A stretch of 64,000 nucleotides of DNA from Lachnospiraceae bacterium (GTDB lineage: Bacteria; Bacillota; Clostridia; Lachnospirales; Lachnospiraceae), in the NCBI GenBank assembly GCA_024696945.1, contig JAILGF010000067.1, positions 1-64,000 of the forward strand, written 5' to 3'. Shown here piece after piece: positions 1 to 64,000 of this stretch. The number at the start of each line of letters is the position of its first letter. The stretch's first letter is position 1. The notes under the pieces were generated by a model. It was not told the DNA's origin and ran no database searches. It worked only from the letters and a program-made list of their open reading frames with translations. A program made the translations under genes and the position numbers.

Positions 1-1
1 T

Positions 2-385
2 ATCGCAAGTGGTTATGGCATGGTGATAAAGCCTTGTGCTGAAGGAAATGAACTGGAGCAATACGGTGCTGACTGTTCCGGATGCATGACCGTAAAAACT
101 TTTGAGAATGCAATACATACGCATCTGAATGTTCCAAAAAGAGGGAAGAACCAGAGGAATGGCGAATGTGCTTGCTTGCTCGGTACTGATATAGGGGTGT
201 ATGATACTTGCGGACATCTGTGCAGGTATTGTTATGCAAATGCTAATGTTGCTCTTGTAAAGGAAAACATGAACAGGCATAATCCTGATTCACCGTTCCT
301 GATAGGTGAAGGTACAGTGGATGATGTGCTTCATCAAGCAGAGCAAAAAAGCTGGATAGACAATCAATTGAGATTCGATATTTGA
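2..385 (+). CDS. DUF1848-family protein, C-terminal part (5' end outside window)
   Basis: The reading frame is open from base 2 and ends at 385, so only about 127 C-terminal residues are visible. They contain a cysteine-rich stretch, DTCGHLCRYCYAN, preceded by a second cluster, CACLLGTDIG. This arrangement is typical of the C-terminal end of DUF1848 proteins, a family of unknown function with a CxxxCxYC motif like those that bind iron-sulfur clusters. The first ATG in the window, at 20, is internal. A strong Shine-Dalgarno for a following small reading frame overlaps the stop codon. The family call is from motif memory and the function is unknown. Confidence 0.6.
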   Translation: MASGYGMVIKPCAEGNELEQYGADCSGCMTVKTFENAIHTHLNVPKRGKNQRNGECACLLGTDIGVYDTCGHLCRYCYANANVALVKENMNRHNPDSPFLIGEGTVDDVLHQAEQKSWIDNQLRFDI

Positions 386-399
386 AGGAGGTGTTCTTA

Positions 400-465
400 T
401 TGGCTCATGCATCTTGCCCTAATGGGCATGGAATGTGGGACGGAAACAGTAATGTTGGGAGATAG
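400..465 (+). pseudogene. Probable remnant of a small Cys/His gene (22 codons left)
   Basis: A textbook Shine-Dalgarno (AAGGAGGTG, 385-393) lies 6 bases before a TTG codon. The frame it opens encodes only 21 residues, including SCPNGHGMWDG, and then stops. The CPNGHxMW pattern looks like the start of a longer metal-binding protein rather than a complete peptide. The strong initiation signal with an immediate stop suggests that a gene downstream of the DUF1848 gene was truncated. A genuine short peptide or leader cannot be excluded. Confidence 0.4.
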
Positions 466-679
466 AATTCGTAATAGAGCAAAAGAGAAAGAAATGGGTA
501 TAAAATTTTGAGACACTCAAAACTTCCAGGTTGTCGTGCCGATGTGTTAGCGCGTTCTATTGGAATATAAAAGGATCACATAAAATTTCAGTTTTATTGA
601 CGATGACATATTGGAGTTTTTGGGAGGGATAAATAACGGAACTCTATATTCTTCACTGTTGGAGTGTAAAAGGAGCAAG
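466..679. other. Non-coding stretch between remnant and next gene
   Basis: No convincing reading frame, RNA gene or terminator was seen here. A frame continuous with the following gene opens at a TTG at 611, but the better-supported start of that gene is at 680. The stretch fits decayed coding sequence downstream of the 400-465 remnant. Confidence 0.4.
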
Positions 680-1228
680 ATGATATTACAAAACCAGGAT
701 GAGTTTTATAGTTTCATAAAGAAGTACAATCCGGAGGGGATAGAATACTATCTGATGACGGATAACGAACCATATCAGGGGATTATGTCTCATCAAAAGG
801 CGCTGCTTCACGCTATGCAGACAGCCGGCAAAGAAGAGAGGATTGAAATGAACATCGATAAGGCTCAGGCAAAAAAGATTGATGCAGATACTCTTTTGTA
901 TGTTCCCCATGTTCTTAATAAGGACAGACTCAGGAATACTACATATGACTGTGAGTATAAGAGCAAAGCTGACGGAAGTGCCATCCCGTACTGGTATGCC
1001 TTTTTACAGCCGCCTTATCATGCGGGTCTTTATGAACCAGAAGATTTCAGGGCGGTAAACAGTGTTTTGTTTCCCTATGGCACGGGAAGCCTTGAAGTGT
1101 ATGAATGGTCAACGGACTGGACAGATTATTTTGATGATGGCCATGAGTGGTGGGGAGCTTCCTGTTTCAGCATATATGACAGCTCAAAAGACAGATATGT
1201 TTTGATTCTTGTATCAGCAACGGATTAA
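680..1228 (+). CDS. Hypothetical protein, 182 aa
   Basis: I do not recognise this protein. It has no signal peptide or membrane segment and is rich in aromatic residues (LMTDNEPYQG, VYEWSTDWTDYFDDGHEWWG). The C-terminal half alternates short hydrophobic strands with acidic loops and ends with a strand, RYVLILVSATD. That would suit a small soluble alpha/beta protein, perhaps of the SMI1/immunity-protein kind, but this is only an impression. The frame extends upstream to a TTG at 611. The ATG at 680 was chosen because AGGAG lies 5 bases before it. It sits in a region with gene remnants on both sides. Confidence 0.55.
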   Translation: MILQNQDEFYSFIKKYNPEGIEYYLMTDNEPYQGIMSHQKALLHAMQTAGKEERIEMNIDKAQAKKIDADTLLYVPHVLNKDRLRNTTYDCEYKSKADGSAIPYWYAFLQPPYHAGLYEPEDFRAVNSVLFPYGTGSLEVYEWSTDWTDYFDDGHEWWGASCFSIYDSSKDRYVLILVSATD

Positions 1229-1259
1229 CCCGGAAGACAAAACGAGGAGGATCATTATT

Positions 1260-1295
1260 ATGGTATCCAGCATGGATGAAAAACTTAAAGCTTGA
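1260..1295 (+). pseudogene. 11-residue remnant ORF behind a strong RBS
   Basis: A strong Shine-Dalgarno (GAGGAGG, about 1244-1250) precedes ATG at 1260. The frame encodes MVSSMDEKLKA and stops. As at 400, good initiation followed by an early stop suggests the 5' end of a lost gene rather than a functional peptide. It lies just before the convergent xylanase gene. Confidence 0.3.
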
Positions 1296-1321
1296 TAACC
1301 AAATCATAATAAGAGTGTTTT

Positions 1322-2455
1322 TTAGTATCCTGAATATTCTTTTATTTGCAAAACTCCATAAAGCGAATATTTTGGATCCAAGTCACTGTCATAAAGCTGG
1401 GGGCTGTACTCCCTTCGCCAGGATATTCCATCAGAAAAGCCCCAGAAAGTAACGGAATCCATATTGACCTTTCCTGAATCGGCTCTTTCAAACAAGTCAT
1501 TTATCAGTTCATAATAGAATTTTCCCTGTGTTCTTAGATTAGCGTCAGTTGCTGATAGGGGACTCTGATATTTACCAAGTCCGATATCAAGCTCTGTCAC
1601 TTCTAATTTAAGTCCGGTTTCAGACAAAGAATCTACCGCTTCAAGATATCCTACAATATCATCAGAAGTGAAAAGATGCGCCTGTAATCCGATCCCATCA
1701 ATCATGAATCTGTCATCATCGCCTTTGAGAGTATTTACAAAAGCCGATAAAGTATCAGCTTTGTACTGCTCGTTATAGTCGTTATAGTATAGATCAATGG
1801 ATTCGGGAGCGTATTTATCGGCATAATAAAACGCATACCAGAGATAGTCATCACCTATGGTTTCTGTCCAGTGATTTTTCCTGATAGTTCCATCCTCCAT
1901 CCAAGCTTCGTTTATAACATCATAAGCATAGAAAAGATCTATATATCCTAACCTGTCAAGTCCTTTAAAGACTCCGCTTATCAGTGATTCCATACGCAAG
2001 AGCATTTCATCACGTCCTACATAAGCACTTTTGGTATCAAAGCCCTCGTGGAAAATCCATTCCGGTGTCTGACTGTACCAGATGAGAGTATGACCTCTCA
2101 CAGAAAGACCGTTATCCTTGGCCCAGCTAAGAACAGAAATAGCTTCCTGATTGAATTCGACTACAAGTTTTCCTTCTGCTTGGCTTCTTTTCTGATTAAG
2201 AATATAGTCAGGTTTCATAGCATTTTCCATTGTGACACTGTTAAACTGTTCAAGTACAAGAGCGGACATCTTTTTATCGTTTATAACATTCGCAGAAATA
2301 CATGTGCCGACTTTCATCCCATGTTCTGAAAATACGTCTTTTATGTTCTTGGAAGTAACATCCTTCTGTGCCGGTAGTTTAACTTTTTCAATGCCGCATC
2401 CTGTTAATAACAATGCAAATATACAAACTAAAACAATAATGGTTTTCTTCTTCAT
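1322..2455 (-). CDS. GH10 endo-1,4-beta-xylanase, lipoprotein
   Basis: This is a secreted, lipid-anchored glycoside hydrolase family 10 enzyme that cuts beta-1,4-xylan internally. Numbering from the ATG at 2455 (377 aa), a lipoprotein signal MKKKTIIVLVCIFALLLTGC gives lipidated Cys20. The GH10 barrel follows: TMENAMKPD (substrate site), GHTLIWYSQTP, DVINEAW with acid/base Glu at about 183, and LEVTELDIG with nucleophile Glu at about 288. It ends with VTFWGFSDGISWR. An upstream in-frame ATG at 2473 exists, but 2455 gives the normal MKKK lipoprotein start. There is no carbohydrate-binding module, so this is a single-domain cell-bound enzyme. It is monocistronic and faces its neighbours convergently or divergently. 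Confidence 0.93.
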   Translation of the reverse strand: MKKKTIIVLVCIFALLLTGCGIEKVKLPAQKDVTSKNIKDVFSEHGMKVGTCISANVINDKKMSALVLEQFNSVTMENAMKPDYILNQKRSQAEGKLVVEFNQEAISVLSWAKDNGLSVRGHTLIWYSQTPEWIFHEGFDTKSAYVGRDEMLLRMESLISGVFKGLDRLGYIDLFYAYDVINEAWMEDGTIRKNHWTETIGDDYLWYAFYYADKYAPESIDLYYNDYNEQYKADTLSAFVNTLKGDDDRFMIDGIGLQAHLFTSDDIVGYLEAVDSLSETGLKLEVTELDIGLGKYQSPLSATDANLRTQGKFYYELINDLFERADSGKVNMDSVTFWGFSDGISWRREYSPQLYDSDLDPKYSLYGVLQIKEYSGY

Positions 2456-2504
2456 TTTACAGTTATACTCCATTTAACTATTATTACATTCATCTTTAGG
2501 TAAG

Positions 2505-2533
2505 ATAATACAATATATTAGATGAATTATCAA
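2505..2533 (-). promoter_or_regulatory. Sigma-A type promoter for the xylanase gene
   Basis: On the minus strand TTGATA (2533-2528) and TATTAT (2510-2505) are separated by exactly 17 bases. The -10 lies about 50 bases upstream of the xylanase start codon. Confidence 0.55.
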
Positions 2534-2597
2534 TATATGGTTACAGTATTATCTTGTATGTATAGCATAATATCATAATAACCAGAGGTGATTTTTA

Positions 2598-2626
2598 TTT
2601 ACAATAACACTAAAATAGTTTATAAT
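2598..2626 (+). promoter_or_regulatory. Sigma-A type promoter for the symporter gene
   Basis: TTTACA (2598-2603), a 17-base spacer and a perfect TATAAT (2621-2626) lie 57 bases upstream of the symporter start. It is divergent from the xylanase promoter, with about 65 bases between the two -35 boxes. Confidence 0.65.
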
Positions 2627-2682
2627 ACAATACTATAGGGCAACATACAGAATGCTGAGCAAAATTATATGGGGATAGTAAT

Positions 2683-3924
2683 ATGAAAACTAAAAAAAAT
2701 AATGAAGAAAAAAAGAAAATTTCACTCGCATTACAGATTTTTATTGCTTTGGTATTAGGTATTATTGCAGGGCTGATCTTACAAGGTAACGCTGAATTTA
2801 CAATAAAATATATTAAACCGTTCGGAACAATATTTTTGAATCTCGTGAAATTTATTGTCGGACCGATAGTCCTTTTCTCAATAATGGCAGGGATATTATC
2901 TTTAAAGGATATCAAGAAGGTTGGAATGATCGGTGGCACTACTTTGGTTTACTATTTTTGTACTACAGCTATTGCCATAACATTAGGATTGATTTTTGGA
3001 AATGTTTTCAAAGGCTTTTTCCCATCAATAGCTACTGCTGACCTGTCCTATGAGGTTTCATCTTCATCATCTTTCATGGATGTTATAGTTAATATTTTCC
3101 CTTCAAATTTTCTGGCTCCTATTTCCGAAGCAAATATGCTTCAAGTAATAGTAATGGCACTTCTCCTTGGATTTTCTATTATTCTTTTAGGACCTAAAGG
3201 TGAAAGGGCAATCCCTACAGTTAATCTTCTAAATGATATATTTATGAGATGTATGGAACTGATCCTGAAACTTTCACCTATAGGAGTATTTTGCCTATTG
3301 GTACCGGTTGTTGCCGAAAATGGAGCTTCTATTATCGGCTCATTGGCGATGGTATTACTTGTGGCTTATATATGTTACATAGTACATGCTGTTGTAGTTT
3401 ATTCAATAGCGGTTTTCTCAATAGGTAAGATTAATCCTTTAAAGTTTTTTAAAGGAATGCTTCCGGCTATTATGTTTGCTTTTTCAAGTGCTTCTTCGGT
3501 CGGAACGCTTCCTCTTAACCTTGAGTGTACGGAAAAGCTTGGAGCATCAAAAGAAATATCAAGTTTCGTTCTTCCTCTCGGAGCGACGATAAATATGGAT
3601 GGGACAGCTATATATCAGGGTGTATGTGCTATTTTTATCGCGTCATGTTACGGTATAGATCTGTCATTTTCACAGATGATAACTATTGTATTAACTGCTA
3701 CACTTGCATCTATAGGAACTGCCGGTGTACCCGGTGCAGGCATGGTTATGCTTGCAATGGTTCTTAAGTCTGTAGGATTGCCGGTAGATGGTATTGCTCT
3801 TGTTGCCGGAGTGGACAGGATTTTTGATATGGGAAGAACCACACTTAATATAACCGGTGATGCGTCCTGCGCTATTGTAGTTTCAAGCTTGATTGGAAAG
3901 AAGAAAAAGAAAGTTATAAAATAG
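2683..3924 (+). CDS. Dicarboxylate/amino acid:cation symporter (DAACS family)
   Basis: This is an integral membrane secondary transporter that takes up acidic or neutral amino acids or dicarboxylates with Na+ or H+. Its 413 aa are the usual family length. The hallmark motifs are present in order: the hairpin-1 serine-rich SSASSVGTLP, GATINMDGTA (the NMDGT cation and substrate site), AGVPGAG in hairpin 2, and VDRIFDMGRTTLNITGD in the last helix. The N-terminus is a short Lys/Asn-rich cytoplasmic tail. The RBS is a weak GGGGAT. Substrate cannot be set from the sequence; the serine-rich motif and NMDGT fit GltP/GltT, SstT or TcyP relatives. A MATE exporter follows after 19 bases, so the two may be co-transcribed. 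Confidence 0.9.
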   Translation: MKTKKNNEEKKKISLALQIFIALVLGIIAGLILQGNAEFTIKYIKPFGTIFLNLVKFIVGPIVLFSIMAGILSLKDIKKVGMIGGTTLVYYFCTTAIAITLGLIFGNVFKGFFPSIATADLSYEVSSSSSFMDVIVNIFPSNFLAPISEANMLQVIVMALLLGFSIILLGPKGERAIPTVNLLNDIFMRCMELILKLSPIGVFCLLVPVVAENGASIIGSLAMVLLVAYICYIVHAVVVYSIAVFSIGKINPLKFFKGMLPAIMFAFSSASSVGTLPLNLECTEKLGASKEISSFVLPLGATINMDGTAIYQGVCAIFIASCYGIDLSFSQMITIVLTATLASIGTAGVPGAGMVMLAMVLKSVGLPVDGIALVAGVDRIFDMGRTTLNITGDASCAIVVSSLIGKKKKKVIK

Positions 3925-3943
3925 AATATTAATAAATGTAAGT

Positions 3944-5308
3944 ATGGATAAATTAGAATTTTTAAGAAATGGCGGAGAACTGAGCAGAAAAAAACAGATA
4001 TCACTGGTTCTAATGCTTAGTTTTCCTGCTATAATGTCCATGATATCAACGATCATCATGGAATATATTGATGCATCCATGGTAGGCAGCCTAGGATCTG
4101 ATTGCTCAGCCGCAATAGGAGTGGTTTCAACTACGACATGGCTCATCTCCGGATTATGCTCGAGTGTAGGTACCGGATTTACGGTTGGACTTGCACACAG
4201 GATAGGTGCCGGTGAAGAAAAAGAAGCAAGAAAGTACGTAAAAACAGGATTTATTGTAGTTGTGATATTCTCAGCTGCGCTTATGGGATTATCATTACTC
4301 ATAAACAGACAGTTGCCGGCTTGGATGGGGGCTGATGAAAAGATATTAGATGATGCGGCAGATTACTTTTTTATATTTGCACTTTCACTGCCTCTAATGC
4401 AGATAAACCATACAGGTTCAGGAATGCTTGAATGCAGCGGAAATATGAAGCTGCCTGCGATACTTAATGTTGGTCTCTGTTTCCTGGATGTCATATTTAA
4501 CTCTTTCTTCATATATGAAGCCGAGATGGGTGTAAAAGGAGCAGCACTTGGTACATTATGTGCAAATGCAGTTGGAACTGTGAGCATTTTACTTGCTATA
4601 CTTGTTTTTTCAAAGAAACTTCATCTCAGAAAAGACGAGCATGGATTGTTAAAACGTGAAAAAGTAATAAATGCTGTTAAGATTTCCCTGCCTGTAATGG
4701 TCAGTTCTCTGATCATGGGTTTTGCATATGTACTTTCAACTAAGATTGTTGCTCCGCTTGGAAATATTGCTATAACAGCAAATTCATTTTCCATAACAGC
4801 AGAAAGTCTTTGCTATATGCCTGGATATGGTATTTCTCATGCAGCGGTGACACTGGTCGGACAGATGAAAGGAGCCGGGAATAAAAAACAGGAAAAGAAC
4901 TTTGCTTATATGACTGTGATCATCGGTATGGTGTTTATGGCATTATCGGCAATACTGCTGTATATATTTGCTCCGCAGATGATAGGCATAATGTCCACCG
5001 AGGAAGAAGTAAGAACACTAGGTACGAGGATACTAAGGATTGAGGCCTTTGCTGAACCTATGTTTGGTGCTTCCATAGTTGCAGAAGGTGTATTCAGAGG
5101 AATGGGAAAAACCAGGATACCAACTGTTCTTAATCTAATAAGTATGTGGTGTGTCAGACTTCCTGCATCTTTATTTGCCGCCAGCGAATTCGGACTTGTT
5201 GGAGTCTGGGTTGTAATGTGCCTTGAATTGTGTTTCAGAGGTATTATTTTCCTTATTTCTATGTGGAAGCAATATAGAAAACAAATACCCAAATGTAACA
5301 TTTGGTGA
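3944..5308 (+). CDS. MATE family multidrug/Na+ antiporter
   Basis: This 454-aa protein has about 12 hydrophobic segments in two similar halves, as in MATE (NorM/DinF-type) exporters. The N-half has PAIMSMISTIIMEYIDASMV, the usual 'D..mvg.lG' pattern at the end of helix 1, and the second half has the matching LPVMVSSLIMGFAYVLS. It is predicted to export cationic drugs or metabolites using an Na+ or H+ gradient. The start at 3944 has no clear RBS, and it lies close behind the symporter, which suggests translational coupling. Substrate is unknown. Confidence 0.88.
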   Translation: MDKLEFLRNGGELSRKKQISLVLMLSFPAIMSMISTIIMEYIDASMVGSLGSDCSAAIGVVSTTTWLISGLCSSVGTGFTVGLAHRIGAGEEKEARKYVKTGFIVVVIFSAALMGLSLLINRQLPAWMGADEKILDDAADYFFIFALSLPLMQINHTGSGMLECSGNMKLPAILNVGLCFLDVIFNSFFIYEAEMGVKGAALGTLCANAVGTVSILLAILVFSKKLHLRKDEHGLLKREKVINAVKISLPVMVSSLIMGFAYVLSTKIVAPLGNIAITANSFSITAESLCYMPGYGISHAAVTLVGQMKGAGNKKQEKNFAYMTVIIGMVFMALSAILLYIFAPQMIGIMSTEEEVRTLGTRILRIEAFAEPMFGASIVAEGVFRGMGKTRIPTVLNLISMWCVRLPASLFAASEFGLVGVWVVMCLELCFRGIIFLISMWKQYRKQIPKCNIW

Positions 5309-5342
5309 CTTTAAATAATTTTTGAAAAGGATGTGATCTGGT

Positions 5343-5897
5343 TTGAGAACAGCGGTAGAAATGGATCAATATTGTTTGTCCAAAGGTTTTACAAATTCAA
5401 ATAAAAGTAAACTTAAGCATTTTCAGGTTATTGAAAAGTATTTAATGCCGGATGAAGATGTTCTTGAAGCTATGGCGCCCAATAACTTGTATAATGGGGA
5501 TTTCCTCGTTATGAGCGGCGTTTGCGCCGTAGCCTTTACGAACAGAAGATTTATCTGTGGACAGAATGGATTTATTATAGGAGATCCTGTTAAGATATTT
5601 GATCTTGAACAAGTATGCGATGTATATATGGCTCCGGGTAGATTTGATGGAGTTATAAAAATTTTTACAAATAAAGAAAATATTGGGTTTACTTTCAAAA
5701 AAGAAAAGTTGGAAAATGCTTTTAATACGGTTCTTAGTGTGATTTCTTGGTATAGGAATCAACCCCAACCTCTCAGTAATGATGTAGAACAAGTTTCAGA
5801 TACGGATGAATTAATAAAATTTAAAGAGTTGCTTGATATGAGAGTTATTACTCAAGAAGAATTTGATCTCAAGAAAAGACAGATTTTAGGCTTTTAA
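5343..5897 (+). CDS. Bacterial PH-like domain protein with C-terminal SHOCT motif
   Basis: This is a 184-aa soluble protein. Residues about 40-130 form a bacterial pleckstrin-homology-like domain: LEAMAPNN, then CAVAFTNRRFICG, a short loop, then FDLEQVCDVYMAP, and a strand series ending in an amphipathic helix. Residues about 153-184 are a SHOCT (short C-terminal) motif: DELIKFKELLDMRVITQEEF and KKRQIL. Such proteins are common but not functionally defined; SHOCT is thought to mediate oligomerisation. The start is uncertain: TTG at 5343 with AAGGA upstream, or ATG at 5361. It is cytosolic, with no signal peptide. Confidence 0.7.
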   Translation: MRTAVEMDQYCLSKGFTNSNKSKLKHFQVIEKYLMPDEDVLEAMAPNNLYNGDFLVMSGVCAVAFTNRRFICGQNGFIIGDPVKIFDLEQVCDVYMAPGRFDGVIKIFTNKENIGFTFKKEKLENAFNTVLSVISWYRNQPQPLSNDVEQVSDTDELIKFKELLDMRVITQEEFDLKKRQILGF

Positions 5898-5954
5898 GGG
5901 GGATGTGTGTAACATATAGGAATAAAATAGGACTAGTTTTTCCTTCGTAAATTA

Positions 5955-5983
5955 TTTACATTTAATAAAGAATAGTATATAAT
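5955..5983 (+). promoter_or_regulatory. Strong sigma-A promoter before surface protein gene
   Basis: TTTACA (5955-5960) and a perfect TATAAT (5978-5983) are separated by 17 bases. The start codon of the secreted protein is 70 bases downstream. Confidence 0.7.
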
Positions 5984-6052
5984 ATGAGACAATAAAGAGA
6001 TACATTTTGTACTACGAAATTGGTATCAAAAATAATATCAGGAGGAAGAAGG

Positions 6053-7870
6053 ATGAAGAAGGGTTTATTTAAACTGTTTGGTCTTGTGATAGCTCTTGTA
6101 CTGATCGGGAGCGTCAACAAGGTTAGCGCATCTACGTCTCTGCCGAGTGAGTTTAAGGATGCTCCTAAATCGGTTACGGTCGATGCCTATGATAGCCGTT
6201 ATGGGAGCAGGATCAGAGTCAATTATACTATGACGAATGAGTTTAAAAAGCTGCTTGAAAAAGATGATGATATTTCATATGATGCCCAGATCGATTGGAA
6301 ATTTAGTGAGAACGATGACTGGAAGTATTCCGATGAATGGGATCAGGCAGAAAAGAAAGTCAGCAGTAGTAGTTGGGAATTTGTTGATTCTTATATTAGC
6401 TTAAGCGACATGGGTGGTTCTGATTTCCTATTTGATTTTGACAATGAAGAAGACAGTTCGTGGTATGAGGAAGGGTATAGTGAGGCCGGCTGGAGCAGTG
6501 TCGTACCCAAAAAGTACCTTATTAAACTTAAACGTCTTGAAGCTGACGAGGAAGAATACACATCTATAGATTGGAACAAGGTTAGTGTTGATATCCGCGT
6601 GAGATTTTATGCCCGCCAATGGGATTCTGACTTAGATGAAGATGTTTATGTATTTACCCCCTGGTCTGATGTTGTAACATACGGTAATTTCTCGAAGGAC
6701 TATGATAATATCGATAACCTTCTTGAAAATCCTGATTTTGAATATGGCATTAAAGGCTGGAAGGATCCAGATAAGGTATGGGGACCGGAGATTAGTGAAA
6801 GCTCCTACACTGCACAGCACGGCAGGTTCTTTGTCTGGGGTATCAATAGCAGCGAATTAGAAGAAGATAAAGACGGTGTTGCCCGTACAAGGATTTACCA
6901 GGATGTTTCACTTGAAAACTATAAGGCTGATGAGACAGTAGTATTCAATACTTTACTTTGCAATTACGATCAAGCACCCCATGATATGGGTAAAGTAACA
7001 CTCGTATTCTATGATAAGGATGGTAAATCCATCGAATCATACAGCCAGAGCCAGCGTAATCCCAACTGGAATTCGCAGACCATCATCTGTTCCATTCCCG
7101 AGGGTGCGGTTAAGGTAAGGGTTAACCTTTGGGCATATAGGTATGTAGGCTCGGATATTGACGCATACTATGACTATTGCTCGCTGGTAGTTAAGCCTGA
7201 AAAGATAAATCCCGTAATCGTAACCGAAAGCAAGAATAAATCTACAGCCAAGAAGGGCGATAAGATCCAGCTTAAGGCATATAACAAGAAGACAAGCGAT
7301 GCTTCCGATTATACTTGGTCAAGCTCGTACAATACAGCAGCAACAGTTGATGCAAACGGTCTTGTAACGTTCCATACCGACGCAGAGGATGGTGTAGCCA
7401 TATATGCAAAGGATAACAATTCAGGTGTAACAGGCGTTTACTGGTTTAACTCTAACGAAGAGACCAATGCCAAGGCTGAAGAAATCAATGATGGCTCGGG
7501 TAAAGGAGATAATGGCTCGGATACCGGAGATAGTGGTTCAAATATCGGAGACAATGGTTCGGGTACTTCAACCATAGATAAGCCTGTTGCTGCAAAGCTT
7601 AAAAAAGTATCGAAAGCCAAGAAGGCATTTACAGCTAAGTGGGCTAAGGTTAAGGGTGTTGACGGATATGAAATCCAGTACAGCCTTAATAAGAAGATGA
7701 AAGATGCAGTAGTTGTAGATGTAGATGACGCTAAGGCAACTTCAAAGAAGATTACAGATCTAAAGGGTGGCAAGAAGTATTATGTTCAGATTAGAACCTA
7801 TATAGTCGTTGATGGAAAGAAGGTATATTCTGATTGGAGCAAAGTTAAAAAGGTAAAGACAAAGAAATAA
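6053..7870 (+). CDS. Secreted multidomain surface protein (CBM-like, Ig-like, FnIII)
   Basis: The start at 6053 is preferred to the upstream ATG at 6020 because AGGAGG stands just before it and the protein then begins with a signal peptide, MKKGLFKLFGLVIALVLIG, cleaved near VSASTS. The 605-aa product has an acidic N-terminal beta-rich region of unknown family (about 30-220) and a jelly-roll, CBM4/9-like module (about 228-385, starting NLLENPDFEYGIKGW). A bacterial Ig-like (BIG2) repeat follows (about 390-475), then a Gly/Asn/Asp/Ser linker with a repeated D-N/S-G-S pattern (about 485-515) and a C-terminal fibronectin III domain. No catalytic domain or sortase motif is visible, so it is likely a carbohydrate-binding or adhesion protein. 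Confidence 0.8.
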   Translation: MKKGLFKLFGLVIALVLIGSVNKVSASTSLPSEFKDAPKSVTVDAYDSRYGSRIRVNYTMTNEFKKLLEKDDDISYDAQIDWKFSENDDWKYSDEWDQAEKKVSSSSWEFVDSYISLSDMGGSDFLFDFDNEEDSSWYEEGYSEAGWSSVVPKKYLIKLKRLEADEEEYTSIDWNKVSVDIRVRFYARQWDSDLDEDVYVFTPWSDVVTYGNFSKDYDNIDNLLENPDFEYGIKGWKDPDKVWGPEISESSYTAQHGRFFVWGINSSELEEDKDGVARTRIYQDVSLENYKADETVVFNTLLCNYDQAPHDMGKVTLVFYDKDGKSIESYSQSQRNPNWNSQTIICSIPEGAVKVRVNLWAYRYVGSDIDAYYDYCSLVVKPEKINPVIVTESKNKSTAKKGDKIQLKAYNKKTSDASDYTWSSSYNTAATVDANGLVTFHTDAEDGVAIYAKDNNSGVTGVYWFNSNEETNAKAEEINDGSGKGDNGSDTGDSGSNIGDNGSGTSTIDKPVAAKLKKVSKAKKAFTAKWAKVKGVDGYEIQYSLNKKMKDAVVVDVDDAKATSKKITDLKGGKKYYVQIRTYIVVDGKKVYSDWSKVKKVKTKK

Positions 7871-7903
7871 AGGCTTCAGTATAACAAACGAATAGTTGTA
7901 TTT

Positions 7904-7940
7904 AAGAGCATAGTTATTACAGATAATTATGCTCTTTATT
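7904..7940 (+). terminator. Rho-independent terminator
   Basis: AAGAGCATA (7904-7912) pairs with TATGCTCTT (7928-7936), extended inward by further A-T pairs, and is followed by a short T-rich run. It closes the surface-protein transcript. Confidence 0.75.
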
Positions 7941-8042
7941 GTTTCGGGGTGAGAGAATAAAAACATTTTTAAATTGTAGCATTTTAAACCGTAATCTGTT
8001 ACAATAAGAATATCTTAAAAAGGAATGGTTGAGGTATAATAA

Positions 8043-8672
8043 ATGATCACTTTTAGAACGGCAAAAAAAGAAGATTTGAAAGAAGTATTTCAGATGGCAG
8101 TGGAAGCCTTCTTTAGCTACGATTTTTTTGGCAATTATGAAAAAGATTATAATAAAAGATGGCGTTTTGTTTATGAAATGGAAAAAATTTGCTTATTAGT
8201 AAATTTCAAAAGAAATCAGTTAATCGTTGGAGAGGAAAATAATGACATCGTTATAGTTATTGCTCTGCATGAGCCGGGGAGCAGTCAGGCAGGACCACTT
8301 GAATATACTTTATTGGGCATTAAATCTGTATTTAAAGGATGCAATTTTTTTAAAGTTTTAGCATTTTCCATGATGGACGGAGCATGTGAAGAACCTATCA
8401 TAAAGCTTAAGAAGAAAACCCAAAATTTCTATTATCTGCATAATTTTGCTGTAAAAAAGGATTTTCAGAGAAAAGGCTACGGGACTAAAGCTTTAATGGA
8501 TTATTTGTCTGGGTATATAAAAGAAAAAGGTAGGGGGACGCTTGCCCTAATAACCAATTCGGAAGATAATGTAAAATTTTATAATAAATGTGGCTTTACA
8601 TGTTATCACAGGGGTAGAGTGAAAAGCTTAGGGTTCTGGCTTAGGAACTGGGCTTTTAAGAAAGTTATTTAA
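8043..8672 (+). CDS. GNAT family N-acetyltransferase
   Basis: This 209-aa protein is a Gcn5-related acetyltransferase using acetyl-CoA. The N-terminal ITFRTAKKEDLKEV strand-helix is typical. Motif A for CoA pyrophosphate binding is FAVKKDFQRKGYGTKAL (residues about 138-154), followed by LALITNSEDNVKFYNKCGF (motif B). The middle part (LGIKSVFKGCNFF) is of the kind seen in GNAT proteins with longer N-terminal lobes. The RBS is GAGGT. The substrate cannot be told from the sequence. It stands between the surface protein and an SGNH lipoprotein without clear operon linkage. Confidence 0.82.
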   Translation: MITFRTAKKEDLKEVFQMAVEAFFSYDFFGNYEKDYNKRWRFVYEMEKICLLVNFKRNQLIVGEENNDIVIVIALHEPGSSQAGPLEYTLLGIKSVFKGCNFFKVLAFSMMDGACEEPIIKLKKKTQNFYYLHNFAVKKDFQRKGYGTKALMDYLSGYIKEKGRGTLALITNSEDNVKFYNKCGFTCYHRGRVKSLGFWLRNWAFKKVI

Positions 8673-8702
8673 AAATTTTAAAGAAGGATTATAAAGTAAA
8701 AT

Positions 8703-10109
8703 ATGAATAACCGGAAAAATACGTTGTTAAAAAAAATAATATCTTCATTAAGTGGGGTATTTATATTAATACTGATTATTGTAACTGCAGGATGCAGTTC
8801 AAAAGAGGAGAAAGAGATTCCATCAATTATAGAAACAACTTCAATGCCTAAAGCAACATTAATACCGGAACCGTCTCCGACACCTGAAGCAACATTAACA
8901 CCTGAAGCGACTGCGACTCCGGAAGCAACTCCAACACCGGAACCGACACCTACCATGACTCCTGACGAGTTGTATAAGGAAGCGGTAGAAAAATCACTGC
9001 TTGAGACAGGTAATAACTGTAGAATGAAACGTGTTCTTGAAAAGGCAAGAGCAGGTGAGGATATCTATGTCTGTGCACTTGGAGGCTCTGTTACCGAGGG
9101 TGCGCTTGCCAGAACTAATGATGAAGGCTATGCATATCTTTTTGCAAATGAGTTCAAGTCAATGTACTGTCCCGGAGACGGATCAAATTTCCATTTTGTG
9201 AATGCAGGCCTTTCAGGTACTCCTTCGTGCTTGGGTATAATAAGATATCAGAAGGATGTTGTTGATCTTCTTGGGGAGAATCCTGATATTTTGATCATCG
9301 AATTCGCTATCAATGATTATAATGAACCTACAAAGGGAAGGGCATATGAGAGCTTGATCAGAAAGGCTCTTGAAGCTAACGACGACTGTGCAGTCATCTT
9401 GCTTTATTCGATTGCAAAGAGTGGCTGGAATATGCAAGACAACTATATTAAAGTGGGAAAATATTACAATGTTCAACAGGTCAGCATTAAAAATGCTCTT
9501 TATAAATCAAGTAAAACAATGAGGATTTCCGAGTCAAAATATTTTGCTGACGATTATCATCCGACGACATTCGGTCATAAGCTGATGAAAGACTGCATGA
9601 TGAACCTGATTAAAGCAATAGACGAAGAGGAAATTGGACTTGAGATTAAGCTTCCGGAAAAGGATTATATTAGTGCTGACTTCAAGAATCTTGTTATGAT
9701 TGACAGCAATTCTCTCAGCAATAGTCAGTTAAATATAGATGCGGGAAGTTTTTCGAATGTTGACGAAGCAGTAGTAAGTATGTATTTTACAAAGAAGGCT
9801 TCATTCCCCGATAATTTCTATCATAAGGCTGGAAGTGAAAACAAACCGTTTAAGCTGACCTTGAACTGCAGGAATATATTGATAAACTATAAGACCTCTA
9901 ACCGTTCGGATTTTGGTAAGGCAGATTTTTATATTGACGGGGAGCTTGTTGCTACCGCTGACGGATATTCTGCGGGTGGATGGAACAATTGCAATGTCAT
10001 TATGGTTCTAAAAGAGGATGAAACTGCAGAGCATGTCCTTGAAGTTAAAATGGCAGAAGGAAGCGAAGATAAGGGCTTCACTATTCTTTCCATAGGTTAT
10101 TCGGAATAA
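8703..10109 (+). CDS. SGNH/GDSL hydrolase lipoprotein
   Basis: This 468-aa lipoprotein has a signal peptide ending in the lipobox VTAGC. A Pro-Thr-Glu linker (residues about 48-85, PTPEATPTPEPTPT type) holds the enzyme off the membrane. The SGNH hydrolase domain has block I GGSVTEG with nucleophile Ser129, block III FAINDYNE, and block V D283-x-x-H286 in ADDYHPTTFGH. A C-terminal beta domain (about 325-468) resembles a carbohydrate-binding sandwich. SGNH lipoproteins in fibre degraders are often acetyl-xylan or other carbohydrate esterases, which would complement the GH10 xylanase; that substrate is an inference. Confidence 0.85.
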   Translation: MNNRKNTLLKKIISSLSGVFILILIIVTAGCSSKEEKEIPSIIETTSMPKATLIPEPSPTPEATLTPEATATPEATPTPEPTPTMTPDELYKEAVEKSLLETGNNCRMKRVLEKARAGEDIYVCALGGSVTEGALARTNDEGYAYLFANEFKSMYCPGDGSNFHFVNAGLSGTPSCLGIIRYQKDVVDLLGENPDILIIEFAINDYNEPTKGRAYESLIRKALEANDDCAVILLYSIAKSGWNMQDNYIKVGKYYNVQQVSIKNALYKSSKTMRISESKYFADDYHPTTFGHKLMKDCMMNLIKAIDEEEIGLEIKLPEKDYISADFKNLVMIDSNSLSNSQLNIDAGSFSNVDEAVVSMYFTKKASFPDNFYHKAGSENKPFKLTLNCRNILINYKTSNRSDFGKADFYIDGELVATADGYSAGGWNNCNVIMVLKEDETAEHVLEVKMAEGSEDKGFTILSIGYSE

Positions 10110-10214
10110 GCTGTGCAGCACATAAAGAAAAGGCATATCAGACAACCACAGGATATAATCGCAATATGATTCGTTTCTATAATAAGGATGATTAAATAAT
10201 TTTTTTTGTAAAAA

Positions 10215-10256
10215 ATGAATAAAAACACTTGACAAATGTATAAATATGCGTATAAT
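10215..10256 (+). promoter_or_regulatory. arg operon promoter with tandem ARG-box-like operators
   Basis: Consensus TTGACA (10229-10234) and TATAAT (10251-10256) are 16 bases apart. Two 16-base sites resemble ArgR/AhrC boxes (TGAAT, four A/T, ATTCA): 10215-10230 has 5/5 in the left half and 2/5 in the right, and 10236-10251 has 4/5 and 3/5. Their centres are 21 bases apart, the spacing known for paired ARG boxes, and they overlap the -35 and reach the -10. Repression by an ArgR-type regulator with arginine is inferred. The 5' leader to argC is about 120 bases. Confidence 0.6.
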
Positions 10257-10381
10257 GATGTTTATTATTCAATAATTACATAATGGGTTTAAATATTTTT
10301 GACTAATAAAAACGATGTATATTATTGAAAAAACATACATTTTTATGAGTGATTTATGATTTGAAAGGCAAGGTACAGACT

Positions 10382-11326
10382 ATGAAGAAAATATTCATTG
10401 ACGGTGCGGAAGGAACTACAGGATTAAAGATTTTTGAAAGATTTAAAGATAGAACTGATATAGAGATATTAAAGATAGACAGCGCATTAAGAAAAGATGA
10501 GAATGAAATAAGAAAGTTTATAAATGCATCAGATATAACATTCCTTTGTTTACCGGATGCAGCAGCTATAGAAGCTGTTAAGTTGGTGGAAAATCCTAAT
10601 ACTGTTATTATCGATACTTCTACAGCACACAGAACAGCAGATGGCTGGGCTTATGGGTTCCCGGAGCTTGATAAAGAGCAGAGAGCAAAGATCGCTTCAT
10701 CAAAGAGAATAGGTAACCCGGGTTGTTATGCTACAGGTTTTATCAGTTTGGTATATCCATTAGTTAAGGAAGGCATTCTTCCTAAGGATTATCCTCTTTC
10801 ATGCTTTGCTGTTTCAGGATACTCAGGCGGCGGAAAGAAGCTTATAGCTCAGTACGAGGATGCTGACAGAGATAAGAAGTTTGGTGCAGCCAGGATGTAT
10901 GGCTGGGGACAGACACATAAGCATTTAAAGGAAATGCAGGTAATTACAGGAATAGATAAGACACCGTTATTCTCACCGCTTACAACGGATTATTTTAGCG
11001 GAATGATTGTTCAGGTTCCTTTATTTGCAGATATGTTAATTAAGAAGACAAGCCCTGCTGAGCTTAGAGATATCTTTGCTAAGTACTATGAGGGTGAGAA
11101 GTTCGTAAAAGTAGCTCCTTTTGGTGCTGATGTAGATAAGGGAAATGTAATTTTCTCTGATGAGATGTCCGGCAGAGATGATCTGGTTATCTATGTAACA
11201 GGTAACGATGACAGAATAGTAGTAGCCAGCAGCTTTGATAACCTGGGCAAGGGTGCATCCGGTGCAGCTATTCAAAATATGAATATTGTGATGGGCATTG
11301 ACGAAACTACAGGGTTAGTGGTATAA
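10382..11326 (+). CDS. argC: N-acetyl-gamma-glutamyl-phosphate reductase (type 2)
   Basis: ArgC reduces N-acetylglutamyl-phosphate to the semialdehyde with NADPH, the third step of arginine synthesis. The start at 10382 gives MKKIFIDGAEGTTGL, a Rossmann dinucleotide motif; the frame extends to 10349 but without a suitable RBS. The catalytic cysteine is Cys115 in GNPGCYATGF, and GYSGGGK contributes to the substrate site. At 314 aa it belongs to the shorter type 2 ArgC group. It is the first gene of the arg operon, with argJ 44 bases downstream. Confidence 0.95.
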   Translation: MKKIFIDGAEGTTGLKIFERFKDRTDIEILKIDSALRKDENEIRKFINASDITFLCLPDAAAIEAVKLVENPNTVIIDTSTAHRTADGWAYGFPELDKEQRAKIASSKRIGNPGCYATGFISLVYPLVKEGILPKDYPLSCFAVSGYSGGGKKLIAQYEDADRDKKFGAARMYGWGQTHKHLKEMQVITGIDKTPLFSPLTTDYFSGMIVQVPLFADMLIKKTSPAELRDIFAKYYEGEKFVKVAPFGADVDKGNVIFSDEMSGRDDLVIYVTGNDDRIVVASSFDNLGKGASGAAIQNMNIVMGIDETTGLVV

Positions 11327-11341
11327 TATAATTTACGCGAG

Positions 11342-11354
11342 TTTGCGAAGCAAA
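11342..11354 (+). repeat. Small hairpin between argC and argJ
   Basis: TTTGC-GAA-GCAAA forms a 5-bp stem with a GAA loop in the 44-base argC-argJ spacer. It has the same GAA-loop style as the hairpin repeats at 13.7, 17.3 and 33.3 kb, so it may be a decayed copy. No T-run follows, so it is not a terminator. Confidence 0.3.
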
Positions 11355-11370
11355 AAGAAAGAAGGCATAT

Positions 11371-12597
11371 ATGTTGCAGAAAACAGAAGGCGGAGTTACC
11401 GCTGCTAAAGGATTTAAGGCTGCCTGCTGTGCAGCTGAGATAAAATATAAGAACCGTACAGATATGGCTATGGTTTATTCTGAAAAGCCATGTGAGTGTG
11501 CAGGTACATTTACAAGCAATGTTGTAAAGGCAGCTTGTGTACAGTGGGACCAGAAGATAGTATATTCCGGAAGTCCCATGCAGGCGGTAGTTTGCAACTC
11601 AGGTATCGCAAATGCATGTACCGGTCAGGAAGGCTGGGATGCTTGTGAGAGCACTGCTAAGGCAGTTGAGAGTGAGCTCGGAATTAATTTTGATACTGTT
11701 GCAGTTGCATCAACCGGTGTTATCGGAATGCAGTTACCCGTAGAAAAGCTTGTTAACGGTGTAACCGAGATGAGTAAAACCCTTTCAGACAGTATTGAAG
11801 CAGGTACAGCAGCATCCAAAGCTATTATGACTACCGATACTATCAATAAAGAAATAGCTGTTACATTTGATATAGATGGTAAGACAGTTACACTTGGCGG
11901 TATGAGCAAGGGTTCAGGCATGATCCATCCAAATATGTGCACAATGCTTGGATTCCTGACAACTGATCTTGCTATAGATAAGAAGTTACTTCAGGAAGCA
12001 TTAAGCGAAGTAGTTAAAGATACTTTCAACATGATCACAGTTGACGGTGACACATCTACAAACGATACACTGCTTATAATGGCTAATGGTTTGGCTGAAA
12101 ATACTAAGATTACTGAAAAGAATGAAGCTTATAAAGAGTTTTATGATGCATTATTCTATGTATGCAGGTTCTTAGCTAGGACTATGGCAGGTGATGGTGA
12201 AGGTGCTACAAAGCTTTTCGAAGCTAAGGTAATAAACGCTAAGTCAAAGGATGACGCTCGTACACTTTCAAGGTCTATCGTTGGTTCAAACCTTTCTAAA
12301 GCTGCTATTTACGGATGCGATGCAAACTTTGGAAGGTTCTTATGTGCCATGGGTTATTCAGGTGCACAGTTTGATCAAAATGATGTCGAGCTTTTCTTTG
12401 AAAGTGACGCAGGAAAACTTCAGGTGTTTGATCATGGTGTACCGCTTCCTTTTGATGAGGAAATAGCTACAAGAATCATGCAGGCTTCTGAAGTTACTGT
12501 ATTTGTTGACATGCATGAGGGTGAAGCCGAGGCAACATCCTGGGGCTGCGATCTTACATATGATTATGTAAAGATTAATGCGGATTACCGGAGTTGA
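11371..12597 (+). CDS. argJ: Bifunctional ornithine acetyltransferase / N-acetylglutamate synthase
   Basis: ArgJ moves the acetyl group from N-acetylornithine to glutamate, closing the cyclic arginine pathway. The enzyme self-cleaves before a catalytic threonine. Here the site is Thr191 in GMIHPNMCTMLGFLTTD, with Cys rather than the usual Ala just before it. The 408 aa match the family, and the N-terminal GGVTAAKGFKAA and the C-terminal DANFGRFLCAMGYSG are typical. The RBS region is AAAGAAGG. Because ArgJ recycles acetyl, argE is not expected. It is followed after 1 base by a small membrane-protein gene. Confidence 0.95.
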   Translation: MLQKTEGGVTAAKGFKAACCAAEIKYKNRTDMAMVYSEKPCECAGTFTSNVVKAACVQWDQKIVYSGSPMQAVVCNSGIANACTGQEGWDACESTAKAVESELGINFDTVAVASTGVIGMQLPVEKLVNGVTEMSKTLSDSIEAGTAASKAIMTTDTINKEIAVTFDIDGKTVTLGGMSKGSGMIHPNMCTMLGFLTTDLAIDKKLLQEALSEVVKDTFNMITVDGDTSTNDTLLIMANGLAENTKITEKNEAYKEFYDALFYVCRFLARTMAGDGEGATKLFEAKVINAKSKDDARTLSRSIVGSNLSKAAIYGCDANFGRFLCAMGYSGAQFDQNDVELFFESDAGKLQVFDHGVPLPFDEEIATRIMQASEVTVFVDMHEGEAEATSWGCDLTYDYVKINADYRS

Positions 12598-12598
12598 T

Positions 12599-12784
12599 AT
12601 GAATAAAATATTAGGAATAATTACAGGTATTTTAGGTATTATTATTGGTATAATCCTAATGTATTGTGGGATTGCAGATAAAAGAGTTCCACAACCTTTA
12701 GCAATAATACTTGCAATAGTTTGTATTATTAATGCAGTTTTGATTATAATAAATTACAAGAAAAAAAGAAATGGCGAGGAATAA
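12599..12784 (+). CDS. Small two-helix membrane protein, 61 aa
   Basis: The product has two hydrophobic segments (ILGIITGILGIIIGIILMYC and LAIILAIVCIINAVLIIIN) and a basic-polar tail ending KKKRNGEE. The start at 12599 has GGAG upstream; the longer frame from 12578 overlaps argJ and is less likely. It is embedded between argJ and argB with 1- and 2-base gaps, so it is translated as part of the arg operon. I recognise no family and its role in arginine synthesis or export is unknown. Confidence 0.6.
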   Translation: MNKILGIITGILGIIIGIILMYCGIADKRVPQPLAIILAIVCIINAVLIIINYKKKRNGEE

Positions 12785-12786
12785 AA

Positions 12787-13650
12787 ATGGAAAACGAGAA
12801 CGTATTAACAAACAGTCAAAGAGCTGCAGTGCTGGTACATGCACTTCCTTATATTCAGAAGTACAACAACAAAATCGTAGTTGTTAAGTACGGCGGAAAT
12901 GCTATGATTAATGAGGACCTGAAGAATGCGGTTATGGGAGATATCGTACTTCTTAACCTCATTGGTATGAAGGTTGTACTTGTACATGGTGGTGGTCCTG
13001 AAATTACCGAAACACTTAATGCTGTTGGCAAAAAGACAGAGTTTGTTAATGGTCTGAGAGTAACAGACGCTGAAACTGCTGAGATTGCCATGATGGTTTT
13101 GGCTGGTAAGATCAATAAGAATCTTGTAAATCTTATTAACAAGTTCGGTGCAAAGGCACTCGGACTCTGCGGTCTTGATTCCCATCTTATCAGAGCTGAA
13201 AAGCTTGATGAAAAGCTTGGCTTCGTTGGAAAGATAACTCATATCAATGAAGATCCTATTTTAGACGTACTGAATATGGGTTATATTCCTGTAATTGCTA
13301 CCGTTGGTTATGATGATGACGGAAATATCTATAATATAAATGCAGACACAGCTGCTGCAAGAATCGCAGGAAAGTTAAGAGCTGAGGCTCTGATTTCCAT
13401 GACTGATATTGACGGTATTTTAAGAGATAAAGATGATCCTTCTTCACTTATACATGAGATCAATGCAAGCGAAGCTCCGCAGCTCATGAGAGAAGGCATC
13501 GTATCCGGCGGTATGATTCCTAAGGTTGAGTGCTGTATAGAAGCTATCAGACGTGGTGTTAAGAAAGTATTTATCATAAATGGCAAGATACCTCATTCGA
13601 TTTTGATTGAAACAATGACTGATGAAGGTATCGGAACGATGTTTGTATGA
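12787..13650 (+). CDS. argB: Acetylglutamate kinase
   Basis: ArgB phosphorylates N-acetylglutamate, the committed step and the usual point of arginine feedback in cyclic pathways. Motifs are VVKYGGNAM (ATP phosphate site), LVHGGGPEI (substrate), and SMTDIDGIL and GGMIPKVE near the C-terminus. At 287 aa it is a normal length. An N-terminal helix (NSQRAAVLVHALPYIQ) of the type found in arginine-sensitive hexameric enzymes is present, so feedback by arginine is likely. The RBS is GCGAGGAA. A DUF559 cassette begins 3 bases after its stop. Confidence 0.95.
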   Translation: MENENVLTNSQRAAVLVHALPYIQKYNNKIVVVKYGGNAMINEDLKNAVMGDIVLLNLIGMKVVLVHGGGPEITETLNAVGKKTEFVNGLRVTDAETAEIAMMVLAGKINKNLVNLINKFGAKALGLCGLDSHLIRAEKLDEKLGFVGKITHINEDPILDVLNMGYIPVIATVGYDDDGNIYNINADTAAARIAGKLRAEALISMTDIDGILRDKDDPSSLIHEINASEAPQLMREGIVSGGMIPKVECCIEAIRRGVKKVFIINGKIPHSILIETMTDEGIGTMFV

Positions 13651-13653
13651 TTA

Positions 13654-13699
13654 AGCCTTCCCCTTGAGGGGAAGGTGCCCCGAAGGGGCGGATGAGGTG
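13654..13699 (+). repeat. Left inverted end of DUF559 cassette (two hairpins)
   Basis: Hairpin 1 is CCTTCCCC (13656-13663), loop TTGA, GGGGAAGG (13668-13675). Hairpin 2 is GCCCC (13677-13681), loop GAA, GGGGC (13685-13689). GGATGAGGTG (13690-13699) then leads to the start codon at 13703. The order and sequence mirror the right end at 14039-14085. No T-run follows, so it is not a simple terminator. Confidence 0.8.
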
Positions 13700-13702
13700 T
13701 AA

Positions 13703-14062
13703 ATGATAAAGAATCATAATCATATGTTAACGCCATATTCTCAGAAACTACGTAGGGAAATGACAAAAGAAGAAAAGCATTTATGGTTTGACTGTCTAAA
13801 ATCATTACCGATTACAATAAATCGTCAAAAAGTTATTGGAAAATATATTGTAGATTTTTATTGTGCTAAAGTAAAAACAGTTATTGAATTAGATGGTTCT
13901 CAACATTTTGAAAAGGATGGCAAAGAAAAAGATATTGAGAGAGATGAATTTTTAAAATCTCAAGGTATTAAAGTGTTAAGATATTCAAATTATGATGTAA
14001 ATAATAATTTTGAGACTGTTTGTCAAGATATATACAATCACCTCATCAGTCAGCTTCGCTGA
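13703..14062 (+). CDS. DUF559 endonuclease-like protein
   Basis: This 119-aa protein matches the DUF559 family, small restriction-endonuclease-fold proteins related to Vsr mismatch endonuclease. The typical pattern is LRREMTKEEKHLWFDCL, then IVDFYCAKVKTVIELDGSQH, then ERDEFLKSQGIKVLRYSN. The candidate metal-binding residues are Asp in VDFYC and Glu and Asp in IELDGSQH. The N-terminus is unusually close to the left hairpin end, and the last codons and the TGA lie in the right hairpin 2. Its AT-rich, foreign-looking unit interrupts an arginine biosynthesis operon, so a metabolic role is unlikely. Nuclease activity is predicted only from fold. Confidence 0.85.
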   Translation: MIKNHNHMLTPYSQKLRREMTKEEKHLWFDCLKSLPITINRQKVIGKYIVDFYCAKVKTVIELDGSQHFEKDGKEKDIERDEFLKSQGIKVLRYSNYDVNNNFETVCQDIYNHLISQLR

Positions 14063-14085
14063 CAGCTTCCCCTCAAGGGGAAGCT
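14039..14085 (+). repeat. Right inverted end of DUF559 cassette (two hairpins)
   Basis: CACCTCATCA (14039-14048) is followed by hairpin 2', GTCAGC-TTC-GCTGAC (14049-14063), and hairpin 1', AGCTTCCCC-TCAA-GGGGAAGCT (14064-14085). Read on the minus strand it follows the order of the left end. The DUF559 stop codon (14060-14062) falls inside hairpin 2'. Confidence 0.8.
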
Positions 14086-14114
14086 AAAATATGATATAGA
14101 AAGGTAAGAGATGT

Positions 14115-15497
14115 ATGGACATAAAGAGTAATGACAAAGAGTTCATTGCCAACACTTACGGGCGTTTTGACCTGGAACTCGTAAAGGGCAAGGGTTCTCT
14201 TTTATACGATGAGAATGATAAAGAATATATAGATTTAGGTACGGGAATTGCAGTAAATATATTTGGCGCAGGAGATGAAGAGTGGAAGCAGGCTGTTATT
14301 GATCAGCTTAATCTTATTCCCCATACATCAAATCTTTACTACAGCGTACCCCAGGTTAAGTTAGCAAAGCTCCTGTGTGAGAAAACCGGTATGAAGAAGG
14401 TATTTTTCGGTAATTCCGGTGCAGAAGCTAACGAGTGCATGATTAAGGTTATAAGGAAGTATGCATCTGACAAGTATGGTGATGAAAGAAACATCATTAT
14501 CACCCTAATAAACAGCTTCCACGGCAGGACAGTTACTACATTGTCAGCTACAGGTCAGGATGTATTCCATAAGAGTTTTGGTCCTTTTACAGGCGGCTTC
14601 CTTTATACCCCTGCAAATGATTTCGCAGCATTAAAAACTCTTTGTGAAGAAAACAAGGGCAAAGTAGCCGGTATCATGATGGAGCTTGTACAGGGTGAAG
14701 GCGGTGTTATAGCCCTTACACCGGACTTTGTAAAGAGTATTGAAGCATATTGTAAGGAAAATGATATACTTCTCGGAATAGATGAAGTACAGACAGGTAA
14801 CGGACGTACAGGTAAGCTTTATGCATTCATGAATTACGGTATTACTCCTGATGTAGTTTCTACCGCAAAGGGTGTGGCCGGTGGACTTCCTCTTGGGGCA
14901 TGTCTCATCGGAGATAAATGCAAGGATACACTTAATGCAGGCTCACATGGGTCAACATTTGGTGGAAACCCTGTGGTTACAGCCGGTGCTTATAACATTC
15001 TTTCAAGAGTTGATGATGCTCTACTTAACGGTGTTAAGGAAAAATCAAGGCTAATAATTGAAAAACTTACATACCTTAAGCTTGATGATGATATGAAGCC
15101 TGTCGGTTTTACGGCTGAAGGAATCGATGAAATTGCAAAGCTTCAGGACTGCAGGTCAGATCATGATGAAGATATAATTGAAACCGGTAAAACAGCAAAG
15201 ATTGTTCCTGATTTAAGAACTAAAGACGGGAAAACTGTTGAAGAAGTTATAAAGAATTATCAGTTTGGTATCTGGCCTTCATTCCGTAAAGGTATCGTAT
15301 CTGTTTCCGGTATGGGCTTAATGCTTGGTATTCAGACTGAGAAGGAAGCTAAGGCAATTGTTAATAAAGCAATTGAGAAAGGAACAATTGCTCTTACTGC
15401 AAAGACCAAGGTAAGACTTCTTCCGGCTTTGAACATCTCTAACGACTTACTTGAAAAAGGACTTGATACTATTCTTTCTGCTATCGAGGAAGTATAA
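14115..15497 (+). CDS. argD: Acetylornithine aminotransferase, with a C-terminal-half insertion
   Basis: ArgD is a PLP enzyme converting N-acetylglutamate semialdehyde to N-acetylornithine. Seen here are FFGNSGAEANE (phosphate site), NSFHGRTVTTLSATGQ, GIDEVQTGNGRTG, and VVSTAKGVAGGLPLG with the PLP lysine at about 252. The 460 aa exceed the usual 390-400. The surplus is a block at about 320-388, between IIEKLTYLK and VSGMGLMLGI, rich in Asp, Glu and Lys. The fold core on both sides is intact, so the enzyme is probably active. It follows the DUF559 cassette by 29 bases. Confidence 0.92.
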   Translation: MDIKSNDKEFIANTYGRFDLELVKGKGSLLYDENDKEYIDLGTGIAVNIFGAGDEEWKQAVIDQLNLIPHTSNLYYSVPQVKLAKLLCEKTGMKKVFFGNSGAEANECMIKVIRKYASDKYGDERNIIITLINSFHGRTVTTLSATGQDVFHKSFGPFTGGFLYTPANDFAALKTLCEENKGKVAGIMMELVQGEGGVIALTPDFVKSIEAYCKENDILLGIDEVQTGNGRTGKLYAFMNYGITPDVVSTAKGVAGGLPLGACLIGDKCKDTLNAGSHGSTFGGNPVVTAGAYNILSRVDDALLNGVKEKSRLIIEKLTYLKLDDDMKPVGFTAEGIDEIAKLQDCRSDHDEDIIETGKTAKIVPDLRTKDGKTVEEVIKNYQFGIWPSFRKGIVSVSGMGLMLGIQTEKEAKAIVNKAIEKGTIALTAKTKVRLLPALNISNDLLEKGLDTILSAIEEV

Positions 15498-15509
15498 GGG
15501 TAAGAATTT

Positions 15510-15824
15510 ATGAAGATAGACATAAAACCTAATGAGCCTTGGTATCATGGTACAAATCTTATCTTAAAGGAATTGAGAACAGGTAGTACCATTACACAAT
15601 GGAGAGAATTGGCAGAAGGGTTCTCACATCAACCATCACGACTGTCTTATGATGATGACGGTAAGATATATCATAATGGTACAGAAAAAGGATATCTGTA
15701 TATTATTGATGAACCTATAGAGGTTGGTGTTGATATATACAATCATCCTAGAACCGTAATGGATGAAAATGCGGAATTTCTGACCAAGAGACCATTAAAG
15801 CTGAAACTTATTTGTGAACTATAA
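15510..15824 (+). CDS. Small ADP-ribosyltransferase-fold-like protein, 104 aa
   Basis: The product begins with WYHGTN (His13) after ten residues, continues with GSTITQW and LAEGFSH, and ends with a strand-rich part, GYLYIIDEP, then MDENAEFLTKRP (Glu89) and a final strand, LKLKLIC. The HGT triplet followed by an aromatic/Ser-rich middle and a late Glu resembles the compact ART/PARP/Tpt1 fold, whose triad is H-Y-E. This is a resemblance, not an established family. It is 12 bases after argD and 34 before argF, so it is co-transcribed with arginine genes. Confidence 0.5.
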   Translation: MKIDIKPNEPWYHGTNLILKELRTGSTITQWRELAEGFSHQPSRLSYDDDGKIYHNGTEKGYLYIIDEPIEVGVDIYNHPRTVMDENAEFLTKRPLKLKLICEL

Positions 15825-15858
15825 ATAAGATAAATGAAGTTTAGAAAGGGGTAGCAAC

Positions 15859-16767
15859 ATGAAACATTTACTAAAATTACAAGACTTGACAGCTGATGAA
15901 CTTACAGGTATATTAAATCTCGCCGATCAGTTAAAGTATGAAAAGAAGCACAATATAGCTCATGAGCATTTAAAGGGTCAGACCCTTGGTATGATATTTA
16001 CCAAGTCATCAACTCGTACCCGTGTATCTTTTGAGGTTGGTATGTATCAGTTAGGCGGTACCGCATTATTTCTTAGTGATAAGGACATCCAGCTTGGCCG
16101 TGGAGAGCCTATAAAGGATACAGCTCGTGTATTATCACGTATGCTTGACGGTATCATGATCCGTACTTTTGCTCAGCAGGATGTTGAGGATCTGGCAACT
16201 TATGGTTCTATTCCTATTATTAACGGACTTACAGATTACTGCCATCCATGCCAGGTACTTGCAGACCTTATGACTATCAGGGAGTATAAGCAGAGCCTTA
16301 AGGGACTTAAGTTCACATTCATCGGTGATGGCAACAATATGGCTAACTCAATCATTGCAGGCGGTATTCTTTCCGGTATGAAGGTTGCAATCGGTTGTCC
16401 TGACAATCATCAGCCTGATGCAAAGCTTGTTGAATGGGCACATCAGAACGGTGATCTTGAGATAACCAGTGACATTATGAAGGCTGCTGAGGGTGCAGAT
16501 GTTGTTTATACTGATGTTTGGGCATCCATGGGCCAGGAAGGCGAGGCAGAACAGCGTAGGAAGGATTTTGCAGGCTATCAGGTAAATGAAAAGCTTATGA
16601 GCGTAACCAATAATGCTATGGTACTTCATTGCTTACCTGCACATCGTGGTGAAGAGATCACTGATGAAGTATTCGAGGCTCATGCAAATGAAATCTTCGA
16701 TGAGGCTGAGAACCGTTTACACGCTGAGAAGGCTGTTATGGTTAAGTTGATGAAGAAGGGGAAATAA
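15859..16767 (+). CDS. argF: Ornithine carbamoyltransferase
   Basis: ArgF joins ornithine and carbamoyl phosphate to citrulline. The carbamoyl-phosphate motif STRTRVSFE, the HPCQVLADL loop, and the ornithine-binding HCLPAHRGEEI are all present in the 302-aa protein, a normal length. The RBS is AAAGGGG. Placement in the arg operon argues for the anabolic rather than the catabolic (ArcB) role. ilvN follows after 1 base. argG and argH are not in this window. Confidence 0.96.
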   Translation: MKHLLKLQDLTADELTGILNLADQLKYEKKHNIAHEHLKGQTLGMIFTKSSTRTRVSFEVGMYQLGGTALFLSDKDIQLGRGEPIKDTARVLSRMLDGIMIRTFAQQDVEDLATYGSIPIINGLTDYCHPCQVLADLMTIREYKQSLKGLKFTFIGDGNNMANSIIAGGILSGMKVAIGCPDNHQPDAKLVEWAHQNGDLEITSDIMKAAEGADVVYTDVWASMGQEGEAEQRRKDFAGYQVNEKLMSVTNNAMVLHCLPAHRGEEITDEVFEAHANEIFDEAENRLHAEKAVMVKLMKKGK

Positions 16768-16768
16768 T

Positions 16769-17269
16769 ATGAGAAAGGTCTTCTCGATTTTAGTATCAAA
16801 TACTTCCGGTGTTCTGAGCCGTGTATCAGGATTGTTCTCCAGACGCGGATATAATATAAAAAGCTTGACTGTCGCTGAAACCGAAAATCCTGAATTTTCA
16901 AGGATGACGGTGGTTGCTGACGGTGATGAAAAGATCCTTGAACAGATAAAGAATCAGCTTTATAAGCTCGAGGATGTTAAAGACATTATAGAGCTTAAGA
17001 GCCGAGAAGCGGTATGCCGAGAATTGATGATTATTAAGATAGGTGTTACCACGGAACAAAGAAACAACCTTGTGGCCATTGCTGATATATTTAGGGCCAA
17101 GGTGGTTGATGTTTCGGTTGATACTATGATGCTTGAACTTACCGGCAATCAGGACAAGCTTGATTCTTTCATCAGAATGTTAAAGGATTATACTATTATA
17201 GAGATGGTACGCACCGGTGTGACTGGACTTATGCGTGCTGATTATGAAGCCTACATTGATAACGTTTGA
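16769..17269 (+). CDS. ilvN: Acetolactate synthase small (regulatory) subunit
   Basis: This 166-aa protein has an N-terminal ACT domain (VFSILVSNTSGVLSRVSGLF, then RRGYNIKSLTV) and the conserved ACT-like C-terminal domain of IlvN/IlvH ending in RTGVTGLMRAD. It binds valine and activates and regulates the catalytic subunit IlvB in branched-chain amino acid synthesis. No ilvB is nearby. Its start is one base after argF, so it appears to belong to the arginine transcript. The length and second domain fit the IlvH-type long form. Confidence 0.93.
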   Translation: MRKVFSILVSNTSGVLSRVSGLFSRRGYNIKSLTVAETENPEFSRMTVVADGDEKILEQIKNQLYKLEDVKDIIELKSREAVCRELMIIKIGVTTEQRNNLVAIADIFRAKVVDVSVDTMMLELTGNQDKLDSFIRMLKDYTIIEMVRTGVTGLMRADYEAYIDNV

Positions 17270-17293
17270 AAAGATCCTTCGCTAACGCTCTAA

Positions 17294-17333
17294 GGTCACA
17301 AGGTTCCGTCGCCTTCGGCGCCACCTTATGACA
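17294..17333 (-). repeat. Dispersed imperfect-palindrome repeat (copy A)
   Basis: Read on the minus strand this 40-base unit is GTCATAAGGTGGC, a GCC-GAA-GGC hairpin, GACGG and AACCTTGTGACC. It matches the unit at 33288-33329 almost base for base in the opposite orientation, differing mainly by one A/T pair in the hairpin and the last base. The ends GTCATAAGGT and AACCTTGTGAC form an outer inverted repeat. It lies in the 178-base gap between ilvN and the Mrp gene; the rest of the gap has no clear feature. Confidence 0.7.
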
Positions 17334-17447
17334 ATGGATGACAAAAATTGAAACGCTTATCAAATGTTGCCGAGGAAACGCTGAAGGCCTTTTTTAGGTG
17401 ACATTGTAAAATATTTTGACAAATTAAAAGGATTAGGAGATTTTAAA

Positions 17448-18323
17448 ATGGCAGACGGATGTACACATGATTGCTCCACATGTAATGTGGATTGCGAATC
17501 AAAAAAGCAGGATTTCAGAGCATACCTTAACAAAAACAGCAAGGTAAAAAAAGTAATAGGTGTAGTTAGCGGTAAAGGCGGCGTAGGAAAGAGCTTTGTT
17601 ACCTCATACCTCTCAGTTCTTATGAAGAGACGTGGATACAGTGTTGGTATTCTTGACGCAGATATTACCGGACCTTCAATACCCGCAGCTTTCAATATCC
17701 ATGAGAAAGCACTCGGTACCGATCTTGGAATTATGCCGGCTATTACAAGTTCTAAAATACAGCTTATTTCTGTTAATATGATGCTTGAAAAGGAGGATAC
17801 CCCTGTTATATGGAGAGGACCGGTTATAGCAGGCGTTGTAAAACAGTTCTGGAGCGATGTATTCTGGAATAATATTGACGTTATGTTTGTGGATATGCCT
17901 CCCGGAACAGGAGATGTTCCACTTACCGTATTTCAGAGTCTGCCCCTTGACGGCATAATTGTTGTAACCAGCCCTCAGGAGCTTGTTTCTATGGTTGTTT
18001 CCAAGGCTGTCAATATGGCTAACGAGATGCATATACCGATTTTAGGTCTCGTAGAAAACTATAGCTATGTTGAATGTCCTACATGTAAGGAAAAAATTGA
18101 AGTTTTCGGAAAGAGTCATGCAGAAGAAACTGCTAAGAAATTTGGACTTAACCTTTTAGGAAAGCTTCCGCTTAATCCTAAGATTGCTGAAGCTATAGAT
18201 GCCGGTGATATTGAAAATCTTGAAGGAAACTGGCTTGATTCTGCAGCCGATTTCATTGAAAACCAGGTTATTAATGTCGAAGATGACGACGATGAGGAAC
18301 CTATAATTAAACCTGAAGCTTAA
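17448..18323 (+). CDS. Mrp/Nbp35-type iron-sulfur cluster carrier ATPase
   Basis: This 291-aa cytosolic P-loop ATPase is thought to hold and deliver Fe-S clusters. It has a short Cys-rich N-terminus (CTHDCSTCNVDC, residues 4-15), a deviant Walker A VVSGKGGVGKS, DADITGPS (switch I), DMPPGTGD (switch II), and the paired CPTC motif at about 206 in the C-terminal part that binds the bridging cluster. The N-terminal cysteines make it closer to the Nbp35-like form than to plain ApbC. The acidic tail (EDDDDEEP) is unusual. It is monocistronic, with a terminator directly after it. Confidence 0.88.
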   Translation: MADGCTHDCSTCNVDCESKKQDFRAYLNKNSKVKKVIGVVSGKGGVGKSFVTSYLSVLMKRRGYSVGILDADITGPSIPAAFNIHEKALGTDLGIMPAITSSKIQLISVNMMLEKEDTPVIWRGPVIAGVVKQFWSDVFWNNIDVMFVDMPPGTGDVPLTVFQSLPLDGIIVVTSPQELVSMVVSKAVNMANEMHIPILGLVENYSYVECPTCKEKIEVFGKSHAEETAKKFGLNLLGKLPLNPKIAEAIDAGDIENLEGNWLDSAADFIENQVINVEDDDDEEPIIKPEA

Positions 18324-18329
18324 AATGAT

Positions 18330-18370
18330 AAGGAACTCTTGAGAAATCTCAGGGGCTCCTTTTCTTCATT
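18330..18370 (+). terminator. Rho-independent terminator after the Mrp gene
   Basis: AAGGA...TGAG (from 18330) pairs with CTCA...TCCTT (to about 18361) around an AAAT loop, with a small internal mismatch, and runs into a T-rich tract. Confidence 0.65.
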
Positions 18371-18481
18371 TTTATCTAGATATTATCGTGTTCTTCCTGC
18401 CCGGAGTTATAATATCGCTTGACAGGTTTTTTGCCAATGAAAGATAGCTAAAAGTTTATTAATCTTAATAGATTTTATTCC

Positions 18482-18510
18482 TTGATGTAACAGTATCCTT
18501 GTGATATTAT
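18482..18510 (+). promoter_or_regulatory. Sigma-A type promoter for the vWA gene
   Basis: TTGATG (18482-18487) and TATTAT (18505-18510) are 17 bases apart, 70 bases upstream of the start codon. Confidence 0.45.
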
Positions 18511-18579
18511 AATTCACAGAGGATATATAAGTTTATTATGAGTTATATAAGACTATTATAATACGGAGGGGATTTTTAT

Positions 18580-20994
18580 ATGGATTTTAAAAACGAACTT
18601 GCTAAAGGAACTGTGAACGGAGATAGGTATGATTACTTTCTTTCACTGGGATATAGCGAGAAAGCTGCTACGGTCATGGCAATACTACGCTATGGCTTTG
18701 AACATACGGCTGCATTAGTCAGTCTGTTTCCAAAGGAGAATGTACTTGACAGGATATACGATTGGCTGATGGAACAGTCCTACCCGATAGAAAGATTAAG
18801 AAAGGGTATTGAGGAATATGTAAGAAAAAACATTGACCGCCTTCCCGATCATTTAAAGGGATATTTTCGACAAAATGATGTAATGATGGGGGCAGGAGGT
18901 CCCATGATGGGTGCAGGCGGTGCCATGTCTTCAGGAATGTTTACGGGGGGGGCCATGAATATGTCAGCTATGGCTATGTCTTCTGCATCTGCACCTATGA
19001 TGATGAAGGCACCGGCTCCGGGTATGGCAGGTCCGGCCATGGGTATGGTGCCGGCTACCGGAATGAAGATAGATCCTGAGAAACTTGCAACTGATTCTTA
19101 CGAGCTTATTGAAGAAAAGGATGCAAAATCAGTTCTTACCGCGCCTACTTCTACGTTTAGGATGACTACAAGCACTGCTTCAGTTGGTGTATTGCTCAAT
19201 CAGATACGTAACGGACGTAAAATTGATATGTCCCAGGTTCGAATCGAGGAGCTGTTAAATTATTTTGATTATAAGAAATTGGAAACAGCAAACGGAGAAA
19301 ACTCCGCTGCATCTTCAAAACCAAAGTTCAGCATCACTACAGAACTTATGGATAAGAGCGAGGACAGAAAGCTCCTTTATATCAATGTTGAAGCAGATAA
19401 TACTCCGAAAGAGCATCAGAATATTGTACTGCTTTTGGATACATCCGGCAGTATGTCTTCAAACTCTAATGTTACAATTGATACTATAGCTACAATAGTT
19501 TCCAAGTTAAAGGAAAATGATGTGCTTAGTCTTGTAACCTATAGTTCGGAGGACCATACCGTTTTCACAAATCGGGTAGTAAACGGACAAGGTGACAAGG
19601 AAGATATCATGGGTGAAATACTCGGTATCTTAATTGATGGATGTACAAATGGGTCCGCAGGCATTGAGACCGCATATGCATTAGGTGAAAAGACTTATAA
19701 GGATGGATGGAGCAACCAGGTAATACTAATAACCGACGGTGATCTTAATTTCGGTATCAATTCAAAAACAGGTTTAAAGGATCTTATTGAAGAAAAGAAG
19801 AAAACCGGTATGTTCCTGTCTGTAATAGGTACCGGACTTTATAACTATAAGGATGATAAGCTTGAAGTTTTAAGCAAGTACGGAAACGGTACATACTGTG
19901 TGGTTAATGAACTTGAAGATGTTATAGAGAGTATTAACAATAAGTATGTGAGCCTGACAAATATTGTGGCTAAGGATGTAAAGGCACAGGTTGAGTTTAA
20001 TCCTAAGTATGTAAAGAAATACAGACTGCTCGGATATGAGAACCGTACTTTAAATCATGAGGACTTTAGAAACGATGCGGTTATTTCTGAACCTTACGGT
20101 GCAGGAGGACACGGTGTAGCCCTTTATGAGCTTTACTTGGGAGATGCTACAGAAAATCAAGGCGAAGAATTAAAGTACCAGAGGTTTGCCCCTAATGAAT
20201 ATAAAGAGTTAGGTATGGTTTCGGTAAGATTTAAAGCTCCTTTATCGGATGAATCCGATGAGGTTTCGGAAATCATCCCTCTTGATCAGAAAGCTACAGA
20301 TAACAGCAAGCTGGCATATCTGCTCTACTGTATTTCAGAAGTACTCCGCGGATCTAATAAGCTTGACAGGAAGGATTATGAGTACCTGACCGGTTACTTG
20401 GTAGATAATACATATAAGACATTGACAGATTCTAAACAGGATGTCATTGCTAGCCTTATAAAGAAGATCGATATTGATGAAGTTACAAAGCTTTCTCAGT
20501 CTGAAGAAGAGCATTCTAAGAAAAATGAAGGAAATTCTAAGATTAATGATAAGTATCCCGGAATGAATGTTATGCTTGACGGTCCCGGTATGACATATAC
20601 TCCTAACAGCCCAATGACAGGATTTATGGGTCTGTTTAATAACGGTTATGTGGATGGTTCGTATATGAATGCGAATAAAAACATACCCACAAACACTCAA
20701 AACGAAGTGACTGAAAATAATGAATGGAAGTGTCCTATATGCGGAGAAAGCAAGGATAATAAAGGTAATTTCTGTTGTTCTTGCGGTGCTCCCAGGCCTA
20801 AGGATATTTGGAAATGCAATTGCGGACGTTTAAACACAGGAAAATTCTGCTCAGATTGCGGAGCAATGCCTCCTATGGCTGTTCAGCAGCAAATGCAGAC
20901 AGCAACGACCGCTTTAGAGTGGACATGCAGTTGCGGAACTAAGAATACAACTAAATTCTGTACAGAGTGCGGATCGCCAAAACCTCAGAATTAA
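18580..20994 (+). CDS. vWA-domain protein with Met-rich linker and three zinc ribbons
   Basis: This 804-aa protein has no signal peptide, so it is cytosolic. Residues 1-95 are helical and of unknown family. Residues about 97-165 are a Met/Gly/Ala-rich low-complexity linker (MMGAGGPMMGAGG). Residues about 185-225 resemble the segment found before the vWA domain in YfbK-like proteins (STFRMTTSTAS, VRIEELLNYFDY). The vWA domain (about 280-460) has a MIDAS, DTSGSMS, and ITDGD. A YfbK-like C-terminal region follows, then three CxxC zinc ribbons at about 716, 745 and 780, spaced by Pro/Gln segments. The role is unknown; a metal-dependent scaffold is likely. Confidence 0.8.
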   Translation: MDFKNELAKGTVNGDRYDYFLSLGYSEKAATVMAILRYGFEHTAALVSLFPKENVLDRIYDWLMEQSYPIERLRKGIEEYVRKNIDRLPDHLKGYFRQNDVMMGAGGPMMGAGGAMSSGMFTGGAMNMSAMAMSSASAPMMMKAPAPGMAGPAMGMVPATGMKIDPEKLATDSYELIEEKDAKSVLTAPTSTFRMTTSTASVGVLLNQIRNGRKIDMSQVRIEELLNYFDYKKLETANGENSAASSKPKFSITTELMDKSEDRKLLYINVEADNTPKEHQNIVLLLDTSGSMSSNSNVTIDTIATIVSKLKENDVLSLVTYSSEDHTVFTNRVVNGQGDKEDIMGEILGILIDGCTNGSAGIETAYALGEKTYKDGWSNQVILITDGDLNFGINSKTGLKDLIEEKKKTGMFLSVIGTGLYNYKDDKLEVLSKYGNGTYCVVNELEDVIESINNKYVSLTNIVAKDVKAQVEFNPKYVKKYRLLGYENRTLNHEDFRNDAVISEPYGAGGHGVALYELYLGDATENQGEELKYQRFAPNEYKELGMVSVRFKAPLSDESDEVSEIIPLDQKATDNSKLAYLLYCISEVLRGSNKLDRKDYEYLTGYLVDNTYKTLTDSKQDVIASLIKKIDIDEVTKLSQSEEEHSKKNEGNSKINDKYPGMNVMLDGPGMTYTPNSPMTGFMGLFNNGYVDGSYMNANKNIPTNTQNEVTENNEWKCPICGESKDNKGNFCCSCGAPRPKDIWKCNCGRLNTGKFCSDCGAMPPMAVQQQMQTATTALEWTCSCGTKNTTKFCTECGSPKPQN

Positions 20995-21005
20995 TAAGTA
21001 ATGAC

Positions 21006-21045
21006 AAGCCGGAGGCGGGGATAAAACCTGTCTCCGGCTTATTTA
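21006..21045 (+). terminator. Rho-independent terminator after the vWA gene
   Basis: AAGCCGGAG (21006-21014) pairs with CTCCGGCTT (21032-21040), with further pairing of GCGGGG and CCTGT inside, followed by ATTTATTT. Confidence 0.8.
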
Positions 21046-21057
21046 TTTAAAAAACAA

Positions 21058-21086
21058 TTGAAAAAAGCTCAAAAATTTGCTATAAT
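21058..21086 (+). promoter_or_regulatory. lepA: Sigma-A promoter for lepA
   Basis: TTGAAA (21058-21063) and a perfect TATAAT (21081-21086) are separated by 17 bases. The start codon of lepA is 40 bases downstream. Confidence 0.65.
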
Positions 21087-21125
21087 AAATAGATTAAAAG
21101 CAAAGAAAACTGGAGAAAAGAGTAT

Positions 21126-22937
21126 ATGTCGGTGGATCAGAGTAAAATCCGGAATTTTTGTATTATTGCACATATCGACCACGGTAAATCTACCTTGGCC
21201 GACAGGATTATTGAAAAAACAGGTCTGCTCACGCTTCGTGAGATGAGCGAACAGGTTCTTGACAATATGGATCTCGAGCGAGAAAGAGGCATAACAATAA
21301 AGGCTCAGACTGTCAGGACCATTTATAAAGCCAAGGACGGCGAAGAGTATATTTTTAACCTAATAGACACTCCCGGTCATGTTGACTTTAATTATGAGGT
21401 GTCACGCAGCCTTGCAGCCTGTGAAGGAGCTGTTCTTGTAGTTGATGCAGCACAGGGCATTGAAGCTCAGACTTTGGCAAATGTATATATGGCGCTTGAC
21501 CATAATCTGGAGGTTTTCCCTGTAATTAATAAGATTGACCTTCCCAGTGCCGAACCGCAGAGAGTTATAAACGAGATTGAGGACGTGATAGGTCTTGAAG
21601 CTCAGGATGCTCCTCAGATTTCCGCAAAGAATGGAATTAATATCGATGCTGTATTGGAAGCAATCGTTAAAAAGCTTCCGCCTCCAAAGGGTGATATAAA
21701 TACACCTTTAAAAGCGCTTATATTTGATTCTGTGTATGATTCATATAAAGGTGTTATAGTTTTTATAAGACTTATGGAGGGCACCGTAAGAAAGGGCGAC
21801 AGAATAAGGATGATGGCGACCGGAGCCGAGGCAGAGGTCGTCGAGATCGGTATTTTCGGTCCGGGACAGTTTATTCCCTGTGAAGAGCTTTCTGCCGGTC
21901 TTGTAGGATATATTACAGCATCATTAAAGAACGTAAGGGATACAAGAGTTGGCGATACCGTTACAAACGCCGAAAATCCCTGCGCTGAAGCATTGCCCGG
22001 CTATAAGAAGGTACTTCCGATGGTTTACTGCGGAATGTATCCTGCTGACGGCGCTAAGTATCCGGATTTAAGGGATGCTTTGGAAAAGCTTCAGCTAAAT
22101 GACGCTTCCCTTCAGTTTGAGCCTGAAACCTCTGTGGCTTTGGGATTTGGATTCAGATGCGGATTTTTAGGACTTCTTCACCTTGAGATAATACAGGAAA
22201 GACTTGAGAGGGAATATAATCTTGACCTTGTCACTACAGCTCCTAGTGTAATCTACAAGGTTTATAAGACAAACGGTGAGATGTTTGATCTGACAAACCC
22301 CACCAATATGCCCGATCCTTCAGAAATTGAGCATATGGAGGAGCCCTTTGTTGATGCAGAGATCATGGTAACTACCGAATATGTCGGTGCTATTATGAAG
22401 CTTTGCCAGGAAAGAAGAGGCGTATATAAGGGAATGGAATATATGGAAGCCACTCGTGCGCTTCTTAAATATGAGCTTCCGTTAAATGAGATCATCTACG
22501 ATTTCTTTGATGCTCTTAAATCGCGTTCAAAGGGATATGCTTCATTTGATTATGAACTTAAGGGCTATGTGCCTTCAAAGCTTGTTAAGCTTGATATGCT
22601 GGTAAACCGTGAAGAGGTTGATGCATTGTCCTTTATCATACATGCCGATAACGCTTATGAAAGAGCAAGAAAAATGTGTGAAAAGCTGAAGGACAATATT
22701 CCGCGTCAGCTCTTTGAAATACCCATTCAGGCAGCGATAGGAAGCAAGATTATCGCACGTGAGACCGTTAAGGCAATGCGTAAGGACGTTCTCGCAAAAT
22801 GCTATGGCGGTGACATTACCAGAAAGAAGAAGCTTCTTGAAAAACAGAAGGAAGGAAAGAAGCGTATGAGAACCTTCGGTAATGTTGAGATACCTCAGGC
22901 AGCGTTTATGAGTGTGTTGAAGCTTGATGAGGAGTAA
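21126..22937 (+). CDS. lepA: Elongation factor 4 (LepA), GTPase
   Basis: LepA is a ribosome-binding GTPase that affects translocation and ribosome assembly. The G motifs are [13 protein letters not shown] (G1), DTPGHVDF (G3) and NKIDLP (G4). The C-terminal LepA-specific domain ends [18 protein letters not shown]. At 603 aa it is the normal length. The start at 21126 has a GGAG about 10 bases upstream. Its stop TAA overlaps the ATG at 22937, which is not the likely start of the next gene. It shares a transcript with the HD-GYP gene. Confidence 0.97.
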
Positions 22938-22963
22938 TGGATGACAAACAGGAAGGAGTAAGT

Positions 22964-25138
22964 ATGGACGCATATAATAAGACTGTAAAAAAACAAAAAA
23001 GCGGTCTTTTAGAGGCATTTCTTCTTGTATTGGCAGGTCTTGTCATAAATCTGCTTTTTTCCAATCTGACAAAAATACTTGAGCTTCCGCTTTATATAGA
23101 TAATGTCGGAATTATACTTACTTCTATTTTAGGCGGGTATATTCCCGGAGTAGCTGTGGGATATATCACAAATGCCATTAACGGAATTAGTGATTCTTCA
23201 AGTTATTATTACGGAACCTTAAGTGTTATAAATGCGGTTATCGCTGCATACGGAGCCAGAAGAGGCTGGTTTAAGAAGTTCCCGACCATTATTTTGTCGA
23301 TAGGTTTGTTTGCTTTTGTCGGCGGTGCACTAGGATCAGTCCTTACATGGATGCTTTATGGATTTGATCTTGAAAGCGCAAAGGATTTTGCGGTTTATTT
23401 CCATGACAAAGGGTTATCGGACTTCTGGGCACAATTCTGTTCCGATGTTATTTATGATATTATTGATAAAGCGATTACCGTAATAATTGTTCTGGTGTTT
23501 GTTTATCTGATCAAGGTATTGTTTAAGATCAAAAGGATTGATTTTAATTTTTGGCATCAGAACGTGTTGAGCGATGAAGAGATCAAGATTATAAAGAAGA
23601 GCAAGACCAGTAATATGTCTTTACGCTCAAAGATACTGATACTTCTAGCTGTAGTAATGATAGTAATAGCCCTTGTTACAGCCGGAATAAGTTTCCTCAT
23701 TTTCAGAGAAAAGCTTATTGAGGATAATGAGGACATGGGTACCGGTATTACGAATATTACCGCTGAACTTATAGATACAACAAGAATAGAGGAATATATC
23801 CACAAGGGAACAAAGGATCCTGAATATAACGAAATAAAAGAGGTTATGGAAAGGATTGCCAGAAGCCACGGAGATATTAAATATGTTTATGTTGTAAGAA
23901 TGACTCCTTCCGGATATGAAGCTATTTTTGATGCGGATATCGGAGACGAAAACTATTGGCATCCCGGTCAGCTTATACCTTTCCAGGAGCATTTTAAGCC
24001 ATATATAGCTCAGGCTTTGAGAGGTGAGGATATTCCGGCCATAATAATGGATGACGAGTTTGGATGGCTGCTTTCCATATTTAAGCCTGTTAAGGACGCT
24101 AACGGAGTTACGGTATGCTATTCCTGCGTTGATATCCATATGAGCCATCTGCAGGCAGATGAAAATAATTTTCTTGCAAAGGTCATAGCACTGTTTGTAG
24201 GGTTCTTTGTAATGGTTCTTGCTGTATTCCTATGGCTTACCGATTATTGCGTGATATATCCGATAAATGCTCTTGCTATGGCGGCTAAGGATATGGCCTT
24301 CCATGTATCAGGTTCCGAAAGAGAAGGTGCTGATAATATCAGACGTCTTGGAATCCGTACAGGAGATGAGATAGAGACCTTGTATAAGGCTTTGGTTAGA
24401 ACAAGTGAGGAAATAGTTCACAATATTGCAGATATAGAAGAGCAGAAGGATACCATAAATAAGATGCAGAACGCACTTATCACCGTTCTTGCAAATATGG
24501 TTGAAAACAGAGATAAATATACCGGAAATCATGTAAAGAATACTGCAGCGTATGCAAAGATCATCCTCGAGGAACTTAGAAAGGATCCTAAATACAAGGA
24601 TATCATTACTGAAGATTACGAATATACAATTATAAATTCAGCACCTCTGCATGATGTTGGAAAGATACAGATTCCTGATTCGCTTCTTAATAAGAACGGA
24701 AGACTTACCGATGAAGAGTTTAAGAAGATGCAGAGCCACACTCTTGCAGGTCAGAACATAATTGATGAAGCTGCCACTATGGTCAAGGATTCTGCTTATC
24801 TTAATGAAGCAAGGAACCTTGCCGCATATCATCACGAGAAATGGAACGGAACAGGATATCCTTACGGACTTAAGGGAGAGGAAATCCCGCTTTCTGCACG
24901 TATTATGGCTGTGGCTGATGTTTTTGATGCACTGGTTTCAAAGCGAAGCTACAAACCCGGATTTCCTATAGAAAAAGCATTTGATATTATAAGAGACGGT
25001 GCTGGAACGCATTTTGATCCCGAAATAGCAAAGGCTTTCCTTAATGCCGAAAAGGAGGTACGTCGTGTGGCTAAGGAGAATCAGGAAAAAGATGAAGCAG
25101 ATGAAGCTGCTGCCGAGGCTGCAAAAGATAACAAATAA
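22964..25138 (+). CDS. Membrane HD-GYP domain protein (cyclic-dinucleotide phosphodiesterase candidate)
   Basis: The start at 22964 is chosen because AAGGAG lies 5 bases before it; the frame reaches back to 22937. The 724-aa protein has an N-terminal membrane region of about five helices (residues 10-185), another helix near 225, and an external sensor region (about 250-405). A further helix (about 405-430), a HAMP-like linker and a coiled coil lead to an HD-GYP domain. Its catalytic motifs are HDVGKIQIP at about 562, HHEKWNGTGYP at about 622 and VADVFDAL. HD-GYP enzymes hydrolyse c-di-GMP or cGAMP. The N-terminal region, with ILGGYIPGVAVGYITN, resembles ECF-type substrate-binding membrane domains. 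The C-tail is Ala/Glu-rich. Confidence 0.85.
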   Translation: MDAYNKTVKKQKSGLLEAFLLVLAGLVINLLFSNLTKILELPLYIDNVGIILTSILGGYIPGVAVGYITNAINGISDSSSYYYGTLSVINAVIAAYGARRGWFKKFPTIILSIGLFAFVGGALGSVLTWMLYGFDLESAKDFAVYFHDKGLSDFWAQFCSDVIYDIIDKAITVIIVLVFVYLIKVLFKIKRIDFNFWHQNVLSDEEIKIIKKSKTSNMSLRSKILILLAVVMIVIALVTAGISFLIFREKLIEDNEDMGTGITNITAELIDTTRIEEYIHKGTKDPEYNEIKEVMERIARSHGDIKYVYVVRMTPSGYEAIFDADIGDENYWHPGQLIPFQEHFKPYIAQALRGEDIPAIIMDDEFGWLLSIFKPVKDANGVTVCYSCVDIHMSHLQADENNFLAKVIALFVGFFVMVLAVFLWLTDYCVIYPINALAMAAKDMAFHVSGSEREGADNIRRLGIRTGDEIETLYKALVRTSEEIVHNIADIEEQKDTINKMQNALITVLANMVENRDKYTGNHVKNTAAYAKIILEELRKDPKYKDIITEDYEYTIINSAPLHDVGKIQIPDSLLNKNGRLTDEEFKKMQSHTLAGQNIIDEAATMVKDSAYLNEARNLAAYHHEKWNGTGYPYGLKGEEIPLSARIMAVADVFDALVSKRSYKPGFPIEKAFDIIRDGAGTHFDPEIAKAFLNAEKEVRRVAKENQEKDEADEAAAEAAKDNK

Positions 25139-25147
25139 TTAAATGAT

Positions 25148-25189
25148 ATCCGGCACTGACACATATTTTTGACAGATGCCGGATTTTTT
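25148..25189 (+). terminator. Rho-independent terminator after the HD-GYP gene
   Basis: ATCCGGCA (25148-25155) pairs with TGCCGGAT (25177-25184), followed by a run of T. Confidence 0.85.
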
Positions 25190-25225
25190 GAAAAAGTTTA
25201 TGGAAACGAAAGGTTAGGTTAAAAG

Positions 25226-26353
25226 ATGAAAGTAGTTCTGGACAAGCTGTGTAAAAGATTCCCAAACAGGGATAAGAAGATCAAAACAGAAGTTATAGCA
25301 GTGGATAATTTTACGTTTGAAATACCGGACGGAACGCTTGTCGGTCTTCTCGGACCATCCGGCTGTGGAAAAAGTACCACGTTAAATCTTATTTCGGGTC
25401 TGGAGAAGCCGACAAGCGGCAGGGTTTTCTTCGGCGATACAGATGTTACCGATATGTCGCCCGAGGACAGATGTGTGGGCCTTGTATTCCAGAACTATGC
25501 TCTTTATCCGCACCTTACCGTAAGGCAGAATATTATGTTCCCTCTGCAGAACTTTAAAGGAGAGAAGAAGCTTACAAAAGAAGTTATGTTTGAAAAGGCT
25601 CTTGAAGCGGCAAAGCTTGTTCAGATAGACATGCTTATGGAGAGAAAGCCGAACGAACTTTCCGGCGGTCAGCAGCAGCGTGTTGCGATTGCAAGAGCGC
25701 TAGTAAAGGAACCCAAGGTGCTACTTCTTGACGAGCCCCTTTCAAATCTTGACGCGAGACTGAGACTACAGACACGTGAGGAGATAAGAAGGATCCAGCG
25801 TGAGACAAAGGTTACTACGATTTTTGTAACCCACGATCAGGAAGAAGCCATGAGTATTTCCGATATTATCGTGGTTATGAAGGATGGCGTAGTCCATCAG
25901 ATAGGAAAGCCCCAGGATGTTTATGATGATCCAATAAACCTGTTTGTTGCCAAATTCCTTGGAACGCCTCCTATCAACGTGTTTAAGGGAAAAGTCAAGA
26001 ACCATATGATATATATAGGAAACAGTGCGATCCTAAAGGCCGATAAAATTGATGACCGTGAGGTTTATGTAGGTATCCGTCCCGAAGGATTTGTTTTAAA
26101 TGACGAAGGAGAGCTTACTCTTGATCTTAAAGGTCTTGAGGTTATGGGAAGGGATACGACTATTGTTTCAACACATGAATGCTGTGAAAATGTTGAAATA
26201 CGTTCAATTGTAAGTGCTGAAACCGTTATCTATCCGAATATGGAAAAGGTTAAGTTTTCCGTTAAGCCTTTGAAAACCTTCCTGTTTGATGCTGAAACAG
26301 GTGACAGGATATATTTCGGAAGACAGGAAAAAAGAACTTATGAAGAGGCCTGA
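25226..26353 (+). CDS. Sugar ABC importer ATP-binding protein (MalK/UgpC/MsmX type)
   Basis: The cytosolic ATPase of a carbohydrate ABC importer, 375 aa. It has Walker A LLGPSGCGKST, Q-loop VFQNYALYPH, signature LSGGQQQR, Walker B VLLLDEPLSNLD and the switch His in VTHDQEEAM. The C-terminal part (about 235-375) is the TOBE/OB regulatory extension, with VYVGIRPEGF, typical of CUT1 sugar importers. It is the first gene of a four-gene importer set with 2-14 base gaps. Inclusion of a dedicated ATPase is notable because many Firmicutes share one MsmX across systems. Confidence 0.93.
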   Translation: MKVVLDKLCKRFPNRDKKIKTEVIAVDNFTFEIPDGTLVGLLGPSGCGKSTTLNLISGLEKPTSGRVFFGDTDVTDMSPEDRCVGLVFQNYALYPHLTVRQNIMFPLQNFKGEKKLTKEVMFEKALEAAKLVQIDMLMERKPNELSGGQQQRVAIARALVKEPKVLLLDEPLSNLDARLRLQTREEIRRIQRETKVTTIFVTHDQEEAMSISDIIVVMKDGVVHQIGKPQDVYDDPINLFVAKFLGTPPINVFKGKVKNHMIYIGNSAILKADKIDDREVYVGIRPEGFVLNDEGELTLDLKGLEVMGRDTTIVSTHECCENVEIRSIVSAETVIYPNMEKVKFSVKPLKTFLFDAETGDRIYFGRQEKRTYEEA

Positions 26354-26355
26354 AT

Positions 26356-27249
26356 ATGAAGAAAAAACTTAAAGGGTGGCTATATCTGCTGCCTGCCATA
26401 CTTTTTTTAAGTATATTCATGATTTATCCTTTAATAGACGTACTTATATACTCGTTTGAGGAAGGCTACAATTTTGCTTCCCAGACGCATAACGGGATCG
26501 GTTTATACAATTATTCCTATGTGCTTCACGATACTTATTTCCTGCAGGCACTTAAGAATACCTTTATTCTTGTTATAATAACCGTACCTCTTTCTACAGG
26601 AACGGCACTTCTTATTGCAATGGCTCTGAGTTCCATTAAGAAGCTTAGAGAACTGTTCCAGACGGTTTTCTTCCTTCCGTATGTAACAAATACGTTGGCA
26701 GTAGGTCTTGTTTTCATGATTCTTTTTAAGAAAACAGCATATTCCGACGGTATGATAAATCTCCTGATAAAGCTGTTTGGCGGAGAAGCGGTGGATTTTA
26801 TTGACGGACCTTATTGGGCTAAGATGCTCGTGCTTTGTATATACACGGTATGGATTGTTATGCCTTTTAAAATACTGATACTTACCGGTGCACTTGCAAG
26901 TGTTAAGGACGATTATTACAAGGCAGCAAAAATTGACTCCACACCGGCATGGAGAGTGTTTACCAGAATTACGCTTCCGATGATCTCACCTATGATCTTT
27001 TACCTTGTTATAACAGGCTTTATAGGAGCCTTTAAGGCATATTCGGATGCTGTTGCACTTTTCGGAACCGATCTTAATGTAGCCGGTATGAATACAATAG
27101 TAGGATATATCTATGACATGCTGTACGGCAACAGCGGAGGATACCCCTCATATGCATCGGCGGCCGCACTTATACTTTTCTGCATTGTCCTGACCATTAC
27201 CTGCATTAATCTGATGGTCAGCAAGAAAAGTGTTGTAAAGGGGGTGTAA
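26356..27249 (+). CDS. Sugar ABC importer permease, MalF type
   Basis: Six membrane helices in 297 aa. The EAA loop that contacts the ATPase is YYKAAKIDSTPAWRVFTRIT (about 192-211). The pattern of a first helix with LYLLPAILFLSIFMIYPL and an external loop before the core permease is typical of CUT1 MalF/UgpA permeases. It starts 2 bases after the ATPase gene. Confidence 0.93.
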   Translation: MKKKLKGWLYLLPAILFLSIFMIYPLIDVLIYSFEEGYNFASQTHNGIGLYNYSYVLHDTYFLQALKNTFILVIITVPLSTGTALLIAMALSSIKKLRELFQTVFFLPYVTNTLAVGLVFMILFKKTAYSDGMINLLIKLFGGEAVDFIDGPYWAKMLVLCIYTVWIVMPFKILILTGALASVKDDYYKAAKIDSTPAWRVFTRITLPMISPMIFYLVITGFIGAFKAYSDAVALFGTDLNVAGMNTIVGYIYDMLYGNSGGYPSYASAAALILFCIVLTITCINLMVSKKSVVKGV

Positions 27250-27252
27250 GCT

Positions 27253-28098
27253 GTGAAATCTAAAAAAATCTGTAAAATCCTTGGTAAAATCGGTAAATAT
27301 GCTTTTTTGGGATTTTGGGCAATAATAGTATTGTTTCCCTTTTACTGGATGATATTATCCTCGTTAAAAGGCTACAGTGCCTACAATTCAGAGTATATAC
27401 CAAAATTCTTTACAACCAATCCTACGTTTGAAAACTACAGCTCAGCGTTTACAACGGTATCCCTCGGCAGATATTTCTTTAATACCATAGTTTTTGCGGT
27501 AATTACCACTGCGGTTATGCTTGTTGTTATAACACTTGCGGCATTCGCGTTTGCAAGACTGGAATTTAAAGGCAAGAACATTGTTTTTACCTTGTTCCTT
27601 TCGCTTATGATGATACCTAACGAGCTTATTATTATTACGAACTTTGTAACAATAACGGACCTTGGTCTAAGGAATACCTTTACAGGTCTTGTTCTTCCGA
27701 GCATCACTTCGATATTTTACATTTACCTGTTAAAGGAAAATTTTGAACAGATACCGGATAACTTATATAAAGCCGCGAAGGTTGACGGAACCTCTGATTT
27801 TAAATATCTCTTAAGGGTAATGATACCGATCTGCAAGCCTACAATGATCACAATTACCATTCTAAAGATCATTGAATGCTGGAACAGTTACGTATGGCCT
27901 CGCCTTATCACTGACGATTCGGATTATTATCTTGTTTCGAACGGAATTCAGGAAATACGTGAAAACGGATTCGGAAGGGAAAATATTCCGGCAATGATGG
28001 CAGCGGTGGTTGTTATTTCTGTTCCTTTGATAATCCTGTTCTTTGTATTCAGAAAGCAGATAATGACAGGTGTACAGAAGAGCGGTACAAAAGGTTAA
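27253..28098 (+). CDS. Sugar ABC importer permease, MalG type
   Basis: The second permease, 281 aa with six helices and the EAA loop LYKAAKVDGTSDFKYLLRVM. The N-terminal FPFYWMILSSLK and late 'VWPRLIT' are typical of MalG/UgpE partners. It starts at GTG 27253, 3 bases after the first permease stop; GTG is accepted because no other in-frame start precedes the first helix. Confidence 0.93.
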   Translation: MKSKKICKILGKIGKYAFLGFWAIIVLFPFYWMILSSLKGYSAYNSEYIPKFFTTNPTFENYSSAFTTVSLGRYFFNTIVFAVITTAVMLVVITLAAFAFARLEFKGKNIVFTLFLSLMMIPNELIIITNFVTITDLGLRNTFTGLVLPSITSIFYIYLLKENFEQIPDNLYKAAKVDGTSDFKYLLRVMIPICKPTMITITILKIIECWNSYVWPRLITDDSDYYLVSNGIQEIRENGFGRENIPAMMAAVVVISVPLIILFFVFRKQIMTGVQKSGTKG

Positions 28099-28112
28099 GG
28101 AGTAAGTCCGAT

Positions 28113-29723
28113 ATGAAAAAATACATATTTTATTTCCTGACAATCTGTTTATGTATAAGCTTGTGCGGTTGTCATGGAAAAAGAAAAAGCGGAGAGTTTG
28201 AGATTCCGACAGAATTTGCTTCCGACAAAAAAATAGAGCTTACATTCTGGGCTAAAAACGATACAAACGTTAAACAGTCAAAGATATATGAAAAGGCTGC
28301 AGAGGATTTTAATAAGCTTTATCCTAATGTAAAAGTAAATATCAGGCTTTACACAGATTATGGAAAGATATACAACGACGTTATAACCAATATTGCAACT
28401 GATACTACACCCAATATATGTATAACGTATCCTGATCATATTGCAACCTATCTTACCGGAAATGATACAGTGGCAGTTCTTGATAAGCTGATGAATGATG
28501 AAAAGTACGGTCTTGGCGGAAGTGAACTGAAATTTGACGGCCCGGCATTTAAAGAATTGGTTCCCGAGTTCATAAATGAATGTAAGATAGGCGATATTTT
28601 CTATGCGCTGCCGTTTATGCGCTCGACGGAAGCCTGTTATATAAATAAGACATATGTTGAAAGATTGGGCTATACTATACCGGATATCCTAACGTGGGAT
28701 TTTGTCTGGGAGGTTTCAGAAAAGGCTACCGAGAAGGATGCGGAAGGCAACTTCAAGGTAAACGGACAGAAAACGATGATTCCCTTCATATATAAATCTA
28801 CAGACAATATGATGATCTCGATGCTTAAGCAGAGAAATGCGGGATATTCCGATGCAGAGGGAAATATCCTGATCTTCAATGAGGACACAAAGGATATTCT
28901 TTATACTGTTGCGGAACATGCAGGCTCATATGCATTCTCAACGTTTAAAATTTCAAGTTACCCGGGAAATTTCTTGAACGCAGGACAATGTCTGTTCGCA
29001 ATCGATTCAACAGCAGGAGCTTCATGGATGGGTTCGGATGCTCCGTTATCGGATATAAGCGAAGATAAGATCGTAGATTTTGAAACAGTAGTAAGACCGA
29101 TCCCGCAGTATGATGTTTCAGATCCCAAGATGATCTCTCAGGGTCCGTCCATTTGTATTTTTAATAAGAAGGACTCGGATGAAGTTCTTGCCTCATGGCT
29201 TTTTGCACAGTTCTTACTGACCAACGATACACAGATAGCATATTCTCAGACAGAAGGATATATCCCGGTAACAACCAAGGCTTTGAATTCGGCAGAATAC
29301 AGGGATTATATTGCAAAGTCCGGAACAGATAACGATCTTTATTATGATGTAAAGATAAATGCAGCCAAGCTGCTTATGGAAAATACGGACAATACTTTTG
29401 TAACTCCGGTATTTAACGGATCGACATCACTTCGTGACGCTGCAGGACAGATGATCGAGAATACGGCAAAGGCCGTAAGAAGAAAACAGACGGTTGATGA
29501 AACCTTTATGACAAAGCTCTTTGACGATATGACATCTCTTTACCATCTTGACCAGATAAACAAAACAGGGGAACTCTCATCCAAAGACTTGGGGCCTTTA
29601 CCTGCAGCAGCAAAGTGGCTTATTGGTTCACTGATCACGGCATGGGTAGTCATAATCGGCATAAATGTAGCAGAATTACTAAAAAAACACAGGAAAAAAT
29701 CAAAAAAATATATTGAATTATAA
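28113..29723 (+). CDS. Extracellular sugar-binding lipoprotein with C-terminal membrane helix
   Basis: The solute-binding protein of the importer, 536 aa. The signal peptide ends CISLCGC, so the mature protein is lipidated at Cys20 (or Cys18). The body fits family 1 solute-binding proteins: IELTFWAKND, PNVKVNIRLYTDYGKIYND, FYALPFMRSTEACYINK, SWLFAQFLL. Unusually, a C-terminal hydrophobic helix (about 502-521, KWLIGSLITAWVVIIGIN) and a Lys-rich tail follow, so the protein would be held at both ends. The substrate is not determined; neighbours suggest a plant-derived oligosaccharide. It starts 14 bases after the second permease. Confidence 0.88.
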   Translation: MKKYIFYFLTICLCISLCGCHGKRKSGEFEIPTEFASDKKIELTFWAKNDTNVKQSKIYEKAAEDFNKLYPNVKVNIRLYTDYGKIYNDVITNIATDTTPNICITYPDHIATYLTGNDTVAVLDKLMNDEKYGLGGSELKFDGPAFKELVPEFINECKIGDIFYALPFMRSTEACYINKTYVERLGYTIPDILTWDFVWEVSEKATEKDAEGNFKVNGQKTMIPFIYKSTDNMMISMLKQRNAGYSDAEGNILIFNEDTKDILYTVAEHAGSYAFSTFKISSYPGNFLNAGQCLFAIDSTAGASWMGSDAPLSDISEDKIVDFETVVRPIPQYDVSDPKMISQGPSICIFNKKDSDEVLASWLFAQFLLTNDTQIAYSQTEGYIPVTTKALNSAEYRDYIAKSGTDNDLYYDVKINAAKLLMENTDNTFVTPVFNGSTSLRDAAGQMIENTAKAVRRKQTVDETFMTKLFDDMTSLYHLDQINKTGELSSKDLGPLPAAAKWLIGSLITAWVVIIGINVAELLKKHRKKSKKYIEL

Positions 29724-29804
29724 AAATAAATATTTATAATAATAGGCACGGATTACATAATGATCCGCGTAGATGGTTAGCAAAAATTTAGGGAGGAAAA
29801 AGAA

Positions 29805-30596
29805 GTGAAAAGCAAAAAGTTAATAGCAGTATTACTTATGTTTGTACTTGTCCTTTCTCTTGCGGCATGTGACAAGAAGGGAAGTGACAATCAGAACTCA
29901 GCCGGTTCAAACACACCTGAGCCTACAAAGGAGGTTGACTTTTCAAAATCCGAAGGCGTTATGACATATCAGCAGTATGTTGATGCCAAGGAAGATGAGG
30001 CTGTAACCGTTGAAACCTTTGTACAGGATAAGCAGTCATGGTGGGACAATAAGGCTACAATCTATACTCAGGATAATGAAGGTGCGTATTTCGTTTACGA
30101 AATGCAGTGTTCCGAAGAAGATTATGCAAAGCTTGTTAAGGGACAGAAGATAAGGATCAAAGGATTTAAGGCTGATTTCCAGGGAGAAAAGGAAATAGCA
30201 GACGGCACATTTGAAATCCTTGAAGGCAACTATATTGCACCCGCATTTGATATTACAAACATTCTCGGAACAGATGATGTTATCAAGTACCAGAACAGAT
30301 TTGTAGAATTCAAGGGTATGACAGTTGCTCCCAGCACCGATGCTGACGGAAATGAAGTAGCATTCCTTTACAAGTGGAACGGAAGCGGTCAGGAAGGCGA
30401 TGACCTTTACTTCAATGTAGAACTTAACGGAAAGACATACAGCTTTACTGTTGAGTCATATCTTCGAGATAAGGACAGTGATGTTTACAAGGCTGTTAAG
30501 AATCTTAAGGTTGGAGATAAGATCGACATGACAGGTTACCTTTACTGGTATGATACCGTAAATCCCCATATTATCTCGGTTTCTGCAGCAAAGTAA
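29805..30596 (+). CDS. OB-fold-like lipoprotein
   Basis: The start is GTG at 29805 with GGGAGGAAAAAG upstream. The signal peptide MKSKKLIAVLLMFVLVLSL ends in AAC with lipidated Cys22. After a short Asn/Pro/Thr linker come two similar beta-rich halves (about 50-140 and 150-263). Both have the strand pattern of OB-fold modules (VTVETFVQDKQSWW, KLVKGQKIRIKGF; RFVEFKGMTV, LKVGDKIDMTGYLYWYD). I cannot name a family. It is separated from the binding-protein gene by 81 bases, including a small CGGAT/ATCCG hairpin, and may be the last gene of the importer transcript. Confidence 0.6.
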   Translation: MKSKKLIAVLLMFVLVLSLAACDKKGSDNQNSAGSNTPEPTKEVDFSKSEGVMTYQQYVDAKEDEAVTVETFVQDKQSWWDNKATIYTQDNEGAYFVYEMQCSEEDYAKLVKGQKIRIKGFKADFQGEKEIADGTFEILEGNYIAPAFDITNILGTDDVIKYQNRFVEFKGMTVAPSTDADGNEVAFLYKWNGSGQEGDDLYFNVELNGKTYSFTVESYLRDKDSDVYKAVKNLKVGDKIDMTGYLYWYDTVNPHIISVSAAK

Positions 30597-30630
30597 TTTG
30601 ATTATGTATCAAAGTTAAATATGATACTCG

Positions 30631-30660
30631 AGCCCGGAATTTCTCCGGGCTTTCTTTTTT
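30631..30660 (+). terminator. Rho-independent terminator
   Basis: AGCCCGGA (30631-30638) pairs with TCCGGGCT (30644-30651), then T-rich sequence. It ends the sugar-importer region. Confidence 0.88.
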
Positions 30661-30811
30661 GTTAAAAAATGTCTGCAATACATGTCAAAAAAATAATGGT
30701 TACTTATTGACGATTCTCGTGTATTATAATATTAACAAAATATGCATGAACAAAACATGCAAAAAATATGCAAGCATTATTTAAAATATTTGCGTATGGG
30801 GGGATGATACT

Positions 30812-32107
30812 ATGGCACGAGTTAAAGGTCTTGAAGATTTAAAGTGGGGGAACATTAAGGCTTTCAATAAGAGCTATTCGCATCTGGCTGTAAAGAGGGA
30901 GCCCGAGAACAACGACTTTATTCTTTCTGAAAGTGTAAGATTGAGACTTACACGTTATAATGAGAATAACAGTTATAACAACAACGTTATTGTTATCGGT
31001 GGAGCAGGTGCCGGAAAAACTAAGCTTTATGTTAAGCCTAACATTCTTCAGAGAAACTGCAGTTACGTTGTAACCGATAAAGCTGGTCTTCTTTATAACG
31101 ATCTGAATGCTCTTTTTAAGAGCTCGGGTTACACATTAAAGGTTATCAACAGTCTGGATCCTGAAAGAAGCGATTATTACAATCCTTTCGTTTATATCCA
31201 TGATGAAGCCGATATTACAGATGTTGTTAATGCACTTCTTGCTGCAGACGAGAGCGACGTTATCACATTAAGTGAAAAGAAGATGCTTCTTGAAGCTCTT
31301 ATAAGCTATGTTAAGAACTATGCGGAAGACAATAACCGTAATTTCAAAATGGTTAAGCAGATGCTGAACGAAATGGAACATGGCGGATTCGGTGATTCAG
31401 GTGACAACTGGAAGATCAAGCCCGCTGATGATCTTGACAGAAGATTTCTTGAGGTTGATACAACAAATCCCGAGGATCCCTGCCTTTCTAAATACGACAA
31501 TTTCCGTATAATGGTCGGCTCGGATAAGATTGAAATCCGTGATTCTGTTCTTAAAATCGTAAATGCGATATGTGCAGGCGTTATCGATCGTTCAGGAGAT
31601 CTTGATTCAGTAGAGCTTGATAAGCTTGGTGATTCTAAGAGGATCCTGTTCCTTGTACGTCCTAATACCGGTGTTAATTCAGAATTCCCGGCACTTATTT
31701 ATTCACAGTTATTCAGCCAGCTGTTTAAGAAGGCTCAGCGTCAGCCTCTGTACTATCCGGTACACTGCATGATGAGTGATTTTGTTGATAACGGAAAAAT
31801 CTTTGATTTCCCGAGAATTATCATGAGCTGCAAGAAGTATGACGTATCCTGCTCACTTATCATGAGATCCATCAATGATCTTCGTGATATGTATAAGGAT
31901 TATCCCACAGTTATCAGAAACTGTTCAATGCAGGTATATATGGGTGCAAAGGACAGGGATACGATGGAATACGTTGCTCAACAGGTTAACGAGACAAAAT
32001 CCAAGATTGCCGGCTCATTATATACCGAAATGCTTAACGACATGGAAGATGACGAATGTATTGTAATCGCTACCGGCGGTGAAGCATATTACGACAATAA
32101 GTTCTGA
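30812..32107 (+). CDS. Orphan VirD4/TraG-like ATPase with degenerate Walker B
   Basis: This 431-aa protein resembles the coupling ATPases of conjugation systems. Walker A is VIVIGGAGAGKTKLYVKPNI (core at residues 63-70), and YVVTDKAGLL replaces the usual TDPKGE. Where coupling proteins have a Walker B region with DEFANIG, this protein has MMSDFVDNGKI (about 320-330), lacking the catalytic acidic pair. The following FPRIIMSCKKYDVSCSLIM and VIRNCSMQVYMGAKD keep the pattern of the family. No N-terminal membrane helices are present. There is no relaxase or transfer gene in the window. It is 12 bases upstream of hpt. Confidence 0.75.
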   Translation: MARVKGLEDLKWGNIKAFNKSYSHLAVKREPENNDFILSESVRLRLTRYNENNSYNNNVIVIGGAGAGKTKLYVKPNILQRNCSYVVTDKAGLLYNDLNALFKSSGYTLKVINSLDPERSDYYNPFVYIHDEADITDVVNALLAADESDVITLSEKKMLLEALISYVKNYAEDNNRNFKMVKQMLNEMEHGGFGDSGDNWKIKPADDLDRRFLEVDTTNPEDPCLSKYDNFRIMVGSDKIEIRDSVLKIVNAICAGVIDRSGDLDSVELDKLGDSKRILFLVRPNTGVNSEFPALIYSQLFSQLFKKAQRQPLYYPVHCMMSDFVDNGKIFDFPRIIMSCKKYDVSCSLIMRSINDLRDMYKDYPTVIRNCSMQVYMGAKDRDTMEYVAQQVNETKSKIAGSLYTEMLNDMEDDECIVIATGGEAYYDNKF

Positions 32108-32119
32108 CGGAGGCCTGTT

Positions 32120-32671
32120 GTGAATATAACTACTGCAGAAAACGATATTGAATATATAATGTTCTCTGAAGAGCGGATCAAGAAGCGTGTAGCCGAGCTT
32201 GGAGAAGAGCTCACGGAAATGTACAAGGACTCCGTACCGATATTCGGATGTGTTTTGAAAGGTGCCTCCGTATTCTATACGGATCTGGTCAGAAGCTATA
32301 AGGGTCCTATGTTCATGGATTTCATATCGGTATCCAGCTACGGCCAAGCAGCTAAGTCCTCAGGAACTGTTTCGTTCAAAAAGGACTTTGACAATGATCT
32401 TAAAGGTAAGGATGTTATAATAGTAGAGGATATTGTTGATTCAGGTCTTACTCTGAAATATCTTAAGGAACTCTTAAGACAGCGTGATATAAAATCCGTA
32501 AGAACGATTGCTCTGTTAAATAAGTATGAATGTCATCCCCAGGAGCTTGACACCGATCTTTTCGGATTCAAGATTGAAAATCAGTTTGTTGTAGGATACG
32601 GACTTGATTACGCCGGATATTATAGAAATTTACCTTATATAGGAGTATTAAAAAAATCTGTTTATGAGTAA
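32120..32671 (+). CDS. hpt: Hypoxanthine phosphoribosyltransferase
   Basis: Hpt converts hypoxanthine or guanine plus PRPP to IMP or GMP in purine salvage. The PRPP motif is VIIVEDIVDSGLTL, and the N-terminal FGCVLKGASVFYTDLVR and FISVSSYG match the family. Length 183 aa is normal. The start is GTG at 32120 behind ACGGAGG. It is translationally close to the VirD4-like gene, which therefore may be co-expressed with it. Confidence 0.95.
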   Translation: MNITTAENDIEYIMFSEERIKKRVAELGEELTEMYKDSVPIFGCVLKGASVFYTDLVRSYKGPMFMDFISVSSYGQAAKSSGTVSFKKDFDNDLKGKDVIIVEDIVDSGLTLKYLKELLRQRDIKSVRTIALLNKYECHPQELDTDLFGFKIENQFVVGYGLDYAGYYRNLPYIGVLKKSVYE

Positions 32672-32717
32672 TAAATACGTTTTTTGTTTAAATTTCTAAA
32701 TTTTTTATAAATAATAC

Positions 32718-32746
32718 TTGCATTTATTATTGACTTGTGTTAATAT
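32718..32746 (+). promoter_or_regulatory. Promoter for the rimP-nusA-infB cluster
   Basis: TTGCAT (32718-32723), a 17-base spacer and TAATAT (32741-32746) lie about 80 bases upstream of rimP. An overlapping TTGACT at 32730-32735 is an alternative -35 element but would give a poor spacer. Confidence 0.4.
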
Positions 32747-32772
32747 CATCATGTTGCATATAGTTGAAGATT

Positions 32773-32794
32773 GGAGTGGGCGAGAGTCCACTCC
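32773..32794 (+). ncRNA. Hairpin in the rimP leader
   Basis: GGAGTGG (32773-32779) pairs with CCACTCC (32788-32794) around an 8-base loop in the 5' leader of rimP. No T-run follows, so it is not a full terminator. A leader stem of this kind is common before rimP operons and may stabilise or attenuate the transcript; this role is inferred. Confidence 0.45.
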
Positions 32795-32827
32795 ATTAAT
32801 TTTGGTATATGTTGAGGTTCATAAAAA

Positions 32828-33286
32828 ATGAAAGAAAACTACGAAGAGAAAACAGAAAAGCTTCTTGAACCGATAGTTGCTTCTTTGGGATTTTCAGTAG
32901 TTGATGTCGAGTATGTCAAGGAAGGGGCCGATTATTATCTCAGAGCCTACATTGACAAGGAAGGCGGAATAACCGTTGATGACTGTGAAAAAGTCAGCAG
33001 AAGCTTAGAAGAAAAGCTTGATACGGAGGATTTTATTCCTAACGCTTATATTTTAGAGGTAAGCTCTCCGGGCCTCGGACGTCAGCTGAAGAAAGAAAAG
33101 CATTATCTGGCCAATATCGGTGAAAAAGTTGATGTAAAGCTTTACAAAGCAATCGACAAAGTTAAAGATTTCGTCGGAATATTGAAAGCTTACGAAAACG
33201 GCAGGTTTGTATTTGAAGTGGATGGCAAGAAAATCGAGCTTGAAGCTTCCGCAATTTCAAAGATAAATTTACATGTAGATTGGTAA
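32828..33286 (+). CDS. rimP: Ribosome maturation factor
   Basis: RimP helps assemble the 30S subunit. The 152 aa include LGFSVVDVEYVKEGADYYLR, IDKEGGITVDDCEKVSR and ILEVSSPGLGR, which mark the conserved N-terminal domain, and an SH3-like C-terminal domain. Its place directly upstream of nusA is nearly universal. The spacer to nusA is unusually long (203 bases) because it holds a tandem hairpin repeat array. Confidence 0.95.
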   Translation: MKENYEEKTEKLLEPIVASLGFSVVDVEYVKEGADYYLRAYIDKEGGITVDDCEKVSRSLEEKLDTEDFIPNAYILEVSSPGLGRQLKKEKHYLANIGEKVDVKLYKAIDKVKDFVGILKAYENGRFVFEVDGKKIELEASAISKINLHVDW

Positions 33287-33287
33287 A

Positions 33288-33427
33288 TGTCATAAGGTGG
33301 CAGCCGAAGGCTGACGGAACCTTGTGACACGGGCCCACCGCGAAGCGGTGGGTTGAAACCATTGCGACCCGGGCCCGCTGCGAAGCAGTGGGAAGATTCC
33401 TTACGACCCGGGCCAAGCAAAGCGTTG
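33288..33427 (+). repeat. Tandem array of palindromic repeat units between rimP and nusA
   Basis: Four head-to-tail units of about 39-42 bases occur. Unit 1 (33288-33329) has hairpin CAGCC-GAA-GGCTG and matches the repeat at 17294-17333 inverted. Units 2 (33330-33369) and 3 (33370-33408) start CGGGCCC and contain hairpins CCACCGC-GAA-GCGGTGG and CCGCTGC-GAA-GCAGTGG, then end in a similar tail (ACCATTGCGACC, TTCCTTACGACC). Unit 4 (33409-33427) is a truncated copy. The stems differ by compensating changes, so the pairing rather than the sequence is kept. Confidence 0.75.
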
Positions 33428-33489
33428 TTTTTTTACTTAGAAACATATAAACATTTATAGATAAAATAATAAGGAGGATAAAAGAAAAA

Positions 33490-34587
33490 ATGAGCGGCAA
33501 CAAAGAACTGATCGAGGCATTGAACCAGATCGAGAAGGAAAAGGATATCAGCAAGGAGGTGCTTTTTGAAGCGATTGAGAATTCTCTTTTAGCTGCATGT
33601 AAAAATGAATTTGGAAAAACAGACAGTAATATAAAGGTTAACAATATAAAAGTAAATATCAACAGGGAAAACGGCGCCATAGATGTTTTCGCTGAAAAGA
33701 AAATTGTTGAAGAGGTAACCGATTCTCTTACCGAGATCACACTTGATGAAGCAAGCAAGCTTTTCCCTAAGAAGAAACTTGCAATCGATGATGTTGTAAA
33801 CATTGTTGTAACTCCTAAAAATTTCATGAGAATTTCTGCACAAAAGGCTAAACAGGCTGTTGTTCAGAAAATCCGTGAGGAAGAAAGAAAGGTTATCTAC
33901 AATCAGTTTATTACAAGAGAACATGAAATTGTGACCGGTCTTGTACAGCATTATAACGGAAAGAACATTACCGTTAATCTTGGAAAGACAGATGCTATTC
34001 TTCCTGAAAATGAGCAGATTCCTACAGAACATTTCAAGATCAACGACAGAATTAAGGTATATGTTCTTGAAGTAAAGGATACAACAAGAGGACCCAGGAT
34101 AACAGTTTCAAGAAGCAACAAGGAACTTGTTAAGCGCCTTTTTGAAGAGGAAGTTACCGAAGTAAGCGATGGAATAGTTGAAATAAAGGCTATTGCAAGA
34201 GAAGCAGGATACAGAACAAAGATGGCTGTTTATTCTTCAGATCCCGAAGTTGATCCTGTCGGAGCATGCGTTGGTCTCAACGGTGCAAGAGTTAACGCAA
34301 TCGTTGATGAGCTCTGCGGCGAGAAGATCGATATCATCTGCTGGAGTGATGATCCCGCAGTTCTTATTGAAAATGCATTGAGCCCTGCAAAGATTATTTC
34401 AGTTGAAGCTTATCCCGAGGATAAATGGGCAAGAGTTATAGTTCCGGATTATCAGCTGTCACTTGCAATCGGACGTGAAGGTCAGAATGCTAGACTTGCT
34501 GCAAGACTTACCGGATATAAGATCGATATCAAGCCTGAGTCACAGAGCAGTGATGATGACGAGTATTATTACTATGAGGAGACATAA
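33490..34587 (+). CDS. nusA: Transcription termination/antitermination factor
   Basis: NusA binds RNA polymerase and modulates pausing and termination. The 365 aa include the N-terminal polymerase-binding domain (to about 125), an S1 domain (about 130-200, with LVQHYNGKNITVNLGKTDAI), and two KH domains (about 200-345, with VGACVGLNGARVNAI and SLAIGREGQNARLAARLTG). No C-terminal acidic repeats of the E. coli kind are present, as usual in Firmicutes. AAGGAGG stands about 12 bases before the ATG, a long spacing. Confidence 0.97.
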   Translation: MSGNKELIEALNQIEKEKDISKEVLFEAIENSLLAACKNEFGKTDSNIKVNNIKVNINRENGAIDVFAEKKIVEEVTDSLTEITLDEASKLFPKKKLAIDDVVNIVVTPKNFMRISAQKAKQAVVQKIREEERKVIYNQFITREHEIVTGLVQHYNGKNITVNLGKTDAILPENEQIPTEHFKINDRIKVYVLEVKDTTRGPRITVSRSNKELVKRLFEEEVTEVSDGIVEIKAIAREAGYRTKMAVYSSDPEVDPVGACVGLNGARVNAIVDELCGEKIDIICWSDDPAVLIENALSPAKIISVEAYPEDKWARVIVPDYQLSLAIGREGQNARLAARLTGYKIDIKPESQSSDDDEYYYYEET

Positions 34588-34863
34588 ATGGCAACTGTCA
34601 GAAAGATTCCTTTAAGGAAATGTACCGGTTGCGGCGAGATGAAACCCAAAAAGGAGCTTATCCGTGTTTTACTTGAGCCGGACGGAAACATTACAGTTGA
34701 TACTACAGGAAAGAAAAACGGAAGAGGTGCTTATCTCTGCGGGAAAAAATCATGTCTGGAAGCTGCTGTAAAGCATAAGGGACTTGAAAAATCACTAAAA
34801 ACTGCGATTCCAAAGGAATTATTCGAGAAACTTAAGGTAGATTATGAATGGCTTGATGAGTAA
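34588..34863 (+). CDS. ylxR: YlxR / RnpM, DUF448 RNA-binding protein
   Basis: This 91-aa protein has the family pattern RKIPLRKCTGCGEMKPKKEL and GRGAYLCGKKSCLEAA. The paired cysteines are typical. In B. subtilis it binds the RNase P RNA and modulates its activity (RnpM). It starts on the base after the nusA stop. Confidence 0.93.
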   Translation: MATVRKIPLRKCTGCGEMKPKKELIRVLLEPDGNITVDTTGKKNGRGAYLCGKKSCLEAAVKHKGLEKSLKTAIPKELFEKLKVDYEWLDE

Positions 34864-35176
34864 TGATGATAAACAGATTTATTCGCTACTTGGAATTTGC
34901 AAAAAAGCAGGATGCATTAAAGCCGGAGAATTTATGACAGAAAAAACCGTCAAAGGCGGTTCGGCATATCTTGTGATCGTTGCAAGCGATTCTTCGGACA
35001 ATACAAAAAAGAAATTTAGGAATATGACAGATTTTTATAATGTTCCTTACAGAGAATTCGGTAATAAGGACGGCCTTGGAAATTGTATAGGTTGTGAATT
35101 CAGAGCATCGCTTGCTGTTACAAACAAAGGTCTGGCGGATAAATTGATTGAAAAAATAAGTAATATTGTAAAATAA
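34844..35176 (+). CDS. ylxQ: YlxQ, L7Ae-like ribosome-associated protein
   Basis: A 110-aa protein of the ribosomal L7Ae/L30e family that binds kink-turn [21 protein letters not shown], then [16 protein letters not shown]. The frame overlaps the end of ylxR. The ATG at 34844 has AAGG about 7 bases upstream; the internal ATG at 34856 would give a family-typical start ([13 protein letters not shown]) without a clear RBS. It is translationally coupled to ylxR. Confidence 0.9.
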
Positions 35177-35210
35177 TATAATTGTTATATTTGTGGAGGA
35201 ATTTAACAGA

Positions 35211-38200
35211 ATGGCCAAAATGAGGATTTATGAACTGGCAAAAGAATTGGTAGAATCCGGACTTGTAAAGGATTCAAAATCACTCAATACCGATATTATC
35301 ACTTTTTTAAGTCAAAACGGTGTTGAGGGTAAAAGTCCGTCCAGCGGTCTTGATGACAGCATGGTCGAGCTTGTAAAAAACCATTTCAAGAAAAAGGATA
35401 CAAAAAAGGAAAAGAAGGAAGAGGTTAAGCCTGAAGTAAATAAGGAAACAAAAACTGAAACCAAGACTGAAACCAAACCTGAAATTAAGCCTGAGACAAA
35501 GCCTGAAACAGAATCTGAGGCTCCTAAGGCTGAGAAGTCTGCAGATAACACAAAACAGGTTAAACAGAGTGGCCCTTCTGTTATCAGACATCCTGAAAAT
35601 AGCGAAAAGGCAGCACTGAAGGGACCTAAGCAGCGTGTTCCTGCAGGAAAGCTTATCGGAAAAGACGGAAAAGAGACTCCTTACTGGATCGCCAAGGACG
35701 GAAGATTGGTAACTATGGACGGGAAAGCTCTTCCCTTAAAGATCGGTCCTGAGGGAAAAATCGTTAAGCTGGATGGTTCTCCTCTTCAGAAGAGACCTTC
35801 CGGACATGAGAAAAAGGAACAGAATGAAGTAAAACAGCCTGAGACAAAGGTTGTTGAAAATACTACAAAGTCTGTTGAAAACGAAGTTAAAGAGACAGTT
35901 AATGATACACCCGTTGTATCTGATAATACTGTGCCTGCAGCACCCGTAGTAGAGGAAAAGAAAGAAGAGGTTCAGCCTTCAACTCCTCAGCCTAAGATTG
36001 TCGGAAATATTTTTGAAAGCCTTGCTGCAGCAAAAGATAAAGAGCAGAGCTTAAGAGAAAAGAGAGCACAGGAAAAGCAACAGGGAAGACCTGATCGCGG
36101 AAACCGTCCCGATAGAAATGACAGGGGCGAAAGAGGTGACAGACCTGACAGAGGCGACAGAAGAAATGCACCTTCGGGCCAGGACAGAAGCGGACGTCCT
36201 ATTCAGGGCGGCCAGGGAAGACCTGAGAGATCCGAAAGACCCGACAGGCCTTTCAGAGACGGTCAAGGCGGCGAAAGAAGAGGCGGTGATATGAGCCATC
36301 GTCCTCCCAGAGACAGATTTGCTCCCGGACAAGGTCAGGGACAGCCTCAGGGCCAGGGACAGGGACAGCGTCCTTCAAAGCCTTTTGGTGACAGAAGGAA
36401 TATGGGAGGTCCCGGTTTCGGTGATAAGGATAAGGATGATGATAACAGACGTCCTTTCCAATCAAAACGTCCTTCTAAGCCCAGTCCTGACGGACAGTTA
36501 AAGAGTGAACTCGGTACACAGATCGGTAAGAACGATCGTGCCGGCAAGCTTAAAAACAAGGGTAAGGATAAAAAAGACAAGCGTGACTACGATGATGAGA
36601 ATGTAAATATTAAGAAGGATCCCAATCGTAAGGGCGCTTTCCAGAAGCCTGTTAAGCAGGTTGTAAAAGAGGAAGAAGATATTAAGGTAATCACAATTCC
36701 TGAGGTTATTACAATCAAGGAACTGGCTGATAAGATGAAGCAGAATGCCGGTGCCATTGTTAAGAAGCTCTTCCTTGCAGGAAAAATGATCAACCAGAAC
36801 TCTGAGATTACATTCGAAGAAGCAGAAGAGATCGCTCTTGATTATGAGATCATGTGTGAGAAGGAAGCAAAGGTAAACGTAGTTGAGGAGCTTTTAAAGG
36901 AAACCGAGGAAGATCCCGAGACCTTAAAGAAGCGTCCTCCTGTAGTCTGTGTTATGGGACACGTTGATCACGGTAAGACTTCACTTCTTGATGCAATCCG
37001 TTCAACAAACGTGACTGCACGCGAGGCAGGCGGAATTACGCAGCACATCGGTGCATACATGGTTGAGATCAACGGTGAGAAGATCACATTCCTTGATACA
37101 CCCGGACATGAGGCATTTACATCCATGCGTATGCGTGGTGCTAAATCTACGGATATTGCTATCCTTGTAGTAGCTGCCGATGACGGTGTTATGCCCCAGA
37201 CAATTGAGGCTATTAACCATGCAAAGGCTGCAAACGTATCTATTATCGTGGCTGTCAACAAGATTGATAAGCCCGGTGCAAATATTGAAAGAGTTAAGCA
37301 GGAGCTGACCGAATACGGTCTTGTTGCAGAGGACTGGGGCGGAGATACAGTATTCGTTCCTGTTTCGGCAAAGACTCATGAGGGTATTGAAAACCTTCTT
37401 GAAATGGTTCTTCTTACTGCTGACGTTCTTGAACTTAAGGCTAATCCCGACCGTAGGGCACGTGGTATCGTTATCGAGGCTGAACGTGACAGAGGAAAGG
37501 GCTGTATAGCTACTGTTCTCGTACAGAAGGGAACTCTTAACGTTGGAGATTATGTTGCCATCGGTGCTTCACATGGAAGAATCCGTGCAATGATTGATGA
37601 CAACGGAAGACGTGTAAAGATAGCAACTCCTTCAACACCTGTTGAGATCCAGGGACTTGATGAGGTTCCCAATGCAGGTGAGATCATGATGGCTGTTGCT
37701 GATGAGAAGGAAGCAAGAACAATTGCCGAGGCATTTATTGCACAGAGCAAGGAGCAGAAGATTTCCGAGACCAAGGCAAGACTGTCACTGGATGGCTTAT
37801 TCTCACAGATCGAGGCCGGTAACGTTAAGGAACTTAACCTTATCATCAAGGCTGACGTTATGGGTTCTGTTGAAGCTGTTAAGCAGAGTCTTATCAAGCT
37901 CTCCAATGAAGAGGTTGTTGTTCGTGTTATCCACGGCGGTGTTGGTAATATCAACGAGTCAGATGTTAACCTTGCAGGTGCTTCAAACGCAATTATCATC
38001 GGTTTCAATGTTAAGCCTGATAATACAGCTAAGGATATTGCTGAGCATGAGTGCGTTGAGATCAAGCTTTACAAGGTTATCTACAATGCTATTGATGATA
38101 TAGAGGCTGCTATGAAGGGCATGCTCAAGCCTGTTTATGAGGAAAAGATCATTGCTCATGCAGAGGTTCGTCAGCTGTTCAAGGCAAGCCAGGTTGGTAT

Positions 38201-38435
38201 TATCGCAGGATCATTTGTTCTTGACGGTAAGATCGAGAGAGGATGTTCCGCAAGGATCTCACGTGAGGGTAAGCAGATTTATGATGGTCCGCTTGCATCA
38301 CTTAAGAGATTTAAGGATGATGTTAAGGAAGTGGCTGCAGGTTACGAGTGCGGTCTTGTTTTCGAGAAATTCAGTGACCTCGCAGAGCTTGACCAGATCG
38401 AGTTCTACAAGATGGTTGAGGTGCCCAGATCATGA
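35211..38435 (+). CDS. infB: Translation initiation factor IF-2
   Basis: IF-2 is the GTPase that brings initiator tRNA to the 30S subunit. The start at 35211 gives [13 protein letters not shown], the family's normal N-terminus; a GTG frame start at 35193 is rejected. GGAGG lies upstream. The 1074-aa product is long. Residues about 60-490 are a disordered extension: Lys/Glu/Thr/Pro repeats, then an Arg/Gly/Asp/Gln-rich part with RPDRGDR and QGQGQ repeats. The GTPase domain starts about 578 with [11 protein letters not shown] (G1), DTPGHEAF and NKIDKP. The normal IF-2 C-terminal domains follow. rbfA overlaps its stop. Confidence 0.97.
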
Positions 38436-38836
38436 GAAAAAACAGTATTAAAAATATAAGAATTAATCAGGAGGTTCAGAAGGAACTGAGCAACCTGATA
38501 AGAATGGAAGTTAAGGATCCGAGAGTTTCTCCAATGACTACCATTGTCAATGTGGAAGTGGCTCCCGACCTTAAGACTGCCAAGATTTATATCAGTGTTC
38601 TTGGTGATGAGAAGGCTCAGGCTGACACTATAAAGGGATTGAAGAGTGCGGCTCCTTTCCTTAGAAGCCAGCTCGCTCACAACATGAACATGAGGAATAC
38701 TCCGGAGCTTCATTTTATTGCAGATCAGTCGATTGAATACGGTGTAAATATGTCACATCTTATTGATGAGATTACTGCCGATCTTCATAAGGATGATGAG
38801 GAGTCCGATGAAGCTGCGGAATCTGATGAAGAATAA
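38432..38836 (+). CDS. rbfA: Ribosome-binding factor A
   Basis: RbfA is a KH-domain 30S maturation and cold-adaptation factor. It shows [20 protein letters not shown], the ISPMTT-like [13 protein letters not shown], and [12 protein letters not shown]. The 134 aa end in an acidic tail ([14 protein letters not shown]). Its ATG overlaps the infB TGA by the ATGA arrangement, so translation is coupled. Confidence 0.95.
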
Positions 38837-38857
38837 AGATTTAAGATTTAGTTTTTT

Positions 38858-39826
38858 ATGAGGAATATGAAAGTGGATTTAGAAAAATTATGGAAAAGGG
38901 TTTCGGACGCTAAAAGGATCGGTATCTGCGGACATGTACGTCCTGACGGAGACTGTGTCGGTTCGTGTCTCGGAATGTATAATTATATCCTTTCTCGTTT
39001 TGGAAAAGAAGCGGATGTTTATATGGAAGAGGTTTCTCCGGAGTTCTTTTTCTTAAACGGAAGCGATAAGGTTATTACCGATTATCCTGATGCTGAGAAA
39101 TATGATGTTTTCTTCGCACTGGACAGCGGGGATACCGAACGTTTGGGTGATGGATACAAGTATTTTAAGGATGCGGAATATACGTATTGTTTTGATCATC
39201 ATCCTACAAATACCGGATATGCCGATGAAAATATGATCGTTCCGACTGATGCGGCAACTACAGAGCTTTTAGCTTCAATTTTCGAAGAGGATTACATAGA
39301 CGTTAATACCGCAAATTGTCTTTATCTTGGAATTGTTCATGATACCGGTGTTTTCAAGCATTCAAATACAACAAGAAAGACTATGGAAACTGCCGGACTG
39401 CTTATAGAAAAAGGTGTTATCCCGGGTGATATCATTGACAAGACTTTTTACGAGAAGACCTATATTCAGAACCAGATTCTCGGAAGGTGTCTGATGGAAA
39501 GCATACTTCTTATGGACGGAAAGGTTATTGTTTCTTATGTTCCCGCAGATGTTCAGAAGCTTTATGGAATAGGTAATTCTGATATGGGCGGGATTATCGA
39601 CCAGCTTCGTATTACCAAGGGGGTTGAAGTAGCGATCTTACTCAAGGAAGCTAATAAGAGAGAGTGGAAGGTAAGCCTTCGTTCCAACAGTATTGTTGAT
39701 GTAAGTAAGATTTCAGTAATGTTTGCCGGAGGCGGACATGTGAGAGCAGCAGGATGTACGATGTACGGCTCCGCACATGATTGTATTAACTCTCTGACAA
39801 AAGAGATTGAAAAACAACTTAAATAG
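38858..39826 (+). CDS. nrnA: Bifunctional nanoRNase / pAp phosphatase (DHH-DHHA1)
   Basis: NrnA degrades 2-5 nt RNA and dephosphorylates pAp. The DHH motifs are HVRPDGDCVGSCLG, ALDSGDTERLGD, and CFDHHPTN; the C-terminal DHHA1 domain has VSLRSNSIVDVS and FAGGGHVRAAGC. Length 322 aa is normal. Its position after rbfA is conserved in Firmicutes. The start is uncertain between 38858 and 38867, as neither has a clear RBS. Confidence 0.93.
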   Translation: MRNMKVDLEKLWKRVSDAKRIGICGHVRPDGDCVGSCLGMYNYILSRFGKEADVYMEEVSPEFFFLNGSDKVITDYPDAEKYDVFFALDSGDTERLGDGYKYFKDAEYTYCFDHHPTNTGYADENMIVPTDAATTELLASIFEEDYIDVNTANCLYLGIVHDTGVFKHSNTTRKTMETAGLLIEKGVIPGDIIDKTFYEKTYIQNQILGRCLMESILLMDGKVIVSYVPADVQKLYGIGNSDMGGIIDQLRITKGVEVAILLKEANKREWKVSLRSNSIVDVSKISVMFAGGGHVRAAGCTMYGSAHDCINSLTKEIEKQLK

Positions 39827-39897
39827 TTTTTCTGGCTGTGAAATTAACGTAGAAAATGATTTTGAAAGTGTTAACCAATGAAATTGGGTGAGCTAAA

Positions 39898-40302
39898 GTG
39901 AGAAAATATGTAAAAATTAAACTAATATTGATGTCAATCTTACTATATATTATTGTAAATATAATTGGTCTTTGCTTTAATATATATCTGTTCAAATGGC
40001 TTGCTGATCGAATGTGGATCAGTGTACTTTTTATGATTATCAGTATTATATTAATCGCATCAAATAGAATAGCAGGTATAGTTATCGCAGCATTTTACAT
40101 ATTGAATACAATGATGTCTGAGGTAATTGGACTTTTGATCAGAAAATTTAAGCTTAATAATTTTTCAGACATTACTGATATGGAAAAAAAGGCTGAAGTT
40201 TCATTACACCATGGTGTTTTTATTTGGTTAATTCTATGGCTTACTTTTTTTATATTCCTGATGATGGTGAGATATCATAAGAAGATAAAGAAGGATAATT
40301 AA
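39898..40302 (+). CDS. Hypothetical membrane protein, 134 aa
   Basis: The product has about four hydrophobic helices (ILMSILLYIIVNIIGLCFNI, WISVLFMIISIILIAS, IAGIVIAAFYILNTMM, FIWLILWLTFFIFLMMV) and a basic tail, KKIKKDN. Its start is GTG at 39898, following GGGTGAG. I recognise no family. It is AT-richer than its neighbours and sits between nrnA and truB, which are normally adjacent, so it looks like a lineage-specific insertion into the conserved cluster. Confidence 0.55.
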   Translation: MRKYVKIKLILMSILLYIIVNIIGLCFNIYLFKWLADRMWISVLFMIISIILIASNRIAGIVIAAFYILNTMMSEVIGLLIRKFKLNNFSDITDMEKKAEVSLHHGVFIWLILWLTFFIFLMMVRYHKKIKKDN

Positions 40303-40374
40303 ACTTTTTTTGGTTAACAAATCTATTTGAGGGTCATTCGTGAGGGCAATGTCATTAAGTTAAGATTAAAGAAT

Positions 40375-40413
40375 AAAGATCTTTATTCCTAAATGGGATA
40401 AGGATCTTTTTTT
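40375..40413 (+). terminator. Rho-independent terminator splitting the cluster
   Basis: AAAGATCTTTATTCCT (40375-40390) pairs imperfectly with GGGATAAGGATCTTT (40395-40409) and runs into seven T. It separates the rimP-nrnA transcript from truB. Confidence 0.8.
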
Positions 40414-40622
40414 GTAGTATGTTATTAGTCTCACTTAATTATTTTTAAATGCGATTTGCAATCCTTGACTTAATGAAGTTGTTCATGAGGGGTTTTTAGA
40501 ATAACAAATTTAGAGGTTTCAAAAGCTTTTTATATATTTTAGTTGATATTTAGCATATTTTGATATATAATTTATAATGGTTTTTTATAGGTATTATCAT
40601 TTTGTACATAGGAATATAGATT
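40414..40622. promoter_or_regulatory. AT-rich spacer holding the truB promoter
   Basis: TTGATA (40543-40548) and a perfect TATAAT (40566-40571) are separated by 17 bases, 52 bases upstream of truB. No reading frame or structured RNA was seen in the preceding 130 bases. Confidence 0.6.
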
Positions 40623-41693
40623 ATGGATGGTATAATCAACGTTTATAAAGAAAAAGGTTACACTTCACATGATGTTGTAGCTCGACTTCGGGGAATTACC
40701 GGAGAAAGACATATCGGGCATACGGGAACTTTAGATCCTGCTGCCGCAGGTGTCCTTCCGATGTGCCTTGGTACCGCTACAAAGGCTTGTGAACTTCTTA
40801 CGGATAAAGGTAAAGAATATGAAACGGTATTATTATTGGGAATTGAGACCGGAACTGAGGATGCTACAGGCGAGCTTATTAAGGTTAGTGATGTTTCGAG
40901 TATTACTGATGAGATGATCTTCGAGGCCGTAAAGTCTTTTGAAGGAGATATTTTACAGGTTCCGCCTATGTTTTCAGCCACAAGGATCAACGGACAGCAT
41001 TCCTATGATCTGGCAAGACAGGGGCTAAGCATTGAAAGAGAGGCCAAAAAGATCCATATTGATTCGATAGATATTATTTCTGATATAACAAGATGCCTAC
41101 TCTCTGAAAAAGATTCTTTTAAACCGTTTGCCGAAACAATGCTTTCAAAATTCCCAGAGGAGGAAGACCCTGAAGAGGGAAGATGGCACTGGGAGAATAA
41201 TGATATCCGAAAGGATGAAAACAAGGATATTCCTGTTATACGTGTTGCATTAAGGATTTCCTGTGAAAAGGGTACTTATATTAGGACCATCTGTGCAGAC
41301 ATCGGGAAAAAGCTTGGATGCGGCGGTTGCATGGAAAGGCTTTTAAGAACAAGATCCGGTGCTTTTTCAGTTGAAGACAGCCATAGTCTTGCTGAACTTG
41401 AAGGTATATTTGAGAAGTATAAAGAAAATGCCGATTACGATTTAAAAAACATACTTATTTCAGCCGATAAATGCTTTATGGAATATCCTGCACTTCATTG
41501 TAAGGAGAAATTCGACAGTGTTCTAAACAATGGAAATCTTATGAGGATGAGGCATTTTAAAGAGTATATAGAGATACCGGATCCCATTAACAGAGTTTAT
41601 GACAGTAATAATGAATTTAAAGCACTCTATGAATGGGTTGAGACAAGAAAACTCTATAAACCGGTTAAGGTATTTATAAGCATAAAAGAGTAA
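40623..41693 (+). CDS. truB: tRNA pseudouridine-55 synthase, with inserted acidic segment
   Basis: TruB makes pseudouridine 55 in the T-loop of tRNAs. The catalytic Asp lies in GHTGTLDPAAAGVLPMCLG. DGIINVYKEKGYTSHDVVARL and FEGDILQVPPMFSATRINGQ are typical. The 356 aa exceed the usual ~300; an acidic, Trp-containing insert (about residues 152-198, including PEEEDPEEGRWHWE) interrupts the domain before VIRVALRISCEKGTYIR. The PUA-like C-terminal end is short. The next gene starts 27 bases downstream. Confidence 0.95.
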   Translation: MDGIINVYKEKGYTSHDVVARLRGITGERHIGHTGTLDPAAAGVLPMCLGTATKACELLTDKGKEYETVLLLGIETGTEDATGELIKVSDVSSITDEMIFEAVKSFEGDILQVPPMFSATRINGQHSYDLARQGLSIEREAKKIHIDSIDIISDITRCLLSEKDSFKPFAETMLSKFPEEEDPEEGRWHWENNDIRKDENKDIPVIRVALRISCEKGTYIRTICADIGKKLGCGGCMERLLRTRSGAFSVEDSHSLAELEGIFEKYKENADYDLKNILISADKCFMEYPALHCKEKFDSVLNNGNLMRMRHFKEYIEIPDPINRVYDSNNEFKALYEWVETRKLYKPVKVFISIKE

Positions 41694-41720
41694 TGATTTT
41701 TTTAAACGAGGACTGGGAAA

Positions 41721-42266
41721 ATGGATATAATTCAGGGTAAATTTTTTAAATTAAACTATACATGTGTAACAATCGGTAAATTCGACGGCGTTCACATAGG
41801 ACACAGGCAGATTATAAGTAAATTAATCGAAGTAAGCAAAGAATTCAGCTATAGAAGTGCCGTTCTTACATTTGATTTTGATTACTTTAAGTCTGAAAAC
41901 GAAAAAAGATTAAATACAAGGGAAGAAAAGAAAGCTTTACTGCAAAAATGCGGTATAGACATTTTGGTAGATTATCCTTTTGACGGCGAAACTAAAAATA
42001 TGACTCCGGAAGAATTTTCAAAGGAGGTTTTAGTCGGTAAGCTTGATGCTAAAGCTGTTGTTGTGGGTGATAATTTCCGTTTCGGCAAGGATGCGGCCGG
42101 AGATGTCGGTGCATTAAAAGAGTTTGGCAATAAATATGGATTCAAAGTATATTCGATACCTTTGGTAGAGTTCGAAGGAAGTATGGTTAGCAGTACACGA
42201 ATACGTGAAGAACTTAACGCCGGGCATAAAAAGAAAGTTAAGGCAATGCTGACCGGTATAAATTAG
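41721..42266 (+). CDS. ribF: FAD synthetase (RibF-like), adenylyltransferase domain only
   Basis: This 181-aa protein has the nucleotidyltransferase motifs TIGKFDGVHIGHRQII and VVVGDNFRFGKDAAGD, with MVSSTRIREEL ending the FAD-synthetase domain. In normal RibF (about 305-330 aa) a riboflavin kinase domain follows, but here the stop comes directly after that domain and the next gene starts 9 bases later. FMN made elsewhere would be needed as its substrate. It keeps the usual place after truB. Confidence 0.88.
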   Translation: MDIIQGKFFKLNYTCVTIGKFDGVHIGHRQIISKLIEVSKEFSYRSAVLTFDFDYFKSENEKRLNTREEKKALLQKCGIDILVDYPFDGETKNMTPEEFSKEVLVGKLDAKAVVVGDNFRFGKDAAGDVGALKEFGNKYGFKVYSIPLVEFEGSMVSSTRIREELNAGHKKKVKAMLTGIN

Positions 42267-42275
42267 GAGTTTTTA

Positions 42276-45200
42276 ATGAATACAGGTAGATTAACGGTAA
42301 CTAAGGATTGGAGGGACTGCTTTTCAGGTTATACTATAAATATGGCTCAAAAGCTTGTTGATGCTAACTATGTCAGAGATTTTAAGGCTCAGAAAGATAG
42401 AGCTGAGGCGTCCGTAGTAGATCTGGGTTATAGTTCAAATAAAGTAGTTATATACAATCCTCCGACATCATTCTCCACTAATTGGAATCCGGAATTATTT
42501 TCTTGTACATGTACAAGGAAACTCAGAAGATATACCTACGAAAACTATAATAGGTGCATACATAAAGCTGCTGTACTTTTGTATTGGGAAAAGCAGCACG
42601 GTCCATGGGTTTTTACTGAAAATGAACAGGAGCATGCCGCAAGGTTAGAAAAAGAAAAGAAAGAGCTTGAGAAGAAACGTTTAAAAGAGAAGATAGAAGC
42701 AGAGAAGAGAATAATTATCAACGCTGCGGATTTCTTAAGAAGTCAAAGACATGATACGCGAGGCACATATTTTAACCTTTTAGAAGCAGTTAAGAGATTT
42801 CATACCAACAGGTATTCAGTTAATCAGCTTGAAAAGCTATTCAATACTCCGAATGGAATAGTAATCGACAGAACAACGCTCCAGTACGGAAGCAGTAATG
42901 AACAGGAGCTTTGTTTTAATGCTTCTGCAAGCGATCTTGAATCAAGAAGTTACAGAAATTCATTAAGACTTGTAATGACAAGAAACAAGCTTTTAGAATT
43001 TAGATGTTCATGTAATCGTTTTTATGGATATCTGAATGAATCTGATGTTTTCTGTGTTCATCAGCTTGCATTTTTGCTCAAGGTTTATGATTATATTGAG
43101 GAAAACGATCCTGGAGATGCTACAGACAGAGCTGCATTTGATTTCTTTGATGCTATGGATATTTCCGGAAGGAATTTAAGTTCTGCTGATGAAAAAGCCG
43201 TGATCAAGAAGACGCCCAATGTTGTAATTTCGCCTCTTTTAAACATTGAGGACGGATCTGTGGCTTTATCATTTAAAATAGGTCTTATTGGACAGAAAAA
43301 GGTTCAGCTTAAAAACCTTGAAGTCTTTTCTGAATCTGTACAATTAGAGAGTTTATTTAATGCAAGTAAAACTTTATCCATAGATTTCTCTAAGCAGGAT
43401 TTTGAGGAAAATAGTACCCCTTGGGTCAATTTTATACATCAAAGAGTCAGTGATACAAATAAAGTCAACGATAAACTTGAGGCAAAAGGCCGTTGGTATT
43501 ATACGCCTACCATAAGTACTTCAAATAAGGACGAGCTTTACGGTGCTACTCTTGACAGATTTTATGATATTGCAGAAGGAACTGATTGTGAGTGCTTGAA
43601 GAAGGATGTATCCTTCACTGAAATTGATAATACTGATAGAAGCTTTTATTCCGCTAAACGTAAAAAGATAACGAAGAAAGATACTTCCTACATTCATATC
43701 GGGCATCACAATATGAAGGTAAGTATAAAAACAGAACCGCTAACCGCCACTAACGGTGATTTTATCGGTGTGGAGGTTACCGGAACAATGCCGATCATTA
43801 GACTGGGCAGTGTTGATGCATATATTATCGGCAAGGATTATGTGAGCAGGATTACAAAGGAAGAACAGTACGCATTGCTGCCTTTTATGAAGGCTGCCGA
43901 CAAGTCAGGCAATATATGCTTTAGGATTGGTAAGGAAAGGCTTGCGGAATTTTACTATCGTGTAATTCCCTTCATGCAGGAGCATTCTTATATCGATTTT
44001 ACGGATACATGCTCCGATATGGCAGAAAAGATCATGCCGCCGGAACCTAAGTTTACTTTTATTCTGGATTCGGATGATAATCTTTTTGAATGTAAGGTAA
44101 AGGTTGCATATGATGACGAAGAGACAATACTTCCAAGGAAATCCCTAAAGGACAAACGCGTTGATACTTCGCAGGAAACAAGGGTTGTTGAAGCCGTACG
44201 CGAATTCTTCCGGGAATACGACGGACTAAGGCAATGCTTTGTTGTTCAGGCTTCCGAAGATCTTATGTTTAAAATCCTTACAGAAGGAATAGCCAGTTTT
44301 TCTTCTTTCGGCGAAGTACTGGGAACAGATGCATTTAAAATAAACAAAGTAAAAAGCAGTCCTCAGATTACCGTTGGTGTTTCGGTTGAAAGCGGTATCA
44401 TGGATATATCTGTTATTTCAAAGGATATAAGTCCTAAGGAACTGCTTGATATTCTTGAAAGCTATAGGCTAAAGAAAAGATATTATAAATTAAAGTCCGG
44501 AGAATTTGTCGATCTTTCCGAAAATGAACAATTTGATTCATTGACGGATATGGCCGACAGAATGAATCTTCCGATGGAAACGCTCATTGAGGAAGGTGTA
44601 AAGGTTCCGGCATATAGGGCCCTGTATCTCAATAAGCTTTTAGAAGAACGTGAAGCTCTTGTAAGCAATAGGGATAAAACATACAGAACACTTATAAAGA
44701 ACTTTCAGACAATAAAGGATGCGGATTATGAGGAGCCTGAAGGATTCAAGGATGTGCTGCGCCCTTATCAGGTATATGGTTTTAAATGGCTTAAAACACT
44801 TTCGGCTGCCGGTTTCGGAGGAATACTTGCGGATGAAATGGGCTTAGGAAAAACCCTGCAGGCAATTTCTTTAATGGAATCATTGAAGGAAGATGGGGAT
44901 GCTGCTCCGAACCTTGTTGTTTGTCCGGCCTCTCTTGTATATAACTGGCAGGAAGAAATTAAAAGATTTGCTCCGAAGCTTGTTTCATGTGCACTTTCGG
45001 GTTCTGCTGCAAACAGGAAGAAGGATTTAAGCCGGTTTGAAGGTAAAAATACAAAGGATTCTCCCGATATATATATTACGAGTTATGATAGCTTAAGGAA
45101 AGACATTACTCTTTATGAAAAGCTTCAGTTTAATGTTGTTATCCTTGATGAAGCACAGTATATAAAAAACCAAAATGCGGCAATGACAAGAGCCGTAAAG

Positions 45201-46154
45201 GTTCTTAAGGGAAATCATCGTTTTGCGATGACAGGAACGCCTATCGAGAACAGACTTGCTGAGCTATGGAGCATATTTGATTTTCTGATGCCCGGATTCC
45301 TTTATAATTATAATGAGTTTTCCGGCCGGTATGAAACGCCTATTGCAAAAGCAAAGGATCCGGCAGCTGCAGAAAACCTAAAAAACATGGTCAGGCCGTT
45401 CATTTTAAGAAGGCTAAAGACAGAGGTATTAAAAGATCTTCCCGATAAGCTCGAAGAGGTCCGTTATATAAGGTTTGAGGATGACCAGCGAAAGGTTTAC
45501 GACGGTCAGGTTGTAAAATTACGTCAGATAATCGAGAACTCAAACGGAAATAATGAAGACAAGATGAGAATTCTTGCCGAGATTACTAAGCTGCGACAGA
45601 TATGCTGCGATCCTTCACTTTTATTTGAGAATTATAAGGGCGAAAGTGCTAAAAGGAAGGGCTGTTTGGATCTGATAAACAGTGCAATTTCCGGCGGACA
45701 CAGAATGCTTGTATTTTCACAGTTTACATCGATGCTGGCACTTTTAGAGGAAGATTTAAGGGCTAACGATATCAAATACTATAAGATAATCGGATCTACT
45801 CCAAAAGAACAGAGGATAAGGCTGGTACACGATTTTAATGACGGTAATGTTCCTGTATTCCTTATTTCTCTTAAAGCAGGAGGTACCGGGCTGAACCTGA
45901 CTGGAGCGGATGTTGTTATACATTATGATCCTTGGTGGAATCTGGCCGCACAGAACCAGGCAACCGACAGGGCTCATCGTATAGGTCAGAAGAATACGGT
46001 AACAGTATATAAGATGATAATGAAGGATACTATTGAGGAAAAAATCCTCGGACTTCAGGAAGCAAAGAAGGATCTTGCTGATGCTATTTTAGAGGGCGAG
46101 GGTAAGTCTTTATTTGCTCTTTCGGGTGAGGAACTTTTGGGATTGCTTTCGTAA
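42276..46154 (+). CDS. SWIM-domain SNF2 family DNA translocase/helicase
   Basis: This 1292-aa protein has two CxC...CxH SWIM zinc-binding motifs (about 70-105, CTCTRKLRRYTYENYNRCIH; about 245-270, CSCNRFYGYLNESDVFCVH). An SNF2-associated middle region (about 300-800) leads to an SNF2 ATPase core. Motif I is DEMGLGKT (about 853) and motif II is DEAQ (about 957), with TGTPIEN and FSQFTSM. The C-terminal helicase lobe has GGTGLNLTGADVV and AQNQATDRAHRIGQ. Such proteins remodel DNA-protein complexes; the precise role in bacteria is unknown. The RBS is TAGGAG. It is only 9 bases after ribF. Confidence 0.92.
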   Translation: MNTGRLTVTKDWRDCFSGYTINMAQKLVDANYVRDFKAQKDRAEASVVDLGYSSNKVVIYNPPTSFSTNWNPELFSCTCTRKLRRYTYENYNRCIHKAAVLLYWEKQHGPWVFTENEQEHAARLEKEKKELEKKRLKEKIEAEKRIIINAADFLRSQRHDTRGTYFNLLEAVKRFHTNRYSVNQLEKLFNTPNGIVIDRTTLQYGSSNEQELCFNASASDLESRSYRNSLRLVMTRNKLLEFRCSCNRFYGYLNESDVFCVHQLAFLLKVYDYIEENDPGDATDRAAFDFFDAMDISGRNLSSADEKAVIKKTPNVVISPLLNIEDGSVALSFKIGLIGQKKVQLKNLEVFSESVQLESLFNASKTLSIDFSKQDFEENSTPWVNFIHQRVSDTNKVNDKLEAKGRWYYTPTISTSNKDELYGATLDRFYDIAEGTDCECLKKDVSFTEIDNTDRSFYSAKRKKITKKDTSYIHIGHHNMKVSIKTEPLTATNGDFIGVEVTGTMPIIRLGSVDAYIIGKDYVSRITKEEQYALLPFMKAADKSGNICFRIGKERLAEFYYRVIPFMQEHSYIDFTDTCSDMAEKIMPPEPKFTFILDSDDNLFECKVKVAYDDEETILPRKSLKDKRVDTSQETRVVEAVREFFREYDGLRQCFVVQASEDLMFKILTEGIASFSSFGEVLGTDAFKINKVKSSPQITVGVSVESGIMDISVISKDISPKELLDILESYRLKKRYYKLKSGEFVDLSENEQFDSLTDMADRMNLPMETLIEEGVKVPAYRALYLNKLLEEREALVSNRDKTYRTLIKNFQTIKDADYEEPEGFKDVLRPYQVYGFKWLKTLSAAGFGGILADEMGLGKTLQAISLMESLKEDGDAAPNLVVCPASLVYNWQEEIKRFAPKLVSCALSGSAANRKKDLSRFEGKNTKDSPDIYITSYDSLRKDITLYEKLQFNVVILDEAQYIKNQNAAMTRAVKVLKGNHRFAMTGTPIENRLAELWSIFDFLMPGFLYNYNEFSGRYETPIAKAKDPAAAENLKNMVRPFILRRLKTEVLKDLPDKLEEVRYIRFEDDQRKVYDGQVVKLRQIIENSNGNNEDKMRILAEITKLRQICCDPSLLFENYKGESAKRKGCLDLINSAISGGHRMLVFSQFTSMLALLEEDLRANDIKYYKIIGSTPKEQRIRLVHDFNDGNVPVFLISLKAGGTGLNLTGADVVIHYDPWWNLAAQNQATDRAHRIGQKNTVTVYKMIMKDTIEEKILGLQEAKKDLADAILEGEGKSLFALSGEELLGLLS

Positions 46155-46189
46155 ATAATTGAATTTCTTACTGAAAGGATGTATTTTAG

Positions 46190-47251
46190 ATGGCTATTAA
46201 TATTAAAACCGTTACATGTCCCGCATGCGGTGCAAAGGTTAATTATGATGAAAACAATAAAACCGCCTACTGTGAATTTTGCGGCGCATTGCTTGATATG
46301 ACGGAAGAATATGGTGAGAAAAAGGACCGTGAGCGTGATGACATTCAGGATATGAAGATAAATCATATTTTGAATAATATAAACGGAAGGCCTGTAAGGA
46401 CAAACAATGTTGACATACAAAAGTCCAGGAAAACAGCCTTGATCATAATTCTTGCAATATTCGGAACATTTTTTATCATAAGCATCATGTTCAGCGTTGT
46501 CGGTGGCAGAATGGCTTTTAATACTATAAATTCCATTGCCACAAGCACCAAGGAAGAAGAAACTGAAGTCGAAATTGATCCTTTTGATAAGTTAACTATC
46601 ACATATTCAGGAATTAGCGGAAAAGGCACCGCAAGACTCAGTGACGGAAATGTTTACTCCGTTTCAAATATTAAGAAAACCACATCCAATACGGATAAGC
46701 TGAGTAACGGTGATACGATCACAGTTAAATACGAAACTAACAGCGTAAAATATAATAGAACAATATATAATCTTACCCAGACCGAAAAGACTTATACCGT
46801 ATATGGACTTGATGAATATGTTTTTGATATCAACGAGGTAGGGGAAGAGGATCTGGAAATACTAAAAAAGAATGCAATACAAAAGGCTTTAAATGATTGT
46901 AAAGAAGTAGATTTTGCATATGTTGAAGACAGTTTTAACATTTATGCTATATATACCCTTGTTGAAAAGGACTATTCCGAGCAGATGTCGGTATTTATCG
47001 TATCCTTTGATTATATTGATGAGGATGAGACAAAAACCGGATATCACATGTCAAAGTATTCAAATATCGTAAAACATTCAAACGGAGAATACAAGATCAA
47101 TTTCAACACAGGTACTTATACATACGTAAGAGAGTCATATTTTAACGGCTTTACGGTTCCCTCGGCACATTCGACATGGGATGCCGTTTACACGGATGTT
47201 TATCTGAATAACAAAGCCGATTGGTTTATTCATGAAGATTTAAAAAATTAA
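46190..47251 (+). CDS. Zinc-ribbon membrane protein
   Basis: The 353-aa product starts with a CPACGAKVNYDENNKTAYCEFC-type zinc ribbon (two CxxC pairs; residues 10-31). A cytosolic linker leads to one membrane helix (about 84-105, KTALIIILAIFGTFFIISIM), and an external region of about 240 residues follows. The external region includes a beta-rich repeat, GKGTARLSDGNVYSV and YTVYGLDEYV. I recognise no family beyond zinc-ribbon membrane proteins, which are common in Lachnospiraceae and unassigned. AAAGGA lies before the start. Confidence 0.6.
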   Translation: MAINIKTVTCPACGAKVNYDENNKTAYCEFCGALLDMTEEYGEKKDRERDDIQDMKINHILNNINGRPVRTNNVDIQKSRKTALIIILAIFGTFFIISIMFSVVGGRMAFNTINSIATSTKEEETEVEIDPFDKLTITYSGISGKGTARLSDGNVYSVSNIKKTTSNTDKLSNGDTITVKYETNSVKYNRTIYNLTQTEKTYTVYGLDEYVFDINEVGEEDLEILKKNAIQKALNDCKEVDFAYVEDSFNIYAIYTLVEKDYSEQMSVFIVSFDYIDEDETKTGYHMSKYSNIVKHSNGEYKINFNTGTYTYVRESYFNGFTVPSAHSTWDAVYTDVYLNNKADWFIHEDLKN

Positions 47252-47269
47252 CATAATATGGAGGTGCGG

Positions 47270-49150
47270 ATGGTTAAGTGGATTTTTCTGGTAGATTCGG
47301 ATACTGTTTCATTAAAAAACATAGGCCGCATTCTTAGTAAAGGAAATATGCGTGTGACCGCATTCAACACCGGTGAAGCGTTATTGAACTATCTTAATGT
47401 CAATCATTCTCCGGATATGATAATTATCGATTCCGAGATTACAGGTATAGGCTGCGGGGAAACAATAAAAACATTGAGACAGCCCGAATTCTTAAAGAAT
47501 TTCGGGGATGTTCCTATCGTTCAGCTTAAATCCAAGACCAGCAGGGATGATGAGATAAGATTTGGTGAGCTTGGAGTGGTAGGCTGTCTGAATAAAGGCG
47601 CCGAAAGCGATGAAATGCTCAACAAGATAAATCTTATTTTTGAAGAGCACAAAGCGATCAAGGATGTTGTTTTTTCTCTAAAATCGGAATCTGAAGAAAA
47701 CCCCTCGGAGGAAATTATATCCCTCAGCAGATTTTCTGATATCCTTCGTGAAAAAGAAGTTACAAATAATGCTCTTTTGCTAAATAAGGATGAATTCGTA
47801 CATGTTTACAGATTTATAATGCGTTATATAAAAAGATATAACAAAAACGCCTGCAATCTGTTTTTTACCATCAGTAATCCATTACCTGAGAATAGCGATA
47901 AGTTTGATCTGATAAAGGATGAATTCCTGAATCATGTAATTCATATGCTGAGAAAAAGTGATATCATCACGAAACCGACCGACAATCAGATCATGGTCCT
48001 CCTTACCGATATAAAGGAGGTTTTTGTCGATCAGGTTATAGGAAGCATTTTAAGAACATGGTATTCTAAGAACGGAAACATTGTCAGTATTTCTTATGAG
48101 GTTCATTTTGAAAGCTTTTCTGACAGCGAATACGGGAAGAATGATAGGCTGAAGGTAATAATCGTTGATGATGATTTCATGAACCTGAAGATGGCTTCGT
48201 TTATCTTGGAAAAGAACGGAATTGAAGTTATTTCTATGAAATCCGGCCAGGAGCTTTTAAACAGGATTAAGGATTACAAACCAGATCTTATACTTCTGGA
48301 TGTAAATATGCCGGAAATGGACGGATTTGAGACTCTTGAAAGACTTCGTGCCCAGGAGGAAAGCTCACTTGAGATACCGATCATATTCCTGACTGCAGAT
48401 GACAGCAATGAAACTGAGACCAAGGGGCTTGCACTGGGTGCAATGGATTTTATTAAAAAACCTTTCGTGCCTGATGTACTGATCTTGAGGGTAAGACATA
48501 CTGTAGCACTTACGAGGCTTCAGATGAATCTTGAACAGGAGGTTGACCGTAAAAAGAAAGAAATAGAATCCCTGTTTATGCATGTGGTACAATCCTTGGC
48601 TGATGCGATCGATGCAAAGGACACTTATACAAACGGTCATTCTGACAGGGTTGCCCGCTACTGCCGCGAAATAGCGAAACGATACGGATATTCAGCCGCC
48701 GAACAGGATAATATTTACATGATGGGACTTCTCCATGATGTCGGTAAGATCGGTGTTCCCGATGCGGTTATAAATAAACCGGCTAAGCTTACCGATGCAG
48801 AATTTGACCTTATTAAAAATCATCCGGTAATGGGAGCGAGAATCCTCAAGAATATAAAGGAGCTTCCAAAACTTGCAACCGGAGCCCGCTGGCATCATGA
48901 AAAATACGGTGGCGGAGGATATCCCGACGGACTTAACGGTACTGATATCCCTGAGGAAGCAAGGATCATTGCGGTGGCTGACGCTTATGATGCAATGACG
49001 AGCCGAAGAAGTTACAGGGAGCCGTTAAGCCAGGAATCTGTAAGAAAAGAAATCGAAAGAGGGATCGGTGTTCAGTTTGATCCTGATTTTGCAAGGATCA
49101 TGCTTGAGATGATCGATGAGGACGTAAATTACAATATGCGAGAGATGTAG
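47270..49150 (+). CDS. REC - degenerate middle domain - REC - HD-GYP response regulator
   Basis: The start at 47270 is preferred to 47258 because GGAGG is 5 bases before it. The 626-aa protein has a first receiver domain (about 1-120) with DSD and IDSEIT but poorly kept acidic and Lys positions, so it is probably degenerate. A middle region (about 165-290) looks like a decayed GGDEF domain. A second receiver (about 292-410) is intact, with VDDD, LDVNMPEMDG and KKPF. A linker helix leads to HD-GYP with HDVGKIGVP (about 488), HHEKYGGGGYP and VADAYDAM. It is a predicted phosphorylation-controlled c-di-GMP or related phosphodiesterase. Confidence 0.88.
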   Translation: MVKWIFLVDSDTVSLKNIGRILSKGNMRVTAFNTGEALLNYLNVNHSPDMIIIDSEITGIGCGETIKTLRQPEFLKNFGDVPIVQLKSKTSRDDEIRFGELGVVGCLNKGAESDEMLNKINLIFEEHKAIKDVVFSLKSESEENPSEEIISLSRFSDILREKEVTNNALLLNKDEFVHVYRFIMRYIKRYNKNACNLFFTISNPLPENSDKFDLIKDEFLNHVIHMLRKSDIITKPTDNQIMVLLTDIKEVFVDQVIGSILRTWYSKNGNIVSISYEVHFESFSDSEYGKNDRLKVIIVDDDFMNLKMASFILEKNGIEVISMKSGQELLNRIKDYKPDLILLDVNMPEMDGFETLERLRAQEESSLEIPIIFLTADDSNETETKGLALGAMDFIKKPFVPDVLILRVRHTVALTRLQMNLEQEVDRKKKEIESLFMHVVQSLADAIDAKDTYTNGHSDRVARYCREIAKRYGYSAAEQDNIYMMGLLHDVGKIGVPDAVINKPAKLTDAEFDLIKNHPVMGARILKNIKELPKLATGARWHHEKYGGGGYPDGLNGTDIPEEARIIAVADAYDAMTSRRSYREPLSQESVRKEIERGIGVQFDPDFARIMLEMIDEDVNYNMREM

Positions 49151-49166
49151 GAAAGAAGGTAAAAAA

Positions 49167-50093
49167 ATGGAAGAATCAATGAAGGATTTTGAGAAAGAAT
49201 TGAGTAATTCTTTCAGGGTACTGAAAATAGGTGAGATACTTGACAGTATGATCGTTGATATCGATGATGCCGGTGTAACCTGTGATATAGGATATTATAC
49301 ACAGGGAGTTGCTCCTCTTGATGCTATTTCGGACGATCCGGATTTTAATGCATTGAGAGACCTGAAAATCGGAGACAGCTGTAAGGTTATGGTTGTCGAT
49401 CTTGATGACGGAAAAGGAAATGTACAGCTTTCAATGAAGGAAGCAAGGGAAGCTGAAGCTTGGGATAAGATAGAGAAGATTTTTGAAAACCGTGAAATCG
49501 TAAGCGTGCATATCAAAGCTAAAGTGCCTTCCGGAGTTATAACTTATCTTGAAGGAATAAAGGCTTTTATCCCAGCTTCACAGCTCGCTATGGAATATGT
49601 TGAGGATACGAGTGAATATGTCGGAAAAACTCTTAACATAAGAGTAATGTCGGCAGATAAAAATGCTAAGAAGCTGACTTTATCCGCAAAGGCGGTACTT
49701 AGAGAAAAAGAAGAACTCGGAAAGCAGAAGAAGATACAGGCAATTGTTCCGGGCTCGGTATTTGAAGGAACGGTTGAAAGGATGGAGACCTACGGTGCAT
49801 TTATCCTGCTTGACAACGGTCTTACCGGACTTCTTCATATTTCACAGATATGCGAGAAAAGAATTAATAAGCCCTCTGAAATACTTAAGCTTGAGCAGAA
49901 GGTAAAGGTTAAGGTCCTTAAGGTTGATGGAGGAAAGATATCGCTTACCATGAAGGACGTTGAAGGTAAGGCTCAGGAAACTGATGTTACAGATACCGAC
50001 GATAATGAAGAAGAAAACAATTCATATTCGGAAGAGATGACTAATACACCTTTTGCCGCTCTGTTTTCCAAGCTTGGAATAAATAAAGAATAA
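49167..50093 (+). CDS. S1 RNA-binding domain protein (ribosomal S1-like)
   Basis: A 308-aa protein with three S1 repeats (about 20-95, 105-180 and 192-268). They carry GDSCKVMVVDLDDGKGNVQL, YLEGIKAFIPASQLAME and the canonical last repeat PGSVFEGTVERMETYGAFIL and GLTGLLHISQI. The C-tail is acidic with a helical end, PFAALFSKLGINK. It is shorter than E. coli S1 (six repeats) and like the 3-4 repeat forms of Firmicutes, which may act in mRNA binding. The RBS is AAGG, and the gene is 16 bases after the HD-GYP gene. Confidence 0.88.
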   Translation: MEESMKDFEKELSNSFRVLKIGEILDSMIVDIDDAGVTCDIGYYTQGVAPLDAISDDPDFNALRDLKIGDSCKVMVVDLDDGKGNVQLSMKEAREAEAWDKIEKIFENREIVSVHIKAKVPSGVITYLEGIKAFIPASQLAMEYVEDTSEYVGKTLNIRVMSADKNAKKLTLSAKAVLREKEELGKQKKIQAIVPGSVFEGTVERMETYGAFILLDNGLTGLLHISQICEKRINKPSEILKLEQKVKVKVLKVDGGKISLTMKDVEGKAQETDVTDTDDNEEENNSYSEEMTNTPFAALFSKLGINKE

Positions 50094-50117
50094 AATAAAT
50101 ATATACAAAAAATTACA

Positions 50118-50146
50118 TTGTAATATTTTAAAAAAGAAGTTATAAT
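50118..50146 (+). promoter_or_regulatory. Sigma-A promoter for cellobiose phosphorylase
   Basis: TTGTAA (50118-50123), 17 bases, and a perfect TATAAT (50141-50146). The start codon is 37 bases downstream. Confidence 0.6.
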
Positions 50147-50182
50147 TCTTTTTAAACAAAAATAAAAACGGAGGTTTATTTA

Positions 50183-52579
50183 ATGCAGTACGGATATTTT
50201 GATCTTGAGAACAAAGAGTATGTTATCACACGCCCGGATACCCCGGCACCTTGGTGTAATTACCTGGGTTCACCCGCATATGGTGCGATTATTTCGAATA
50301 ATGCGGGCGGATACAGTTTTGTAAAGAGCGGTGCAAACGGTCGTATAACCAGATATCGTTTTAATTCCATGATGGCGCTTCCCGGACGTTATATATATTT
50401 AAGGGATAAGGCAACCGGAGATTACTGGACTACTTCATGGCAGCCTGTAGGAAAGAGCCTTGACGTATATAAGAACGTAGTACGTCACGGTACAGGATAT
50501 TCTGTATTTACATCGGATTATTCCAATATTAATTCTGAAGTTACTTATTATGTACCTAAGGATGCTGAATACGAGGTATGGTCGGCTAAGATCACAAATA
50601 CCGGTGCTTCTGCAAGAGATCTTTCCGTATTCGGTTTTGTTGAGTTCACAAATGAGGATAATTATGAGCAGGACGGTGTAAACCTTCAATATACGCTTTT
50701 CATCTCAAGAACTGAGCTTGCAGGACGTAAGATCGTTCAACATATCAATGAACTTATAGGCCGTGACGAAAACGGTGAAAACGGTCATGAAAGATTTTTA
50801 GGATTAGCTAATCAGCCTGTTACCGCAGGTGAAGGTGACTACGAGAAGTTTATAGGACCTTACAGGACCTTCTCTAATCCTATAGCTGTTGAAAACGGTG
50901 CCTGTGACGGTTCAATGAACTACAACAGCAATTCATGCGGCGCGCTTCAGAGTGACGTTACATTGGCTCCCGGTGAATCTAAGCAGTTTGTATTTGTTCT
51001 TGGTAAGAAGAAGCCGAAGGAAGCTGATAAGATCCTTGATAAGTATGCAGACGGAAGCATTGTTGAAAAGGAAGTTGAAGAGCTTAAGGCTTACTGGCAT
51101 GCAAAGCTCAATAATTTCGCTGTTAATACTCCTTCTGAAGAATTTAACAATATGATAAACGTATGGAACGCTTATCAGTGCTTCATTACATTTACATGGT
51201 CAAGAGCCGCATCACTGATATACTGCGGACTTCGTAACGGTTACGGATACCGTGATACCGTACAGGATATCCAGGGTATCATCCACCTTGATCCTGAGAT
51301 GGCTTGTGAAAAGATCCGTTTCATGCTTTCGGCTCAGGTAGATAACGGAGGCGGACTTCCTCTGGTTAAGTTCAACCATAATGCAGGTCACGAGAATACT
51401 CCCGATGATCCAAGCTACGTAAGAGAGACCGGACATCCTTCTTATCGTGCTGACGATGCACTTTGGCTCTTCCCTACGGTATATAAGTATGTAGGAGAGA
51501 CAGGAAACAAGGCATTCTATGATGAGGTTATTGTATATGCCAACGGCGGTGAAGCTTCTGTATATGATCATTTAAAGAAGGCCATCGAGTTCTCTATGAA
51601 CAGGCTTGGCGACCATGATATGCCTGCAGGCTTACATGCAGACTGGAATGACTGTTTAAGACTTGGTGCTAAGGGAGAATCCACATTCGTAGCTTTCCAG
51701 CTTTACTACGCTATGAACATGATGGAAGAGGTTGCTGCACTTAAGGGCGATGATGAATATATCTCATATATCAAGGATGTAAGAACTAAGCTTGCTGCTT
51801 CCCTTGAGAAATGTTGGGATGAGGACCGTTTCATCCGCGGTATCCGTGAAAACGGCGTGATCGTTGGTGCCAAGAAGGATCCTGAGGCTAATATGTGGCT
51901 TAATCCTCAGAGCTGGTCAGTTATTTCAAAGTTTGCTTCAAAAGAGCAGGGTCAGACCGCTATGGGCAAGGTAGAAGAGATCCTGAACACACCTTACGGT
52001 GTGAAGATCATGGAGCCTCCTTACAGATTCCATTGGTTTGATGATGCACTGATGAAGGTATTTAACCCCGATACAAAGGAAAACGGCGGTATTTTCTCGC
52101 AGTCACAGGGCTGGGCAATACTTGCTGACTCTCTGTTAGGAAACGGTGACAGAGCGTTCAAATACTTCTTAGAGAGCTCGCCCGCATCAATGAATGATAA
52201 GGCAGAGATCCGCTGCATAGAGCCTTATGTACACGGACAGTTTACAGAGTCCAAGGCTTCACCTTTTGAGGGACGTTCACATGTTCACTGGCTGACAGGT
52301 ACAGCTTCAACCGTTATGGTTGGATGTGTGGAAGGAATCTTGGGAATGAGACCCGATGCGGAGGGACTGATAATCGATCCTTCAATTCCTCATGAGTGGG
52401 ATGGCTATACTGTTGAGAAGAACTTCAGAGGCGCTCATATCTCCATGAAGTTTGAAAATCCCGATCACGTTCAGAGCGGTGTTAAGGAGCTTTATCTTAA
52501 TGGCGAGAAGCTTGCAGGTAATAAGATCGACGGAAAGCTTCTTAAGGCTCAGAATGATGTAAGAGTTGTTCTTGGTTGA
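50183..52579 (+). CDS. GH94 cellobiose phosphorylase
   Basis: This 798-aa cytosolic enzyme phosphorolyses cellobiose to glucose 1-phosphate and glucose, saving ATP. The N-terminal beta-sandwich starts QYGYFDLENKEYVITRPDTP, and the catalytic (alpha/alpha)6 barrel has the general acid Asp487 in GLHADWNDCL. Other anchors are GYRDTVQDIQGI and the phosphate-site region GRSHVHWLTGTASTV. The length fits cellobiose phosphorylase (about 800-820) rather than cellodextrin phosphorylase (about 980). No signal peptide. AACGGAGG is the RBS. A single-gene transcript is expected. Confidence 0.95.
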   Translation: MQYGYFDLENKEYVITRPDTPAPWCNYLGSPAYGAIISNNAGGYSFVKSGANGRITRYRFNSMMALPGRYIYLRDKATGDYWTTSWQPVGKSLDVYKNVVRHGTGYSVFTSDYSNINSEVTYYVPKDAEYEVWSAKITNTGASARDLSVFGFVEFTNEDNYEQDGVNLQYTLFISRTELAGRKIVQHINELIGRDENGENGHERFLGLANQPVTAGEGDYEKFIGPYRTFSNPIAVENGACDGSMNYNSNSCGALQSDVTLAPGESKQFVFVLGKKKPKEADKILDKYADGSIVEKEVEELKAYWHAKLNNFAVNTPSEEFNNMINVWNAYQCFITFTWSRAASLIYCGLRNGYGYRDTVQDIQGIIHLDPEMACEKIRFMLSAQVDNGGGLPLVKFNHNAGHENTPDDPSYVRETGHPSYRADDALWLFPTVYKYVGETGNKAFYDEVIVYANGGEASVYDHLKKAIEFSMNRLGDHDMPAGLHADWNDCLRLGAKGESTFVAFQLYYAMNMMEEVAALKGDDEYISYIKDVRTKLAASLEKCWDEDRFIRGIRENGVIVGAKKDPEANMWLNPQSWSVISKFASKEQGQTAMGKVEEILNTPYGVKIMEPPYRFHWFDDALMKVFNPDTKENGGIFSQSQGWAILADSLLGNGDRAFKYFLESSPASMNDKAEIRCIEPYVHGQFTESKASPFEGRSHVHWLTGTASTVMVGCVEGILGMRPDAEGLIIDPSIPHEWDGYTVEKNFRGAHISMKFENPDHVQSGVKELYLNGEKLAGNKIDGKLLKAQNDVRVVLG

Positions 52580-52622
52580 TCTGTTTTAATAATTATACAT
52601 AATGGTTTAATAAAATTATACC

Positions 52623-52705
52623 GGAGACAAGGGTATGGTTTTGCAAATTCCAAGGTGATCAGCTTTGGAAACACAGAACCGGCCCTTGACTCCTTTTTAT
52701 TTTTA
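52623..52705 (+). terminator. Long, branched terminator hairpin after cellobiose phosphorylase
   Basis: The outer stem GGAGACAAGGG / CCCTTGACTCC (52623-52633 / 52683-52693, with an A-A mismatch) closes over GGTTTTG / CAGAACC and a central CCAA / TTGG hairpin. A TTTTTATTTTT run follows. It is larger than a usual terminator (71 bases of structure). Confidence 0.65.
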
Positions 52706-52975
52706 TTCAAAATATTTTATTGATTGACCAAATTACCACGTTATCACTTCATTTTGGTAATGCTATAGCATGCTAAAAACTAACAAGATTTTTTGACTTT
52801 TTTTTGTCAAAATCGGCATATTTTCATTACAAAATGGACACAAACCCCTTGAAAAAATGTCTTAAAAGTATTAAAATAGAGACTTAAGAGTGGGTAATAT
52901 TTTAACTGTTTATTTTGGTTTTATGTTACTTGCATCTAAGAAATAAAAATCCAATATGAAAGAAGGAGATTTTTT
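52706..52975. promoter_or_regulatory. Regulatory spacer before the peptide-type ABC operon
   Basis: A promoter, TTGAAA (52849-52854), 17 bases, TAAAAT (52872-52877), lies about 100 bases upstream of the binding-protein gene. Upstream are overlapping perfect palindromes TGCTATAGCA (52761-52770) and TAGCATGCTA (52766-52775), an inverted pair ATTACCA / TGGTAAT (52732-52738 / 52755-52761), and TTTTGAC / GTCAAAA (52791-52797 / 52806-52812). These are candidate operator sites; no regulator is encoded nearby. GAAGGAG stands before the ATG at 52976. Confidence 0.45.
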
Positions 52976-55816
52976 ATGAAGAAAGTACTTAGTATTCTGC
53001 TTGTACTTGCTATGGTAGTCAGCCTTGCCGCTTGTACCAAGGATGAGCCTGAAAACAATGACAATCAGACTACGAATGCACCTGTTACTACAGATGCACC
53101 TAAGACTACGGATGATCCCGGCAAGACCGATACATCCACACCTGCACCTACAGCAGAGGTTGAGCCTACTGCTACTGCAGAGCCCGAGATTCCTTGGGAC
53201 GGTGCATATATGGAGAAGGAAGACTTCTTAGCATATACAGCACATGACCTTGAGTCAATTTTTGAAGCTATCGAGGATCAGCTTGATGATGCACAGTATC
53301 AGACCGTTAAAACTGTTGTTGACAACGGTATTGATGCCATCAATGCTTCTACATCCGTAAAGGATGCTGAAAAGGCATATGAGGATGCATACAATGGAAT
53401 CATCAATGCAATTCCCAAGGCTGACGGACTTGTTACCTACAAGAAGGAAAACAACGTTGAGAGAACAAATATCCTTGGTATTCTTGAGCAGTACGGCGTT
53501 GCTAACGGTCTGACCGGTATTTCGGTATTTGAAAACGGTGGATACACAATGTATAACGAGCGTATCACACTTGGTACCGAAAACTATATCGTTGGTTACG
53601 GATTCGGTACTCTTGCTGAGGGCTCTATCAATGCAGATCTTGAGTATGAGACCAATGATGCATGGAAGAGATATTATCATACTTATGAATCCAGCGATCC
53701 CGGAACTCTTAATTACCTTAACAATCAGGGCCAACAGGTCGGGGACCTTTATTCTTATATAGGTGCCAGCTTTGTTACCAATTTCATGAACGCAACAAAG
53801 GACGGATATGACTGGGTTCCCGAGCTTGCAAAGGAAAAGCCTCAGCCCGTTAACGATGATGACGGTGACGGAATGTGTACCACATGGCGTATGGAAGTTA
53901 AGACCGGAGATGACGGACTTAAATATAAGACCGGTTCTGAGATGGCTGACCGTAAGGCATTTGACGGAAGAGGCGTAGCACTTGAGGATTACGAGTATGC
54001 CTTCAAGCTTCTCCTTACTCAGAAGAACGAGCTTTACCGTGGTTCAGAGCTTGCAAATTATAACGGCGATATGGCTATTGCAGGCGCTAAAGACTTTTAT
54101 GACGGAACAGCCGATGGTTTCAAGGCCGATCTTTGGGAAAAAGTAGGTATCAAGACCTATGTTGAGAACGGAAAGAATTACTTTGAGGTTACATTTGCAG
54201 GCGAGCAGACACAGTTCTATGCAATGTACTATATTTCAAGTTCTATTTACATGCCTATCCCCGAGGACTTTATAAACCTTGTTACAGTTAAGAATTATCT
54301 TGGATTCAGTGCTGACGGAAAGCAGACACCTGTTGACAATAGTTTGACAACCGGTGCTTACTATATTGAGAGATATGATTCAGATCAGCAGATCGTATTT
54401 GCTAAGAACCCTTACTATATCTATGCTGATACAAAGTACTCAATCCCCGGTGTTTATGTAAAGATTTTCCCTGCAGCAGAATCAGATCCTACTGCAGCAA
54501 TCAAGGAATTCCTTGCAGGTCATTTTGACGCAGCCGGAATACCTCAGGATTACTTAAATGATTACAAGAACGATCCCAGAACACGTTCTACACTTGGTGA
54601 CAACGTTACAAAGCTTAATGTAAATGCTTGTGACGCAGAAACATGGGAATACTTATTTGGCGAGAATGGTACTGTTACACAGACTGAAAAGGCAAATTAC
54701 TGGGATGTTAAACCTGTATTGGGCAACGCTCATTTCAGAAAGGCTTTAAGTCTTTCAATCAACAGACAGCAGTTTGCTGATTCACGTGGTAATGTTGCAT
54801 CGGTTAGCTTCCTTTCATCTGATTATATGTCAGATCCCGAGAACGGTATTTCATATTCAACTACCGAACCTCATAAGAGAGCTATAGAGCAGCTTCTTGA
54901 AGATACAGATGGTGCAGGTTACTCGCTTGAGCTTGCAAGAGATTACTTCAGAATGGCTCTTACAGAGCTTGAAAAGGACGGAGCATATAAGCCCGGAACA
55001 AAAGAGAATCCTACAGTTATCACACTTGAAACTGCATGGAGATATCCTCAGGAAGAGGAAAGATACCAGAAAGAGATCAAGAACTACATCGAGTCAGCAT
55101 TTAACGATGACAGCGTATGCGGCGGCGTTTACAAGCTTGAACTTACATTCTGGGTTGGTAATGAATGGACAGACGTTTACTATAACAAGATGATGCTTGG
55201 ACAGTTCGATATCGGATTCGGTTCGGTTTCAGGTAACTCACTTGATCCTATCGGATTTATGAATATCCTTTCTAGCGATCAGGAAATTTCTCATAACTTC
55301 ACTCTTAACTGGGGTGTTGTTACCAATGATCCCGATGTATATCCTCTTGTTTACGATGGAAAGAGATGGTCATACGATGCATTGTTTAATGCAGTTAACG
55401 GCCAGGCAATCGTTACTGACGGACAGAACAATTCAGTTATCACAATTTCTTATAATGAAATTGCTAAGAACGATGACGGTTCATACACTGGTTCACTTGT
55501 TGTTGCTCCCGCACTTCCTGATATGACCAACCTTACAATTACCGCTATTATGTGCTGCAATTATGACAGATACTATAACGGTGACGGTCAGTATGATGAG
55601 CAGCCGGTTGAATTCACAACCGATCAGGCAGCTGGCGGTACATACACAATAACATTTACCGTTCCTGCTGAACTGGCTGAAACATATACAAAGGGAGAGG
55701 GTGCTCCCGAAGAGCCTACAGGATATACCGGATTTGATTTCTATTATGATCTTGAATTCAACGGCAGTGTTGAAAGCACTTATTATTCTGTAGATGATGC
55801 ATTTGTTATCGAATAA
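52976..55816 (+). CDS. Oversized family-5 extracellular solute-binding lipoprotein
   Basis: This 946-aa lipoprotein has a lipobox ending AAC (Cys20) after MKKVLSILLVLAMVVSLAAC. A Thr/Asp/Pro linker (about 25-75) precedes an added helical domain (about 80-150). The body shows family 5 binding-protein features: YEYAFKLLLTQ, LTTGAYYIERYDSDQQIVFA, NPYYIY, FRKALSLSINRQQFAD and FDIGFGSVSGNSLDP. A C-terminal beta module (about 810-946) is not normal for the family, whose members are about 520-600 aa. It heads the transporter operon and probably binds peptides or oligosaccharides. Confidence 0.88.
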   Translation: MKKVLSILLVLAMVVSLAACTKDEPENNDNQTTNAPVTTDAPKTTDDPGKTDTSTPAPTAEVEPTATAEPEIPWDGAYMEKEDFLAYTAHDLESIFEAIEDQLDDAQYQTVKTVVDNGIDAINASTSVKDAEKAYEDAYNGIINAIPKADGLVTYKKENNVERTNILGILEQYGVANGLTGISVFENGGYTMYNERITLGTENYIVGYGFGTLAEGSINADLEYETNDAWKRYYHTYESSDPGTLNYLNNQGQQVGDLYSYIGASFVTNFMNATKDGYDWVPELAKEKPQPVNDDDGDGMCTTWRMEVKTGDDGLKYKTGSEMADRKAFDGRGVALEDYEYAFKLLLTQKNELYRGSELANYNGDMAIAGAKDFYDGTADGFKADLWEKVGIKTYVENGKNYFEVTFAGEQTQFYAMYYISSSIYMPIPEDFINLVTVKNYLGFSADGKQTPVDNSLTTGAYYIERYDSDQQIVFAKNPYYIYADTKYSIPGVYVKIFPAAESDPTAAIKEFLAGHFDAAGIPQDYLNDYKNDPRTRSTLGDNVTKLNVNACDAETWEYLFGENGTVTQTEKANYWDVKPVLGNAHFRKALSLSINRQQFADSRGNVASVSFLSSDYMSDPENGISYSTTEPHKRAIEQLLEDTDGAGYSLELARDYFRMALTELEKDGAYKPGTKENPTVITLETAWRYPQEEERYQKEIKNYIESAFNDDSVCGGVYKLELTFWVGNEWTDVYYNKMMLGQFDIGFGSVSGNSLDPIGFMNILSSDQEISHNFTLNWGVVTNDPDVYPLVYDGKRWSYDALFNAVNGQAIVTDGQNNSVITISYNEIAKNDDGSYTGSLVVAPALPDMTNLTITAIMCCNYDRYYNGDGQYDEQPVEFTTDQAAGGTYTITFTVPAELAETYTKGEGAPEEPTGYTGFDFYYDLEFNGSVESTYYSVDDAFVIE

Positions 55817-55839
55817 TTAAATCAATACTATAACTTTAG

Positions 55840-55880
55840 GCAGACGATGGCGATTCAATCCGACGCCATCGTCTGCTGAT
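55840..55880 (+). terminator. Strong hairpin between binding protein and permease genes
   Basis: GCAGACGATGGCG (55840-55852) pairs perfectly with CGCCATCGTCTGC (55864-55876). Only a short T-run follows, so it may act as a partial terminator or 3' stabiliser that lets the binding protein be made in excess over the downstream permeases. Confidence 0.75.
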
Positions 55881-55906
55881 TTTAGGAAGGCTCGGTAATC
55901 TGTTTT

Positions 55907-56947
55907 ATGGCAAAATATGTTCTAAAACGTATAGTTCTTGCATGTGTTACCACATTTATAATTCTTTCTTTAAGCTTTATTCTGATAAAGCTTCTTCCGT
56001 TTGAACGTCCGCTTGGTAACGATACTGCTCAGACTGCATACTTTGACAGGCAGTATAATCTGGGATATGTATATCGTCTCGATCAGCAAAGCGACCTTTA
56101 TGGAGAGCTGTTATATAAATCACCTTCAAATAAGGGAAAATCCTCTTATTACTACACAGTGCCGGTTATGACTCAGTATGTTCATTGGCTTGAGAACATT
56201 TTCACCAAATGGGATTGGGGTGACAGTAAGACTTTTCAGCCAAATGTTAAGGCATCTGTTATTATCATGAAAAGGATCGGATATTCCATCCGTTTAAATA
56301 TATTTTCCGTAATTTTCTCAGTTCCTTTGGGAATTCTTCTTGGAATCTGGGCTGCATTAAAGAAAAACTCAGCTACAGACCATATCATTTCCACCCTGGT
56401 TATGATATTTATTTCCATACCCAGTTTTGTTCTGATAACCTTTATCCTTAAAATATTTGCATACAATTTCGGTCTGCTGCCTTCAACGTGGCCGCCCGAT
56501 ACATCACCATTGTCTGCAAGGGTACAGGGATATATTATTCCGGTATTCTGTTTATCTTTTAGTTCCATATGCGGATACTGCCGTTTTGTAAGAGCAGAGC
56601 TCTGTGATGTTCTTGAAAGCGATTATCTGCTCCTTGCCCGCACAAAGGGATTAACAAGACGTCAAGCTATTATAAGACATGCTTTAAAGAATTCAATGGT
56701 TCCGATATTCCCTTCAATTCTTTCCGAGTTTATCGGAATATTGGGAGGTTCCATGATATTAGAGCAGTTGTACGGTATTCCCGGTATCGGTAAATTATTT
56801 GTACTGGCACTTAACTACAAGGATTACGATATTCTGTTTGTAGATATGGCACTTGTTACTGCCATATCACTCGGAGCCGGACTGATTACCGATCTTTCAT
56901 ACGGTTTTATCGATCCTAGAATAAGAATGGGGGCGAAGAACTCATGA
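55907..56947 (+). CDS. Oligopeptide/oligosaccharide-type ABC permease 1 (OppB/DppB type)
   Basis: The 346-aa permease has six membrane helices, an external loop of about 90 residues after helix 1, and the EAA loop YLLLARTKGLTRRQAIIRHA (about 245-264) that contacts the ATPase. ILGGSMILEQLYGIPGIG near the C-terminus is typical of OppB. It is only 91 bases after the binding-protein gene, across the hairpin at 55840. Confidence 0.93.
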   Translation: MAKYVLKRIVLACVTTFIILSLSFILIKLLPFERPLGNDTAQTAYFDRQYNLGYVYRLDQQSDLYGELLYKSPSNKGKSSYYYTVPVMTQYVHWLENIFTKWDWGDSKTFQPNVKASVIIMKRIGYSIRLNIFSVIFSVPLGILLGIWAALKKNSATDHIISTLVMIFISIPSFVLITFILKIFAYNFGLLPSTWPPDTSPLSARVQGYIIPVFCLSFSSICGYCRFVRAELCDVLESDYLLLARTKGLTRRQAIIRHALKNSMVPIFPSILSEFIGILGGSMILEQLYGIPGIGKLFVLALNYKDYDILFVDMALVTAISLGAGLITDLSYGFIDPRIRMGAKNS

Positions 56948-58833
56948 TGGATAATAATAACGATTTCAGACCCGATGACTTTGTCCTTGTTCAAAATAAA
57001 ACTAAAATTAAGGATAAGAAGCTTGAAACAAAGCCTACCACGTTTTTCAGGGATGCATTAAAAAGGTTCAGAAAGAATAAATCTTCGGTAGTAGGAGCGA
57101 TCATTCTTGCAATTTTAATCCTGATGGCAATTTTTGTGCCAATTATTTCACCCTATGATATAGAAACAGTAAAAACCGAAGAGAAGTTTCTTGCTCCGAA
57201 ATTATTTGATGCAGGCTTCGGTTTTTGGGACGGTACAAGATCAAGTGAGCATGTTCTGTACGATCCTGTAAATGAGGTTCCCGCAGTTTCGGATAATTAT
57301 TCGATTGCTTCCCTTAAACAGTCACTGGTCGAGCTTAAGGTTGATCCTGAGGTTACCTATATAGATTCATATAATAAATACGGATACGGTGGTCTTGTTG
57401 TAGCAGCTACCGATGCCAAGGTAAACAACAGGGATATATACTTAAGCTCAAAGCCTATTGATTTTACCGATAAGGGCGCTTATACGATCGATATAGAGTT
57501 TGATAATGAAGAGGACTTTGCAGAAGGCAAGCTTGGAGAATTCAGGGTATATCTTAAAACAGGCGATAAGGAAGAGGACAATATAATCATCCGTGATTTC
57601 AGCCATGATTACAGTCCCATTTCCTTTGATATAAGTGCCGCAATGAAGGAAAGAAGGACAAAGAATATTACTGCAAGTGTTGTTTTTGATGTAAAATCTT
57701 CATCCTCTGCAATCCAGTACATTCTTATAAAGAGTGTTAAGCTTTCTTGCGGCGAAAGAGCTAAGAATGCGGAAGTACTTGAAGAAGTATCCTTTGACAA
57801 TCCTACCGAAATGATAGGTGTAACGGATCTTCAAAGCTTCTCTTACTGGTCATGTACAGGACGTAAGGGTATCCACAATTCAGAGGTAAGATATTGCGAT
57901 TATACAATAGATACATATATGCTTGTCTATGGTGATGCCGATGCGGTTACATATTCTGCAACAGAATTAAATGAGTGGATCAGCAAGGCTTGGTGTATGT
58001 ATAATTACAAAGAGGGACCCGAGTCATTTGTTAAGCTGAGCAATGAATGCCCTATAGACGTTGTGGATTCACAGACCGTATTATCTGTAACTAAGAAGCT
58101 TTCAAGCATTACCGGTCGAGGCTGGGGCTATCACAGGCTCGGATATGATGAAATGCCCAGGTTCCTTATGGGAACCGACAGTTCCGGTGTCGATATGTTC
58201 AAACGTGCCTTTTACGGCCTTAGAACATCTCTGATACTCGGTGTATGTGTTTTCTTGTTCTGCTTTACCTTTGGTATTATATGGGGCTCTATTTCCGGAT
58301 ATTTCGGCGGCAATGTCGATCTTATCATGGAAAGAATTTCAGATATACTTTACGGCGTACCGTGGATCGTAGTTATGACCTTATGCATTCTGCACTTCGG
58401 AAATACCTTCGGAGTATTTGTATTTGCACTTTGTTTTACAGGTTGGATCGGTACTGCATCAAGAACCAGAACGCAGTTTTACCGTTTTAAAGGAAGGGAA
58501 TATGTTCTTGCATCAAGGACACTTGGCGCATCCCATAAACGTTTGATATTTAAGCATATTCTTCCGAATTCCTTAGGAACGATCATAACTTCAAGCGTAT
58601 TGATGATCCCTTATACCATTTTCTCTGAGGCGACACTTGCTTACCTTAACTTAGGACTTCAGGGAACGATGTCATTTGGTGTAGGTATGTCCGATAACCA
58701 GAAATACCTTGAAGTTTATCCTAACCTTGTTATATTCCCTGCAGTTATCATGGCACTTATGATGATAACCTTCAATCTGTTCGGTAACGGTCTTAGGGAT
58801 GCACTTAATCCTACTCTGAAAGGAAGTGAATGA
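56944..58833 (+). CDS. ABC permease 2 (OppC/DppC type) with a ~330-residue external insertion
   Basis: The C-terminal part (from about 405) is a normal OppC permease: GTDSSGVDMFKRAFYGLRTS, five helices, and the EAA loop YVLASRTLGASHKRLIFKHI. The N-terminus has one helix (about 47-68, VVGAIILAILILMAIFVPII), as in OppC. Between them lie about 330 extra residues on the external side, with a beta-sandwich-like, Asp/Ser-rich part (FTDKGAYTIDIEFD, IDTYMLVYGDADAVTYSA). Normal OppC proteins are about 290-320 aa, while this one is 629. The start overlaps the first permease by 4 bases; ATG at 56947 is an alternative. Confidence 0.85.
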   Translation: MMDNNNDFRPDDFVLVQNKTKIKDKKLETKPTTFFRDALKRFRKNKSSVVGAIILAILILMAIFVPIISPYDIETVKTEEKFLAPKLFDAGFGFWDGTRSSEHVLYDPVNEVPAVSDNYSIASLKQSLVELKVDPEVTYIDSYNKYGYGGLVVAATDAKVNNRDIYLSSKPIDFTDKGAYTIDIEFDNEEDFAEGKLGEFRVYLKTGDKEEDNIIIRDFSHDYSPISFDISAAMKERRTKNITASVVFDVKSSSSAIQYILIKSVKLSCGERAKNAEVLEEVSFDNPTEMIGVTDLQSFSYWSCTGRKGIHNSEVRYCDYTIDTYMLVYGDADAVTYSATELNEWISKAWCMYNYKEGPESFVKLSNECPIDVVDSQTVLSVTKKLSSITGRGWGYHRLGYDEMPRFLMGTDSSGVDMFKRAFYGLRTSLILGVCVFLFCFTFGIIWGSISGYFGGNVDLIMERISDILYGVPWIVVMTLCILHFGNTFGVFVFALCFTGWIGTASRTRTQFYRFKGREYVLASRTLGASHKRLIFKHILPNSLGTIITSSVLMIPYTIFSEATLAYLNLGLQGTMSFGVGMSDNQKYLEVYPNLVIFPAVIMALMMITFNLFGNGLRDALNPTLKGSE

Positions 58834-58834
58834 T

Positions 58835-60439
58835 ATGGGTGAGACAAAAGAAAAAGTATTGGCTGTCAATAACCTTGTCGTTAACTTCAGGACGGATAAC
58901 GGATTGGTGCATGCGGTAAGAGATGTTTCCTTTGACCTTTACAGAGGTGAAACCTTATGTATAGTAGGAGAGTCCGGTTCGGGAAAATCGGTTACTTCTA
59001 AGGCTATAATGGGTATTTTGGCAAGGAATGCGATCATCGCCGGCGGAAATATAATGTACCGCGGAGAGAATCTTCTCGAGGTTTCCGAGGAGGAATTCTA
59101 CAAGATCCGCGGCCATAGGATAGGTATGATCTTCCAGGATCCTCTGTCCTCGTTAAATCCTATTGTAAGGATCGGTAAACAGATTACGGAAGCAATGCTT
59201 CTGAATAATGACAAGCTTAAGCTAATGTATAACGATCTTATCAGCGATGATATGATAAAATACAAAAATACATTGGCTAAGATGAATATTACGATCAATA
59301 CCGAAAAGAAGACCATTGATGCATTAAAGGCATCGTTAAAACAAAACAATTACAAAAACGAAGAGGACAGGAAAAAGGACGAGGAGCTCTATAATCATAA
59401 AAAATCTGCATTTAAAGCTTTTGAAAAAGAAACTAAAGAGAAATACAAAGCTGAAGCCTCTTCTTTAAAAGAAAAACTTAAGGATACCCAAAAGCAGGCA
59501 AAGCAGAAGGTTAAGGATTATAAAAAGCAGGTTAATGAAGAATACAAGCAGAGAGTTTCCGATATTAAGAGAAATTATCTCAACGTAAATAATTCCGATG
59601 AGCTTGCAAAAAAGAAAGAAGAGTTAAAACAGGCTAAAATCAATAAGCAGGATAAGCTTAAGATTACAAAGGCAGAAGCAAAGAAAAGAGCTCTTCAGAT
59701 AATGAAGGAGGTTGGTATCCCTGAGCCGGAAAAGAGATATAAACAGTATCCCTTTGAGTTCTCGGGCGGTATGAGACAGCGTATAGTTATTGCCATTGCA
59801 CTTACCGCTTCTCCTGAGGTCCTTATATGTGATGAGCCTACAACCGCACTTGATGTTACTATCCAGGCACAGATCCTCGAGCTTATAAACAAGATTAAGG
59901 CAGAACGTAATCTTTCATGTATTTTCATTACTCACGACCTTGGTGTTGTGGCCAATATGGCAGACAGAGTTGCGGTTATGTATGCCGGCAAGATTGTTGA
60001 ATACGGTACAGCAGAGGATATTTTCTACGATCCGAAGCATCCTTATACATGGGCACTTCTTTCAAGTATTCCGGATGTGGATTCAAAGGAGAAGCTGGAA
60101 GCTATACCCGGTACTCCTCCCAATATGATCTATCCTCCGGAGGGTGATGCGTTTGCTGCAAGAAGCAAATATGCAATGAACATTGACTTCAGAAGACAGC
60201 CGCCTTATTATAAGGTCAGCGATACACATTATGCTGCTACATGGCTGCTTGATCCTCATGCTCCTAAGGTTGAGATGCCTAAGATTGTAAGTGAACGTAT
60301 TCGTTTATCGCTTGAAGCTGCCAAGGCTAATAATTCACAGGAGATTGATCCGGAAAAAACTAATATTATAGATCCGGATCCTGACAAAAAGCCTGAAAAA
60401 TCAGGTGAGGTCAAGTATATTGTTAAACCTAAATACTAA
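58835..60439 (+). CDS. ABC transporter ATPase 1 (OppD/DppD type) with charged coiled-coil insertion
   Basis: The start at 58835 has AAGGAAG 8 bases upstream; a GTG at 58826 is in frame but unlikely. In the 534-aa protein, Walker A is GESGSGKS (about 45-52) and the Q-loop FQDPLSSLNP. Between the Q-loop region and the signature FSGGMRQR (about 310) sits a Lys/Glu-rich helical block (about 124-277). Walker B (LICDEPTTALDVT) and FITHDLGVVA follow, with an OppD C-terminal region. Normal OppD proteins are about 330-350 aa. The added block would lie in the helical subdomain. Confidence 0.88.
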   Translation: MGETKEKVLAVNNLVVNFRTDNGLVHAVRDVSFDLYRGETLCIVGESGSGKSVTSKAIMGILARNAIIAGGNIMYRGENLLEVSEEEFYKIRGHRIGMIFQDPLSSLNPIVRIGKQITEAMLLNNDKLKLMYNDLISDDMIKYKNTLAKMNITINTEKKTIDALKASLKQNNYKNEEDRKKDEELYNHKKSAFKAFEKETKEKYKAEASSLKEKLKDTQKQAKQKVKDYKKQVNEEYKQRVSDIKRNYLNVNNSDELAKKKEELKQAKINKQDKLKITKAEAKKRALQIMKEVGIPEPEKRYKQYPFEFSGGMRQRIVIAIALTASPEVLICDEPTTALDVTIQAQILELINKIKAERNLSCIFITHDLGVVANMADRVAVMYAGKIVEYGTAEDIFYDPKHPYTWALLSSIPDVDSKEKLEAIPGTPPNMIYPPEGDAFAARSKYAMNIDFRRQPPYYKVSDTHYAATWLLDPHAPKVEMPKIVSERIRLSLEAAKANNSQEIDPEKTNIIDPDPDKKPEKSGEVKYIVKPKY

Positions 60440-60509
60440 TGATGGTGTTCTTTAGGTTACATTAACAATTAATATAACATGACATTATGTAAAGGATAAA
60501 GTACAGATT

Positions 60510-61904
60510 ATGTCAAATAAAAAGAACTCTAATAAATCAAATAACAATTCAAATAAAAATGTAAAACGTTCGGATAAGCCTAATGCACCCGGCAAGCAGT
60601 TTGTTCATGAGATCGATGCGAAAAACGATGAGCTTCGCGTTATGGAAGAGGCACTTGAATCCGATACTCAGTTTTATCTTGCAAGCGGTCAGAAGGAAAA
60701 CTTAAAGAATTCTAAAAAGACCGAAAATCTTGAGGAGTTTAATAAGAAGTATCATATTAATCCTAAGGTTAAACAGAAGCCTGAACTTCGCGATAAGCAT
60801 ATCCTGCTATCGGTAAGGCACTTAAAGCAGTTTTTCTTCTTCGGACACGGTGCAAAAAGACAGAAGCTTAAGGCGGTTTCAAACATTTCCTTTGATGTGC
60901 ATGAGGGAGAATGTGTAGGTATAGTTGGAGAGAGCGGATGCGGAAAAACAACCACAGGCAGAAGTATAATCAGGCTTTATAATATCACATCAGGCTCCAT
61001 TTATTATAAGGGTGTCAGAATAAGCGCCGGTGACCGTTGGAACAGGAAAGAGATAAAATGGTCAAAGATTAAGGGTAAGCAGAAGATTGATGAGATAAGA
61101 CAGAGCGGTCTTGCGGATGCCGACAGCCAGATTGCCGAAATTGAGAGAAATATTGAAAATACACGTATAGAGCAGAAGGAAAAGATCAAGCAGATCAAGT
61201 TTGATAATAATAACGTTCCGAGAAAGCTCTTAAACGAGATACAGATGATATTCCAGGATCCTATCGATTCACTTGATCCACGTATGACCGTAGAGGATAT
61301 CATACAGGAAGGCTTGAAAATTCAGGGCTTCAAGAATAAAGCTGAAAATCACAAAAAAGTTGTCGAAATGCTCAATACAGTAGGTCTAGTAGAAGAGCAT
61401 GCTTCACGTTATCCTCACGAGTTTTCCGGCGGTCAGCGTCAGCGTATAGGTATTGCAAGAGCTGTAGTAATGAATCCTAAGCTTCTTATATGCGATGAGC
61501 CTATTTCAGCACTTGATGTTTCAATCAGGGCTCAGGTTATCAACCTGCTGAATGATTTAAAGAACAACCTCGGTCTGTCGATCATATTTATCGCACACGA
61601 TCTTTCGGTTGTTAAGTATTTTTGCGATTCGATAGTTGTTATGTACTTCGGTAAGGTTGTTGAAAAGGCTTCCAGTGACGAACTGTTCAAGAATCCTATG
61701 CATCCTTACACAAAAGCACTTCTTTCGGCTATTCCCAAGCCCGATCCAAAGTCGGAAAAGGTTAGGAAAAGAAAGATATATGATCCCGGGGAAGCACATA
61801 ACTACAATGACGGCGATACTCCCGAGCTGAAAGAGATAAAGCCCGGTCACTTTGTATATTGTAATGAAGCTGAGTTTGTTGAGTATAAGAAGCAGCTTAA
61901 ATAA
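60510..61904 (+). CDS. ABC transporter ATPase 2 (OppF/DppF type) with N-terminal tail and insertion
   Basis: A 464-aa ATPase. Residues 1-95 are an Asn/Lys/Ser-rich extension. Walker A is GESGCGKT (about 140-147), the Q-loop IFQDPIDSLDP, signature FSGGQRQR, Walker B LICDEPISALDVS and FIAHDLSVVKY. Between Walker A and the Q-loop lies an inserted charged helix block (about 172-238, including IAEIERNIENTRIEQKEKIK). OppF proteins are usually about 310-330 aa. It starts 70 bases after OppD; AAAGGA is upstream. Confidence 0.9.
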   Translation: MSNKKNSNKSNNNSNKNVKRSDKPNAPGKQFVHEIDAKNDELRVMEEALESDTQFYLASGQKENLKNSKKTENLEEFNKKYHINPKVKQKPELRDKHILLSVRHLKQFFFFGHGAKRQKLKAVSNISFDVHEGECVGIVGESGCGKTTTGRSIIRLYNITSGSIYYKGVRISAGDRWNRKEIKWSKIKGKQKIDEIRQSGLADADSQIAEIERNIENTRIEQKEKIKQIKFDNNNVPRKLLNEIQMIFQDPIDSLDPRMTVEDIIQEGLKIQGFKNKAENHKKVVEMLNTVGLVEEHASRYPHEFSGGQRQRIGIARAVVMNPKLLICDEPISALDVSIRAQVINLLNDLKNNLGLSIIFIAHDLSVVKYFCDSIVVMYFGKVVEKASSDELFKNPMHPYTKALLSAIPKPDPKSEKVRKRKIYDPGEAHNYNDGDTPELKEIKPGHFVYCNEAEFVEYKKQLK

Positions 61905-61935
61905 TTGTGCTTAAATGCAGTTATCTGAGGTATAT

Positions 61936-62313
61936 ATGTTTAAAAAGTTATTCCTGCATTCACCTGCAAGATATATTATCGGTATAATCTTTGCTTTGTT
62001 CATAGGTTTTTTGTGCCTCCTGTCAAAGGGCTTTGAATACCGTATCAGTTATGTCGATGCATTTTCCGTTGCAGGCGCTGCGGTTTTCTTTATAGGATTA
62101 TTACAGGCTGCTGCCTATTACGGTGCTTTTGATATTTTCGGCTATGCTTTTTCTTCATTCAGAAGAAAGGAGCATAAATATAAGGATTATATTTCATATC
62201 AGGAGCATAAAAGCGAGATCAAAAATATTTCAAAGCTTACATATATGCCCTTTATTGCGGTTGGCGCAGTATTCTTTATTATCGGGATGGTTTTAAATGC
62301 CGTATTGTTATGA
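61936..62313 (+). CDS. DUF3899-family membrane protein
   Basis: The start at 61936 is chosen because TGAGGT precedes it; the frame reaches 61915. The 125-aa product has three membrane helices: ARYIIGIIFALFIGFLCLL, AGAAVFFIGLLQAAAYYGAF, and FIAVGAVFFIIGMVLNAVLL. The segment AYYGAFDIFGYAFSSFRRKE resembles the DUF3899 family, of unknown function. It lies between the transporter and adenine deaminase. Confidence 0.65.
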   Translation: MFKKLFLHSPARYIIGIIFALFIGFLCLLSKGFEYRISYVDAFSVAGAAVFFIGLLQAAAYYGAFDIFGYAFSSFRRKEHKYKDYISYQEHKSEIKNISKLTYMPFIAVGAVFFIIGMVLNAVLL

Positions 62314-62337
62314 TTTTAGTTTAAGAGGAATGAATTT

Positions 62338-64000
62338 ATGATATATGAACAGTTCAAATCGCTGTCAGAGACTGTTTTAAGTGGCAAGGAAGCAGATCTT
62401 GTTTTAAAAAATGCCAATATTATCGATGTTTTAACCGGAAGGATAAGGTTTGGTTCCATTGCAATAAAGGATGGGATAATCCTTGGAATCAGCGATGATT
62501 ACAAAGGTAGGGAAGAGGTTGATCTAAACGGGGCATATGTTTCTCCGGGATTTATCGACGCACATCTTCACCTTGAATCCACTATGGTTACTCCTGCAGA
62601 GCTTGTGGCTACGGCTGCAGCATACGGTACGACCACGTTTATTGTTGACCCGCATGAAGCAGCTAATGTTTCCGGAGCTGACGGCATTGATTATATACTT
62701 GACCAGACCGAAGACTCTGATGCAAATGTATATGTTATGATGCCTTCCTGCGTTCCGGCTACTCCGCTCGATGATAACGGCTGTACATTTACCGCAGAGG
62801 ATATGAAGAAATATCTGAACAATCCAAGAATTTTAGGCCTTGGTGAGGTTATGGACGATCCTGCGGTTGTTTACGCCGACAGATCAATGCACGATAAGCT
62901 AGATCTTTTTAAAAGTAAATGTATTGACGGTCACGCACCTTTTCTTCCTGATAAGGAGCTTGATGTATATGCTATGGCCGGAATTATGACGGATCATGAA
63001 GCTTCGGATTTTGAATATGCATTAAAGGAAGTTGAACGCGGTATCCATGTACACGTCCGTGAAGGAAGCGCAGCACATAACTGTTCCGATATAATCAAGG
63101 GACTAGTTGCCAATAATGTGGATTCAACCTGTTTTTCATTCTGTACGGATGATAAGCATATTGAGGATATTTTACGTGAGGGACATATAAGCACAAATAT
63201 CCGAATTGCTATCAGTGAGGGTCTGACCCCGGTAAAGGCATACCGTATGGCTACCGTTAACACCGCAAGGACATACGGTCTAAGACATTTGGGTGCAATT
63301 AAGCCCGGTGCACAGGCTGACTTAGTTGTTTTAAGTAATCTGGAAAATGTAACTGTTACCGATGTTTACTATAAGGGAAAGAAAATTGATAAGAATTATT
63401 GTAACAAGGTAGTTAAGTTATGCAAGGAACAGCTTAAAAAGACTATGAACTTTAAGACTGTTACCGAACAGGATTTTGTTCTTCCTATTACTGAGGATGA
63501 AACTCATGTTATAAGGATCAGCAGACATCAGATTACCACTTCGGATATCGTTCTAAAGATTGCAAAAACCGAAAATTATGAACCATGTAAGCAGAACGAT
63601 GCTGTGAACCCTTCGAAAAATGAACCGCTTTTAAAGATTGCCGCTGTCGAACGACATAAGGCAACCGGCAAGATCGGAGTGGCATTGGCTGCCGGATATG
63701 GAATAAAAAGCGGTGCAGTTGCTTCTTCTGTTTCACATGATTCCCACAATATCATTGCTATCGGTGACAGTGACAGGGATATTGCCTTGGCTGTAAACGC
63801 ATTAAGGGAATCCCAGGGCGGATATGTGATCGTGGATGATGGAAGAGTATATGATGTTCTGGCTCTCCCGATAATGGGACTAATGTCTGATGCAGGTTAT
63901 GAAAAGGTTAATGAAAAGCTGCAGCGTATGAAGAAAAAGGCATACGAAATGGGCGTTGATACGAATATCGATCCGTTTATTACACTTTCATTTATGGCAC
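62338..64000 (+). CDS. ade: Adenine deaminase (3' end cut by window)
   Basis: AdeC deaminates adenine to hypoxanthine, feeding the Hpt salvage route also found in this window. The ATG at 62338 is preceded by AGAGGAA. The visible part (about 554 aa of a family of about 570-600) has the metallo-amidohydrolase motif GFIDAHLHLEST, VDPHEAANV, GHAPFL, and the CTDDKH motif of the amidohydrolase fold. The C-terminal domain begins after RTYGLRHLGAIKPG. The gene continues beyond base 64000; no stop is visible. Confidence 0.93.
   Translation, partial: MIYEQFKSLSETVLSGKEADLVLKNANIIDVLTGRIRFGSIAIKDGIILGISDDYKGREEVDLNGAYVSPGFIDAHLHLESTMVTPAELVATAAAYGTTTFIVDPHEAANVSGADGIDYILDQTEDSDANVYVMMPSCVPATPLDDNGCTFTAEDMKKYLNNPRILGLGEVMDDPAVVYADRSMHDKLDLFKSKCIDGHAPFLPDKELDVYAMAGIMTDHEASDFEYALKEVERGIHVHVREGSAAHNCSDIIKGLVANNVDSTCFSFCTDDKHIEDILREGHISTNIRIAISEGLTPVKAYRMATVNTARTYGLRHLGAIKPGAQADLVVLSNLENVTVTDVYYKGKKIDKNYCNKVVKLCKEQLKKTMNFKTVTEQDFVLPITEDETHVIRISRHQITTSDIVLKIAKTENYEPCKQNDAVNPSKNEPLLKIAAVERHKATGKIGVALAAGYGIKSGAVASSVSHDSHNIIAIGDSDRDIALAVNALRESQGGYVIVDDGRVYDVLALPIMGLMSDAGYEKVNEKLQRMKKKAYEMGVDTNIDPFITLSFMA

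Follow-up and report, generated by a model that had tools for sequence, protein, structure and literature searches.

A DUF559 nuclease-like gene between mirrored double hairpins as the probable enzyme-bearing locus of a REP/REPIN-like repeat family

A 64,000-nucleotide stretch of a Lachnospiraceae genome (the window) carries a small gene of the DUF559 family between an AA_kinase gene, which ends at 13650, and an Aminotran_3 gene, which starts at 14115; the reading frames of both neighbors are intact. The neighbors are called argB and argD (the latter argD-like) after the initial annotation of this DNA, and these names are consistent with the two protein families. The DUF559 gene is enclosed by two ends, each consisting of two hairpins and a conserved motif, the head. 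The features are as follows:

13655..13676, plus strand: left hairpin 1, type A, G-CCTTCCCC-TTGA-GGGGAAGG-T, with the core CTTCCCCTTGAGGGGAAG at 13657-13674 (folding, pattern match)
13677..13689, plus strand: left hairpin 2, GCCCC-GAA-GGGGC, stem variable (folding; stem pairing across copies)
13690..13699, plus strand: left head GGATGAGGTG, type A, with G before GATGAGG (sequence, own-genome copies)
13703..14062, plus strand: DUF559 gene, 119 aa, predicted Vsr/I-Bth0305I-like PD-(D/E)XK nuclease (PF04480, E 2.6e-31; model; dN/dS)
14039..14047, minus strand: right head GATGAGGTG, plus-strand complement CACCTCATC (sequence)
14049..14063, minus strand: right hairpin 2, GTCAGC-GAA-GCTGAC (plus strand GTCAGC-TTC-GCTGAC), containing the stop codon of the gene (folding)
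14064..14085, minus strand: right hairpin 1, type B, AGCTTCCCC-TTGA-GGGGAAGCT, plus-strand CTTCCCCTCAAGGGGAAG at 14066-14083 (folding, pattern match)

The whole left end occupies 13655-13699 and the whole right end 14039-14085, and at each the order is hairpin 1, hairpin 2 and head, with the head on the inner side. The inverted arms of the two ends are 21 nt long and 95% complementary. Folding z-scores were -5.0 for the left end and -7.7 and -6.9 for the two strands of the right end, with 0 of 200 shuffles folding as well as either end in each case. Chance hairpins were rejected as an explanation. The hairpin-1 pattern matched twice in the window against 0.01 matches expected; the head by itself did not exceed chance there, with 2 matches where 0.36 were expected and 8 of 100 shuffles reaching 2. 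The mirrored double hairpins described in the initial annotation were thus borne out, as was its placement of a gene that starts close to the left end (13703, against 13699), has its stop codon (14060-14062) inside the right end, and stands between argB and argD with neither damaged. The ends are of two types: in type A (left) the outer pair of the hairpin-1 core is C...G and G precedes GATGAGG, and in type B (right) the outer pair is G...C and T precedes GATGAGG. In the window's two ends the conserved head is GATGAGGTG, the palindromes lack a GTAG (or GT[AG]G) tag, and hairpin 1 is not followed by a T-tract.

The window gene was assigned to DUF559 by profile (PF04480, E 2.6e-31), and Y1_Tnp was absent from the Pfam scan. 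A structural model predicted from 38 aligned proteins (37 from the related loci described below plus the window) had a mean pLDDT of 87.7. A Foldseek comparison of this model with the PDB returned 3hrl (E 6.5e-6), an endonuclease-like protein of Neisseria gonorrhoeae that also matched in sequence (E 1.3e-9), 3r3p (E 1.9e-5), the catalytic domain of the homing endonuclease I-Bth0305I, and, more weakly, Vsr (E 0.044). Six residues, E24, D51, E62, D64, H68 and D77, are invariant in the 38 proteins and may, by analogy with the VsrA residue list in the available text of PMC12907096, be equated with the Vsr active site. The profile, the fold and the conserved acidic and histidine residues all agree with a Vsr-like/DUF559 PD-(D/E)XK protein, and the product is predicted to be a Vsr/I-Bth0305I-like nuclease of this superfamily, as the earlier proposal of a relation to Vsr-type endonucleases had anticipated. 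Between the window gene and its counterpart in a related genome (G016), dN was ∼0.044 and dS ∼0.47, which indicates that the gene is subject to strong purifying selection.

The genome to which the window belongs (3.9 Mb, 232 contigs) contains 34 forward matches to hairpin 1 with at most 2 mismatches, the window's 2 and 32 further ones, against 2 and 7 matches for the reversed-pattern control. By eye, hairpin 2 and the head, or a head variant, follow hairpin 1 in all 34 except L027 and L032. Among 26 copies that were told apart by their flanks (a few may be near-duplicates), the linker base and the pre-head base were concordant in every one, giving 15 copies of type A and 11 of type B. The hairpin-2 stems of these 26 copies comprise 16 distinct sequences, yet 126 of 132 stem positions are paired, as compared with ∼60% when stems are exchanged between copies. 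Since the stems vary but stay paired, the sequence comparison suggests that hairpin 2 is recognized by shape and the rest of the repeat by sequence. Some own-genome copies form gene-less A+B doublets resembling REPINs; across all loci examined, viral-contig arrays included, 19 doublets with an inner distance of <250 nt were found, 18 of which combine A with B. DUF559 is represented in this genome by one full-length gene and one weak partial match.

Other palindromes were seen in association with the repeats. Hairpin 1 is interrupted by an extra small palindromic insert in L004, L038/L132 (the right end in G007), L056, L062, L065 and L073, as if another element targets the repeat; the inserted stretch contains CATCTCAACCACTGCGTGGT in G007, and a related sequence occurs in L004. 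A further palindrome, CAATCAGAGGGACGGTTCTCTGATTG, adjoins the repeat copy at L009 (own-genome contig C124).

A scan for relatives of the gene confirmed 224 encoding stretches, and the best 80 of these 224 were used, to which all counts out of 80 refer. The two flanks matched each other exactly in inverted orientation over 14 nt or more in 49 of the 80 loci and in 0 of 67 controls (flanks taken ∼1.2-1.5 kb off); the other 31 loci fell below this threshold. Direct flank matches of at least 14 nt occurred in 22 of the 80, a sign of repeat arrays. Packing was often tight: of the 25 loci where both ends could be typed, 15 have their first ATG at most 7 nt from the left head and 18 have their stop codon in the right end. 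The two relatives that share the argB-argD position (L050 and L051) were counted once with G016 and G007 at that junction, and entered the 80-locus tests as ordinary rows. Several other DUF559 loci have hairpin-and-head ends of a different sequence, and some have no visible ends. Among L101, L109 and L117, and likewise among L104, L111 and L113, similarity spans the unit and largely ends at or near its outer edges, and L109 and L117 also have some downstream sequence in common.

Head types were assigned at 50 of the 80 loci, with 22 classified as P1, 19 as P2 and 9 as neither. The initial annotation had reasoned that a mobile unit would be doubtful if DUF559 genes elsewhere lacked such ends; inverted flanks at 49 of the best 80 loci and a typed head at 41 of the 50 point the other way. 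When local copies were counted, P1 was present in 36 and P2 in 25 of these 50 DUF559-bearing genomes, at least one of them in 44, and neither in 6. When local copies were subtracted, P1 exceeded P2 elsewhere in 17 of the 19 decided P1-headed genomes (3 were undecided), and P2 exceeded P1 in 15 of the 19 P2-headed genomes. The local end type thus predicts the repeat type found elsewhere in the same genome (17:2 vs 4:15, p 4.7e-5, a value that is optimistic, as p-values here generally are, because the rows are related). On a protein tree of 41 rows, from which the 9 loci with neither head are omitted, the end-type label requires 2 changes, a number as low as which was reached in 0 of 500 shuffles; the one exception is a P1 row (L071) within the P2 group. 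Three of 81 proteins, under 95 aa, had been dropped, including L051, which is hence not in the tree. The P1 group draws its members from Lachnospiraceae, Oscillospiraceae, Christensenellaceae and one Anaerolineaceae assembly (Chloroflexota), going by the titles of their records, so the repeat type follows the protein and not the host.

Within the genus, the exact P1 pattern was found in 12 of 24 genomes (reversed controls 0), and a full DUF559 gene in 4 of the 24, all P1-positive (one-sided p 0.047). DUF559 was not detected in the other 8 of the 12 repeat-bearing genomes, including G006, which has a listed completeness of 100 and 31 copies of the repeat. Across 392 genomes of the order, P1 was present in 9, a full DUF559 gene (E < 1e-20) in 27 and both in 6, so that the gene accompanies 6 of 9 P1-positive and 21 of 383 P1-negative genomes; the one-sided p of 4.4e-6 is too small because the data are dependent, the six double-positive genomes, own genome included, all belonging to one family and four of them to one genus. 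Repeats with no DUF559 detected were found in the order genomes G204 (18 copies), G451 and G205 (2 each), and in G316, G244 and G467 the listed repeat coordinates flank a DUF559 gene on both sides. The hairpins are therefore not confined to the argB-argD locus, a restriction that the initial annotation had regarded as fatal to a mobile unit, given the 32 further own-genome matches and their occurrence in half of the genus genomes.

Sixteen further DUF559 loci were drawn from phage records (2 of 4) and plasmid-collection records (14 of 38). An inverted flank match of at least 14 nt was present in 8 of the 16 and in 0 of 15 controls; the positives were four Deinococcus loci, one each from Sinorhizobium, Sphingomonas and the cyanobacterium Pseudanabaena, where several copies lie on both sides, and one fecal phage record. 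Plasmid-borne DUF559 genes (L209, L210, L213, L214, L216, L218, L219, L221) have hpa, paa or suf genes around them, or a BREX PglX or DUF1156 gene nearby. In E. coli, a 41-bp repeat beside the DUF559 gene ycjD was found in 5093 of 5426 genomes, at a median of 3 places each, and at ycjD itself it stands on one side only. In 3361 of the 5426 genomes, 80% or more of the 951-base ycjD query is covered at one place; in three genomes below 80% (L225-L227, compared with L223) multidrug efflux genes lie beside sapF in the sapF-fabI interval and ycjD is absent from the stretch. In the ypfG-tkt interval (L228-L234), the ycjD-type repeat occurs in L228 and L229 (KE48 and one other strain), and the five other fetched strains have a sequence there that we take to be a classical REP. 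Neither interval yielded a clean empty site among the fetched strains. At least 120 stretches of IMG/VR viral contigs match P1 (L235-L354), some as arrays (L246, L281); their source may be a prophage, a phage or a bacterial contig that was assigned wrongly. The viral contigs gave no comparison pairs, with 0 matches for two flank patterns and 0 relatives for a protein query; an alignment query gave 22 relatives.

The unit is present between argB and argD in its own genome (G000), G016 and G007, where the gene has an in-frame stop, and absent from that junction in G003 (14 bp between the genes), G013 (124 bp), G002 (127 bp) and G011 (147 bp). It is also absent in G001 (L133), which has 242 bp of other repeated GC-rich hairpins instead. 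The gene-bearing unit at argB-argD looks vertically inherited. The empty junctions sought by the initial annotation thus exist in the sense that relatives lack the unit, but a base-exact empty site was not found among these comparisons, as intergenic divergence hides the junctions.

For three solo repeats on own-genome contig C170, stretches from six relatives served as the comparison. The head and hairpin 1 are both absent from the matching stretches of G016, G007 and G013. Two of the three sites are occupied in one relative: at the first, G006 holds other copies of the repeat family, and at the second, G012 has a type B copy (L178, 4992-5036) where the own genome has a type A copy (L161), as if, to judge by the sequences, the site had been hit twice independently. 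These comparisons indicate that sites have been gained or lost within the genus and that some were occupied independently. In one alignable case, a solo repeat of G022 compared with G000 (a match of ∼83% identity), CTCAGTAA lies beyond the repeat and the related GTCAATAA before it, a possible 8-nt duplication in a single case. Over 50 units, however, the mean common run at the two edges was 3.28 against 3.18 (sd 0.13) in shuffled pairs, so the short target duplications suggested in the initial annotation do not rise above shuffled expectation; a DDE transposon or MITE was rejected, as no fixed-length target duplication appeared over these units. The outer edges are A-rich: the first flanking base is A in 36 of 50 cases on the left and in 34 of 50 on the right. 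The near-copies L101 and L109, on different contigs of one assembly, were considered as a recent move and ruled out, since their synonymous distance of 0.74 marks them as old; a mixed assembly is another possible source of the pair.

The minimal mobile cassette proposed in the initial annotation is thus partly supported: the hairpins are dispersed, but movement of gene and ends together is not supported, since the unit at argB-argD is common to three relatives, no target duplication was found over the 50 units, and L101/L109 are old. The gene-less repeats, as in RAYT systems, seem to be what spreads.

We consider it probable that a REP/REPIN-like family has its enzyme-bearing master locus here, in the DUF559 gene and its ends. 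Such a system would be a functional counterpart of RAYT and REP, with a Vsr-like nuclease in place of the Y1 HUH enzyme. On sequence grounds the partnership between DUF559 and the two-hairpin repeats is well supported; the enzyme's putative cutting of the ends is likely, and its candidate role in spreading the repeats is plausible. We infer both mobility and catalysis from these patterns. The enzyme would recognize hairpin 1 and the head through their sequence and hairpin 2 through its shape, and would nick an end while the DNA there is single-stranded or extruded. Host replication or repair would then place the released A...B unit, as a rule a gene-less doublet, in A/T-rich sites by copying or rejoining it, and the gene-bearing unit would move rarely. 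Host functions are invoked because nucleases of this kind are not known to join DNA.

Another enzyme, a Y1 transposase or a factor of some other kind, might instead spread the repeats, with DUF559 a passenger often caught between two copies. The many repeat-bearing genomes without DUF559 and the three Y1 transposase matches in the own genome would fit such an arrangement, but we judge it unlikely: the three Y1 loci have no head and weak hairpin-1 matches only (3 substitutions allowed; ∼1.5 kb on each side), and a passenger would account neither for the joint change of protein clade and end type, nor for the close fit of the gene, often to a few bases, between both ends, nor for the recurrence of inverted flanks in other phyla. 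Two of the Y1 matches (L048 on C211 and L049 on C57) have inverted repeats of a different kind nearby (ATGGGGTCAGACCCCA; TGGGGACGGTTCT), so the own genome may host a classical Y1-linked repeat family as well.

It is less likely still that DUF559 is a cellular hairpin-processing, repair or defense nuclease and the hairpins are regulatory elements or substrates, neither being mobile. Strong purifying selection and the common argB-argD position in three genomes are consistent with a cellular function, as is VsrA of Caulobacter, a DUF559-domain protein described in the available text of PMC12907096 as a predicted endonuclease of mismatch repair that is required for an SOS response. Against such a role, copies are dispersed at non-homologous sites, several are absent at the matching sites of relatives, and A+B doublets occur without a gene. 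A homing-endonuclease-like element, which would cleave the empty allele of one site and be copied in by repair, is very improbable even with I-Bth0305I among the closest solved folds and argB-argD occupied in three related genomes, as the repeats lie at many unrelated sites that have the A-rich edge alone in common; the copies are dispersed, and no single conserved insertion site was found. Ordinary terminator or mRNA-stability hairpins flanking a small gene by chance were rejected as the least likely reading: stable hairpins do adjoin genes, but here hairpin 1 has no T-tract in the window, the sequence-specific, mirrored, two-type ends recur across genomes, and both the inverted flanks at 49 of the best 80 of 224 loci and an end type that follows the protein tree speak against it.

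Bacteria commonly carry short palindromic repeats, among which at least one large class is without a known dedicated enzyme, according to the available text of PMC3733652. A consistent partnership with DUF559 would give a role both to such repeats and to a Pfam domain of "unknown function", and would make the origin of the repeats experimentally testable. More tentatively, DUF559 proteins could be the missing enzymes of short palindromic repeats bacteria-wide (Clostridia, Deinococcus, cyanobacteria, Proteobacteria), spreading them without a transposase: the PD-(D/E)XK nuclease would nick two hairpin ends and host replication or repair would insert the copy. If a nuclease does mobilize repeats with host help only, the route would be distinct from those of HUH, DDE, serine and tyrosine enzymes, and the gene-bearing form, at ∼430 bp, would rank among the smallest enzyme-encoding mobile units.

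No report linking DUF559 to such repeats was found in the openly licensed literature, which is weak evidence of absence. IS200/IS605 elements have hairpin ends, a very small enzyme and no target duplication. The DUF559 units resemble them in all three respects; they differ in their nuclease, which is unrelated, the gene having no Y1 match in the Pfam scan. Homing enzymes act at one site, whereas the DUF559-linked repeats are found at many unrelated sites; the likeness to I-Bth0305I, itself Vsr-like, lies in the catalytic-domain fold of the predicted model. Vsr and the Vsr-like DUF559 proteins (VsrA of Caulobacter, E. coli YcjD, 3hrl) share the family or the fold; the proposal for VsrA concerns mismatch repair, and the available text of PMC12907096 mentions no repeat partner. 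The CGTC-tagged REPs, a large class for which no dedicated transposase has been found according to the available text of PMC3733652, are likewise REPs without a known transposase, with a different sequence tag.

The closest parallel is RAYT (TnpA-REP) with REP and REPIN, together termed a REPtron, and the analogy drawn in the initial annotation fits: each repeat type goes with a single full-length enzyme gene that lies between inverted copies of the repeat, further copies being scattered through the genome. Many of these carry no gene, some form inverted doublets separated by a short spacer (19, of which 18 are A+B), and the enzyme clade matches the repeat type. The available texts of PMC3116915, PMC6006769 and PMC3733652 describe these same features for RAYT/REP, along with repeats in genomes that lack the enzyme. 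According to what is available of PMC6006769, REPs occur in genomes without the enzyme, and some E. coli strains have had their REPtron locus replaced; both resemble the DUF559 case. Unlike in RAYT/REP, the ends of the DUF559 unit each have two hairpins, a conserved inner head, no GTAG and two end types that are paired, and the enzyme is a predicted PD-(D/E)XK nuclease in place of a Y1 HUH transposase. As this defining Y1 enzyme was looked for and the partner proved to be DUF559 by Pfam, with a Vsr-like predicted fold, the system is not a member of RAYT/REP; we conclude that it is RAYT/REP-like and built on an unrelated nuclease.
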